DNA from: Isoetes taiwanensis
Lineage: Eukaryota; Streptophyta; Lycopodiopsida; Isoetales; Isoetaceae
Direction: 5' to 3'
Length of the DNA: 64,000 bases
NCBI GenBank assembly: GCA_021234155.1
Contig: JAJEKV010000126.1
Location: forward strand, 718,969-782,968
Under the pieces are notes generated by a model. The model was not told where the DNA came from and made no database searches. It was given only the letters and a program-made list of their open reading frames with translations. A program made the translations under genes and the position numbers. Below are positions 1 to 64,000 of the stretch, in pieces. The first letter of the stretch is position 1; the number at the start of each line of letters is the position of its first letter.

Positions 1-300
1 TTAAGCAAATTCCAAGGCTTCTAGATCCTTGTGCTAACAAACAGAAAAGTTTCCCACTTTGGTTTCTCACCACAAGAATCCATGGAGGCCAAAGGCTCCT
101 GTTAAATTCCAATTGAAAAATGTTTGTGTATGGGTGTTGCAAACTTTATGACTTTCAGAATAATGGGATCAATCTACTCTATCTTTATGGTAACTTTTAC
201 TTATGTTCTATTTGTTTTATTGTGTTCAAATTCAAAAGCTACATGTGATGAAAGCCTCAAAAGAATTCTAGTTTTTTTCTCGGTTTGAATTCTAAAATTT
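1..300. other. Unassigned AT-rich flank
   Basis: No open frame or repeat that I can identify. It ends where a short GC-rich stretch (about 302-345) leads into the foldback element. Confidence 0.4.
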
Positions 301-361
301 TTGTCACACGAGGGGGACGTCCTAAGGCCCTCCGGAAGGGGCCAAAAATTTTTTTTTTGGT

Positions 362-954
362 AAACCATTAACATTCAACATATAAAATTAAATCCCTACA
401 CATAACAACCAACACATAACAACCATTGACGTTAACAACTAACACATAACTACCATTGACATTAATTAACACAACCATTGGGTCCAACACATTTAAATTA
501 AAACCCCCCTTAAACCCCCTTTGGTTTGGGTGCATATTCACACGGGGGTGACATAGAGAGCAAGAAGAGCCCTCGTAATTGTATTTTGCACGCATTTAAA
601 TCAACACCATATAGTATTCTCGCTTGAAATCGATAGTATTTTATAATCTTGTTATACAAGATAGCAAATTTTGTATTTGCATACTCCACAAACGAGGAAC
701 TTTACGCATTTGTAGATTAAGGAATAAGGGGTGAATATGCCTATCCAACGACTCGTTGCTGAGTCACCCCCGTGTGAATATGCACCCAAACCAAAGGGGA
801 TTTAAGGGGATTTTAATTTAAATGTGTTGGACCCAATGGTTGTGTTAATTAATGTCAATGGTAGTTATGTGTTGGTTGTTAATGTCAATGGTTGTTATGT
901 GTTGGTTGTTATGTGTTGGGGATTTAATTTTTATATGTTGAATGTTAATGGTTT
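362..954. mobile_element. Foldback (long inverted repeat) element
   Basis: The left arm (362-552) and right arm (763-954) are near-perfect reverse complements of about 190 bp. They flank a 210-bp AT-rich spacer. The arms contain internal short repeats built on GTTATGTGTTGGTTGTTA-like units. Open frames through the arms are products of that repetition and not genes. A diverged and truncated relative lies at 51040-51407, so this is a dispersed family. No transposase is present and I could not define a target duplication. It could be a foldback DNA transposon or a MITE with very long TIRs. Confidence 0.75.
763..954. repeat. Right arm of foldback element
   Basis: Reverse complement of 362-552, with only a few differences, mainly in a C/G homopolymer stretch. 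Transcription across the locus would give a long RNA hairpin with a ~210-nt loop. Confidence 0.8.
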
Positions 955-956
955 GG

Positions 957-1932
957 TAATGCATGAAAGAACAAGATTTGAACCTGTATACTTCCTCATG
1001 CATACAAAAACACACACGAATCTTTGCTCCTCTTAAATGAGAAAGTGGTTCCCGACAAGCTCTCAAACATCAACAAAGCACTAGGCTCACATATTGAAAT
1101 GCATGAAAGAAAAAACACAAATTGAAGCAGAAACATGTTGGTTTGAGACACAAAAGGAAATTTGGTGCTCTTCAACAAAAATGGTACATGCTTGCAAATA
1201 AATAAACTATTATATAGTATTGTCTTAAGAGGATACCACATGTTCTGCAACTGAAAGTGGACGCTGGATGACCTGTTTGGCATGACTTGTGAAGATCCTC
1301 AAAAAGCATGACAAACATATACAATGTTGCGACTTCCATTTATACAGAAACTGCTGCATCAGCAGGTCTAAAGCAGGAAATAACTATCAAAGAACAAAAG
1401 AATTTTCAGGAGGTATCTTTTCTACAATGCCAAATTGTTGAGAACATATACAGAAGTATAGCTGCTCTTGAGACCATCCAGGATCTGCACAAGGGAAGCT
1501 CGATATACAGTGTATTATCCATGCCTCCTTGGAATGGAAAACATGAAGAACTTAGAACTGTCGTCAGCAATGGGAACACAGCCGTTCCATGTTGATAAAT
1601 AGTTGGCTATCCAGTAGTCTGACCATATCCTTGTTAACTGTATATTCAAACTTAGGCAATGCATAAAAGAACAAGATTTGAACCTGTATACTTCCTCATG
1701 CATACAAAAACACACACGAATCTTTGTTCCTCTGCAATGCAAATCGAAAGCTTGAAAATTAGAATCATAAATGAGGAAGTGGTTGCCCACAAGCTCTCAA
1801 ACATCAACAAAGCACTAGGTTGACATATTGAAACGCATGAAAGCAAAAATATAAATTGAAGCAGAAACATGTTAGTTTGAGACACAAAAGAAAATCTATT
1901 GCTCTTCAACAAAAACGGCACATGATTGCAAA
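957..1932. repeat. Direct duplication, two ~240-bp copies 0.7 kb apart
   Basis: Copy 1 (about 957-1200) and copy 2 (about 1658-1932) share long runs, including the segment with AACAAGATTTGAACCTG and the segment with CAAGCTCTCAAACATC. Copy 2 has a ~35-bp insertion near 1733-1768. Copy 1 begins right at the outer end of the foldback arm, so the foldback may have landed at its edge. In the minus direction both copies contain a GGTTCAAATC pol III B-box-like word, but no matching A box is convincing. The 1200-1657 segment between them is unassigned. It has a 95-codon plus-strand frame (1308-1595) that matches nothing I recognise. Confidence 0.65.
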
Positions 1933-1939
1933 ATACCTG

Positions 1940-2550
1940 TAGAATCAAGTGAACATGAAAGAAATGTGGCTCGTTCTATTTAGAGTTCCTCAATCATGTA
2001 AATGAAGCAAGAAATTGAAGATCAGTAATGAGTTCCAACGGCTCTGTTCTTGCAGTAACATGAAAGAAATGTGGTTCCTTTCTTGCAGTTCCGACTTCAA
2101 GATCGTCCTAGGATCAGGTTTCATTATCTGCGCCGTTCAGACTTCATCGAAAGCCTCTTAGCTTCAAATCTGGAGCTTCTCATGGCCATGGCTATGGCTC
2201 CCGGCGAGATACGGGATAAGAACAACCGGAAATAGATAAAACCAGCAACTGTGACGCTTCAAATTCAACCTCGCTCCCATAATCCCATGCCCTAAAATCA
2301 GAATATATAGCTCCACACCGGAAGACTGCGCATAAGAATGTGAATTGATGTTATGTGAAGGTCACTTGATCGTCCGAACTGAATCTAGTCAATGGACAGA
2401 CTAGGATGTGCCCGTAGTTAACTCGTTGGATCAGTACCACTCTAATTTTGACGAGGATTAAATAGCATAAGTTCACACAAGGGTCGTTAAATTGTGAACC
2501 ATCCCTTTCCTACCAGTGAACGAAGCCGAATTAGCTCCAATAAATTTAAC
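1940..2550. other. Unassigned intergenic sequence
   Basis: No repeat or recognisable reading frame was seen. The stretch separates the duplication from the PPR pseudogene. Confidence 0.35.
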
Positions 2551-2551
2551 T

Positions 2552-3485
2552 CTAAAATAGAAGTCTGCTAGAAGCATGAATTCTACAAGCTCTAATCAGG
2601 GTTCTCCATACAATGACAACTGCTTCAAATGGCATGTTAAGAATAAACTCTTCTGCTTCGGAAAGCCATCCAACCTGTGAAAGAACATCGATCATGCAGT
2701 TGCATTGACCATTTATTGGCATAATGACATAGTTGAGAGCCAAACAGTAGTGATAAGCCCATCATCCGCCAAACTAGCATGGCTACAAGCTGAAAGAATG
2801 CTAATAAATGTGACAGAGTCTGGCATGACATGATGGAAATGCATCTGTTAAAAATTCCGGTGTGCATTTTGCCATCTCCATGATGATTATATAAGGCCAA
2901 GATGCCATTCCATGAAAACAGGTTGCGGACAAGCATGATGTCAAACATGCGACGGGCATCATCAATGCTTTCACATTTCACATAAGAGTAACAAGAGTTG
3001 TGGCAACAGCAATATCTGTCTCAAAAATGCCCTCTACAATATATTTATGGAGCTTCTTTCCCTGATAAAGAGAGAATCCATATCCACAGGCATCTAAAAG
3101 ACTCACAAACGTCTCTACTTGGCTGACCGGCCCAACCGCATTTTTTCAAAGACTAGCATGTCCCGCTCACAAAGACCATGCGTCAGGTAAGTGCAAAGAA
3201 TTATGACATTAAACGAAATCGCCTTTTCTCTCGATTTCATTGAACAAAATTTGAGCTTTTATACAATTATGCCTATGATCATGGTCCAGGAAGCAGGAGA
3301 ACGCATTCCTGTTACCTAGATTATCAAATACAAAGCAAGCATCTTGTAAAGCCCCACATTTCCCATACATATCTCCGAGCAGATTTCCCAAAATCTCTCT
3401 TTATCACAATGGCGCTTTGATAATGTGGGCATGGATCGAATCTTACCTTCCGGGCAGAGCTTTGGAACCGGCCATATCTTCGACT
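2552..3485 (-). pseudogene. PPR protein (PLS-type) pseudogene
   Basis: Read on the minus strand, degenerate pentatricopeptide repeats follow one another from high to low coordinates. The order is: an IHAHIIK-like helix near 3440; a block with DMYGKCGALQDACFVFDNL (3230-3370); TFVSLLDACG and GKKLHKYIVEG with FETDIAVATTLV (3000-3110); then KCESIDDARRMFDIM with RNLFSWNGILA (2890-2980). The most C-terminal block has EAEEFILNMPFEAVVIVWRT (2570-2680), as in E-domain regions. Family knowledge: PLS PPR proteins bind organellar RNA and guide splicing or C-to-U editing. The blocks lie in different frames with stops and lack a start, and only about 300 codons of an expected 500-900 remain. It is therefore a decayed copy. 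The identity is secure from the motif spacing; the target RNA cannot be inferred. Confidence 0.8.
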
Positions 3486-3489
3486 AAAG

Positions 3490-4570
3490 AAGCTACGGTT
3501 TTGAAGCTACCTAAATGCCGATCTCAAAGAACCAATTGAGCGATTCCTTCCCAAAGACCATTCTTTTGGTCGTTTCTTCTTGAATCGCTTTGAAAGCCTG
3601 GAAAAGGCTTGGACCAGGGCAAATCCGCCCTATAACAGGCTAAAATTGAGGGTTTTGTGAAGAACTGATCGAATCATGGTTAGATTAAAGTAGAAGGATG
3701 CCGGATTGGAAACCATGGCCGCCAAACTAAATCGGGAAGATGGAGATGAAAAATAAAGGAATAAATTCTAAAATGGCCGGGGCAACGCCGACGGCCAGAA
3801 TTTGCTTGTTCAACCCGCTCCCATAACCAACTCTAATTTCCATGAATTTTAACCGCCGTAGATGAAATCCAACGCTTGAAATAGCATCCACTTGGACAAA
3901 AATCCCACGTGACGGCTACATGGACACTCTAAAATTGCTTCAAAGTGTCAACTTATGTTTGTGCAAACGTGTGAAAAAAAAAATGTAGTAAAAAACGAAG
4001 GAAAAAAAAAATGTAGTATTTGTTGTTCGCTTAATGTTGTCTCCATTATGCTCCTACTCCTACATCCTCATGTCCTAAGACTTTTTCCTTCAATGGCTCT
4101 GCTTCCATTACTTTTCTAAACGGTTTCGCGATTCGGTTCAGTGCTTCAGTTCTTCAGTTCAGTGATAATGGTGTAGATGCAGAAAGAGCTGACTTGACTT
4201 GTTTTGCTCAGATGTAAACTCTTCGCAACAAGTCTACGGGCCAGTGCGACAAAATGAGCAGCAGACTTGGCACCCAGCTTGAGCCCTTTTATGGGTGCTC
4301 GACTTGCAGCCACATGCATGCGAGGTATCCTCCATCCACTTTGATGAAAGGAATTCAATCTGTTTGTCCTATGAAAGAGGGCTCAACTAGTGCAAGGGAT
4401 AACAGAGGTTGGATTGGCCCATCTGAACACCTAATTTTATTGTCAAATAATTTAATGGATTGTAGCAAATATGCAAAGAACCAGTACTTTATTCATCTTA
4501 GAGCTACAGAAAGAACTACAAAATGGTTTAGGAAGCATATATTGAGAGGTTAAATAGAGCCCCAATTATT
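3490..4570. other. Unassigned sequence between PPR pseudogene and tandem repeats
   Basis: There is no gene I can support. Around 3970-4020 two nearby A-rich runs each end in AAAATGTAGTA, a small local duplication. A 70-codon minus frame (4146-4358) has no recognisable domain. Confidence 0.35.
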
Positions 4571-4670
4571 ACTTCAGTAGTTCATGAACTGAATGGAGAG
4601 GTCCATCTCATACCTGGGGAACTCCAGTAGTTCATGAACTGAATGGAGAGGTCCATCTCATACCTGGGGA
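4571..4670. repeat. Tandem duplication, 2 x 50 bp
   Basis: Positions 4571-4620 and 4621-4670 are almost identical (one or two differences near the unit start). The near-identity implies a recent event, or possibly an assembly duplication. Confidence 0.9.
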
Positions 4671-4977
4671 ACTGCATTGAGCCCATATAAACACACCCAT
4701 GCCCTTATATGTCGTAGCCACATGTTTACTATTTCTCTTGAGCTAATTTCATCGAGGTATTTTTATAAATGAATGCATGTGTGCATTTGGATGTTATGCC
4801 ACATATGGACTTTGGTTTTCACATGTCCAGAACTAATATGCTTGGTAAAGAGAAATGCCACGGCGATAAATTTCTTGTACATGTAATCTTAGGAGGCGAT
4901 GCAACAAACAATCTTGGTATGCTCCAAACCAACTTACCATCCATACCAAGACATTTGTCCACACCAGAGAGCATTTG

Positions 4978-5075
4978 TCCTCACCCATGATCTAGACGTC
5001 CATAATTTTCAATTGAATTCATGATTTCCTCACCCATGATCTAGACGTCCATAATTTTCAATTGAATTCATTATA
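4978..5075. repeat. Tandem duplication, 2 x 49 bp
   Basis: Positions 4978-5026 and 5027-5075 are repeats of a unit beginning TCCTCACCCATGATC, apparently identical for most of their length. It is a second duplication of nearly the same size only 300 bp from the one at 4571. Confidence 0.85.
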
Positions 5076-5366
5076 AGATCAATTAGTATAAAATTCATGT
5101 GGTATATGCTTCCTGCCTTAAAAGAAATAAAAAGACAATAGAGAGAAAGATTATGGACCACAAAGTTTGGTGGGGTTAATCTCTTTTGAAAGAATTAGAC
5201 AAACATAAAATCCAAACTAACCTTTCAACATATAAACTAATATTCCACTGCCAGAAGTAGTCACAGGCCAGTAAAACAAATCCATTATTTAATGCAGATT
5301 ATTTACACTATTTGTATTGCTTCAAATTAAACAACTACTTGATCAATCAAACCCGAGACATCTGAT

Positions 5367-5624
5367 TTATGTCTTATGATACTCAAATTGCACCATTCCA
5401 GATTGAGCTCTGCTGCTGAAGAGATGATATGCAGAAATTATGGATGAGCCAGCAAAGGACAGCATTGCCAGATAGGTTATTATCAGAGCTGCTCCCGATT
5501 GATTACAAAATCTGTCGAAGTATGAACAAATCTTGCCCCATGCTGCTTGTTTTGATCCATGCTTTCCTAAATATGCCACCTCTGTTGATGCTGCAGCTGC
5601 TCCTAGTAATAAATAAGCTATTGC
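5367..5624 (-). other. CASP-like gene exon 3
   Basis: Encodes the rest of TM3 (AIAYLLLGAAAAS), the second loop with FDRFC, TM4 and a short cytosolic tail ending in YHKT and TAA. Confidence 0.85.
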
Positions 5625-6171
5625 CTGCAAAAAAGAACGAGCATTCTGAGTTCTAGTTTTTAAATCACATGCACGAAAGAACATTGGTTGCTGAAAATTG
5701 GATTTTTTTTGCCTACTTGATCGAGCAGAAATATAGTCCATGACAGAGCATCTCCCCCGCCAGGGCGTTCAATCCAAATAAAACTTAATCCGCATTGCAC
5801 TAAAGCATATGCAGCCCCAATTGCTGTCGCTCCAACAAGATATCTGCATTATCATAACATTACTAGCGCAATACAAAAAAAAAATTTGAGCTTTAGGTAC
5901 AGATAACTTACACAAAAGCTTTAGAATAGTTGTATTTTGCGCTTCTTGTTATGTAGACGCCTTTAAATCCAGGAAAAGGAATAGGAATGGACTCCGTTTC
6001 TTCGGCCGTTACCATTACGGCGAGAGCTGTGACACAAAATATTATCGCAAGAAGGCGGAGTAAAAGATCCAAAATTTTGAGCTTCCGGCCACGGATTTCT
6101 GGATCTTTAGCTACTCTTTTAGGGCTAATTGCCTGTGTTACTGGAAGCCTCACTTCGCCGTTTCCCGACAT
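5367..6171 (-). CDS. CASP-like membrane protein (three exons)
   Basis: Exons are 6171-5912, 5843-5717 and 5624-5367 (minus), joining to 214 codons plus TAA. Introns are GT-AG: donor GTAAGT after codon 86 phase 2, acceptor TGCAG; second donor GTAGGC phase 0, acceptor TTTTTTGCAG. The start is the first ATG (MSGNGE). Four hydrophobic segments are visible: about residues 34-56, 87-110, 118-148 and 173-198. The arginine in TM1 (R39) and the aspartate in TM3 (D128, in FLLDQ) are the hallmark pair of the CASP/CASPL family (Casparian strip membrane domain proteins and relatives). These are plasma-membrane proteins that form scaffolds, and in CASPs they localise lignin deposition. The length matches the family norm (about 150-220). 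It is intact despite lying among transposons. The subfamily is uncertain; the C-terminal FDRFC motif before TM4 suggests a CASPL2-like type. Expression is not shown by the sequence. Confidence 0.88.
5717..5843 (-). other. CASP-like gene exon 2
   Basis: Encodes TM2 (YLVGATAIGAAYALVQCG), the ERPGGGD loop and the start of TM3 through FLLDQ. At 127 bp it fits the phase exactly between exons 1 and 3. Confidence 0.85.
5912..6171 (-). other. CASP-like gene exon 1
   Basis: Encodes the basic N-terminal cytosolic tail, TM1 and the first extracellular loop. The exon ends in phase 2 at a GTAAGT donor. Confidence 0.85.
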
Positions 6172-7090
6172 TTTCAAAAAAAAGGAAAGAAAGAAATAAG
6201 TGCAAGAATCTAAATAGGAAGCTATGCCCTATTCCGTCTTTGCGCAAGTTATCAAGCTTTCATTTTGTATAAGAATTGCAAAGAATCCTTCAAAACACAC
6301 ACTTGTATCGAACTGTAAACTCCAATCTAAGATATGCAAGAATCGACCGCCGGAGCAAAGATTATCAGATAATACTTAAAAAATGACAAAAATGCAGCGC
6401 TAAAACCCTCAAAAACAGATGCTCCAAGAACTGGTTGAATCGAGACTTCCTTGGAGCACTTAAATATACTGAAATCTACTTTAAACAAACAAATTTTGCC
6501 AAAGAAATCTGAGATCTTATGCGTTGTATGAAAGTTACCAGATTAAAAAACAGGTGTAAACGCGAGGATAGAAAGCGATTTTGTGCCAGGTTATGGCAGA
6601 ACAGTAGAAGGAATTCCGGCAGCAGAAATGAGGAGTTTGAAAGGATTGCATTGCAGGCGCCTTTCTTTCCGGCGCTAATTTGGCGGTCAACTTAGAGGCG
6701 TCTCTAAATTTTGGAGTTACGTTAGCCACTCCAAGGCTGCCGCGTGTCAAATTCAAGCACAGCACACGTCACTCATTCATGGGGTTGTGTGTTGCTTTTT
6801 GGCGTGGGTGGGGTGCTTTTCTCTTCAAACAAAAATCATTTCATCTCATTGTATGTGTCAAGTGGAATGTCTACCTGGCCATAGTATGGGCACCACCTGG
6901 ATGCTGCCGTTGCCCTCAATAGAATTGAATTGACTTTTACGTGATGTGGAACGGATTCTGCACATCAGGGGGCTGGCAAGAATGCCTGACCGCTCTCCAT
7001 TCCACGACGTCAAGGTAAGATTTACCTGATTCTACAAGTTTCTGGAGGCGATTTGTCATTCTTGATAAGAATGATTCAAGAACTTGCAGG
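6172..7090. other. Upstream region of CASP-like gene
   Basis: Expected to hold the 5' UTR and promoter of the minus-strand CASP-like gene. The first ~30 bases upstream of its ATG are purine-poor on the coding strand. I found no unambiguous TATA box. Short open frames on either strand (for example 6680-6922) match nothing recognisable. Confidence 0.35.
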
Positions 7091-7094
7091 AACC

Positions 7095-7290
7095 CATACC
7101 TAAAGGAACACAGAAAATAGAAAAGTAACACAAAAAACCTAATTCTATTCAAAATGAAAACCAGTTACACAAAGGAGGCAATGCTCAAAATAGACTGTCG
7201 CACCATCATGCTAAAATTAGTGAATTGCGTTCATGATACATAAACTTGAAAGTATTTAACTGTGACAACTTGTAGATTTGCATATTCCCA
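7095..7290 (+). mobile_element. Copia gag-start fragment
   Basis: Related to 27265-27440 (same strand) and to 25030-25150 (opposite strand). In the last of these it runs into a recognisable gag start. Here it is isolated and followed by unassigned sequence (7290-7640). Confidence 0.5.
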
Positions 7291-7642
7291 ATAGTCTCCC
7301 TAAGTCGTAACTTTGTTATTAGCCTCCTGTATAACCAGTTTGCTTGAAACACAAACTGCAATTAAAACTGAAATTCAACTTGAAATGGATACAAAGCAAG
7401 AGGATGCTTCATACCTTTAAACTAACAATGAACTTCAACTTGAAATGGACACAAAGCAATGCTTCATACATTTAACCTGCAGTGAATACAAACCAAGAGA
7501 ACTCAAGAGCTTCAGATTTTCATCATGCTCATCTTCTCGAGCCATTTGTTGTGCCTTTTCATTCCAAGAGGGTTAGTGAAGATGTCAGCTGTCATGAGAT
7601 GAGTTTTCAAATGTTTGATTATGATTTTTCCCTGCTCAAATC

Positions 7643-7752
<110 letters not shown>

Positions 7753-7789
7753 TGATTGATTGATTTTTTACGTCATGCCACATTGGCAG

Positions 7790-8815
7790 CGCTTATGAGG
7801 ACATAGAGAAGTTGCTAGAATTCTTAACCAAGCACACAACTGCTTGGTTATCATTGAAGATCAATAAGTTCTTTCTGTTCTGCTCCTATCTCCCTCAAGA
7901 GCCGCCTTAACCGCATTCTTTTGAAGCTGCATACTCTAATTTATATATGATCACAGTTATGGGCTTCGGCTTCTTACTGGACCAACCAACTATTTTCTCT
8001 TGCAGCTTCAAATGCCAATTCATGATTTCCTAAACTCAAATTCCCCTGCATAATCAGCATTAACATAGCCCTCCAAGGGAGGTCCATTGTTTTTGGTGTC
8101 GCAGATGCCAAGACCTGTGGTAGAGTGCCGGTACCGAAGACTGCACTTCACGGCCTAGTAATGTGAAGCATGAGGATCTTCCATGAACTGACTTACAGTA
8201 ATCATGCTTTCTGGTATCTCTAGACAACTGCAGACCATAACATACATGAGAGAGCCCACTATACTTTGATAGGGCAGAGCAAACATGTATCTTTAGACTT
8301 TGCCCTAGATAAGAACAGGTACTCACTAGTTTGGAATGAACCATGTTGCATCTGTGAAGTACGGACTCAATGGCTTTGGACCGATGAAAGAGGATCATGC
8401 CATCACTGTGATTGAGAATATTTCAATGGGCCAATCAGTCATATGAAATTTGTTGGCAAGACTAGCCTTAATGTGCTTCATCATGTTTGGTTGGATGCCA
8501 AGATGAGATCATCAGACGTAACTATGAGAAGAGAGGAGTCTACCTCTTAAAGTATATGTTGTAGTCCGCTTCTTTGTAAACCATTGTCCAAAGAAAAAAG
8601 AGTAAGCCTGTATGTAACATAGTCGCTAAAAATGTTTGAGTCGAGATAGCTTTTTCCGCCTTTTACATCCTTTAGGGTCCGGGCCGGCTCGCTATAAAGC
8701 ACTTTGAGGTCGCTTCCAAGTATATCTCATCATCTCTGGTTTTGCATGAAGAAATGCGTATATTACATCCATTTGCTGAAGGTTGAGTTTCCATTTGACG
8801 AAAGAAGAAGAAATT
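7790..8815 (-). mobile_element. Ty1/copia RT-RNase H remnant
   Basis: On the minus strand the order is as in copia pol. The RT N-half is WKLNLQQMDVIYAFLHAK (about 8740-8805). A decayed catalytic YxDD box follows as TSDDLILASNQ (about 8500). Next are HRCNMVHSKLVST (8310-8360) and YSGLSHVCYG (about 8250). RNase H features are GYVNADYAG (about 8060), KIVGWSSKKPKP (about 7960) and IFNDNQAVVCLVKNS (about 7840). Several frameshifts and stops make it inactive. It is probably the downstream half of the element whose protease/integrase lies at 10145-11550, the two being separated by 8815-10145. Confidence 0.8.
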
Positions 8816-10144
8816 TTAACGCCCACGGAACACAATGGTTATGGGACCCAATACAAAAGAGAGGGCAAAAGCCCAAATCTGAAACTTCGGGGGCCAAGCC
8901 CCTGACCAAACCAAAAGGCCGGGTTAAAGTCAAACGTGGGGACCAGCCCCAAGACCACGTAACCCGGACCATACCCGTAAGAAATCATAATGCTAAAATA
9001 AAAACAAAGGGCATAAGGCTGCCGGGGCTCCGGTGGCAAACCAACTACCACCGGAACCTTCCATGGATCAAGTGGCCTGATCCCCGTGATAGCACGCCCG
9101 CCTCTATACACAGCCCGCTTCGGTGCACGCGAGCCTGTGGTGCTTACATAGTTCCTCCTTCCACCGCTAGCCGTCATTGAGTGGGTCTTCCCCGATTTCG
9201 GTAGGGGTCCCTTGGTGCGATTGCCATGAGGAGGATGTGCGACGGACAAGGCATCCCCGCCAGCCAAGAAATGATTTCGGCGGTCCAGTAGTCTCGCTGC
9301 TCCAACTTCGACGAGCCTTGAGAATGCCATCCGCCTTTGACATGCATCACTTTAGCAAAAAGAAACGTCACCTCGCCTGTCCAAGGAGTGTCACTTCGCT
9401 TCTTCTAAACCCACAATGCGTAGGTTTAGAGCTAATCCGGGTGCTCGCGGGTCCGCCAGTCACAAAGCGGGACCTATGCAAGGGCAAACAATCCTCGATG
9501 GCGGCCGCATGGGTATAGTTGTGGCGTAAGGCCGCACCAACTCACGCCGAGGTCAAATTTTCCACCTGAACGGTCTCCTCGTGGTAGTCCATACCTGCAA
9601 TTTGAGAGCAGCTCTCAAGCCATAGGGGGCCTCCTCATACATAGATACCGTGTTGTTCTCATCAAACTTCAAATTTTATAAAGCCATTTGTTGGAGATGG
9701 CTTTTTGCTAGGTAGAAGGTCACATAGTTCCTAAGTCCGATTATCTATGAAAGAGTCATTTCCTTGTTCATAGCTAGCTTTCAATGTGCATGGTCTGAAT
9801 CAATGTCAGCTTCATGATATGTGGAAGGCTCCTCAATGGATGCATGGCTATGTAGGGAATGTATGCTGAATTATGAGGCTTTCTCGCTCTCGAGGTAAGC
9901 CAATACTTTATTAGGGAACGCGTGATATCTATCCGTGGATGTGGTAAACCCCACACATATATGGATTAACCAATTTGTTATGTCCGGAAGCTACCACACT
10001 TTTTAAAAGCGAGCTAATCCACCGCTTTTGGCCGATCACACGCTGGGTGAACCGGTGTGGACTGGAGGTTTTTTGCATGCCATCTTTGAATGGATTGTAA
10101 TTAGTTTCTTGAATGATTTAATGCTCTATCATATCATGATCTCT
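8816..10144. other. Insert splitting the copia RT, unidentified
   Basis: Copia coding sequence stops near 8815 and resumes near 10145, so this ~1.3 kb is foreign to it. The 8830-9560 part is GC-rich and gives long but unrecognisable open frames on both strands (for example 8839-9330 minus, 8704-9180 plus). The rest is AT-richer. I could not find terminal repeats or a target duplication, so its class is unknown. Confidence 0.45.
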
Positions 10145-11550
10145 CGCCTTCCGCTTCGGATATGATTAAGAAGAATCGTAATTAGAGACTGTTCATTTTT
10201 ACCAATGTCAAAGTTATTCCTCATCAAATGCTACACTTCTGCAAAAAAATCTTCTTCCTTGAGAAGGGGACATATAGTATATTCATTAATTTTATCACAA
10301 TAACCAATAAACATCCATGGAATTGAATAAGCTGACAACTTACCTACTTTTCGCTTAACCTGTTATAAGATGAGCAATATGTTGTGCATCTAAATATGTT
10401 CAAGTCCTCCATTGTAGGCTTTTTCCTTGTCCAACATTTGTCCAAAAACTAATTTGGAACAGCTTTGGTGGACACCCAGCTTAGAATATACATTGTTGTA
10501 TTAATAACTTCAGTCCAGAACTTACAGAAATGTCTTGAACAACGTCATTGAGCGAGCACTTAAAAAAACAGTGCAATGCTTCCACTTTACCACTACATTC
10601 TGCTGATGTTCATGAGTCGCAAACGTCTCGTGATGAACGCCACAATCGCTTAAGAAAGAATCAAACTTGCCATTCCTTTCTTTCAAAGAAATCTTCAGCC
10701 TAAGCCTTCCATTGTTTGAAATTCGCAAATGCATCATATTTATATAGCATGAAATAAACCCAAAATTGCCTCCTAAAATCATCGATTATCAGTATAAAAT
10801 ACTTGATCTGCTAATGGATTTCAACTGAACAGACTCTCCAGACGTCATGGCAGTTCTATTGCTCTTTCTTTTGGTATAAGCCTTTCTGCTAAGCATATCT
10901 AACCGTCATATAGATCTTCGAGGGAATCTTGACCTTGGGCATATCCTTCACAAAATTTTTTTCCTTCATTTATTTAAGGAGCTGGAAGTTGGTATGGCCA
11001 AGCCTTTTGTGCAAGATCTGATTATTGTTTGTGCATTGTGCATTCAGAGCAATTGATTTCTCTTTACACCAATTCAACTCATAGAGTACTGCCTCGAACT
11101 CCTTCAACTTTGATGCTATGATGCTTCTCAAATTAGGGTGTTGTCCATTGCCAAAGGTCACAAAAGACCCACATCATCCATTATAAGAAGGAGTTTCGTA
11201 ACTTGGCATTACCTGCAGCCAGTTCAAGACTTGTTGTTCAATACCTTTGATCGACAGAATTTCCTGATCTATTTTGACTTTTCTGCTGCTAGAGAATTCT
11301 TCAAGGGATTCAACGAGGTCTCTCCTCCCTGCCATGTCATCACTAGCTCCTGAATCTAAATACCATTTTCCTGGGTTAGCGGTCATTCCAGGGTGCCATG
11401 CTTTCCAAGGATATTTTTATCCCATTCTTTTCTACAACCCATGTACACATCAGCTTGATACAATGGAAAATCCACAAGGTATATACTAGCTAAGTTACTC
11501 TATGAATCCTTGTTAGCAATGAAGGTTCAGATCAACGTGACAAAAGCAAT
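10145..11550 (-). mobile_element. Ty1/copia protease-integrase remnant
   Basis: From high to low coordinates: aspartic protease start WYLDSGASDDM (about 11350); GAG-pre-integrase ILHKRLGHTNFQLLK (about 10970-11020); integrase core with YFILIIDDFRRQFWVYF (about 10760-10800); FDSFLSDCGVHHETF and HQQN (about 10600-10660); then an ARSMT motif and an integrase C-terminal stretch down to about 10200. This is the copia order. Stops and frameshifts occur throughout. The gag part continues across the 12-kb insertion at 23596. Confidence 0.85.
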
Positions 11551-11571
11551 GGGTAAAAGCCGTTGTGGTGT
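11548..11571. repeat. Left TSD (AAT) and terminal inverted repeat
   Basis: AAT at 11548-11550, then the TIR from 11551. Its partner is 23574-23598 on the opposite strand. Confidence 0.75.
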
Positions 11572-11699
11572 ATCAAAAGCGCATTTTGACGCCACATTTT
11601 GGCACCACCTTTGTGGTAGAATCGGATGGTGCATACCGCTTTAGATTGGGAGTCGCGAATTAATGTTATTTTGAATTTTATGCCACATCATTGTCCCTC

Positions 11700-12540
11700 A
11701 TTTTGAATTAAGAAATAATCACATCTTCTTCGTTTTTGCCTTCTTGCCGATTGAACCTAATGGAGTCAGAATTGAATGCCACCGGTTACACGATGAAATC
11801 TCTCCTCAAACAAGAGATTGTGCCCCATGAAGATCTAAAGAAGCTTTTGGGTGACAGAGTTTCAAATAAATCGCAAGTATTTTCCCCAAATGTTTTGTTC
11901 AAACCGAAAAATTAAGGCATATGTTTTCTTGTACAAGTTGAAGAATTTGAAAGCAATGAACAATACAAAGAGTTCATGCAAATTTACAAAAGATTTACAG
12001 GGAAGCCACATACATGGGGTGGAATGGCTCCCTCGAACCCGAAAGCAATGGCTTATTATCCGATATAAAGGGGAGGTCATAATTGGAAGAGCTTCTGATT
12101 ATTATAAAACTCCCGATGAGAAAGCAGAGGCCAGTTCTTCTAGACCCAAGAGAGAAAGCATAGGCAAATCCAACCTCGACCGAGGAAAATAGTAAAAGTG
12201 ATGTGGATGATGAAGATGATAGGAAAAACCAAATCAGGTTCCTCTAGACCACATTCAATCTGAACTCATAATCCAAACAAAAAGCAGAGCAATGTTCTCG
12301 AGACCAAAACATGCCATTGCGGAATGTTCAATTATTAGTTGTGTTACAATAGAAAAAATCTCAAACTTGACCTAGATTGTTTCTATCAACACGAGAAAGG
12401 GTAACCTCAAATCCACTTTAAGAATCAAATATCTACTACCATTTTGCATCATATTGGTCAGATTGTCATGTTGTGTCTCTATGATGCCATCTCAGGCATT
12501 TTTCACAAGCAATGGATGCTTAATGATGATGAGATATGTG
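11700..12540 (+). other. Left interior of the 12-kb transposon, possible decayed ORF
   Basis: An open plus frame of 113 codons (11851-12192) has coding-like composition, with a basic middle and a Ser/Lys-rich end (KAEASSSRPKRES). I do not recognise the family. It may be an accessory protein of the transposon or chance. Confidence 0.25.
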
Positions 12541-12570
12541 TGGTCCGGGTGGTGGTGAGTTGTTGGCATC

Positions 12571-12915
12571 CACCATGTCCCACACCACACCCCCACCATC
12601 TCCCCACCACCGCACTCTCTACCATATCCCACCACCACACTCCACCATGTCCCACACCACATCCCTCCACCACACCCACCACCACCACACCACACCACCG
12701 TGACTCCACCATGTCCCACACCACACCCCTCCCACCACCACCCCACCACCACACACCTCCACCACCACCACACTCCACCACCACCACACTCCACTATGTC
12801 CCACACCACACTCCACCACCACACCACACCCCACCACCACCACACACCACCACCACCACCACAACCCACCACTACACTCCACCATGTCCCACACCACACT
12901 CCACCACCACCACAC
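12571..12915. repeat. CCACCACAC-rich minisatellite
   Basis: Almost pure C/A/T sequence in which a ~22-bp phrase containing CCACCATGTCCCACACCACA recurs about five times. It is separated by variable CCACCAC runs. The long His/Pro/Thr and Gly/Val/Trp frames across it (for example 12492-13028 minus) are composition artefacts. Confidence 0.9.
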
Positions 12916-12929
12916 TCCATTGAAGCAAT

Positions 12930-15900
12930 GATTGCAAGCAAATGAGGATAGGAAAATGATATCAAAAGAAAAATTGAGTTGATGGAGCATAAAGCATCAA
13001 AAATTAGAGTCGATTTGCACGATGGCAATCAATCATGATAGCAAATCAAAAGCGGCAGAGGGTGTTCTGTTGTGTTTTAACTAAAGGATGAAGAGCTAAA
13101 ATGGTACAATGTTGCCCTGGCTGAATCAATTAAATAAGGAACTAGCGTAAATGGAATTGAGCTAAAGGCATGTGAAGACTTACCTGCGGTAAACCCCGAA
13201 TGCAAAGATTTGAGATTTTTTCTCGAGCGTAGTGGTCATGACACTCCTTTAGATCCCGCACTTCCAATGCTTCGAGGCAAAAGAAGAGGGTGATGAAGGT
13301 TGTCCATTTTTGTGGACGTTTTGTTCGAAAATGGGAGGGTAAAATGTTGCCAGCCAGTGATAGCGAAATGCGGTCCACCAATATCATATTCCATGTCTAT
13401 CACACCATTTGAGGTAAATATTATCATCTCTAACCCTCGCCTAAAGACTCTATTAATTTTGAATTTGTTTTTGCATTACACTCTAGAACCCTGCTTTGCA
13501 GCCCCGCTGGTTCCACATTATGATCGAGACATGGCTTTTGGCTTTTGGTGTTCGAGAAGTACCAATAAAGAACCAATAGACACAAGTAAGTGCCTTAACT
13601 AATGTTCATCGATGTTGTCACGTGGTCTCCATCGACTTGGTATTTGCGTAATTGCGTAAATTTGAGACCAAGGATACCCAACGCTATCCACCGGATGCTT
13701 ATGAGATCAAAGATACCTCCCTAGTGTACCTAGAATTCACCCCATTTGATACTTCTAAGTCAATCCTAGTTGACAAATAAGTGGAGACTCCAAACTAAAT
13801 TTGATAGTGAATTGAATGCGTCAGATCGCGGGCACCGATGCCACATACATGATTTATTTTTTGTATTTTTTGGTCTTCCTCATTTCAATTATGTTATTGC
13901 AGGTAGATGCTAATGCTTTAGAAGCCATCAATGGCGAGATTCCTAGTGCATCCAGTTTTTAGGGGGAAATTAATTCCCCTTGAGATTCATTCCCCGACGG
14001 ATCCTTCACCGTAAAAGTTTTGGTGTTGAACATGAGCGAAATGCGGATGCGTGTGATGAAGTTGACAAAGAAACCCAAGATCCCCGGACAAGATGCGACC
14101 GCCTAATGAGTCCAATACAACCTCAACCAAGAAAACCAAGAGGTTAACCGAGATTCTCCTTTGTTCTCGATTTTAATGGGTTTTAAGCAAGTTTTATGAC
14201 TTGAAAGAGAGGATCCCTACATCGATCGAGCCAAAGTGACCCTCCAAAAATTGAACCTTCAAAAGGCAGCAGTTTGTAGGCCCGGGTTACAGGAGTTCTT
14301 AGAATGGTGTATCATCAAAATTTGAGATTGCATTGTGGTCCAAAGATGGCTACGAGTAATGTTGACTTGTTGATGAGAAAGTTGATGCGTGAATATAAGG
14401 GCAGATTTCTTTTATTTGGAATCGATGACGCATCCAACACAAAATTAAAAGTGGTTAATAAGCTAATTTTCCTTAAGGATCTGTCCAAAGTGTACCAAAA
14501 ATACCGAAATACCAAGTGAAAACACATTGTTGATAGATGACAACAGATATAAGGGTTCTCCGCCAACCAAAATTTAACACAATGATATGTCCAAATAGTT
14601 TTGCCCCCTCGGCAGGTTGATTCCAATTTCCTTTTGAGCAACTCAAACCATGGCTCGAAGGGCTTCGCTGCAAAAAGTGTGCCTATGTGAAGGAACATCA
14701 AATGTGGAACATGTGGGATTCAAGAGTTTCACAAGAACCGCATGAAAATGCTCGACAAGTATTTTCATAAATGAATCTTGTAAAACTCTTTGAAAGTCCA
14801 TATAAGTAAAAAAAAAAATCTATGATATGTGTTGTAATGCTTTCAATTTAAAATATTTGAATGGATTGTGAGCAAATGTTCTCGTGTGTTTTAGAACTAG
14901 AGATGATAGAGCTCGCAAGCCCTCGCTTATCTAAAAGCCACATACACATTTGGAAGTGGTGCCGAATGAACCGGAACGTCGTGGAATAGCTCCAATCGAC
15001 ATTAAAATTTTGAAGTGATATAATACGTTCAATAATCAATTGATCCTCCTTTCTCAAGGTGATACTTTCATCCGATTTGTGATCATCGTGATTGTGCCAT
15101 CATATGTATATGTTTGCAGATACATGGAATACTACTTGATGCTCCAAGGAATGAGCCATCCCTTTCATTTCTTTGACCCTCTTTTTCACTTCCTCGACAT
15201 TGTCCAAGGACACAAATAGTTAAAAAACAATAAGGAAACATGTGAACTGGATAAGTGCCAAGAAATGTTTTTGCCCCGCTTGTGATGGACATCAATCGAC
15301 CTCGCTTTTCTTCGATTGTAAGCCACGCTGTCTCGTGATAGAGATATAAACCGGGATATATCACTTTGATGGCTCTGGCCTTGCATGGGAGAAGCATATT
15401 GAGAGATGTGCTTGCTCATTGCATTTTCTATTGTGGCACAATGACAACAAACTTTGAATGCGTGTTCCTCGAATTGCTTGGACACAATAATTTCAGCTTT
15501 ACAACCCTCGATGTTGTGAAAATTTCCGTAAAAGCATGGTTTCATTAATTAGAGAAATTTCGCTTTCTCGCTTGACAATGAAATAGGTCGGTCACCCTGG
15601 GGATGGTAAGAAATGATTCCTCCTCAATCAAAACAAAGCGCCAATAATCCTAAGTTCAGCTTGAAAAAATAACACGCTACCATAATTTGACACCGTGCAT
15701 GTGGCCCAAAGTCGCCATGACAAGAAAGAATCGAGGGGTTTGAGCAATCATTTAGTGGTCGCAAGGATCGCCATTGCGATTCTTGCAAGAACAAGTGAAG
15801 GTATCACAAGAAGCACATTGTGTGCTTCGTGGGTCAAGTTACCATCCGGGGGATGTATAATCAGGTACGTAATCGCCACCGCTGATCTTCCGTGACTACT

Positions 15901-16250
15901 TTGTTTATCCAATTCAAAGTTGAGATAACACAAAAGCATAGTGAACAAAAGTATAACACATAGTGAACCCAAAAGCATAACTCATAGTGAACCCCCGAAA
16001 CAGGTGAAAATTTAAACACAATGTTTTAACAAAAAGTTTGTACAAAATGCCCAGCACAAAGGCGAAGGCTATATCACTGAGTCTCAAATACAGTCTCTGG
16101 ATAAACACCATGTTGAGCAGCTATTCTTGCAATATGCTCCTTTCCAATAGCAAGGGTCAGGTCCATTTCTAGATATCCAAATGGTCATTATGACGGCCGC
16201 ATCATTATGATCGGCAAATCATTATGATCGGCATATTCCCCCATTCCCCC
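12930..16250. other. Transposon interior, degenerate coding-like sequence
   Basis: There is no intact gene. Short plus-strand stretches look protein-like: DANALEAINGEIPSAS after a TATTGCAG acceptor-like site near 13900; DRAKVTLQKLNLQKAAV near 14230; and 14304-14519. A minus-strand stretch with two CxxC-like pairs (15186-15545) also looks coding, so strand is unresolved. CAG/CTG are scarce here, and some frames may be broken by missing bases. No family recognised. Confidence 0.25.
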
Positions 16251-16837
16251 AAAAGCAACCCCCACCTTAACGACGCGAATGTTGACACGTGAGAATTTGT
16301 GTGAGAGTGACTGGAGGGCAGGTGGAAAGGACAACAAATCACCCACGGCATGTCAGTTTAAATTGGATAGGGACAGGGACAATAGGGCATAAAAAGGTCC
16401 CGCCCGAAGGACAACATTTTGAAATTCAAATCCATTTCAAATGCGGTAAGACCCCAAGACTCTCATTGTTGCAAAGCTTGGGAAGGAGTTGTTCGAGGCG
16501 CCGGAGTTAAATTGAAGGCGCTTATGGTGGATTACAATGGCGCCGGATGAATTTCAAGGCATCCAAGCATATTTGACGCTGTAGAATTCATTGAAGGCCA
16601 AAGACAGCAAGTTCATTCATTAAACCGTGTTTTCGCTAAATCACCGCGATGCACCCCTTCTTTGTGTCCGTAAATCAACCCGCTCTAATTTGGGAATATA
16701 GATTGCCTCTATCAACAATTCTTAAGATGTTCCCGCTTGTAGGCTGATATCATTCATCTTCCTCTCGATACAGTGATCCTTACTTCAAGCACGAGCTAGT
16801 AACATCGATCGCTGGATAAGGCGATCTTGTCGAACAT

Positions 16838-17130
16838 ATTCTAGACTAAGGTACCATTTAATGCTCTCCCATAAAGTTACCCATCAATGCTTATTGATTC
16901 ATCTGCTTCTCCCGGTCATCCCTACGACACGCCTAGTACCGGTCCGGATCGCTGGAAGGCTTTTTGGGCGATCATAATCTAGACTAAGGGTACGATAATC
17001 TAGACTATGGTATCCTCGCTGTTCTAGGAGACTATGGTATCTGCTTGTTCTAGGGTAACGATAATCTAGACTATGGTATCCGCTTTCCTAGGCAACGATA
17101 GTCTAGACTATGGGTATCTCGCTTGCTCTG
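16838..17130. repeat. Minisatellite with TCTAGACTA core
   Basis: Five or so partial units share a core like GATAATCTAGACTATGGTAT (near 16974, 16993, 17050 and 17097; weaker near 16841). Each is followed by a CT-rich linker ending in CTAGG. Unit length is irregular (about 20-55 bp). Confidence 0.7.
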
Positions 17131-17139
17131 GAGATCGCG

Positions 17140-18195
17140 TCGCGATCCTCGCTAACCACGCCCGGCTAACGGAAGTTGTCTTGCTTTGAAGTTGGTTGCT
17201 TGAAAGTGCTCGCGGACATCAGCCCGGTGGCATTTTTCCGAAAGCAATAACGCCCATTGTGCTTGCGTATTACGGTCGCCTCAAGTCCATACTATTCCAT
17301 GGAGTCAAAGCGGGCGGGGAAAGTACAAGCACCACAACTTGCCCTTGCCGAAAAGATAGCGCAGTGTCTATGGAAGTTATTCTCGACGGAAGCATTGGTT
17401 TGCCATTTCCTGAACCAAAATTTGCAACACTCGCCCGATTCGCGAGGGGAGTTTTATTTTGTGGCCGCAGCGGATAGCTACCCTTACACAAGAACCTAAA
17501 ATATCCACACCGCTTGCATCGATTAAAAAATTGATTGGTCGGGTTGTAAAAGCACCGAAAGCCTCAAGGGATTTCAAGGCATTTCAAGGGACGAGCTAGT
17601 AGAGAAAAGTTGCACACTACTCCATGATCGCCGCAACATTCCGTGATGCCCTTGGGGTGATCATCTTCATTGACCCTAATCAGTCAGTTTATGACATGAA
17701 ATTGGGAGAAGACTACTTGGCGCAAGAACCATAATGAAGATATTCCCTATGCCGATAGGCCGACCATGCATGCCAAGCATGTGCTGAAATGCCACGCTTG
17801 CAACGACCGGTGAGGTGGCCGATTGTTTTGGTGTTAGTAGACAATGTTGCCGTGTCAACACTCATAAAGACCCAAACGCATACCATTGAAGGTAACCCTA
17901 TGCCATGCAAATTGAGCCCGAAAGGCACCAAAGAGGATGTAATGCAGAATGGGTGAACCGGACCCCACGCTCACCTCCCCGTGGGCCACTAAAGTCGAGA
18001 GAAAATCACAAAGCAGCCTTTCCATTTTAGACTTTAAGTCTTCGCTACCGACATGATAAGATGTCGCGCAAACTTCTCAACATCGGAGATAGCGTGTATG
18101 CGTAGGTTCTATTGAACTTGCGAGCTTCGCATGGACCACATTTGTTTTCAACATGTTAGACGCCCGCTCACCGTAACGGCCCGGTCCAGAAGCCG
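17140..18195 (+). other. Region upstream of the transposase-like gene
   Basis: Several overlapping open plus frames (17196-17477, 17257-17499) and a stretch reading FIDPNQSVYDMKLGEDYLAQ near 17670 look protein-like but cannot be joined without guessing. They may be the decayed N-terminal part of the gene at 18196-20341. No recognised domain. Confidence 0.3.
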
Positions 18196-20341
18196 ATGCT
18201 AAATAATAAGCGTGTATGCTTGAAAGCATGGCATAGAGCCTATGGTATTCCAATGTCCACATTCTATAAGTGGCGAAGACTTTTCCTTGCTGGTCACAGA
18301 GTTGCCGAGCATGGTAACACGGGCACGAAAAAGCCGAGGCCCCACACTCTCTCCCAAAGGCCATACTCTATGTACATAGATGAGAATGCGCAGACGATGC
18401 CCCACGATCAAAAATCACTCATCGGCGGGTGAGAGAGAATGTGAAGAGGCTCCCCCGTCCTAACTAAAAAGGACATTCTTCAAGAGGTGGACGCCAATGT
18501 GATGGAGATGACGCCAAGTAGCACATCTCTCATTCTTCATTCTCACGCGGGTGGAAGCAAAATCACGCAGAGGTTGCAATAATAGCAAAGAGGACAAATT
18601 TTCTCCAAGTGCAATACAGTATTGTAATAAAAGAGAAAATGGCTAAAAACAGAGATCCACCGGAGAGAAGAGAATTGCAGATGGAAAGGAAGGAACACAT
18701 GATGTTCTCGTGATCTCTTGTAGGAGCTTGTATCGGTCATGGAGAGCTTTGTCCCATCGATCACCGGACCAAGCGCCGCTATCATACATGATAAGATGAC
18801 CAAACAAGACTATGATTCCAAGACTGAGAAATTAGCCAAACAGTGATGGAGAGGTGAACGCTGAAAGTTAGCGTGGATCGGTGCACCGATGCATGGCCAT
18901 GGCACGTGCATTAGGACATTTCACCGACCTTTGGAAGGATGATTCAAATTTTCATGTTGGTTCCTTGAATCATGCTATCAAAACACCGGAGGACACTTCA
19001 AGACAATTGGGGTCATTCGCCCGAGGGCATGGGGAACCGCGACTCCTAAACAAAGTCGTGGTTGAGGACAAAAAAACAATTGCACCGGGTAGACTTTGTA
19101 GCACGCCCTAAGCAACCAAATAAGCAATTTAAGAGGTTACCTAGGCGGCTCTACTTGCATCTAGACAATCACAGGCGTAATAAGAAATCGATATCTCTTC
19201 TTTATCTATCCTATCTTGTGTGGTTGGGTGTTTTTTGATCAAATACAGTTGGCTTCATGATGGTAGGCCACACTCATGATGACATTGATGCTTCTTCGGT
19301 AACTATTCAACGCTAATGCACGTGTCCATGCTCTAACTATTCCGTAATAATGCAACTCTTCCGAGAATGTAGCACACTAAGGCACCCACACCATACCTTG
19401 TTACCGAGGTTCCCCGACATTGGAAGGGGTTCGTGAAAGGTTACATTCCCGATAAGAAGGACCGCTTGGTTGGTCACTTGGAGCCCCGACATTCAAGTTC
19501 TCGCATGAATGATGGGTGGCCATTAATGTATTACAAGATGAGACCCGGTCATAGAGAATGGTTGCCGTAAAAGGGTATTCTGGATGTGGAAAGCGGATGA
19601 CAATGGTTTGCCAAAGATACCGATTGGCTCGCCCAAGACTGCTGCCATATGCATGCCTCAAGGACATAGGAGCATTGAGGTCATCCATTGGCGGCACATG
19701 ATGCAACGGGCTAACATCTCCTGTGGCTGGTGTGAACTCGTGGTCTAATACCTACATGAACGAGGTCATAGACTCATCGGTGCGGGCGGATGCGGTGCTA
19801 GGTGAAGTACCCCCCTCGCAATCCAGAAATTCGTAACTTCGGCCTCAAACAAGGCAAGTTGTGCTTCAAGAGCTCGAATCTATTCAGGTCGATCCATATG
19901 ACGCCTCGTCAGCCTATGTTGGACCCTTTTCCGCTAAGGATAAAACCCAAGAATGCAAGGGAGATATTTGACCCATACCAAGATGTACGTGAAAGGTATG
20001 TTTCTTCTTGTAAGACCAGCAGATGCATGTCCTACATGGGTAGCGATATGAAGAGGATCCAATACAAGATCCCAATCCGCCTCATTATAACGAGGTTTTT
20101 GTTTCTTGGTGGGAGCCCGTGGGCTAGGAAAGGCACCGCGACGCCAACAATGATTGGATCACCGGTATAAAAGTGGAGGCCAATCCTAATGACGAACCCA
20201 CGTTATCGCCTCTCAAAACGATAAACTATGCTTGGTTTGTGGAACCAAGCCATTATTGGTTGTGATAATCGACGATTGTAGGAATCCAGCCACGTGAATT
20301 GCTTGCTAAAGAGGCATCCGAGGAAGGAGATGAAACTTGAG
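18196..20341 (+). pseudogene. Transposase-like protein resembling DUF7869 family, decayed
   Basis: In-order protein fragments spread over three frames read: KRVCLKAWHRAYGIPMSTFY and a basic linker with EHGNTGTKKPRPHT (18205-18350); KKDILQEVDANVMEMTPSST (18465-18530); ELQMERKEHMMFS (about 18670-18715); a damaged MID...NKTMIP stretch (about 18785-18815); LYLHLDNHRRNKKSI (19149-19193); GFMMVGHTHDDIDAS (19251-19295); NDGWPLMYYKMRPGHREWLP (about 19505-19580); and VFVSWWEPVG with NYAWFVEPSHYW near the end (20090-20260). From memory, the LDN...NK and GHTHxDID pair and the helical N-terminus resemble a large uncharacterised eukaryotic family labelled DUF7869, common in mosses, algae and invertebrates and suspected to be transposases. 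The acidic motifs could be catalytic, which is inference. Frameshifts and stops make this copy inactive as sequenced. Confidence 0.6.
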
Positions 20342-20519
20342 TCTTACAGTACATTAAAGCATTTCACAATAGACTATTTATTATCCATAACATCACTACA
20401 ATAGACTATTTATTATTCATTACGCCTTGCATTTTTCATCTTAACACAAGAGCTCTTTTACACTATAACATGGTGAATGTGTGATTCATTCATCTTCGTG
20501 ATCTCGTAGTAGTGATCCC

Positions 20520-21475
20520 CGATATCTCATAGCTCATGTGCTCGAAGCCAAATCGATGGATCATCACACGAATTGACGCAGGGCAACGAATCTCGCCCAA
20601 AGCTTTTCTTCGCAGTAGGGATCAAGAAGAAGATGCCCTGCCTAGGCAACCAACAAGATCGAAAGTGGCTCATTGAGCACTTGATCGCCCCGATGTGGTG
20701 AACTGATGAAGGCAAAAAATCCATGGAGATGAATGAACTTTAGCCCCGGCGAGAAGTTTTTATACCGAGGTAAAATTATTGGGGTAGACTTTACCCCAAT
20801 TATTGGGCGGTATAAGACCTGTTGTATACATACAAGTATAATACATCTTCGTATGGATATGTTTTGTGGATTCATGATGGTAGAAGTTTTTGTGCTTTAG
20901 TAATCTGGTGTGATTGAAAAGCTTGCGCATATATAGTGGAAGTCAAGAGCACAACCCTACACTACTATCGTATGATACATCAAACAATATTCATTGTGCT
21001 ATTACATCCTTACATAGTTTATAGGTGCTCATACCATTATTATATCATAAACGATACATGAGTCATCATCGATAACATTGATTCACTCATCATCAACACC
21101 AAAGCACGGATGCTATTCAAATTTAGATCTCTTGATCGTGAAGCCAAGAAATGTGGACCACAACACGAAAGTGAGCTTTTGCAAGCACTAGCAGGACCAT
21201 CAGCTTTAGATTGGAGCCATGGATCAAGATTAACACCATTTCTAGCGATTCATTCAGATCGTTGTAGCTCGTAGCACTTGAAAGATCTGGATGTGTTCGG
21301 ACGAGGCATCGAGGAAGCCATGGAAGATGAATGATCTCTACCCCGAAGTCGAAATGCTTTTTATAGTGAAGTAAAATTATTGATGTGAATTATTTAGGGC
21401 CATTATTGGGCTTCTACAAGTATCATGTACACGCATAAGTATAACACATAATTTGTATGTATATTTGTATGTTAA
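20520..21475. repeat. Diverged direct repeat inside the 12-kb transposon
   Basis: About 20520-20880 and about 21130-21475 share order and wording: a GAAGCCAA...GGATCA block, a CCATGGA...GATGAATGA block, a TTTTTATA...GTAAAATTATTG block, and an AAGTATAA-ACA...GTATGGATAT end. Similarity is roughly 60-70% by eye. It could be an old tandem duplication or the ends of a small nested element. Confidence 0.5.
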
Positions 21476-21479
21476 TTAC

Positions 21480-23430
21480 CCTCATGTTTGTTGGGCTCGA
21501 ACTAGGTGAAAGTATTCGCTTGAGCAAATAAGGTGTGCTTTTAAATTCTCAAATTATGTATTTTATCCAATTAATGAAATCATGTTCTCAACGCCTCTTC
21601 AAAACCGATGGTCATTCATGTGGCCCTGCAAGATGTTCGCTTATGCAATAAATTTGTGAGAGGGTACTTGAAAGGAGTGAATATATTGTTGCCCCGATCT
21701 AGTAAGTCAACTCAAATGCACAACAAACCAGCTTATTGACAAAGTGTAGTTAACGCAGGTTATGGACATTTCGCACCAGATCTAGTTGATGTTAGAGTGT
21801 TTATGCTTGAAAGTTTAAGATTAGAAGCAACAAAAAGCCGAACCGAGAGGAACATATGTATTAGAGTATGTAGGTGCATGAATCACCTTGTACTTTAAAT
21901 CATCGATATCTTTCTTATGTACATAATTGTTATTGTAACCTCGATTCATTTGAATGAAAATTCATATTCAATTCATCTCACAAACAAAGGAATCAAGTGT
22001 TCGTAAGAATTCAAATCTTCAAAAGAAATCAAGACAAACTCATTTTCACAAATTGCACAAAAGTTCGATGAGTTCAAAACTACGTAATGGTTTTACATTT
22101 CATCATCATCAAGAAGAACTTTGGGTAAAATTTTGTAAAATTTTCCCTCATCTAAAGGATCCAAAATTTATATACAAATATATGTTTTGACGCTTAGTTG
22201 GTGGGCATGTGAAGTCCGATTGCACAGATTCAGACCGTTAGAGAATACTATGCCTAAGGCATCTTTACCGGCAAAGATCATAGCCGACGGGTTGATCTTG
22301 CCTTTCTTGTAATACATACCTTCTATGACACTATCAACGTGAGATACCATGTTCCATTGAGTTATCCGGTCATTCTCAAATATTTTTAGATTGTACACAC
22401 AATCAAGAAAGGAATACTCAATTCTCACATGTTCTACTATTCCAAACATTAAATATTGCATTTCGCACTAGAGTCAACTACACACAATTCACATGCCGCA
22501 TGCAAGACAATCACAATCATCAGACAACACAATAACCACCACATGCACCACCACACTAAGCACCATAACTAAGAAAACATGAATAACAACAATAAACTAA
22601 CCCGTGATTCCTCCCAGATAGTGGGCAGCATGTTCTTCTCTTACATTTCTCTCCCAATCTTCTAGTTCTAACATCCTTTGTGTTAGGAGACACTCCGTGT
22701 TCTCAATCCAAAAATTTTGAATCTTTTCTATATGTTCATCCTAAAATTGCATCGAATCTTTTAGCCCTCTTGTAAGAAACCCATTTCCCACCATTGTAAT
22801 CGATTTATTCCTCTTTTTCTTTGCCTTTTGCAGGTTTCTTTGGGTGAACACCTAATACCTTTCCAAGATCTCTCACTTGTTTCGTAATCTACACGACGGG
22901 TACAGACATTGCAAGGCAGCCTATTCTTGGTCGCTAGGGCGCCATTGCCGGTAGAGAGTTTGATTAACTGCATGGAGTCCCAGAGGCTCCTTTGTAATGA
23001 TGCTCTTGGCTTCCAAATCTTTTAATACTTCACCTATGAATTTTTCAATGTTTTATCCCTCAAAAACTCAAGTAAAAAATTTCTTTCTTCATGCTATCCT
23101 CAATTTTGGTCTCTTTTATGGAAAGACGTTAGCAAATTAAGGACAATACTACTAAGCATCGCTTGCACTTCTTGATGAACCGGATCCTTCTACCAATTCT
23201 CGCAAACTCCAATTTTTCTTCTTCTTCTTTTTTTCCTCGCCTTTTCTTCAACATTTCTTCTTCCTTGGTTCTTCTTCGCTTTTCTCCTGGCTCAAATGCC
23301 GTTTTGTGGACGATTACCTCATTGACATCCATATCCACAATGGATCTGAGCTTGCATAGCAGGAGGGAGCCAAAGAACAAGACGTAGGCAAAAGAACAGG
23401 AGGGGCCAAAGAATAGGAATTTGAATTTTA
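21480..23430. other. Right interior of the 12-kb transposon
   Basis: AT-rich sequence with short, unrecognised open frames: a plus frame at 21954-22190 and minus frames at 22168-22461, 22761-22973 and 23129-23380. The last is strongly Lys/Glu/Arg-rich, from a CTTCTTCTT-type tract. Taken together the three minus frames could be the remains of a second, minus-strand transposon gene, but this is a guess. Confidence 0.25.
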
Positions 23431-23573
23431 GTTTTTGAAATTAGAATTTCCCACAAATTGGGACTCCATTCTTAAATAACTAAGTAGCTTGAGCTTGCCA
23501 TAATTATACTTTCATACCACAAAAGTGGCGGACGAATGCCATATTTTGGGGGATGGGGGATAAACCGGTTGGA

Positions 23574-23598
23574 ACACCACAACGTGCTTTTACCCAAT
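23574..23598. repeat. Right terminal inverted repeat and TSD (AAT)
   Basis: The TIR ends at 23595 (reading ...GCTTTTACCC). AAT follows at 23596-23598, after which copia gag sequence resumes. Confidence 0.75.
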
Positions 23599-25085
23599 GA
23601 CCGCTTGAGTTATTCTTTGATTCATTTGAACCTGTGTGCTTGTATGCCTTATGGCCATGGGCATGTTTCTTCTTTTGTGGAAGGCCGTATATATCATCCG
23701 GGATGTGGTTAATCTGGACACCCATTATTAGCCATAAAGAACCATGCACTTCAATTTCAAGCCCAAAACCAACTATTTTTTCCTTTTTTATCGATTCTCG
23801 CTTATTCCACCTCAAATCTCTTTTCCCTTCATCAATCTAGCATAAAAGAGGCATACAAAGCGATTGACATCCTTTTTAAAGCGAATCAAACCGGCCACGG
23901 AGTAGCAAGAGCGATCCGATCAAAATTTCTCGCCTCACGCACAGCTTCTACGCTCGGGTTTTTGTCCCGATTAACCACTTGGCTGATATCGGATGTCTGG
24001 ATTAACCACCCTGGCTGATACTGGATGTCCGGATTAAGCACTCTGTTTTGTCCGGAAAAACCACTTCCCAGATGATATATACGGAGTTCCATCCTTTGTC
24101 CCATTCCCTCTTGCTTGCTTGGTTTCTTCCATGATAATATGTCGGCATGTCCATTCAAACTCAACATGCTCGGATGAGCCTATGAACCACCCATGTACAC
24201 ATCTGTTTGATATAATGGAATATCCACAAGGAAGATAATTCTATTAATTGCAAAATTGATAGCTACTCTATGATTTCTTGTTAGCAATGAAGGCTCGTAT
24301 TACTGAGACAAAGGAATTACTACTTGAGTTGTTCTTTGATTCATTTGAATTTGTCTGCTTGCATGCCTTATGGCCACGAGCATGTTTCTTCTTGTGATTC
24401 TACACATCCCTTCTAGATTGTTTTTTCTTTCTTTTTCTTTGATTTGGCTCATTACAGTCCTTGGCAATATGCTCAAATTTATTGAATTGTATCATTTTAT
24501 AATTTCCTCTATTTTTTCCACTAATTCCTGCCCATACTATGTCCCACCAACACGTTTCCCTCTTGCTTGGTTGGTTTCTTCCATGACGATTCTTGGCATA
24601 CCCATTCAAGCTCAACATGCTCGGATGAACCTATGAGGTACTTCACACTATTATAAGATGTTTGCCACCCTAATAGCAAGGCTCCTATAATAAGATTATT
24701 GTCGAGACCTTTCTTTATATCTTGCAGTGAAGTGTTGCTGGCTTAACTTTTGGACATGTACTCTTTAACTGATGAGCAATCTTTTAGTTTGGTTGTGAAT
24801 ATGACAGAGTACAAGTTTGCTTATTGGGAGAAGTGGTTCTTCCTGTAGAGGTTGGACAATTGCTTCCTAGTTACTTTGGAGCTTTCAGCTGCTTCTAACT
24901 ATGCAATGTCTATCATATAGATATCATATCATGCAATTCAAGCTTCCTAGTCTTTCTGCTTCCACTTAAGTAGAGCTTGATTATCAGATTCACTAATTCT
25001 TTGATAAGCTTTCCTTTCATTTGATTCATGGAAGTAGCTCTTTTTAGCATGATAGTACGACACTCTGTTGAGCACCGCATCCATT
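23596..25085 (-). mobile_element. Ty1/copia gag remnant, internally duplicated
   Basis: On the minus strand the gag start reads MDAVLNRVSYYHAKK (about 25040-25080), then LLKWKQKD (about 24950) and, after further gag sequence, a zinc-knuckle remnant NKFEHIAKDC (about 24450-24480). A segment of roughly 450 bp is tandemly duplicated. One copy is 24186-24640. The other runs 23596-24185 and continues at 11430-11550 beyond the 12-kb insertion. The duplicate provides the empty-site control for that insertion. Frameshifted and inactive. Confidence 0.7.
23970..24045. repeat. Short tandem repeat, ~31-bp unit
   Basis: ATTAACCAC..TGGCTGATA..GGATGTC.GG occurs at 23970-24000 and 24001-24032, with a partial third unit. 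It lies inside extra sequence present in only one of the two gag copies. Confidence 0.7.
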
Positions 25086-25995
25086 TTATAACTGATTTTC
25101 AGTCTGAATAGAACCAGACCATTTTATTGCTCTTCTATTTTCTGTATTCCTTCATGGTACCAGAGCAGTTCATTCACTATGGCTGCGGTGGCTTTATCAG
25201 AGAAGCATAAACAGAAGGGAATGGAAAGAATTGAATATGCAAATGCATTTTTAATTGGTTCATAAAAGTTCAAGGAAAGATGTCGGAGAAAGGTCTTTGG
25301 CACATGGTTTTTGGACATGACCACAGCCTGAAAATATTTAGATGCAAGGCATATGCTCACCTCATAAACAGGTAAGTTGTCAGCCATGTCAATTCCATGG
25401 ATGTTTGTTGGTTAGGGTATGGTCACACAAAGATATCAACATTAACTCCTTCATGTTGACATGAGCATCTAAATTTGAACAGGGTCGCATGAAGATGTCC
25501 AACAGCACCAGAGCTCCTGCACTGTTCTTCTTTCTGCCGAGAACTCTGCGTTTCCAAGTGTCCTTAGATTTACCACGTGTTGAAATCCAAAGGATTCATG
25601 TTGACATGAATCCGCCCAACGGCGGTAGAAAATCGGTGAAAAGATAGACGCCAACGTGAATTCCTTCATATCAGAAAACTGCATGTGACCCTTATTTTGG
25701 GTTTTTTGACATCCACCGATCAATGTCAACGTCTTCGTGTGACCCCGCCCTTATAGAGATAAAATTAAGGGATATAAACTATATGTCCCCGCTTCAAGGA
25801 AGATGATTTTTTGCAGAAGTGTGGCATTTGATGAGTATAACTTTAGCATTCGCAAGAATGAGAAGATCTCTAGTTCTAATCCTGTACAAATCATATATGA
25901 AGTTGGGATGGTACCAGATTACCAACCAGGATGCAGTCACGGATTCTTTTGCTTGGTACACCATTTCCTAGATTATGGAGAGATCTCATGGTTGT
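25050..25995 (+). mobile_element. Left arm of inverted copia repeat
   Basis: Apart from the MITE at 25415-25750, this is the reverse complement of 27385-26745. The plus strand carries a copia integrase C-terminal to pre-RT stretch (IFRCKAYAHL near 25350; SPLQGR near 25790). This is joined head-to-head to a minus-strand gag start at 25030-25150. Both arms keep that odd junction, so it predates the inversion. Confidence 0.7.
25415..25750. mobile_element. Tourist-like MITE (336 bp)
   Basis: The left end reads GGGTATGGTCACACAAAGA. The right end, reverse-complemented, reads GGGCGGGGTCACACGAAGA, and imperfect pairing continues to about 30 bp. TTA flanks both sides (25412-25414 and 25751-25753). 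The other arm of the inverted repeat (about 26990-27010) lacks the element and has one TTA at the junction. The TTA duplication and GG start fit PIF/Harbinger (Tourist). It has no coding capacity. Confidence 0.8.
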
Positions 25996-26010
25996 AGAGA
26001 ACCCTGACTT

Positions 26011-26568
26011 CATTAGAGGAAATTTGAGATCTCATTTCATCCCCATAAGAATCCTCCAATGGAATGGCTTACCCTCTATTAACTGCAATTAATGCAGCAC
26101 CAACAACTTCATTGCTGTTGTTTTCCCCCCATAACTTTTGATCCACTTGTCAAAATGTTGCGGCGTTTGTTGCATTAGATGCAGAATGAAAAGATCTTTC
26201 CAATGATATATGGTTATGATGTATTTCAATATGGTCATATCGTTAACCTTAAAAAAAATATGATTTTTTTTGCTTATTTCTTATATATTTATATATCGTA
26301 AAAGATGTATGAATGGGTTATCACTAGATAGGTCTTGTGAAGATCGAACACATTGCTACAAAAAGTTTTTGAATCGGAGTTCGATCAAAAAGTTATAATG
26401 AAAATGATACTATTGAGAAGTTAGTTGCAAATGACATTAATTACAGTACATACATAACATGGAATGAGATATACCTGAGCTCTTCTCTATTGGATGGTTT
26501 AAAAAGTCGACATGGCATTTTAAGCATCCCTTAATGGGACAAAATGTGATCTCATTTTTCCTCTAATG
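26011..26568. mobile_element. Second TIR element in the inverted-repeat spacer
   Basis: Both ends begin CATTAGAGGAAA when read inward. They pair over about 45 bp with roughly 80% identity by eye. Length is 558 bp and there is no open frame of note. Flanks do not show a clear target duplication (a TA pair is possible if the true end is GAGGAAA), so the superfamily is open. Confidence 0.6.
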
Positions 26569-26613
26569 TCCCCGGATATCGGTGGTTCCATAAGATGACT
26601 ATGACCCCACAGG

Positions 26614-26706
26614 ACTCCTAAGGGACAACACGTCAGAAGTTTCACAGTTGCAAAAAGTACTCACAAAGAAATAATAGAGCAAAGAGGTGTTGTTCCTTAG
26701 GAGTCA
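26614..26706. repeat. Short inverted repeat (hairpin)
   Basis: GACTCCTAAGGGACAACAC near 26614 and GTGTTGTTCCTTAGGAGTC near 26688 are complementary at 18 of 19 bases around a ~55-bp loop. It may be a very small MITE. Confidence 0.6.
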
Positions 26707-26744
26707 CATTAGGTTGTTATGAAATCACTGACGTCCAGGTAAAG

Positions 26745-27385
26745 TCAAGTTCTCTACAATCATGATCTCCCCATGATCTAGAAAATGTTGGATCAAGCAA
26801 AAGAACTGCGTGACTACATCCTAGAACCGTGGTAATCTGCTACCATCCCAACTTCAGATATGATTTGTGAAGGATCAGAATTAGAGATCTTCTCATTCTT
26901 GACAATGCTAAAGTTATGCTCATCAAATGCCATACTTCTGCAAAAAAATCATCTTCCTTAAAGAGGGGACATACAATTTATATCCCTTAATTTTATCCCT
27001 ATAACCAACAAACATCCATGGAATTGACATGGCTAATAACTTACCTCGCTTTTGCTTAGCTGCTTATGAGGTGAGAGCATGCCTTGCATCTAAATACTTT
27101 CAGGTCATGGTCATGTCCTGAAACCATGTGCTAAGGACGTTTCTTTGACAGCTTTCCTTGAACTTTTATGAACCAATAAAACGCATTTGCATACGTTAAT
27201 TTTTCAATTCTTTCCATTCCCTCATGTTTCTGTGTCTTTGATCAAGCCGCCGCGCTATGGAGGATGAATTGCTCGTACTATGAAGGAATACAAAAAAGAA
27301 AGAGCAATGAAATGGTCTAATTCTATTCGTAATGAAAATCGCTTTAAAAAAGGGTGTGATGCTCAATATAGAGTGTCGTACCATC
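26745..27385 (-). mobile_element. Right arm of inverted copia repeat
   Basis: Minus-strand copia integrase-end to pre-RT sequence running into a plus-strand gag start at about 27265. It matches 25050-25995 in reverse and lacks the MITE found there. Confidence 0.7.
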
Positions 27386-27479
27386 ATGCTAAAATTAGAT
27401 ACTTCGTGATACATGGACTTGGAAATATTTAACCGTCATATATCCGCATATTTTTCAATAATATCTACTAACCTTGACA

Positions 27480-27780
27480 TCCGAGGAAAGTCGCTCTCTA
27501 CAATCACGATCTCCCCATGATCTAGGAAATGGTGTATCAAGCAAAAGAACTGTGATTGCATTCTAGAACCGCAGTAATCTGGCACCGTACCATGCCTCAA
27601 CTAGAATCATGACTTCAAAGAGCTTGTCATGATGAAAGATCAATATCTTGAGCTTCCCATGATTCAGGAAATGGTCTGCCAAGCAAAGGATAACCGTGAC
27701 TAACTCCTGCAACTATGGTTATCTGGCACTATCCCATGTCGCAACAAGAGTCATGATGTCAAAGAGCATGTCGCGACATG
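27480..27780. repeat. Two more copies of the copia-associated 150-bp unit
   Basis: The phrase around CCCCATGATCTAGGAAATG..CAAGCAAA..AACTGTGA..CTAGAACC at 26752-26850 recurs at about 27498-27600, and in diverged form at 27640-27745. Confidence 0.6.
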
Positions 27781-27932
27781 AGCATTGATATCACATTCCA
27801 CAATTGATTTAGTCAAGCGCACTGGCAAGTAGGTGAGAGGATATGGAATTCACAATTATATAGTAGAAAAGAGAAGAAATGAGAATTTTATAAGTAGTTA
27901 TTCAACTCTATTAATAATGTTGAGACCTATAT

Positions 27933-27944
27933 CATTGAAAGGAA
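27933..27944. repeat. Target-site duplication, left
   Basis: CATTGAAAGGAA, identical to 29878-29889. It abuts the poly(T) run, as expected for target-primed reverse transcription. Confidence 0.8.
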
Positions 27945-29877
27945 TTTTTTTTTTTTTTTTTTTGAAGGACGACAATCTATTATCAAGGAATATCAAGATA
28001 CATACAAGGGACCAGCGACATGGGACTCAAAACCTAGAGGGACGAGATGGTCCACTAAGCAAAACCACCCAAACACAAAGATATAATCATACTCTTTGTG
28101 CCACCTTGAGGCGTTTAATGGCCTCATCACAATCAACATGTTCTACAATATCGGGATGATCATCAACAGACATCAAGTTATCATGCCATCAAATAGAACG
28201 AGGCGAATAACCTCGAGATGACATAAACGACTTCTTCCTCGCCGCCTTCTTCCAATTGACCTCAAGCCATGACTCTTTAGCGCATCAAGATTAGGACCAT
28301 CAGCCATAACAACCTCAAACATGAGAAGCGTAGCAATAACGAGAGAGTGGTAGGAACTATAGTCGCGCTTTGACGCTAAGGGGACGACACCATTGGAATC
28401 GGTCGCGTGAGCATCTTCCATAGCCGAGGAATGCAAGACAACCGCAAAAGGTTGATCATGAATAGATGAAGAAATAATAGTAGGATCTTGAACCCGAGAA
28501 TAATGTTGAACGTGATGCCCAGAGATGCACGAGTACCTCAACGAAAGCTAGCAAAAGCCTCCTTATCGAAAACAAACGGGCTAATTTCGACCATTCAAGC
28601 TTAAGATCCAACTTCTATACCAAGGCCCGCTCTTCACAACTACACAATGCCGCAAAGGCGAGTCCACGCATAGAAACACAAATCCTTGGACCATTCATGA
28701 TGGAGTGTGAGATATGAACCCCAAGTCCCATTGCAATTGCAACTAGAAACCGATGGGCCATTAGATCGAGGAAGATTAGGTAACGAGAACCAGTAAGAAG
28801 GCATCTTTAATGCAATCGAACCAGATCCGGTGTAAAGCCGAGAGAGTAATACCGGGTACATTATATATTCCCCACCAAGTGGATCAACTCCCTCTTGATA
28901 CCAAAGAGTCCACCGCATCACTACTTTCAAACATAATGAGAACAAAGTTTTTGCCAACAACTTGATGGATCGAAAGGAGAAAGCCGGGCGCCGCGTGAGA
29001 CAACCAAACACGGAACCGTGAAAAATCTAAATAGCCACCAAGAAAAATACCCAAGAACCGCACAACTAGATAAGTTCTCAAAGACACTTAATATGAGCTT
29101 GATGGTCCACCTCAACCACGAATACTAGAAGCTTGAACCACATTCTACAATCGACCGGGTAAAATATGTCATCCGAGGCAATTGTTGTTGCAGTTGAATC
29201 ATCGGGCTTTAATGTGTCCAAGATTGCCGACAACTCATCCTTACTTCCTTCGTGACAATACCGGTAAAGCAAAGCCGCTACCCTTGCCTTTCTAGATGCA
29301 CTAGATATATCCTTACAAAGCCAATCGCTAAATCTTTGATATGAAACTTTTGTAATCGAATCGATGACTTCCAAGCACTATTATTTGCCCGAGGTCGAGG
29401 GACTACATTAGGACTGAATCTGTACACGGTGGATGCAAGTTCCCATTAACTGCCCCCTTACTCGCAGCCTTTGCAAGGAGAAAAAATCCTTTCTTCAAGA
29501 ACCAATTGAGTAGCCAAAGATCGGGGCAAAGAACTTTCAACTGAATTATTTACCTTTTGTGCAAAGAACAAAGGATCACGATCACCAAATTGGTGATAAA
29601 CTCACGCCGTTTTGTCGCCCTTGGATGTTTGAACCATATCTGTTCTTCCCCATCCCTACTATAAGTGGCGAAATCAAACAGACCCAAATCCGGCCCCTAA
29701 CCTGATAGAAACCCCTAACAAAATTGATGTTATGGAGAGCTTCTGAACAAGCTTTCCAATGAACTAAAGATCATCGAAAACGGAGTTCGATGCTCAAGTT
29801 ACAAGAAAAACGCCTGCCCTAAAAGCCATCGTCCACGAAAGCCCTCTTCTTGCTCTAAAAAATGTGGCTTTTCTTCT
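27945..29877 (-). mobile_element. Poly(A)-tailed retrocopy of a DUF4283-type gene
   Basis: The plus strand has T19 at 27945-27963, a poly(A) tail on the minus strand. Target duplications CATTGAAAGGAA flank the unit at 27933-27944 and 29878-29889. The 1.9-kb body carries decayed DUF4283-like protein sequence, VRFLG...SIHQVVGKNFVLIMFESSD (about 28920-29080), then a Cys/His-containing stretch near 28500-28560. No reverse transcriptase is present, so it must have been mobilised in trans by a LINE. DUF4283 genes occur as LINE ORF1 and as host genes; which one was the source is not clear. Confidence 0.75.
28170..29374 (-). pseudogene. DUF4283-type protein, frameshifted
   Basis: Consecutive minus-strand frames give an N-terminal stretch (29078-29374), then the DUF4283-like core (28884-29087; WLSHAAPGFLLSIHQVVGKN). 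Next is GGVDPLGG (about 28870) and an ICVSM...VVKSGPW segment (about 28600-28680). A basic C-terminal frame follows (28173-28541). DUF4283 is a plant domain that usually precedes a CCHC zinc knuckle in LINE ORF1-like RNA-binding proteins. A well-formed knuckle is not visible here. At least three frame changes occur. Confidence 0.6.
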
Positions 29878-29889
29878 CATTGAAAGGAA
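29878..29889. repeat. Target-site duplication, right
   Basis: CATTGAAAGGAA, identical to the copy at 27933-27944. It marks the 5' end of the minus-strand retrocopy. Confidence 0.8.
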
Positions 29890-31221
29890 AATTTTATCCT
29901 TCACTTTAAATATATTACAAGAAAGGGCATTCTTTTTGTATTAATCGGTATTTACCTTTGAATTAAAAGGCCTTTGTTTCTGCTCATATGGTCCCAAGAG
30001 CAACTTCTACCGTTCCCTTGCTTTTTGCTTCCATGTCTCACTTCAACATTGTTGAGAGTTCCTCTCTCTCTAAGGGTGCTTGTCAGCTGCATTTGCCTAT
30101 GAAGAAGTCTTGGGAGGATTGCGCCGCGATTCGCACGAAAGTGTGTATAGAGTTATTGAGGATATGTGTACACTCTTCAAAACTAACCAACATGTGGGCC
30201 TATTAGGGCACGATATGCCAGTGTTGGTTATACCTAACCAATCACACATATGATGTTGCAAAATGGCTTCAAAGGGGTACTAGCATCATATCTCCAAGAG
30301 GTACTATACGCAGAACTCGGGGCCATCCATCACTACAACCATAAAATATAATGAATGTACGTGTTATCAACAAGTTTGATTATTGCTAAGTTTTTTCCTT
30401 GAAAATCCTTTGGGGCACGGTTTTCTAATCCTAGATGGTGATAGAATTGTTGTGTTCTTTGTTTGAGTTCCATAGGCCTTTGGTCTCCGTGGATCTATAA
30501 AATTCAATTCAATTATAATCGCTTTTGGTTCCATTGCCTCCTTTTTCACATGATCTCGAACAAAAGCAGCTCCCATAGAAAGCCAATTTGTACAAAAACT
30601 AGGTATGAAGGATTGCAATTACATCTACAAACTAGATGGCGAATTATTATAAAGCTGAATTTATAGCACATTCATAACACGATTAGCAAGAATTGAGAAA
30701 TCGGTGCTTTAAAGGCCATCATCGTCAGATCAAGCCTTGCTCTCAAGTATAATGTAGATTCTCAAATGGGGTTCACATGAAAACAACAAAAACCTTAGTT
30801 AGGCATCTCATCCATCTCAACAGATTTTCTACAATAGTGGATAGTCGGTAGCCACGCACATGCGAACTACCCACAAAGAAAAATAAAAGGAATGTCCAAT
30901 TATACAACTTGGACCACATAAAATACAATGCTAATAGATGCTTGGTTTGTGTACCAAGGAAAGCTTATTACCCAATTAAAACCCCATCCTTTGGGTTTTC
31001 GAAAAAACCTAGTGATAAGCCTTCAAAGAAGGGCTTGGACAAATGTAAGGGGCCGATTGCTCCAAAACCCACGAATGGAGAAGCCGCTGCCGCGTCACTT
31101 GCCAACCCGCATCTGCACATCATCAACACTAGAATAAATGTGAAAAAATAAGCCTCCCAAAGTGGAGGGGCTGATCACGCGTCCCACGCTACAAAAACAA
31201 AACCTCTTCAAATAGAGGGCT
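29890..31221. other. Unassigned sequence with a coding-like stretch
   Basis: A plus frame (30909-31151) reads as a Lys/Pro-rich peptide (KKPSDKPSKKGLDKCKGP) followed by an Ala/Asn-rich end. It might be an exon or another decayed retrogene, and I recognise no domain. The rest shows nothing. Confidence 0.3.
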
Positions 31222-32807
31222 TGTGACGTCCCCTACTCCTTAACGATGCATACATCGTATCCGGGGGAGGAGCATTCCCTCCGGCAGCTACAATCGACAT
31301 ATTATATCCACCGACTCCACTCCTAGTGGAATGAGCCCAAGGGAAGAATGGATGTGTCATTCACCCGCCTTCCATCGGGTCGACCTATCTAGTTTTTATA
31401 AAACAAACATGAGCACAAACTAACAAGATATATATAAATAAAACCACCTCAAGGGTGAACATATCATAACATCACGTAGATAACAACATCAACATAACAA
31501 TAACAGTAAAGGGGAATCCTACCCAAGGCTCGAACTCGAAAGGGGGTGGATGGACGGGCTTGGGCCTCCGTAAGTCAATGCATGACTAATTCATGGCAAT
31601 GGATTTGGCGGGTATAGAACATGGCCGAGGGTAGTCCACTCCATCCGCCCCCCACACGAGTAGGTCAGACAAGTGCCCGGGACCCCTCGCCGTAGCCTAC
31701 CCGTGAATAGCCGAGGGGCTACTACTCCGGGTTGCATCTCCCCCGATCCAATGAGGCAGAGGAGAGTTGCCTCCTCCGTAGGCATACATGCTCATCACAG
31801 CGGCTAGAGGGGCCACCGCCTTATTCGACTAAACTCAATGGAAGGCGACGCATCACCCCACGAGTGTCGAGCTCATGCCTTGCCCACACGCAGCAAGCCC
31901 ATTAAGCCTAGCCCACGTAGACCCCCCCGATAGGCCTTTACTACCGCAGGGGTCAACCGCGATGAGACAAGTTCCTCCTTATCAACCGCCTAGCCCCTTC
32001 ACCAAGAACCGTGCCCCTCTGCACTCCCGCATTAATTGGGTACTAATGATACTATGCTAGGATCATCTTCTACAAGGCTACTTTAGGGTCTCTACCCCCT
32101 TCCCAATACATTGAGGTCACAGTAATGAAATACCATCATCATCACAAAACTTGAAATGAAGAATATCATCTAATCTATCTACCTAAACACGTAGTTAGGT
32201 TCCTTAGTTAGGGCTTATGATCTCGATCTATAAGGCCTCTATGGCTAAATGAATATGCTAAACTACCTCATTGCCTAGCCTAAAGACGGCTTTGCACAAC
32301 AATGATCTATACCTCTCCTCCGCCTCTTCCGCCCTCGAACGCATCCATGTCCCCCATCTTGTTGAAGATGGTCGCCACTCCACCTAACCACAGCAGTAAA
32401 GGCGGCTTTACGCATTCGAAAGCAATGCGAATGTGGTCTTCACTTGGTAGAAAATGGCGCAAGAGAACCCTAAATGCGAAATGAGAAAGGAGCTTTTATG
32501 GAAACCCTAAAATGCAAAGAGAGAAAAGGGTTTAGGGTTTAAGGGGAAAGCCTTTTATAGAAACCCTTAGGGTTAGGTTAGACATTGGCCAAATGGGATT
32601 TAGCTATTTGGCAATGGGGTCCATGGGGTTATAATTGTGTATGTTTATTTAACATGCACAACATTCAATGTTGCCCCTAGGTGCAACCCTTGCCCCCCTA
32701 GGTGCAACCCTATATCGCCAAGCAAGTACATGTCATCCGGTGGACATGTATGGGTGACGGGCAATATAATATAATGTGTTCGGCATATATTATGCTGGAA
32801 CGTCACA
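31222..32807 (-). repeat. 3' LTR of gypsy element
   Basis: 1586 bp, aligned over its length with 42237-44421 apart from the MITE there. It contains a TATA-type box on the minus strand (CTATAAAAGG, 32551-32560), followed downstream on that strand by a CT-rich leader that could hold the transcription start. Runs of TTAGGGTTT occur near 32525-32580. Confidence 0.8.
32551..32560 (-). promoter_or_regulatory. TATA box in 3' LTR
   Basis: CTATAAAAGG on the minus strand, conserved at the same place in the 5' LTR (43581-43590). LTR promoters lie in U3, consistent with this position about one sixth of the way into the LTR. Confidence 0.55.
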
Positions 32808-32820
32808 TTCTCCCCATCTT
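32808..32820 (-). promoter_or_regulatory. Polypurine tract
   Basis: AAGATGGGGAGAA on the minus strand directly precedes the TGTGACG start of the 3' LTR. This is the plus-strand DNA priming site in retrotransposon replication. Confidence 0.7.
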
Positions 32821-33769
32821 GACTTGATGTTGTCCTCAGCATCACGCGTCTCCCCACCTTGGAAACATGTATATCCTGCAATCACATTTGATATATATAC
32901 AATTTTACAATATAATTACCTCCAAGTTAACATTTTAATTTATCATAACACATCCTTTGTTTAATATCATACTATGGTAAGGGAGTCTTTCACCCTCTTA
33001 CTTTATCATCTATTATTCACAAAATTTTATAGCTTACACCATTATTATTATTAACATAGTTCCAAAATTTCCTACTTAAGGTTCCACATCGTTTCCTTAC
33101 AACACATCGTGATAAAATTATGTGTTGCAAGTCTTCGATGTGACCTTCCTCCCCGCTAGACTCTCCTATTGGCCCCAGGGTTCAACACTACGCCAAAGAT
33201 ACATTTAATTATTATAAGGGTTGGTTGTTAGGGAACCACCCATTAATTACAATTATATGGATGCAAGGTATCTCCGCATAGGAAGATTATGTTTCTTCCA
33301 TCGTGGTCGCGGAGACAACGCCCTATCATGCCTATATGCCAACTCATGCCTACACCTTTGGTTGCCTTTTGGCGTGGAGGATAATGTCCTTCCCCCAGAT
33401 TTGGGCGTGAAGGATAGGGTCCTCCCCGTAGTAGGCATCAATTGACCAAAGGTAGACTTTTAATCTCGATCGCATGCATGGCTGACTTTTATCTACCTTC
33501 CAACTTCAAGCAAAACCGCGGTCATGCCTACAATGACATTACAATTCCCCCAGAGATCACCGTAGACTCATCATCGGTAACCTTCCATACTCCCTATTGG
33601 ATTAATCTTAGCTACACATGAAATTAATCTAAACACAAATCGACATGCCCGAAATATTTCTGACAATGTCACCTTTGCATTGCTCCATGAGTTGTGGGTA
33701 CCGCTTCTCAAGATCTATTTGTAGTGCCCACGTTAGTGTCTTCCACTAGTAAGTGTCCCTTTCATCTTC

Positions 33770-34050
33770 CTAGTATTGAGGATTGAGATCTTCTTGTCTT
33801 CTTATAGGATCCGACAAGAAGAACCTCCGAACAATCTCAAGGTGATCGCCCATCATTTCATTTGGTGTCTCCAATACTTCCTCCGGATTAGTAGTGTGTT
33901 TCTTTAGGAGACTTACTTGGAAAACACTATGGATCTTCAAGTGTCTTTGGCAGTCCAACTTATAGGATTGGTTACATATTCTTTTGGTTATCCCAATGGT
34001 CCAACGCACCTTGAAGCAAGCTTCTGCAATTGTCGCAGAAGCTTCAAAGA
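33770..34050 (-). pseudogene. Gypsy integrase C-terminal domain remnant
   Basis: The minus strand reads VGPLGITKRICNQSYKLD then HLKIHSVFQVSLLKK and a short acidic tail. This is the GPY/F-type module and 'HLKIHxVFHVSLLK' motif at the end of Ty3/gypsy integrases. Sequence upstream (34050-34290) is not recognisable integrase, so the core was lost or has decayed. Confidence 0.85.
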
Positions 34051-35892
34051 ATTGCCGATGTTGTAATCGCCCGATCGCAGAGCTTTGAGCCTAATCACGA
34101 TGTAGAGCTTCAAAACATGCCCGAAGCCAACCGCCGATGCAGTGGCTTGTCGGTATGTTCTTCACCAAATTTCTTGTCGCTAGAGGATATCTTCGCATTT
34201 CCTCCACCAACCGCTGCATGTCGGCTAGCATCCATTAACATCTTAAATAAACATTACAGCCTTGGACCCCCATGACCGGCACCGACTTCCCTTAATGCAT
34301 GCAATTATATTAATTACCTTACTGTAATATTTTTATATTAGCATTATAGTAGTATTGGATATATTGCTTCCAATAGTATTATATTTAACTAACTATTATA
34401 TGATAACTTTTAATGACCTTTAAGATATGTCATTATATACAATTATCGAGGCAATACTTATTTTGAAAAGTATTTTAATTATTTATCATATGACTAGGTT
34501 TATACCATCGGATCCAAGTGTTGAGCGTGTGACTCTCGCCGCTACTTGGTTGGTGATGTATGAACCTTACATGTATATATACTTTACATTTGCTATACTT
34601 ATGGAAAGATAGACAAATTCTTATTATATTTGATAGGATCCTATGAGGGTTACTTATGCCTTTTGGAAGGAATTACATCCTTAAGGTTTAACTAAGATTT
34701 TATGTAATTATTATCTTACTTTTGTCTCGATACTAAGATATCTACACGAGACAAAACTATCTATCTATGATTATTATGAACATATCATTTATCAACAAGA
34801 CATTAAAGCTTATGATACATGCCTTCACGAGTGCTATCAATGCCCTCGCATAATAGTATACTTAAGATAACATAATTTATGTAGTTATAGGGGGTTCACA
34901 ACCCCCTAATAATTTAATTAAGAGCTAGGCTACTAGCTCATTCCTAGATGAATGCAAACAATAGATCATGGCGAAGAAATTTATGCAAAGCCTCTCCCCA
35001 CCTTAGTTGTCGCACCCGCTAAGGCTAGAATACATCTCCCATTGAGCGGTGTCGACTAATTTGGAGACTGACTTGGCGTTGCATTGCTTCCATTGATTCG
35101 CCCCCCACTTTGGTTGCGCATTGGCTATCGCACCGACCGCCTTGCATGATGAAGGACACATAGACATTAAGCATCTATCCATCTTACGCCCATATGCTTT
35201 GGCTACTTGTCAAGGAACTCTACTCTAAGGGTCTACTAATTGATGATGGCTTTCAACCCCTAAGATATAGGTTGGTTCGGGTCCTGAGATTGAGCCCCCA
35301 TTCTCTTCATAAGAAAATGGTCCTACACCTCAATGTATTGATGTTAATTGATGTCATAACATCTTAGCTATTCTATTTACCTTAAGAGGTTATATGTTTT
35401 TATCTAACACATTAATTTGCTAGCCTTAGCTAACATATTTAACCATCTATGATGGATGCAACCATCATGTTTAACATATCTATCCCTAGCTATGAGTTAT
35501 TGAATTATTTAGAACAATTATAAATTGCAAGGTTTTATCATCATGACAATTCCTTTTGCCCCAAAAGATTATGTGATTAATGCACTTTTTATTTTTAGAT
35601 ATACCTTTTATTTATTATTCAATTTATATTCTAAATATCCCCTTTTCTTAGTTATTTACTCTCTTGAATATTCCTATCAATTGAATTGATGTCATCATAA
35701 CAAGTTGGCTTAACTTGTTAGATTACTTCTTTTCATTAGATTGATTATTCCTTGAGGTACTAGCTTTATACATGGTCAACAATTATCTTAGTAATGATTC
35801 CTTCGATTTTTTAATCCCGTCAATGATTACTTTGTTTGGGTCCCATAGGCCAATTGGTGTGGACGCTTAAAAACTATTCTATTCTAGTCTTT

Positions 35893-35999
35893 CATTCTAT
35901 TCTATTCTATTCTATTCTATTCTATTCTATTCTATTCTATTCTATTCTATTCTATTCTATTCTTATTCTATTCTATTCTATTCTATTCTATTCTATTCT
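35893..35999. repeat. (TTCTA)n microsatellite
   Basis: About 21 units of a pentanucleotide TATTC/TTCTA, with one interruption near 35962. It lies inside the gypsy interior. Confidence 0.95.
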
Positions 36000-36580
36000 T
36001 CTTGCGAGGTGATCTTTCTCACCAAGTGGTTTCAATATGTTGGATGTCAAACAATCATGTATAATTTTAGTTACTCCTATGCATTTCCTTCCCAATCGCT
36101 GACGCTTAGTTCAACTTAGGCCAATCCCTTCATGAGAAAATCTGAAATGCCTTTCCACTCCCATTATGGATGTCATCATCCATAATCCTATCATACTATA
36201 TGATCATCCATATGATGATCGTAGCTCCTCAATCTTGCTAGCGGCTCATCCACTCATTGTTCTTGATTGCTTGTGACTCGAGCTCCTCCTCGATATAGAG
36301 GTCAACTTTTCATTAGAGGCTTCCCATTCTTTGGTGGTTTGATGGCATGAGTTGACCACTTGAAATCTTCTATGTTACTTTTCAAAAGCATGAAGGTGGT
36401 TCCATTGGAAAAATCCTCCATTGAATTCTTCATCTTGGCGGCTAAAGGATGCCTCTAGATCCGATATTGTTGTGCCAACTCCATCCTTCGAAAATAACAT
36501 GTTGATGTATGACAAGTATTGAGGATGTTGCTCGCCCATGCCTTCCAATTGTCCCAAGATCTATTTTCTTTGATCTGTTA

Positions 36581-36607
36581 TAGAGAGAGAGAGAGAGAGA
36601 GAGAGAG
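36581..36607. repeat. (GA)n microsatellite
   Basis: Thirteen GA units, uninterrupted. Confidence 0.95.
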
Positions 36608-38299
36608 AACAAGGGGAAATACGCATGCAAGTCATATAGCTCACACTATTATGATTACAAATACTATTAAAGCTATTAGGCTTGATGGTGTCTCCCTCGG
36701 GTGCACACGTATCCATGGCATTGTTGTCGATGTTCCTCCTAATGCTTAGTGTTGAAAGATCTATATCCTCTTATTTGTACGTCACTGTGCTCATTGATAG
36801 ACTCCATATGTTTGAGCTCTCCAATGTCTCACAAAAGTGGGTAACTTGCTTCTCGCGCTTCACATGCTAACTAAGGATGTGACGGTCATTGATGCTTCGG
36901 CATTCAGGTCTCGGCTTCTTAATCTTGTTCTTGGGCAATAATTGCTTCCCTTCACAATGTCTAAAGATCTTTGAGGCCTCTTGAAGTTGTGCGCAATTCC
37001 TTTGGCTAGACTCGTAATTAAGGAGTTGTTCTCTTCATCGGGCCTTTTTCAATTGTCGATCCTTGGGTTTGCAAAGTTGCATGTGAGTTGTCGTAGCTTG
37101 GTGAGGTTTCTAGCTGATTCTTCGATTCTTTGGCTCGGTTCTCCATTGAGCTTCTCATCTTACCCGCTTGATGGCTTAGATGTTATCACGTTATCACATT
37201 CTAGTGCTATGTTTTGCGCCTTCTAGTCTTGTGGTGCCTTCTAGTTGCAATTGATCACGCCCACGCTTTGAACCTCATGTTGCATCTAAGGAGCTCGGAA
37301 GTACTAGCATTCCTTCATCTTCTCGATTTATGGCCATTGTCCCTCAATACATGTGCATCTTCCTAGCGGCGAGTAAAGCCTCATGACTCTTCTCCTGATT
37401 GGATTGGTTTTGTCGGGGATGATGTACTCTTATATCTACGAAGCTTGACCCTTAAGTTGAAGTACTTTCTCGCGCCTAGACCTCTTTCATGTCCTTGAAT
37501 AGCCGTGCTATTGTCTTGAACTCTCTTTTCCGAAGGTGCTTTGGTTGATGTCCTTGTCATTAAGGTGTCGAATGCTTCTATCTTGGCTGCTGAGGTCCCT
37601 CGTGTCGAGATAAGTTGGGCTTCTTGTGTTCTAATTGTTGGTAGGAGTACTTGATGAAGCCATCACCTAGTTGTTGAATGAGCATAGGGCATAACCCATC
37701 GTTGTGAAGCCTTTCTTAAGTGTATCTCCATTTGGCATGCGTGTTACAAACATCACCATATAAGGTGTGATTATGGTCATCAAGAGGTTGCCTCCTTTAG
37801 TTGGCTCGTTGATGTCGGGTCATCCCAGAAGAATTCCTCGACGCCTATTGGCTTGAGGTCGTGGTCGCAGTTTTTGAAGATGTGTCTTCGCTCCTCCTTC
37901 TATTGTTGAGGACACTCATGTTATTTGTGTTGCGGCTTCGCTACAAGAGGTAGAGTTGCATCCCAAACGTGCAAAACCTAGATGGTGTAGCACTAGAGAT
38001 CTTGACATGACTGGCTTTATCTCTCATCTTGACATTGTGCCGGGACGAGCGATCTTCTACTTGAGGCCGCCGGCAAGTGTCCGAGTTGAAGCTTGATTTG
38101 GGCTCGGTCGCCTCTCTCTAATTGTTCTTCCATTCAACACTTGCTCTTGGCTATACCTGTGGTTCTTTTGCTTCATCCTTTGGCACTCATGGAGTTTCTT
38201 GATGCAAACACTAAACCCTAAAACATGATCCTAAACTCATGTTTTGTACTATGTTGAGCACCGATAGTTATGGATAGACATATATATAATTATACCGGA

Positions 38300-39500
38300 T
38301 TTTAATTCATCCACTTTTCTAATTTATAGAAGAGCATATGCTTAATTGTGTATACTTCTTTAGGATTTTCCTTCCTCCAATCACGCTTTGATTCTTCGGT
38401 TTTGCTTTGCATCTTCCTCGCTCGCTTGACTCGGGGTTCCTTAAGGTGTTGTGGATCGTAGTTGACCGTGTGTGATTTGAGTTCGTTATTCCGTTGTTCG
38501 ATGTGAACCCTTGAGTTGAAAAATGCTCCTCCTTAATGTGTTTACCCGTCATGTGGGTGTCGTTTGAGATGTGTAGTGCCATTGATCGCTTGAGTACGAT
38601 CACTTGGTTGTTTACAATGGGCATTGTTGCATGTCTTTGAAGCTTCGTTGTGAGATGCTTCCCCTATGCCCGAATTGTTGTCATCTCCATTGCACATGCC
38701 ATCACTCCTTTGAGTTGCGTTTGAGTGGTCTGTGGTTGTTGGCTAGGTCGGCTCCTTCGTCCTTTGCCATGCTCTGCCTCCCCCGCCTCCTCTCTGGTTC
38801 TGATTGCAGCCCTATGTCTTTCGGCTTATTCGTCCACCGGTACTGCTATCATCTCCCTGTAGTCGCCGAACATGAACTTAAGAGATGTTACGTTGATACT
38901 GCCTCTATCCTGTTCGACTGATGCTGCTGCCGAGGTGCCAGGTAGGAGCGCACTCGTTGTTTTCCATCTGATTTCCATCCGCTCGTGGATCGCTATGAAC
39001 TCCTCCTCTGTGGGTAACTCCTGTTGTGCCATCATCTAGCGATGCCGGTGTGGCTTTCTATCCGGCGATGTCCGCCAATGTAATGCGTCTGGGCCTCCCT
39101 TTGTACTGATGTGGAAGTCCTGTGTCTCCCACTGATGAAGTCATCAGGTCCCGGTTGTTGACATAGGAGATGTAGGAGCTTGTCTATCCTGTAGCCCATG
39201 TCCCCTCGAGGTTCTTGATGTCGTCTTGAGGCTTTCAAACGCTTCCTTGGATGATTATCTGGATTAGTCTTGTGATGCCTAGCCCAAGTGGTGGAGTTGT
39301 CCTTGTAGTTCTCAGCCCCTCTTCAAAACTTTGAAGTTCCTCCTTAGCTTGTCAGCCTCTCTGTGTGTTGGGTCGGCGTCAGCGATGTCCTCCATATCCG
39401 ACCAATGTCCTTCATCTTCCTCCCGCCTTTCCCTCTCGTACTCGAAGCATGGCACTCTTTTTCCACACCACGCCATGGCCATAGGCTCAATATCTAGGGT
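38300..39500 (-). pseudogene. Probable gypsy gag remnant
   Basis: Minus-strand frames give a charged stretch (EYERERREEDEGHWSDMED near 39400-39440), KLRRNFKVLKRG (about 39330-39360), MAQQELPTEEEFIAIHERME (about 38970-39035), and a basic, Asn/Thr-rich tail (38319-38624). Its place, between the leader and the rest of the interior, is that of gag. No zinc knuckle is clear, so the call rests mainly on position and composition. Confidence 0.4.
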
Positions 39501-40424
39501 TGGACGGATGGTTCTCCTATCCGGGTTTGGGCTCTATGGGATAGGAAAATTGCTATAGTCATGCGGTGTATGAGGAGTATCTCCTCCTATTTACATCTAT
39601 GGACATGTAATTGGGTGTCTATGTTGGGTATGTCCTACAGAGCTATCTTGAGGGCCATATTTGGTGCAAAGTATCCTATGCAAGGTGGGAGCTCTACTAG
39701 AGATGGTCCTATCTTAGCATGGAACTTCCAGACATAATGTCTTGGTAGAAGGGGTGGCATTGATGGTAGCCTCCACATCGACCGCTTCTAAAAGATATTG
39801 AAAATGAGTTGATGTCTGCCCGGCCACATGAGTTGTGGCGCTTGTACCATCGCCTAAATGCAAAGTGGGTTGTCATGGAGTATGAGCAAATAGGGATGAT
39901 GCACGATGGGGAAGTTCTTTAGGGGCCTGAAAAATCGCTTGGAGTGAGGAGCAAGGGTGTAGGATGCAAATGACACATGTGGTCCTTTATTTATAGGCAA
40001 AACCCTAATTTTTGGAAAATTCAAGTTGGGAAATATCTATGATTCTAAGGTCTAGGTGTACAATTCACAGGCTAACTATGCTAAAGACTGCATTCTAAGG
40101 ATCCTACAGCAACAAATTTCATCTACTTTGGGGAAAGTGTGGGGGTAAGAGCATATTAGGGTCTACATGTTTTGAAACTACCGGAAAATACTGGTAGTCA
40201 AAGATGATGATATATTTGAGTTCTTAACATCTTCTTGACATCACAAATTACCTTTTACAACATGCATGTACTACTACTCTTGAACATGACACAATTTTAA
40301 TTAATCTTACAAAATAGGTACTTTAAAATACAATTATGTACTTTGATCCCTTTTGGTAATTTTTTGTGGGCCCTAACATGCTTTCACCCGTGGACAAATT
40401 GGGGCAATTTTGGGACCACCACAT

Positions 40425-41550
40425 CGCATAGAATATGATCATAAGTGGCACGGGCCCGGAGGGTGGGGCCTGTTAGTCGAGGATGATGCCAAACATGCAA
40501 ACTAAGGGTGAAATCCGCATATCTCGTCGAGATAGGTCGGATTGAGCCCCTTACTTGTTTATTTGGATAAGTTTTGGGCCTGTTAGGGGTTCCACCACTC
40601 ACAAAGTGGCAAAGGCGCGAGGCGCTAGGAATATGATCCTAAGTGGCCTCGGGCGCCTCGGGAGGGGTGGGGATCCATTTGAGTTAGGGCCAAAAGGGTC
40701 AAAATCCTGCTAATTAAGGTGAGCTGAATCGAATGGTGTGCTTACTTTCTGCATTTGGACAAGTTTTGCATAGATCGATTGCTTCGACCACTCACACGGT
40801 CTTGGCGAGGCACTTAGGAATATAATCCTAAGTGGCCTGGTGCACTCGTGAGGGGTGGGGCCAAAACATTGAGTTTTGCTCCAATTTGTTGATTCCAAAT
40901 GCAGGAAGCTTAGTAATACCCCCTAATTAAGCATGATTTACACATTAACATGATCAAAATATAAATTTGTATTTATAATAAACTAGCAATCTTCTTTTCT
41001 CACGAGAGCTCGTGGATGTTGCACCCGAGTTCTTGATAGTCGGTGAAGGTTCTTCATCTGATGATTAACGTATGTCTTCCATTCGATGAAGATTGTTGAT
41101 AGGCCTAGGTTGTGCCTTACCATGCTTTGCTTCGCTTTTGTAGAGGTGTTTGCCATAGTGCTTCCTCTCTTGGCTCTACCTTTTTTCATTCTCCTCCTTT
41201 TGTTGTCGTCACGTCACTTTGGGTCTTCAATGTCTTCACAAAGTCGTGCTCCTTGCCCTTCCGTGGCTCTAGCCTTGTACTAGAAAAAGCTATTGCTTCT
41301 ATTTCTAATTAAACTGTAGTTTGGAAGACGTAATTTAGGGTTTGAGATACTTCGATTATTTTAAGGTGGTATATAATACTTTTAGCCTAATTTGAGGTCA
41401 TAAATTGATTCTAGACTCTTTAATAGTCCTAACGCAACAAATTTGGAGCTGATAACTCAAGTTATGAAGGTTCAAAGTTTTGACCACTCACCGCGGCGCG
41501 AGCAACTCAAATATGATCCCAAGTGGCCCGGGCGCACTCGTGAGGGGTCA
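40425..41550. repeat. Leader module repeated four times
   Basis: A module containing AATATGATCCTAAGTGGCC followed by GGGCGC..CTCG..GAGGGGT occurs at about 40427, 40630, 40810 and 41507. Three copies are preceded by an ACCACTCAC-type phrase. The first three are spaced about 200 and 180 bp apart. Confidence 0.75.
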
Positions 41551-41579
41551 CCTCTTTTGGACAATTTAGGTTGGGTTTT

Positions 41580-42195
41580 TTTTTTTGCTAAAACTTATCA
41601 CTACTCTTAGCATTAACCTATTGTCGCACTACAATTGGGAAAAAAATTTCACCTCGAGGTTCTTGTGGGAGGTTGTTCCCAAGAATGGAAGTTTTTAGTC
41701 CTAAGGAAAATGGTCGTTTCTTTACAAAGAAAAAAATAAGGAATTGCTAAATCCAAAGTGGTGAAATAGACTTGGCTAAAGTATGCCAAAAGTTGAGATG
41801 CAAGCTTCTAACGTTTAGCTAATCTTTTCAAATTTTGCTAGCTCTACTTTCTTACATTTGGCTAAACTCATATTTAAAAAGAAAAAATATTTTGCACTAA
41901 TTTAAGACCTAATATTAACTGGTCATAATAGATATAGAGGTTATAAAATAATTTGGCTAAAGTGCGTCAAAATTTGAAGTAAAAGCTTCTAAGTTTTGGC
42001 TAAACTCTCCAATTTTTGGCACTTATACTTTCTTACGATTAGCTAAAGTCCTGGATGAAATGGAGGTGGGGCATGAAATAGACTTGGCTAATATTTTTTT
42101 TTTTTGCCCAAAAGGGCCATAGTTTTAGCCGTTTTTTTCCCAACTAGTCTAAAATTTCGCCATTTAGCTAAGATTAGCCACTAATTTTTTCCCTG
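41580..42195. mobile_element. Diverged hAT-like MITE relative
   Basis: The right end, read inward, is CAGGGAAAAAATTAG, similar to the TIR of 43713-44316. The interior has the same TTTAGCTAAA-like and CTTTCTTAC words. The left end is unclear and no target duplication was found. Confidence 0.45.
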
Positions 42196-42223
42196 GTGCT
42201 CGATCTTGGTCTACTAAGATCAT

Positions 42224-42235
42224 GCTCTGATACCA
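42224..42235 (-). promoter_or_regulatory. Primer binding site (initiator tRNA-Met)
   Basis: TGGTATCAGAGC on the minus strand, one base from the LTR boundary at 42237. It is the standard plant PBS complementary to the 3' end of initiator methionine tRNA, and it fixes the element's strand. Confidence 0.85.
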
Positions 42236-43580
42236 CTGTGACGTCCCCTACTCCTTATACGATGCACACATCATATCTGAAGGAGGAGCATTCCCCCTGG
42301 TAGCTACACTGATAGGGGCCATCCACCTGACTCCACTCCCAGTGGAATGAGCCAGCAAGGGAAGAATGGATGTGTCACTCACCCGTCTTCCATCGGTCGA
42401 CCTATCTCTTGAGCTAGCACGAATAAACAAACATGAGCACAAACTAACAGTATATATAAATACAACCACCTCGAAGGGTGAACATATCATAACATCACAG
42501 AGATAACAACATCAACATAACAATAACAGAAAGGGGGAATCCTACCCAAGGCTCAGACTCAAAGGGGTGTGACTGACGGCTTGGGCCTCCCGTGTCAATG
42601 CATTTCGGAATTCATGGCAGATTTGGTTGGCATAGAACATGGCTGAGGGTAGTCCACTCCATCCGCCTCCCGCACACACTTTGCGCAGTAGGCCAGACAA
42701 GTGCCTGGACTCGGCCGTAGCCTCACGGGTGAATAGCCGGGGGGGCTACTACTATTGGGTTGCATCTCCCGGCCCAATGAGGCAGGAGGAGAGTTGCCTC
42801 TCCTCGAGGCATCCATGCTCATCACAGGCGGCTAGAGGGCCACCGCCCTTATTCGACTAAACTCACTGGAAGGCGACGCATCACCCCACGAGTGTCGAGC
42901 TCATGCCTTGCCCACACGCAGTGGCAAGCCATTAAGCCTAGCCCACGAGACCCCGATAGGCCTTACTACCGTAGGGTCCGTGATGAGACAAGCTCCTCCT
43001 TATCAACCTGCCTAGCCCCCTTCACCCACAACCAAAGTGCTCCTTGCGCACGGGCCGCAATAATTGGGTACTAATGATACTATGCTAGGATCATCTTCTA
43101 CAAGGTTGCTAGGGTCTCTACCCCCCTTCCCAATACATTGAGGTCACGTAGAATGAAATACCATCATCATCACAAAACTTGAAATGAAGAATATCATCTA
43201 ATCTATCTACCTAAACACAGTAGTTAGGTTCCTTAGTTAGGAGCCATGATCTCGGGATCTATAAGGCCTCTATGGCTAAATGAATATGCTAAACTACCTC
43301 ATTGCCTAGCTCAAAGACGGATTTTCACAAATGAATCGATCAATACCTCGCTCCCCCGGCCTCTTCCGACTCCTAACGCATCCATGTCCCCGATCTTGTT
43401 GAAGATGGCCGCCACCTACCTAACCACAGCAAAGGCGGTTTTACGATTCGAGCAATGCGAAAATGGGGTCTCTACTTCACGAAAAATGGCGTAAGAGACC
43501 TAAATGCGAAATGAGAAAGGAGCTTTATGGAAACCCTAAAATGCAAAGAGAGAAAAGGGTTTAGGGTTTAAGGGGAAAGC

Positions 43581-43590
43581 CCTTTTATAG
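43581..43590 (-). promoter_or_regulatory. TATA box in 5' LTR
   Basis: CTATAAAAGG on the minus strand, same position as in the 3' LTR. This would be the promoter for the genomic RNA of the element. Confidence 0.55.
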
Positions 43591-43712
43591 AAACCCTTAG
43601 GGTTAGGTTGCAATGGGGTCCATGGGGTTATAATTGTGTATGTTTATTTAACATGCACAACATTCAATGTTGCCCCCTAGGTGCAACCCTTGCCCCCTAG
43701 GTGCAACCCTAT

Positions 43713-44316
43713 CAGGGAATAAATTACTAATCGCATATTTCTTATTAGTCAAAATGACTTTAGCTAAACTTGCTCGATATTAATCCCAAAACTTTCTGTG
43801 GTTTAGCTAAACTCTACACATTTTTCCTCTCATACTTTCTAGCGTTTAGCTAAACTAACCCAAACATCATCCCAAAAAATTCTATGGTGTGGCCAACAGA
43901 AAATATAAAATCAAATTACTATACTTTTTTTCAATATATTCCATTTATTTTAGTCATTTTCTTTGTGAAAACATTCTAAAATAATGCAAACTATCAAAGT
44001 CTAGGACTCAAATTAATTAATAATGCTAAAAACTAAACTACTAATCATATATTTCATATAAACTAGAATGATATTAGCTAAACTAGCCCGAAATTCGATC
44101 TAAAAGTTTCTATGGTTTAGCTAAACACTACAAAATTTCGCTCACTTACTTTCTAGCATTTGGCTAAAGAGCTTCAGGATTGGTGTAGTCCCGAAAAAAG
44201 TTAAGCTAAAATTATTATTTTTTTTCCAATATTTTCCATTTACTTTAGCCAATTTTTTTTGAAAATGTGCTAAAAAATTGCCAAACAACTAAGTTTAGCC
44301 CTTAAATTATTCCATG
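43713..44316. mobile_element. hAT-like MITE (604 bp) in the 5' LTR
   Basis: Ends are CAGGGAATAA and, reverse-complemented, CATGGAATAA. It is flanked by AACCCTAT at 43705-43712 and 44317-44324. The 3' LTR has a single AACCCTAT at the homologous point (32706-32713 region), so both the duplication and the boundaries are confirmed. An 8-bp TSD and a CAGGG start are hAT features. The interior is AT-rich with repeated TTTAGCTAAA-like words and has no transposase. Confidence 0.85.
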
Positions 44317-44421
44317 AACCCTATATGTCTCAAGAAGTACATGTCATCCGTGACATGTATGGGTGACGATGGCGATAATATAATATACGATTCTAGGCAT
44401 ATATTATGCTAGAAAGATGTA

Positions 44422-45475
44422 CTGAATTTAGTTTGACCTACTTCCGGCAGGATATAACCTTATTGGGTCAATAGATAATGCATTTGGCTGGAAAATTTAA
44501 ATATCAGGTCCTGGTGGACATGGTATTCTGTTAATGCGCTTCTGCTATGATATAATTGTATGTAGTTGGATTAAAATCATAATTTGGCTTCATCAATGAT
44601 GTATGTGTATAGTAAATATAAATGATTAGCTGGCCTTTTATATTATTCCCAAGGTAAGTGGAGCACGTGACTGGCGTCGGATAATTATGACTACATCCTC
44701 AGTGCGTAATCATCAGTAATTAGGATGCAGATATGATTTGCTGCCCAGTTCCGAACTGAAGTTATTCTCACCTATCAAGACATCGACACTAGTACCATTA
44801 AAAGTCATGGTGAAATACCCGAAGAGTCCCACCGCTAATTGCTAGTAGCTTAGGGCCTACCCGATTATGCCAATCATTCTTTGGTTCTGCAACTGTGTTT
44901 TTGCTCCATGCTTTGACGTTTTTAGCTTTATGGTTTGATTCGCAAGGACTCAAGTAAGCTCGTCTGAACAAGGGAGATTTTATTTCTCATGTTTATAAGA
45001 CTTGATCATGTTAATTTACTTGTTAAAATGCTTTATCCGTGGATATGTATTAGCTTTCTGACTAAAGCTTTGAGAATTGTACATTTGTGAAATTTAGCAT
45101 ATGAGTTCAATCTCCTCTCGAAGAAAAAGTCTCGTACCATTATTCTTATATGGTTATGGGATGCAATAGTCATAGATGTTGCATTCTATTTTGAAAAGGC
45201 AGTGTAGAGTTGGTCAAGCTCGAAAATAGGAAATGCTCTTTCTTTGAAATACAAGGTGGCACAATAATTGTGTGTATTAATGATGAAATGTCTGAAGATA
45301 CCTGGGTCTAGACTTTGCGTTTTGGTTATAAAGTACAGCCAATTGTGTTATAATCTTTATCCCCGGCTTTAGGGAAAGAATACCCGCACTTCCTTAGAAG
45401 GATTTGGATATTTCCAAGAGGAATTATCAAGGATGGAAGTCCCGAAATGCATTTTTTGGTTTTTTGTTCAGAATT
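44422..45475. repeat. Direct repeat copy 1 (possible LTR)
   Basis: Matches 47505-48570 in the same orientation for about 1 kb, with many small indels. Shared phrases include AGTAAATATAAATGATTAG, TTGGTCAAGCTCGAAAATAG and ATTAATGATGAAATGT. Copy 1 starts right where the gypsy LTR ends, so the gypsy element may have inserted into it. Confidence 0.7.
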
Positions 45476-47504
45476 CAGCTTTCTAGTTATACTAGAAACC
45501 AGAGTTTATCATAAGTGACCACAGTGATAACTTATTCTAATACCTCCTGATTATAATGAGAGAAGATGCCAAGATGATATGGGCCCAACTTTGATCAAAG
45601 AACTTGGGTCTTACCAACAATATGAATATGAATTGATAAGCGTCATAATCTATACCTAAATATGGATGATTGGGACATCATTTACCGCCTAACAATAGAC
45701 ATGTAAGGGCTCTAAATGTCATAGCCGCCATTCAATGCTACTAGTAGTAAAATGCGGTATATTTGTCGAAACAAGCATTTGCCGACCTGTGAGAACTGCG
45801 GATTCCAGAGATTCTGCAATTTGGCTAAACTATATCCAAGATCGGCTTTTGCCAAGTGGAATAGATATCCTGTAGATTTGGCAAGTAGTTTATTCCAATG
45901 GAGTTTCCAAAGAGGAATGTAACTTTCCTGACTATTGTACAATTCCTAATCGTGGCGCCATTGTTAAAATTTGAAGATTACAAGTATTTTGGTCTGCCGT
46001 ATTAAAACTTATGGGATATGATATATACCGTATAATCATTAGTAAAGTAGTAGGAACCACATCCTTTGGCCGTTGTATACAAGGAAAATAGTGCAGGAAG
46101 CACGTGAGGGCAGACTTTGCATTACGTGCCATAGTCCTGCACCTCTTGTTGTAAAATTATAGTTGTGGCTTGTCTGAAAACCCAAACTAGTAATGTAGTC
46201 CCCCAACAACGGCTCTGAGGAAGATTTTTATTATAACTATTTGGTGATAAGATTATGATGTGCATGGAAACAAGGTATGCATAAATAAGAAGTCGTTAAT
46301 TATACAACAAGATTGGGCAATGGCTGCGGAAATTATATACAGAAAGCTATGGGATTCAGAACATTCCGTATGGCATGAGGTTGAAAGCAAGGATAAATCC
46401 TGAGATATGTGGAGTCATTACAAGACCTTTATGGGGTACCGAACTTTGGGCTTATAACTATACCTTGGCCAATGGGGCCAATTTGAATAAATAAATGTAC
46501 AGCGTGTTAAGGGACAAGGAAAACAAAAACACTCTGTGGCTGCTTTAATGGTTACACCTTTAGGGTTCCAGACACCCAAACTCTAGGGTCTACCGATACA
46601 TGCAAAGGTCGAAGATGGAGAGTGCACGCCCTCAAAAGAGAAGTAGCTAGAAAAGAAAAGAAATGGTATTGGAAAATTTTGATAATATTCATAGATATAG
46701 AAGCAAAAACTAGGTATTACCACCAAAGGTGTAACCTTAAGGACAGAGGCAATGTAAACAGCATGGGCATCTCGCTTGATACTAATTCCAAATTTCTATA
46801 TGATGCCAGATTTGGGTATCTTGGAAGGCTTTGTAAACATCGTTAAATCAGTTGAAGAGCTAGAAACTCTAAGGTGACGAAGTTGGGAATGTGATGTGAG
46901 GAATAATGAAAGAATGCGTATGCAGAAGTATAATACAGTAGCAAGTGAGTAAAATAAGAGCTTCTAGCCAAGTTCAAGTAGCATATCCTTCCTGTTTACA
47001 TTGATATCGTTAAAAGGACGATTCTCGCAAATATAGCATGAAAAACAACTCCAAGGGATTGCACCTCCTTGGAGTGAAAATCATTCAGTTACCAACCTAT
47101 TTGCATTTGCGTGACTCAAGTAATGTAGAATGCTAAGATATGAAAAATAGTACGGCCAAAAGCAGAACTATGATTATGTAGGATTGTTTAAATGCAATAG
47201 ATGGAAAGATAGAATAAAGGGGACTTGTATGGTTTCAAGCAGTTTTGAAATAAAATTATAGATAAAATGCTAGATCTGCGCCATGAATATGGATAAAATT
47301 TTGTTTTGAGGATGTGAGACCGCAAATAATGGTGCTAAAATGAACCACAACTAATATTAAGGCAAGAAAGAAAACTCATAATATACATGGAGAAAGAGAA
47401 AGATGTTTATTAGAAGAAAAATGTAGATTAGGAAAATATACCAATTTGGTGTCAGTTGGCGCTTTATCTATGTTAGGTCCGGTGGCCGTACTCGCATCTA
47501 TGAT
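45476..47504. other. Sequence between the direct repeats
   Basis: If the repeats are LTRs, this 2-kb interior is too short for gag-pol. A TGGCGCCATTGTT word at 45953-45965 resembles plant retrotransposon primer binding sites, but it lies 480 bp beyond the end of recognisable repeat similarity. A plus frame (46622-46846) begins with a Lys/Trp-rich stretch and is unrecognised. Confidence 0.35.
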
Positions 47505-48570
47505 AGGGATGTAATTACTGAATTTACGGATCCTATCGGGCGTGGATATAATCTATTGGGTCGGATAGATAACGTGTTTGCCAGTGTTCTGAAAAATAAC
47601 AAAATCGCGGATAGCGTATTCATAACGTGTTGTTTATGCCGATACAAATCGTATAGGGAAGCGTTGCTACCACCCGATAATTTGGTCAGATTAATGATAG
47701 TAAATATAAATGATTAGTTGGGTCGTGACATGACCCAAGGTGCGGAGTACCGTGTGACTATATAACATAATTATGACTAGCATCCCAGTAAGAATCACTG
47801 TGTAATTTAGATATATGATTTTGCCGCTCATAAGCCCTGGGAATCCATGACCTCTGTCAGATTATTAACGATACCAGTACCATTAAAGTCAAGTGTAAGG
47901 GGAATACCCAAGAAACTCACTCGCCACCTGCTAGGGCAGCTTAGGCTTCCACCGATTACACAAATCGTCCTTTGGTTTCTAACGGTAACTGCAGTTTTAA
48001 TTCCATGATTTGAGATGTTTCTTAGCTTATGGCTCTTGATCTGCAAGTAAGGACTCAAGTGCTCTGCTCCAATATGGAGATTTATTTCTCAATGAGAAAG
48101 ACTTCGATCAGCAGACTTACTTGTTAAAATGCTTAGACTGAGGCACAGCCTGACTAAAGCTTTGAGAATTAAATACTTGGTGAAATTTGCCATGAGTTCA
48201 ATCGAATACAAAAAGTCTCTACTATTATTCCATATGGCGCGATGCAATAGCTTAGATATGTATTCTATTCTCAAAATGCAGAGTTGGTCAAGCTCGAAAA
48301 TAGGTAGAAATGCCTTTTCTTTTAGAAATACAAGGATGCGTGGCAATAATTAATTGTGTATTAATGATGAAATGTTCAAGATACCAATTAGATTTCATGC
48401 AAGTTGGTTATAAAGTACAAAATAATTGTGTTATGACCTTATCCCCGGGCTTAGGAAAAGAATAGCTGTTACATTTCCCTATATCGCTAGTTATGAGATT
48501 TATGAGATATTTCCAAAAGAGAATTCCTATCAAGATGGAAAGCTCCAAAATGATTTTGGGTTTTTTTTTA
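47505..48570. repeat. Direct repeat copy 2 (possible LTR)
   Basis: Second copy of 44422-45475. Similarity fades after a T-rich run near 48560. Confidence 0.7.
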
Positions 48571-48639
48571 AGTTAGTTATTATATTGTTATTATAAAATG
48601 GTGATATGGATTTGATGTTCCAGCACTGAAGCTATGATT

Positions 48640-49190
48640 ATTTTATTGGTGGCAATGTATAGGGGAATGTAACAGCTTGTTCATGAGGTACATCACGTTA
48701 TACTATGTACAATAAACGGTTTGTCTATAATGACTATATTTTTTTTTTTTTTTAATTATTATTATTGAGAAATGAAAGATGGCCTGGATGCCTAATACAC
48801 TATTTTTGATCATTTATTGTGGCAATGTATAGGGGAATAATAAAATATTCACTTCCAGGACGCCTATATACACTAATATAGTACATGATGACAATGGTTC
48901 GGCCCCCAGAATCTATCATACCTTTTTTTAACTATTATTATTATTATGAAATGAGGCAAAACATTTGGATGTCTAGTGCACTAGTTTCTTTTAATATAAT
49001 CTATTGTGCAAAGTATAGTGGAATAGTATTTGTATTGTACACTGTTGGCTGTCTAAATATTCATGTAGTGTACATATCATATGATGATATACTTGTATTG
49101 TACACGTGTATATGCAAAACCCCGCATAAGGTCTATACAAAAAATTCCAATTTACTAAAAAATTTCCATTATAATGAACTTGTAGGCTTT
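48640..49190. repeat. ~180-bp tandem repeat, three units
   Basis: The phrase ATTGTGGCAATGTATAGGGG (with changes) occurs near 48643, 48817 and 49003. A poly(T)-ATTATTATTA stretch and a GGATGCCTA.TACACT phrase recur between them. It is a local array, possibly the tail of the repeat upstream. Confidence 0.7.
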
Positions 49191-49199
49191 AATTAATGC

Positions 49200-51020
49200 A
49201 TTGTATGAAATTAAATTGATTTTTGTCACCGGCTCTGAATTTATCACCAAAGACACAAATTTCAATCTAAGTTTTGGTAGTCTGATGAAAGGGTTAGCAT
49301 TAGAATCCAGTCAAGGAAATTTCCCTTGTGGGGCAACCGAGTCACACCTTCCCCAAGTCAAACAAGGCTGACCTCGCAGATGTATCGCCCACAAGAGGGA
49401 GAGAGTTCAAACCTTAGCACCAAAGCCCGTAGGCAATTGGCAGTCATTCTGGTCAGACGCTAATGACCACCCTCCCGAGCTCGGTTCCCCATCCCGACCG
49501 CTGAATCTTTCGCTCAAGGGCCCTCTTCGGTAAAGGTCCAAAAGATTCCAAGACCGATCCGAGAACTTATCAAATCGCGATGCCTGTATGCACTATGTAG
49601 AAACCACTGTTTTGTCGTCACATCGCGGGCTCCTGAAGAATGCACCACCGCCAAGTCGCTCGAATGGTGAAATTACCCTTTTAGGGAGCAACTTTAGATT
49701 GAGCTGTGCCTGGCTATTCCAAAAATCAATGCAGTATACATTTTGCTCAAGGGTGTAGAAGAAAAAGTAAGATGCTTCTTCAAGTAGACGTAAAAAGCAA
49801 TGCATTTGGAAATTGACATCAGAATTTTGATAGTTCATGTAGTTATATTTTTTAAGCAAAAGGCTGGAGCAAGTTGGGCGCAAAGAATTTGGCAGTGTGA
49901 ATGACGTGATTTCTTTTAAGAGGGAGATATCGAAGCAGAAATTCCTATACATCACCGGCAAAGGGATCGTTGATCCGCTGGATCCGTAAACCGATGCAGG
50001 ATGCAACAACCTTTGAAGGTGGCTTTAGGTTGTTTCGGAGTTGATATATGGTATTGAAGGAGCTTAATTAATGCAAGCTTATGATGCCAATTTATGGTGC
50101 TTTGTAGAGCCAAGATTAGTCAAGCTTCGTTGATTTTAGAAGTTTTTGAGGCAAACTCCTATGTATATAAATACCTATGTATTTTTAAATGAAAAGGATC
50201 GAAGATTTTCAAAACTAAATCAGAGTGCTTATTGGGTAAGATAGTCTCTGGAAAGCCACATAATTGCAAAAGGGAAAGATCCTGACCTACCCCAGTGTGC
50301 ATCACCCCTATTTGGTTCTTTGTAACAATTTAAATTTTGGAGGATTTTGTACTATGCTTTTCAACCCAGTTTTAGGGCCAGTTGTGCCACATATCTAGTA
50401 AAGTGTGGCATGGTGAGAAAGGACTGGGGGAAGGCAAACAAATTGTCTTCCTCAGGTGGAGGGTGTAGCACCCATGTTCCTGCGGGTTCACTCCACCATA
50501 GCTCATCCAAATCATCTTTACTCAGAGTCATATTCTTAAGAGAGATAAGATCATTGAGAAGATTATCTGATTCCACATTTACACTTTCATTTATAATATA
50601 AGTGTTGCACATTTTCTTCTTTACTATTCATCCTTCACCATTATTAACTTTTTTTTTTTATACGCACTGGCCATTTCCATATCCAGATGATGCCCAGTGT
50701 CCCCTGAATCAACATTGCCTCACTGTTCTCTCGAAGCATAAACAGACTTTTCTCCCCGCTATTAAATAATGGAATATGTCTGCTAGCCCACACCCTCTCA
50801 GACCTTTTCAGCCATGGTTCCTGCTGAAGCAGGCATCACCAATTGGCATCTTTATAAATTGAGGCACTACCAAATTCAGAACCGGCGAAGTTTTCCATAG
50901 GGTAATCTTGTTTGGGAACGCTACATATCACATCAAGTAGCCATTGAAATTGTTTACATGGTTGGTTTTAGTTTTACCCTATGCTCAATGGTTGTGTGTG
51001 CTGATGTTGCCATTTCTTTG
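49200..51020. other. Unassigned region with two open minus frames
   Basis: The minus frame 49593-50009 is open for 138 codons but resembles nothing I know. The minus frame 50361-50612 has natural-looking composition (KDDLDELWWSEPAGTWVLHP) and may be a fragment of a decayed gene continuing towards 50870. Neither can be assigned. Around 49325-49430 a GAGTTCAAACC word recalls a pol III B box, without a good A box. Confidence 0.3.
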
Positions 51021-51039
51021 TTTTCTCAGTAAGGGCCCG

Positions 51040-51407
51040 GCGCTCCAAAAAGTTTTTGATACAACAATTAACACACATAACTACATTAACATTAATTAAC
51101 TTAAACCATTGCATCTAACATTTTAAATTACAAACCGTTTGAAAAGGCTCACATCGGGTTGTGAGGGCAAATGAGAGCCCTAAGAACTTACAATATCGTA
51201 CAAAATTAACACCATTAAGTACATTCCTCAAATCTTATAGTATTTTATAAACCTCATTATACCGTGTACAAAATCCTAGACATGCATACCCCAAACGGTA
51301 TCACTTGGAATAAAGGGGCAAATATGCCCATCCTGATGCAAATTTCGTTGTCTTGAATAACCTCTGTGAATATGCACCCAAACCAAAGGGGTTTCAGGGG
51401 ATTGTAA
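51040..51407. mobile_element. Truncated relative of the foldback element
   Basis: Follows the order of 362-800: a degraded left arm with ATTAACATTAATTAAC, the spacer with AGTATTTTATAA and AATAAAGGGGCAAATATGCC, then the start of the right arm (TGTGAATATGCACCCAAACC). Most of the right arm is missing. Confidence 0.7.
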
Positions 51408-51409
51408 CA

Positions 51410-52515
51410 AGCAGCTTAATCTTTGTAAAAATGTCAGATCTATTTGACCGATTGAAGGCTATTTCCTGATTTCCAGTGCATTTGAAATCACATATTTTAG
51501 TCTTTGTAAATATTTTACCTTTCCTATTTTTTTCTTCTCATAGCTCTATCTAGTCCGGCTCTTAACATTCTTTGATGTTTTTTCGTGTCTCCTTGAGTTT
51601 TGTGTTTTCTGAAAAGGTTGTAATGGCCCAAAATTTAGTGGTTATTTGTCTCTTGTGCAAATGGCCTTAGTGTTTTGAAGTTTTTTCCTTTGCTTACCTA
51701 CTATATGGTTTGGAAAACCGTAAAGGTCAAGAGGATATTTGGATAAAAATCCCTTTAACGCGTGTGGCCGAAATGGGAGCTGTGGATGTGTTTTATGTGG
51801 ATAGTCTGGCGAAGATCATGAAGATAATTTTGGGGCTTTATGCTGAAAGAGTCTTGAGGGCAAGCTGCTTGGATTATGACTTTTGAGGATAATTTTTCAT
51901 TGACTTTGCAATGATAATTTGTGGATTGTTATCCAGTGTGGCTTTCGTAGCTTAATCATTCTCGCAATTGTAAAATTTTTATATAAATTCCAAGTGTTAT
52001 GAAATCAAAATGTAATTTTACTGGTGTGTATTTTCAACTTGATCCTCGAATGCATTCTCGATTTGTCCGAATGCATTATGGACTTTAATTGAATCTAATT
52101 GTAAATGCACTTCGGTTTGAAAGGGGCGCGGTCATCATGTGACAAGGGAGCAAAGTTCATACAAACTTTCCAGGTAACTCATGATCGTACGAGACCTATT
52201 GTCGTGATGCAAGCATAAAAGCAATGTATAGTGTGTGCACAGCTATAAATGCAAGAAGTATGCAAGCGGTATGTATGTGAAACTTGATATGGTTTAGAGA
52301 AAGTAACCTAAGGAAAACACCCTATCCAACACGATTTTGGCAGAAATAGATTGTTACTCTCAAAGGAGAACTATGGCAAAGGTTTTTTTTTGTTACGTTT
52401 TAAATCCATTGCATTAAATATGACACCTATGAAAAGACAAGGCCCTTTAATTTTCCGCAGTTTCAATTTTTAGAAGCGTTCTCTATAAGTGGGCAGAAAA
52501 TAATCTTACCTTTGT
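51410..52515. other. Unassigned AT-rich sequence
   Basis: No gene or repeat found. Confidence 0.35.
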
Positions 52516-52519
52516 TTAG

Positions 52520-53145
52520 GTGATTCCATCATGCAAGGATTTACCTTCCAATGGAATCACTAAATTCCTCCAGACCTGGATATGTTCAAGCACTTCATAG
52601 CGTTAGGTGCTTCTACGATCTAAGCCGTCTGCCGTGATGCAAAGATCCTCCGTCCAAATGATACCTCCTCGAGGAATCACATCCGCAAGATCCCAACGGA
52701 TGAAATCACCACCCTTGGTCTCACGATGAAACGCCTTCATTGATCCCGCCCAAACTAGAATCACATACTATAACACTTCTCCCCATGGAATAACCGTGGC
52801 ATATTCCACCGTAAACGGAATACATTTTCCCCAGTTATCCCTCCCCCGATAGAATCACTGTGTAATTATATTCCTTGAGGAGGAATCACCACCCCCGAAT
52901 TCCATCCAATCCATCACCCCAATAAGATGGAACCTGCATCTGTTGAAGACACCCCATACAACTCCTAAAATCAGATCCTTCCGTCGCTAGACGGATAATC
53001 ACCATTGAAACGACTATTTCTAATCGTGGAATCTCCACTGCAAACATTCCTCGAGAAGGATCATTACCGCCATCATATATCCTCTTATGGAAAGGAATCA
53101 CCCTCTGTTATACTCCTGATCCGAGGGAATCACTCTCATGATGAT
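52520..53145. repeat. GAATCAC-rich region
   Basis: GAATCAC or one-base variants occur about ten times in 620 bp (near 52553, 52673, 52760, 52850, 52882, 53091, 53126 and others). They are often preceded by CTCGAGGA or TTGAGGA and followed by CACCC. Spacing is irregular, so it looks like an old degenerate tandem array. Confidence 0.5.
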
Positions 53146-56100
53146 TCCTATGATATAACTTTAAATTACAATACTGTGACCGCCATTATGGATTGCACAG
53201 ACAAGACTTATTGGAAGTGTATGATTACAAAGACATCGCTGCCTTCCACATCAAGCGTGATAACGCCCAAGTTTCTCCCTTATCTGCCGGACACTTGTCT
53301 CTGTGATTTGAGATTGCCGGTTTTGACCCTCCCGCAACTCGAGATCTCGCTCTAACCTGTGGCCAGATTTATGCAAACGTGAATTGTAGTGAAGAATTAA
53401 ATCTTCCTTTGCAATTGAACCAAAGTCTAAACTCACTGCATAAACCCCGCCCGCATTTAACATCACGCAATCATGTTTAATATATCCCAAGTTTCACTGA
53501 GCAAATCAGCTCAAGTATTTACAATGTGTTATCAATATACATGCACTATAGCATCGAAAATCAATGTAAATTACAAATAGAACCTTAAGACGATTCCCGC
53601 CACATTGCCACCCATCAATCCTGACTGGCCGCCTTGCGGGTTCACCGTGACATGCACCACCGTTAGTCCTCGGACTAAGTGGGATCCCATAGTCACCGTG
53701 ATACATGGAAACACCGCATCTGATAACAAGAACATAAACAATTCAAATGACGATTCTACAGCAGTTGCTAGGACAAGGAAGAAACATAAGAATTAAAGAG
53801 CAAAACAAGTCAGAAAACAACATAACAAAGTTCGGATAATTAAAAGCCAACCTGCTGGGCAGCCTCGCTAGGCAGAGAAATGCTCCCAAGGCAGCCTACA
53901 TTCCGAGGCCCATGGGAGGCCAGGGTGGAATTTCAGACAAGATACTCCTTCCCACCTACTGCCCGGCGCTGAGACCCCTGGAGTCAGAGACATCCTGCCA
54001 GAGAACCACGATAATTCAAAGAAGGGAGCACAAGAATACTACATAGAATGGCACATGAACATGGAAGAATCAGAGTTGAATCAGGAAGCCTCACCCCTGG
54101 ACCCAGAAACATATAACTTATGGGTGACTCAAGATATAACACTGAATATATATGTGAAGTTCATGGTGTTTAAAAGCAACATGTGCTTAGAGACCATTCT
54201 TTGCTAAGAGTCATGGTTAAGCCTCTTCCACTGTACTCTGAAGGAAGAAGCCTTATAGTGGCGGCCTGGGCATGGGAGGGAGGAGGTGGAAGGGGTGGAC
54301 TTAGCACCTCAAAGGTGTCAATTTATTGAATAAGCACCTTGGCTATGCTCAATATTTTTAGGTTGCCACCTGATATTGTTAGACCACCTGCTCCCAGACT
54401 TTGAGTCCTAACTTATGTCTTGCTTAAACTGGGTCTCTGAACCACCTGAACTTCATCACACCCAAACCCATCTCATATAGTTTTTACAATTTACTCAATA
54501 TCCAGTTATAAATTGTCATTTATTCATTCTTATCATATTCATTGGTATTACAACATGCAGATTATTCTTACAAAACAAGACCCATGGCAAATGAAGTTCC
54601 TACATTCTCATTCCATTGTATTCCCAAATCCTGCCCTGCCATGGCAACCCATCTGAATAACCCACTTCATCCGGCCCTGAGGCCTTTCCCGAACCACCAA
54701 CTCATAATCAAACATAAGACAATAGAATAGAATAGAATGATGATTTATCTAATGAAGACCAACCATAGACCCATACACAAAGAGTATTATCACCAGGATT
54801 AGCAACCCGCGAGTTTCTAAAACCTGTACAAGACACCAGTGAAAAATTGAGGTTAATGTCGATGGGGGGCATAACTCGAGTCCGGCTGTGATCTGGCTGG
54901 CTCCTGAGGTGCCATCCCGGTCAAGCAGGCTGTGCCTCGTGAGCTCATGCAATGATGCAACCCAATCATACACGAGCCCGACAGTGACAGCCTGAGGAAG
55001 TGATTTCATCCCTCACGCCGGCGCCTGATGTGTGACTCCATGATCTGCCCTCATGCCCTGAATCCATCCCCTGCCTCAATGCGTGAGGGCAACCTGGCGA
55101 ATGGAAGCAATCACCCCTGTGCTTTCATGGGTGATGCGCAGTGGTGCAGCATGGGATTAACTTACACTGCTACCTTGATATGTGATAGGGCTCTGTGATC
55201 CCAAAGCTATTACTAGCTAGAAGTAAGCATCCGGCATCATTGGCATGATTATCCACATCCGTGTGCCCACATTCCATCTGAACCACTGGCTTGCTGGTCT
55301 TTCCAGCAGTGAGCCATGTGCCCACGCCACCGCTAAAGTGTGCTGGGCACGCCCACCCGAGGCCACCACCTCTCCTCCTGAAGAAGGCATGCCCAAACAG
55401 AACGGAAGCCTGCCTCCCGGCAGCGATCCATATGGGACTGATTCCACTCCCGGCCAAAGGCCTTCCACCAGCCCACCTGCCCAGAAGTGAGACATCACCC
55501 GGCCCCTACACTTTCAGCCTCATAGAGGAGGGACCTAAGTCTCAACCAAGGCTCTCGAACAAGTGTGCCTGGGGTGAATTGCATGTATACAAATAGACTC
55601 AGCATTGCATGGCTTCATCCAGGACAAAAGTAACAACAAGGAACAAACAAAAGACAAAACAAACCTGCACCCACTTTGGGCTCCGACTGCAGACAGAGGT
55701 AAGTCTTTTGGCATCGACGACCACGAAGAGGCATGAACAGAACGTCCGAGGCCAAATCAGCTAATTTAAAAGCCAAAACGAAATGTGGATTCATCGAAAT
55801 GTCTGTGGATCTTTGGGTTCCGTTTTGGAAACATCACCATCCTGTGTTAAGTATTACGGTGGGATTCAAATTGCTTAGGCACTTCCCAGACCATCCAAAT
55901 GTCAAACCCTGTACTAGAAGACTACATCTACCGCTCTGTAAATTAGTATGATTCCCTAAAGATTTCAATTGATTCTAATCCATCTCCAATGATTTTCATC
56001 GCAGATAAAATATTAAGTGTCAGGTAACTTGTGGACGCCTCGGCTAAACACACGCTGGCTGTACACTCGCGGTGAGTCCCTGTTGCGATCCCAGCCAAGA

Positions 56101-56285
56101 ATCGCATGCCTTTCTGCCTCTCACCCCGCAGACCGAGGATTCTTAGTGAGGGAACACTAAGGTGTCTTGCGCGCCTTCCCTATGGGGCCCTATGACACGG
56201 GGCTTTACGAACGGCATCAACATATACTCACTCTCGAGGTAGTGCACGTAACATTAATCAACCAATGCAGCATGAGATAATCACG
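53146..56285. other. Unassigned, GC-richer sequence
   Basis: Open frames near 55170-55600 overlap on both strands and look composition-driven. CAG/CTG are common here, unlike in the blocks at 12-23 kb and 31-43 kb. It could be retroelement interior related to the LTR-like stretch that follows. Confidence 0.3.
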
Positions 56286-56289
56286 ACAA

Positions 56290-56900
56290 AAATACAGAGC
56301 TCCTACCCGGCCTGCACTGTGGCGAGGAGGATGACCGACTGCCAGGGCCTCCCAAGATATGCTGCATCAATCATGGCAATGGCGAGGGCCTGCACAGAAC
56401 AATGGCTAGGCTGACCACTCCATCCGCCCCTCCCTGCATACTTTGCATGGGCCAGATCAGCCTCGACAGACTCTAGCCTCCGTGATAATCCCATGTACCC
56501 AACGGGATTACTCCAGTTGCATCTCCCTGGTCCGAAGGAGGCGTGAAGGGTTGCATCTCCTTCCTGTGGCTCAGAGAGCCAAGGCCAGAGAACGCTGCCA
56601 CACGATTCGTACCGATCGAATTCCCCAAAACGGAGCCAAGCCAACACTTGCGCCTCCCGAGGCAGTGGCAACACTCATTGCCCCAGAGGTGTCGAACCCA
56701 TGCTCAGCCGCATACCTAAGTGACCGACTCACCATAAGCCTAGCCCACTAGGATCCCAAGCCCCACTGCGTGATCCCTCCCTCCACTTTCCTCTAGCCCC
56801 GGGCGGTCTCGCGCCGAGTCAGCATTACAGCCTCATTAGCCCCGGTGGGCCCTATGCACAGCCGCAACTAATAGAACTAAGGATTCACTCTAGAGCATAC
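56290..56900 (-). mobile_element. Diverged relative of the gypsy LTR
   Basis: Collinear with 42570-42950 of the 5' LTR: GGCCTCCC..., CATGGCA...GGC, ACCACTCCATCCGCC, CATACTTTGC, GGCCAGA, GTTGCATCTCC, GTGTCGA.CCATGC and AAGCCTAGCCCAC appear in the same order. Orientation is given as that of the element at 31222-44421. It may be a solo LTR or part of another element; its ends are unclear. Confidence 0.6.
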
Positions 56901-56909
56901 CAAGAATAA

Positions 56910-58600
56910 TTCAGCCATGCCCCTAGTGCTACAATCTATGGTATACAAGTGCCAGGCGAAGATTTCATGTGTGATGTATCCAGAATATACGGGCTTATGG
57001 CGATATCTCCTCGGACCGCCACATAACCTGCGGTAAATTTACCACTTGTTCAGATCAATTCCCACTCATTCTCGTGGATTTAAGTTTCCAGTAACACATC
57101 TCGCTCAACGATTTCGTGCACCCACTGCTTTTTTAACATGCATCCCATTTCTCAAAGTACTAACCTTTAATCTTAGCATACACATATCGATTAAGAATAG
57201 CTTATGCACTATAAATTCACAAATCCCACCTCGAAAAGGAAGAATGATCCTGATGCTGCCTATGCAAGCCCTTGCTCTGATAGCCTCCTCCAAATTCTCC
57301 AAGAACTCAAATTCAGCTGGTGCTCCTTGCAAAAACGTTCCCACGCACTACCAAAGTCTGCAAAAACTTTTCTAAAACCCTTGTTCATATGCATTTATAC
57401 CATACACGTATCTTCATGCATTTATGTACAAATACTTGTATAATATTGGTCCCTAGCTTCCTAGGGTCATTACATCCCGTGCTGAATTCTCGAGGAATCA
57501 TGATCATACGCCTAAAAATCTCTCCCATTGCTTTCAAATTCTTTCACAGAGTTTATTTCCCAGAGTGTTGGGACCTCCTGCGCACGAGAACTCTGTGTAG
57601 GCAACTCAGTGTCTCTCGCTTTTCCCTCGCTAACTATCCCTGTGATGAGGAACAACTTGATTCGAGGGTGACACCTCCCAAATTTGATGCACCTGACCTA
57701 ACTTCTAAAAACACATGCATACGTAGATGCCTGTGATAGGTTCAATATTTGTATATTTATAATTAAATACATATTATTTGTTAATAAGACACAAATTTGA
57801 AGAACAAAAATACCAGCACCAGACGGAACTTTAAGCGAATGTAGGTTTTCGCCATTAAAAATTTAAATTTTGTTTTCTTTTTATTCTTGTTTTTTTCTAT
57901 TTTTTACAATAAACCCTCCGTCATTACACAAAACAAATAAACCTTCACAGAAGCCGTAAATGAGAGGTTCTTTGTGCTGCCGGTGCCCAAATTTTTTTCC
58001 TTGCCAGAGTTAAATAGCCTCTGATTTTGACTTCGCTATTATTTATTTATTTCCCTTTTTGTCTTTGCATAACTTCATCTATCTACGAAGAAGTCCTGTC
58101 ATCTATAGAACAAGACGCCATCCCCACTTTTCCCCGATGGAGGGGCGAGTTGCAAGGGCCCACTTTCATAGACTCTACCTAGATCATAGAATAGCAGAAA
58201 CAACAAACAAACCTAACCAGCCATTCTCTTTTTTTTTTTCAGTGAAATGCTTATTTCACAGCGGAAAAAAAATTTCTGATTTTTTTTCCTCCTTCACAGA
58301 AGCTTAAACTTTTCGAACTCCTCATTATTATCGGAAATAGCTGTTGTAAGTTTAAATAAATTATTTTGTTTACGCCAAAATAACTTTTTTTATATTAAAA
58401 AAAAATTGCTGTGTTTCGCTTTACGTTAAATTTTTTTCCTATCAAGCAGAGGGAAAAATACTGAACATATTTTAACCTAAAATACGTGATTTTTGACTTT
58501 ATACATCCGTAAAATAATTTCACGGCTTAACCTATCCTCGAGATGCCCTCAGATAAAAGAACGAAGCAAGCATAAAACCCTTTGACTCTCAACCGAGGAT
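56910..58600. other. Unassigned, AT-rich from 57740
   Basis: A plus frame (57320-57736) is open for 138 codons without recognisable domains. 57740-58520 is AT-rich with several T and A runs. Confidence 0.3.
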
Positions 58601-58621
58601 TCAACCTCCAGCCGCAACGTT

Positions 58622-58888
58622 TCACTGTAGCTCAGAATCTTCCTCGCAAAGAAACTTGCAAGTCTCTCCCTGTTTGATCCCCGGATTCAGCCGACCGCCC
58701 CACTGCATTACTTCCCCGCCTTTGATTTCTTGCATATGATGCAAGACCCATTTCCAGAAAGTTCTCCTGGAGTCGAGATGTTCTATTGAGCTCCAAAGCA
58801 GCCTCAAACAGAGGCTAAGAATGTGCTCCACGCCGCTAAGCTCCAAGAAAATAACACTAAGATGGCCGGGCCCCTCGCTTCCTCGCAC
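58622..58888 (-). other. Unidentified 88-codon minus-strand frame
   Basis: Coding-like ending (NPGIKQGETCKFLCEEDSELQ is a natural-looking mix; shown split: NPGIKQG, ETCKFLCEEDSELQ). Begins with ATG and ends with TGA, and there is no recognised domain. It could be the last exon of a decayed gene or chance. Confidence 0.2.
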
Positions 58889-59290
58889 AATCCGGCCCCC
58901 GCCTCATTCCAAATGCCAGGATAACTGGCAATTGAAAATAGAGCAACGTGAAAACTATCCACGCCCTAGAAATTAGGCTCAAACATTTCCTTCTTCCCTT
59001 CAATGGTAAAAGTTGTCATCCACAACACACCAAAATAGAAAAGGGACTCCAAAATGAATATAAGTGCTCAAAACATGGAAAAATAGTATTTGAGATGTTA
59101 AATACAACACCAAAATCATAGTCCCAATTGTGTGAACAAGTGACCCAAAATCTAATTAGAATATTTCATAACACCACCAGTGTAAACCTGTAACAGTTCA
59201 GGGTTTAAGCACTATGGAAGGGGAGAGAGAGCGTAGTTACAGGCACAGAAATCGTGGAAACTTTCATAAATGCATCCTATTACTGTGCAG

Positions 59291-60296
59291 CCTCCTTGGT
59301 TTTTTACTGCCGCAGCGAATTTACCATTTTCATCACTAGTTTCTATCTCCACACCCAAGTCATTCGACAATTCTTTTTTCAAGGGTGTAAATGGTAGTGC
59401 CATGCAATGCTTGGATTCATCTGATGCTAATTTCTTGCTCTAAATGCTTTTTCCAATCCTTTTGTTCGGTTTTGTATATAGGTCTCTGATGGGGTTCTGA
59501 AGTTTTCTGACAGTAAAGGAGGGACAAAGCTTACGCTGCTTTCGACATGTTAGTATGTTTCAACTCCGTGCTAAAATTGTTTGACAGGAGTGGTCAGACG
59601 CGATTTAGACACATGTGTGTAGAAGTACATTGACAAATAAAGCAATTTGTTGCGTTTTGTGCTTATGATCAAGTCTCATGCAGGCCCAGCAGATGCATCA
59701 TGAAGCCATAGCTGATGATACTATGGTTTCGTAGCTGTGTGCTACTTTGAATTCTAAAACAGAATCTTTATAAAGTTGTTAAATAATGAAAAGTCCGAAA
59801 CAATTTGAAGGCAAGCCAGCTTCACTAATTTTGCCTGGATGAAGTTTGGGATATTTCATGCATTTCAGCACCCAACGCAGCCAGCGCCTTTATTTTCCAA
59901 AATTTCATAAATTTCAGAGACCAGATACTACCTGATTTTTGTTTCTCTTGAACTGTGTGTGTTTCCTTTCGGTTAATAACAGATCTGGTTATCTAACAAA
60001 ATGCTTTAGGCTCAGTTTATTCAGGTGTATCTTATGGTTCTGGCATGTTAGATGGAATTGGGAATGGTGAAACATTTTCCAATTAATATTTAGCAAATCT
60101 GAAATTATGCAAAAGAATTCCAAAGAAGATCCATCTGTTATTCAAGGCTATGGAGTTCCAAATTTTTGGAATCAGAATCAGGAGGTCATTTACGTAAGAG
60201 CCTTTTCAGGAAGCCTTTTCACGTTAATTCTATATTGTTTGGTTTGGCCAGATTCAACAAGAACTGCGTTTGGAATATCTGAAGGAGACTGTGTAG
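59291..60296 (+). other. Possible exon-like segments of an unidentified gene
   Basis: Three stretches look like exons on the plus strand. 59291 onward follows a GTGCAG acceptor and reads PPWFFTAAANLPFSS. 59482 onward follows TATATAG and reads VSDGVLKFSDSKGG. 60094-60193 is bounded by TTTAG and a GTAAGA donor and reads KEDPSVIQGYGVPNFWNQNQ. Splicing this last one to 60252 (acceptor GGCCAG) keeps frame and gives IQQELRLEYLKETV and a stop. The implied intron of 58 nt is very short for a plant. I do not recognise the protein. The opposite strand is also open at 59212-59403. Confidence 0.3.
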
Positions 60297-60299
60297 ATT

Positions 60300-62440
60300 C
60301 TGCTCGGTATCCACACATGATGCAATGCAAGGTGAACTATAAGTGCATTTGATATACCGGGTTCTGCTAAAGTAACTTGCAGTTGTTATCAGATCCATCA
60401 ACATGTGTTTTTTGCACAACTACCCGTGACCCATCCTGGCAATTCTGGGACTCCTTAGATGGAAAAGGTAGTTTTCTGCGCCTAATACTCAATTTTAAAT
60501 GAGATTAAGTGATAAGTGTATGTTCACAATCTCACAGTAATTCCTAAGGGCTTGAGAGACAGAATCCGCATGGCTTATAATCACTAAATAAATTTCTCTT
60601 CGTATGATTTGGTCTTGAAACTGTTTCACCAGCAAAACAGAAGGAATCAAAAGAGAACAGAATTGGGTTATCCTAATTTTATTGAGGCTGAATTTGCTAA
60701 TAATCAGGATTAAAGTATTGTAACTTGTTTGCAGCTGCGTTGCACATATAGAGTATATGACTACAAGAGATGAGATCAGTTCTGGTATCCTCTGCTGTAT
60801 CAACAGGAACAGGTCGTTTTTCCCTCGGTTGTATGGATGTTTTATTATACATCAGTAATAGCCCATTTTTGGTTTTGTAAGTGTTTTGTCCTCTGCAGCA
60901 TTTAAAATCAAATATTAATGCCACCCCTGGAAAAGTAGAAGCAAAGAAATCAGACCACCTTATATTTATAAACATTGAGAGCATTGAATCATTAGAGAAT
61001 TGAATTAAATGAGCCAATTGTCTATGTATCCAACAGTTAACCAAATCCTACTGTTATTTCAAAGTGAAGCACTTTAATATTCTGGTCTTTTCTAGGAGTC
61101 TCAACACGTTTAATCTTCCCATCACGTGATTCTTAATTTTGACTATGGTTTGGTAGGATTATTTGTGGAAGTTGCACAAAAAATAATGGGTGTTCAAATA
61201 GGAAAGCGCTGGTGGTCGTGAATCAAGTCAATATTCAAGCTCACTTCTTGATCCAGAAGGCCAAACCGCTATCTCGCTTGTGAACGCCTTTAGCATGCTT
61301 TAAGGCTCGATATGCGCTTGTCTCATGATGAAACAGATGGATGTTAACGCGTCTCATGACCATTCGTGTTCTTTTCTTGAGAACAAGAGAATTCAAACGA
61401 GAGTTTTAATCAAAACATTTCCTCTCATGCCGCATATTGCCAAGTACAAGATCCAGCTTAGCACATTGTGTGCGGTAAAGAGGACCTTGGTAAATTTTCT
61501 TGCTTTTGAAAACCTCCTTAAAACTCCAGAGCGGCTCTTGCTGTAGAAGGCCAACCGTGGAATTGAGGTGAAATATATTTGCTTCTATATCATAAGACTT
61601 GCCATCAATGTAAATACTATCCTTTGTGCCTACAAGGCCCGGAGAAGAAGACGAAAAAGCCAAAGTCATCTGGCCTCATATTCTACTGCAAAGTACCAAA
61701 ACCACTGCACTGCCAGCATTGCATCCCTGAGTTGTGCATATCTATCAATATGTTATTTAAGGAAAATCAAGTGGTATTCCATGGGGCTACATCTGCAGTT
61801 GATATTGAGTTTCTGGTCATATGGGAGTTCATATGCACTACAACAATATGTGAAATCCAAATTTACAACATTTGTGAGCTAATGCCAGTGGCCAACATTT
61901 TGGATATGTGATCAACCTTGACCGTAGTGGAGTCACATCCCCAACTAAAAATAGGGTACAAGTACATGGAAGTGCTATCAGAACAAAAAGAATGTATCAA
62001 ATTATTGTTGCTTAAAGTGTTAAAGACAGAGGGGTATAGTATGATGCAGTCTCACACCACCTTCCTCATTTAAGGATTGGATGCAACAACCTTAGGTTTT
62101 GGAAGTCTTTTAAAACAGCCGTGGCGGAATTTAGAAAAACATTATTTTACAGTTCATTGTAATCGGCCTCAACTTTATTCAACTTCCAGCCCTAATTATT
62201 GATTGGTAATGCCAAAAGCTGTCAACCCTCTTTGTTACCCCATTACCTTGAAAACGAATTAAGCCCTGCAATTCATTAGCTGCAATTGAGTTGCTTGTTG
62301 ATTGGTGAAAAATGGAACCATGCCGCTGGACCTCAAATTGAATCAGCGCCCATGATGTGAATCAACTGTAATCATGGATAAGTGAAGTTATAAGCAATTC
62401 AGATGTGGATTTTGTTGCACCTTTCATATGTGGGATTCAC
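60300..62440. other. Unassigned sequence
   Basis: Open frames on both strands at 61325-61911 overlap each other. One minus frame (61406-61669) has a chance likeness to an ABC-transporter Q-loop but no Walker A. No gene supported. Confidence 0.3.
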
Positions 62441-62446
62441 AAACAA

Positions 62447-62564
62447 GGTTAAAGCGAAGAATCAATCCAAATTGAATCCTTGCCAATTATGGATAAATTG
62501 GCTTGGTTAAAGCGAAGAATCAACTGAATTAACCCTTGTCAACTCCATGATTGACAAATTGGCT
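62447..62564. repeat. Tandem duplication, ~58-bp unit
   Basis: GGTTAAAGCGAAGAATCAA starts both units (62447 and 62505), and both end near AAATTGGCT. They are about 75% alike by eye. Confidence 0.75.
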
Positions 62565-62569
62565 CATCT

Positions 62570-64000
62570 CATTTATTTGGTATTACTTCAGGTATTATAT
62601 CATGCTTAGCATTCAACAGCCACCACTCAATCTTTTAGCAGCTTGAAGTTCATATGACTCCAAACCCGATTGGTATTTGCATGTAATGAACAGAATGGGG
62701 AATTGCTTTATGTGTTCTATGAAGGAACAACTTGAGGAATCTCCAGGTAACATATGAGTCTACTGAATTCCCTGGGCAATAATAAAATTAGTGATTGTAC
62801 TGATCCCTATAATTGCATTAGGTTCATTTTCAAAGAGATGGAAACCATCCCACTGTGGAGCTCGGCAGAAGTTTTGTTTTGAATCTTTTGGGAATTTTTA
62901 AACATCACCAATAACCCATCCCTCCTCTACAACCCAAAAGGGCCAAACAAGAAGGAAAAATGGTAAGCACACCTAGGGCCCCTACAAAAGCACAGCATTT
63001 GTAAAGTTCACGTCGTGGTTAAGTGAAGATACATTCGTTCATCCCAGTTACAAGGGAAGCGAAGAAGGAAATATTTCTGGGCTGACGCCTTCCAAGTAAA
63101 ATGCAATGCTTCCAGGCTCATTTATGCTTCGAATTTAGAAAATTTATTCAGTTGAACTGGGTGTATTACCAGCGAAGTGCGAATCAACATCATTTGCTGG
63201 GACATTCAGGCATGATTCTGTAGCCAGCCTAAGCAAGTGAGTGCCTTATCAGCCTTCTTCAAAACAGAAGCTTACGTTTTTATCTCTTTCTCTAATGGGT
63301 AAACAGTCGTGCAAACAATAAATACAAAGAGAAGAAGTAATATGCCAAATGAAGTGAATTACAATCCAATTTAATATTTTGCTTTAGCTTCATTATCTAG
63401 AACAAATGTATTAGAGAATTTTACTAGAATTTTGTGAAAGAATCAAGTGGAGACAATATGGTAGTATAGGATTCATCTATAGAATAATCGGTTAGTTCAA
63501 CTATAAAGTATTACCTGGATTGCTGAGCTCCAAATATCAAATGAAAGCAGAAACAAAACTCAGTTCATTGCATTTGATATTGAACCTCTGGTCGCATCCC
63601 GCAATGGGAGGCCGAAGATTTTTTAAGGATGAAACATTGAGGTTGAGGCCACCTTTATATAGAAGATGGAAGGATATGCTTTGTGATCTCGACAGAGAGT
63701 TGCTGGTTGTCAGTACGTTCAGCCTCTGGTAAGTTGCCAGTTTAATGCATCTGAATCTTATTGATATCGAAGCCTCTATTCTGCCATGCCCTGGTGGTCA
63801 AAACCCACCTTTATGAAAATATGTAGTTGAGTTTATTAGAACATGAACATTTGTATCTTCTAATTTATTACGGTTGAGACTAAACTGGTGTGAATTGAAT
63901 GTTATAGATACTGTCAATGGTTTCTGCCTCTCATCCGATCTCCGGCACGGTCACCGCACCAGGGACATGCTAAATACGTAACCGAAATCCAAGGCACCAT
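62570..64000. other. Unassigned sequence to window end
   Basis: A 70-codon plus frame (63520-63732) matches nothing known. No repeat found. A gene could continue beyond the window. Confidence 0.3.

Follow-up and report, generated by a model that had tools for sequence, protein, structure and literature searches.

Among described transposons, the Sola elements offer the closest comparison for the family reported here. The excerpts of the literature cited describe them as encoding a DDD transposase, producing 4-bp target duplications, carrying TIRs of 11-1124 bp and measuring mostly 2-9 kb, with some above 15 kb, and as being present in moss and uncommon in flowering plants (PMC10741241). Sola elements are also mentioned in excerpts on Azolla (PMC6786969), on Ceratopteris (PMC6890710) and on moss and Capsicum (PMC9033089). 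The Sola2 of amoebae makes 4-bp duplications and has, in one family, an 888-residue transposase (PMC3627910), and the repeat annotation of Cryptomeria contains 56.7 Mb of DNA/Sola-2 (PMC11539532). The likeness of Sola2 to our family lies in the 4-bp duplications, the DDD transposase, the short TIRs and the possibility of elements longer than 15 kb, whereas the passenger differs, i.e. it is Fanzor1 in some Sola elements and an FCP1/NIF-like phosphatase here (PMC10741241, PMC3627910). For one Dictyostelium species the excerpts give AWWT as the Sola duplication; ours end in T in seven out of eight cases, without following that rule.

Two further groups can be set beside our family. Ginger1 and Ginger2 also show 4- or 4-5-bp duplications, according to the cited part of the source (PMC10045372), and an integrase-like fold. 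The fungal transposons that carry TET/JBP are likewise DNA transposons with an additional enzyme gene, as the excerpt describes them (PMC12730594), but they belong to other superfamilies and their cargo is different.

The locus lies in a 64,000-nucleotide stretch of the Isoetes taiwanensis genome (the window). It is very probably one decayed and non-autonomous copy from a large TIR family, likely Sola, in which the transposase core has been deleted and into which another TIR transposon, the one with DUF7869, has inserted. The initial annotation had spoken of a seed-plant family; the host is a lycophyte. Literature on gymnosperm or lycophyte transposons does not describe the outer family in the excerpts of the matches listed. 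The cited part of the I. taiwanensis paper gives 38% of the assembly as annotated repeats (PMC8566536), to which both the outer and the nested family may add.

Ends, copies and target site of the outer family

The coordinates of the features are collected in Table 1. The left and the inverted right TIR of the window copy are identical in 21 out of 22 columns, and a scan of the window for the two-ended pattern picks out the two ends of the element and nothing else; none of 100 shuffles produced any. The TIR alignment score of 37 was reached by none of 20,000 random 60-mer pairs, the best of which scored 36, so this control is a narrow one if taken alone. AAT flanks the element on both sides (11548-11550 and 23596-23598), and the flanks fused without the element, with a single AAT retained, align uninterruptedly to 24186-24396 of the same window. 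In other words, the matching ends, the AAT on both sides and the uninterrupted target copy of the initial annotation are real. On the minus strand the flanks bear copia-type domains, among which gag_pre-integrs (left flank) exceeds its Pfam cut-off (29.0 bits against 28.4), whereas Pol_BBD (left flank, E=3.9e-5) and Retrotran_gag_2 (right flank, E=0.0013) stay under theirs; given these domains, one in three being over the cut-off, the insertion host is a copia element.

Table 1. Features of the outer and the nested element, in window coordinates.
Feature	Position	Strand	Basis or remark
Outer transposon copy, Sola-like	11551..23595	+	12,045 bp, nested element included
Left TIR, GGGTAAAAGC-CGTTGTGGTGT	11551..11571	+	Inverted match to right end; genome matches
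Right TIR	23574..23595	-	Inverted partner of left end; genome matches
Left target duplication copy, CAAT	11547..11550	.	Right flank retains AAT alone
Right target duplication copy, AAT	23596..23598	.	Sequence
Uninterrupted paralogous target copy (empty-site control)	24186..24396	.	Alignment of joined flanks
CCA-rich tandem array	12569..12913	+	
NIF/FCP1-like phosphatase relic	14135..14684	+	tblastn; 7 and 15 stops in two overlapping matches; PF03031 from other copies
Nested second TIR transposon, left end AAGCATGGTTTCATTAATT	15532..21586	+	Ends set by comparison with other copies
Decayed DUF7869 gene of nested element	18229..19900, approximate	+	Broken over three frames; extent by eye
Junction where the window copy is without the 3.2-3.6 kb holding the transposase core in complete copies	22363..22370	.	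Copy comparison and tblastn
Transposase N-terminal relic	22655..23078	-	tblastn

The assembly (1,658,258,908 bases in 1110 contigs) was searched with the 150-bp ends. All 40 scored places matched for the left end and all 40 for the right end, out of 485 and 465 first-look candidates, respectively, numbers that are unverified as copy counts. Every scored left-end match begins at query base 1-5. The element is a precisely bounded TIR DNA transposon that is repeated in the genome, as had been proposed. Six left-right pairs, 3.4-25.4 kb apart, were found among the 80 scored end places with the window counted, i.e. the ends do pair at a distance, and in the copies read both ends come from one family. 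TIRs of 22 bp are present in the window and in five other outer copies; in the four complete copies described below they start with GGGTAAAAGC.

Twenty copies were sampled over their initial 10 kb, and eight of these were extended. Four copies are complete with both ends and range from 9.6 to 10.7 kb (L011, 9646 bp; L013, 10698 bp; L015, 9852 bp; L023, 10537 bp); of the other 16, some are interrupted or broken inside the 10 kb and some are without further reading. The 12 kb initially given as the size of the element is inflated by the nested 6-kb transposon. All four complete copies contain a second, inverted CCA-rich array. The window copy is 82-89% identical to them and is therefore old.

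Exact 4-bp target duplications (AAAT, CCAT, TTCT, AACT, GATT and CTAT) were found in six out of the eight pairs in which both flanks were read. The two inexact pairs are AATA/AGTA in one copy and CAAT/AAT in the window, where a CCCC run may have been shortened by one C. Short duplications do flank the pairs, as the initial annotation expected, but they measure 4 bp and not 3: the 3-bp duplication is a property of the window copy, and the outer family makes 4-bp duplications.

It is therefore scarcely credible that the family belongs to PIF/Harbinger, CACTA, Zator or another 3-bp superfamily. The AAT/AAT of a single copy, the one in the window, would fit such an origin, but a 3-bp reading fails in each of the six exact pairs. 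Known transposase domains were found neither in the six frames of the window element (E up to 1) nor in the scanned part of L011 or in the transposase itself (E up to 10). For PIF/Harbinger, rejection rests on the 4-bp duplications and the missing Harbinger DDE Pfam domain; for CACTA/EnSpm, on termini that are GGGTAAAAGC and on the missing CACTA transposase Pfam domain. Zator was rejected by its expected 3-bp duplication (PMC10045372, cited part) and Mutator/MULE by its expected 7-12-bp duplication (PMC10741241, cited part), against the 4 bp seen here.

Transposase and phosphatase genes

The complete copies contain an extra 3.2-3.6 kb, whose two borders are joined directly at 22363/22370 in the window. 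The transposase gene has its core in this stretch, on the minus strand, with 428 open codons in L023. All four complete copies match the transposase, L015 with 12 stops (tblastn). The N-terminal part sits near the right end, where the reading frame of L013 gives a helix-turn-helix match under the Pfam cut-off (E=0.0048). This part matches 8 out of 143 proteins compared, including P0075 of Klebsormidium (E=2.4e-11) and the liverwort proteins P0132, P0118 and P0081; in the liverwort and Klebsormidium proteins it lies ahead of the core. At 14 out of 80 outer end places (12 elements) a scored transposase match lies inside within 15 kb, in all 14 on the expected strand, and no transposase match was found outside the outer ends (80 end places; 98 transposase places scored out of 11639 candidates).

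The homology search returned 57 relatives of the transposase at E<=0.001 and the profile search 130 at E<=1e-5, the best 120 of which were detailed. Among the matches listed, the profile search named Klebsormidium nitens, Calypogeia fissa, Cryptomeria japonica and Taxus chinensis; the homology search named two animals, the chiton Liolophura sinensis and the fish Cirrhinus mrigala. None of 100 pattern matches in viral contigs was confirmed as a relative. No Pfam family covers the transposase at its cut-off, and a search to E=10 gave NID alone (E=0.09); DUF6597 matches weakly in 2 out of 19 relatives (best E=0.00024, under the cut-off). In these 19 relatives, picked for near-full length and spread, the D residues of the contexts VDFAENY, SDGAASQFK and HGKGxxDG are invariant. 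In an alignment of 58 rows, counting rows with a letter, the first and the second D are conserved in 57 out of 57 and the third in 35 out of 38, the three exceptions including the query copy L023. The transposase family, which is without a Pfam model, hereby gains a defined element with known ends, duplication length and gene order.

In the structural model of the transposase (mean pLDDT 84.8), strands and helices follow one another as in an RNase H-like core. Foldseek alone gave no match at E<=0.001 against PDB; one viral model was matched at E=8.3e-4 with a TM of 0.16. After re-alignment of the Foldseek candidates retroviral integrases rank top, and IstA is among the 50 best shown. The fold is thus predicted to be RNase H/integrase-like, and on such a fold the three D would be the catalytic residues.

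The second gene, on the plus strand, is an NLI-interacting-factor-like (NIF/FCP1-type) phosphatase (PF03031, E=9.6e-16, the query being a chimera of two copies). It is matched in all four complete copies, in L015 in a decayed state. Genome-wide, 150 out of 150 scored places were 70-98% identical, and 59 had no stop in the match. In 34 out of 98 scored transposase places the phosphatase is carried beside the transposase, convergent with it at 2.4-4.0 kb; one further phosphatase neighbour has a different arrangement. In 6 of the 34 the transposase is less than 80% identical to the query. Because of this convergent pairing, which includes diverged transposases, the putative phosphatase travels with the outer element as its cargo. 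Pooled over nine copies, pN/pS does not demonstrate selection on the phosphatase: it was 0.58, against 0.62 for the transposase, while most frames gave 0.5-1.0 anyway and a few stop-filled frames went down to 0.37. The phrase "NLI interacting factor" is absent from the transposon literature among the matches listed.

Superfamily of the outer family

With modest confidence, and by comparison with published descriptions, we place the outer family in Sola as one of its branches, probably in Sola2, because its 4-bp duplications (six out of eight), its DDD triad, its 22-bp TIRs and its size of 9.6-10.7 kb fit the described Sola features. It is less likely, though a reading with some weight, that the transposase stands apart from Sola as a separate superfamily and shares with it merely the 4-bp duplications and the DDD. 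Such independence would agree with the lack of a covering Pfam family (NID and DUF6597 match under the cut-off only) and with the labels of the protein-named relatives among the matches listed, which are uncharacterized, hypothetical or unnamed; it sits less well with a duplication length, triad, TIR length and element size that all fall inside the Sola range printed in the excerpts (PMC10741241, PMC3627910). The terminus GGGTAAAAGC decides nothing here, since Sola termini are reported there as very variable (PMC10741241). Cryptomeria bears a relative of the transposase (P0100) and is the plant with the DNA/Sola-2 annotation, which speaks for Sola; we note that no result draws a link between this protein and that label. 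Of the possibly undescribed family, unassigned to a superfamily, that was initially proposed, what stands is a transposase without a Pfam model, in a family that is probably Sola.

Ginger was rejected as the superfamily. The termini of Ginger1 and Ginger2 differ from those of the outer family, and the outer transposase has no Pfam integrase match in the search to E=10, i.e. no integrase is recognisable in its sequence, the integrase-like fold notwithstanding.

The nested DUF7869 element and the proposed order of events

The six-frame Pfam scan of the window element gave one solid match, DUF7869 (PF25273) at 19128-19307 (E=5.8e-14; 52.6 bits, the cut-off being 26). The initial annotation took the gene inside to belong to the element, and DUF7869 was considered as the outer transposase; this was dropped, as the gene lies in a nested TIR transposon, a copy of 6 kb shortened from an element of about 10.2 kb. 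Out of 11 outer copies aligned over the insertion point, nine run through without the insert, and the remaining two (L013 and L024) are rearranged exactly there. The insert, and with it DUF7869, is absent from all four complete copies. Among the sequenced parts read of the 20 outer copies and L039, DUF7869 occurs in L022 only, where the outer element breaks off early.

One could also regard the 6-kb stretch as the original autonomous core and derive the other outer copies from one internal deletion. The window copy is indeed alone among the copies read in having the stretch here, and the target duplication of the insert has decayed beyond reading. This derivation is nevertheless very improbable, given the nine uninterrupted copies, the outer family's own transposase and the features of the stretch itself. 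It has TIRs of its own that are repeated in the genome (605 and 945 first-look candidates for the two ends, with 40 out of 40 scored places matching for each), and other nested copies have their own 4-bp duplications, exact in three out of five end pairs (TTAT, TTAC, TTGA) and inexact in two. A full copy of the nested family measures 10,210 bp, has ends identical over 23 out of 26 columns and contains DUF7869-like matches. A 9-bp duplication, first hinted at by alignment overlap, was dropped, since other copies show 4 bp.

With the stretch read as a nested insertion, the following course of events is suggested. In complete copies the DDD transposase is encoded on the strand opposite to the left-to-right direction, with the phosphatase as convergent cargo. 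By analogy with known DDD/E transposases, movement is expected to be of the cut-and-paste mode: the DDD enzyme would bind the TIRs, excise the element and join it to a target whose strands are cut with a 4-bp stagger, and gap repair would produce the duplication. The window copy landed in the copia element and very probably lost its transposase core by deletion, and the DUF7869 transposon inserted into it. The window copy cannot encode the enzyme core, and if it moved after that loss, it would have needed help from other copies.

We consider it possible, with more doubt than belief, that a superfamily without a Pfam model spans streptophytes and animals and has an RNA-polymerase-CTD-type phosphatase as conserved lycophyte cargo, and that a second, perhaps commoner TIR family with DUF7869 as its enzyme exists beside it. 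If so, the phosphatase might counter host silencing or act on the element's transcription.

The DUF7869 element resembles the outer family in its TIRs and 4-bp duplications, but hhalign detected no relationship in sequence between its protein and the outer transposase (probability 0.2%, a single sequence against a profile). In a homology search with the DUF7869 protein none of the 7986 candidates scored reached E<=0.001, perhaps because the search words had been taken from its low-complexity N-terminus. DUF7869 is not named in the literature searched, where the peptides GHTHEDID and HTHEDIDQ had no match either, and it was found in none of 14 control genomes. In the I. taiwanensis genome there are 9902 first-look candidates; all 150 scored exceed the Pfam cut-off, with open frames of up to 987 residues. 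A concrete role is thus suggested for DUF7869, that of a gene of a TIR transposon.

Junctions and repeated ends of the outer element

Two copies of the Sola-like outer element (L013 and L024) are rearranged differently, each exactly at the junction equal to window position 15531, i.e. the site where the nested transposon entered the window's outer copy, which suggests that this junction is a fragile or preferred site.

At C1103:1366215-1391522 (L010, L028), the outer element's first ~830 bp, without the stretch at about 220-400, are present four times across about 22 kb. Two of the four repeats share a left flank, so a segmental duplication is likely. At L014 (C1030:13339009-13349008) the left end occurs three times in succession at a spacing of about 1.75 kb; the third copy runs into a longer element, and the read stops short of the right end.

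Matches to the outer transposase at G000:C1025:1407244-1408500 and C1064:1073238-1074389 have an identity of about 61-70% and form a second group, possibly another subfamily. Some matches of this group contain no stops.

Long DUF7869 genes elsewhere in the genome

Loci with long DUF7869 open frames in the same assembly
Locus	Coordinates	Open frame (codons)
L037	G000:C1018:2447500-2455500	987
L038	G000:C1081:6386000-6394000	857

The two loci are 93.5% alike at the DNA level across about 4 kb. A second frame lies on the opposite strand, divergent to the DUF7869 gene; it has no Pfam match, and it may be ParB-like. At L037:6086-6742, close to a DUF7869 gene, an 18-nt palindromic motif with TATTCCGGAATACACTTT at its core recurs in eight copies that are at least 78% identical; these are perhaps binding sites.

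Other repeats in the window

Direct repeats of 1.5 kb, 85% identical and 11 kb apart (31222-32713 and 42237-43712), are candidate long terminal repeats. Inverted repeats were detected at 25751-27106 (the longest 118 bp, 92% complementary), and they recur in part at 10154-10406.
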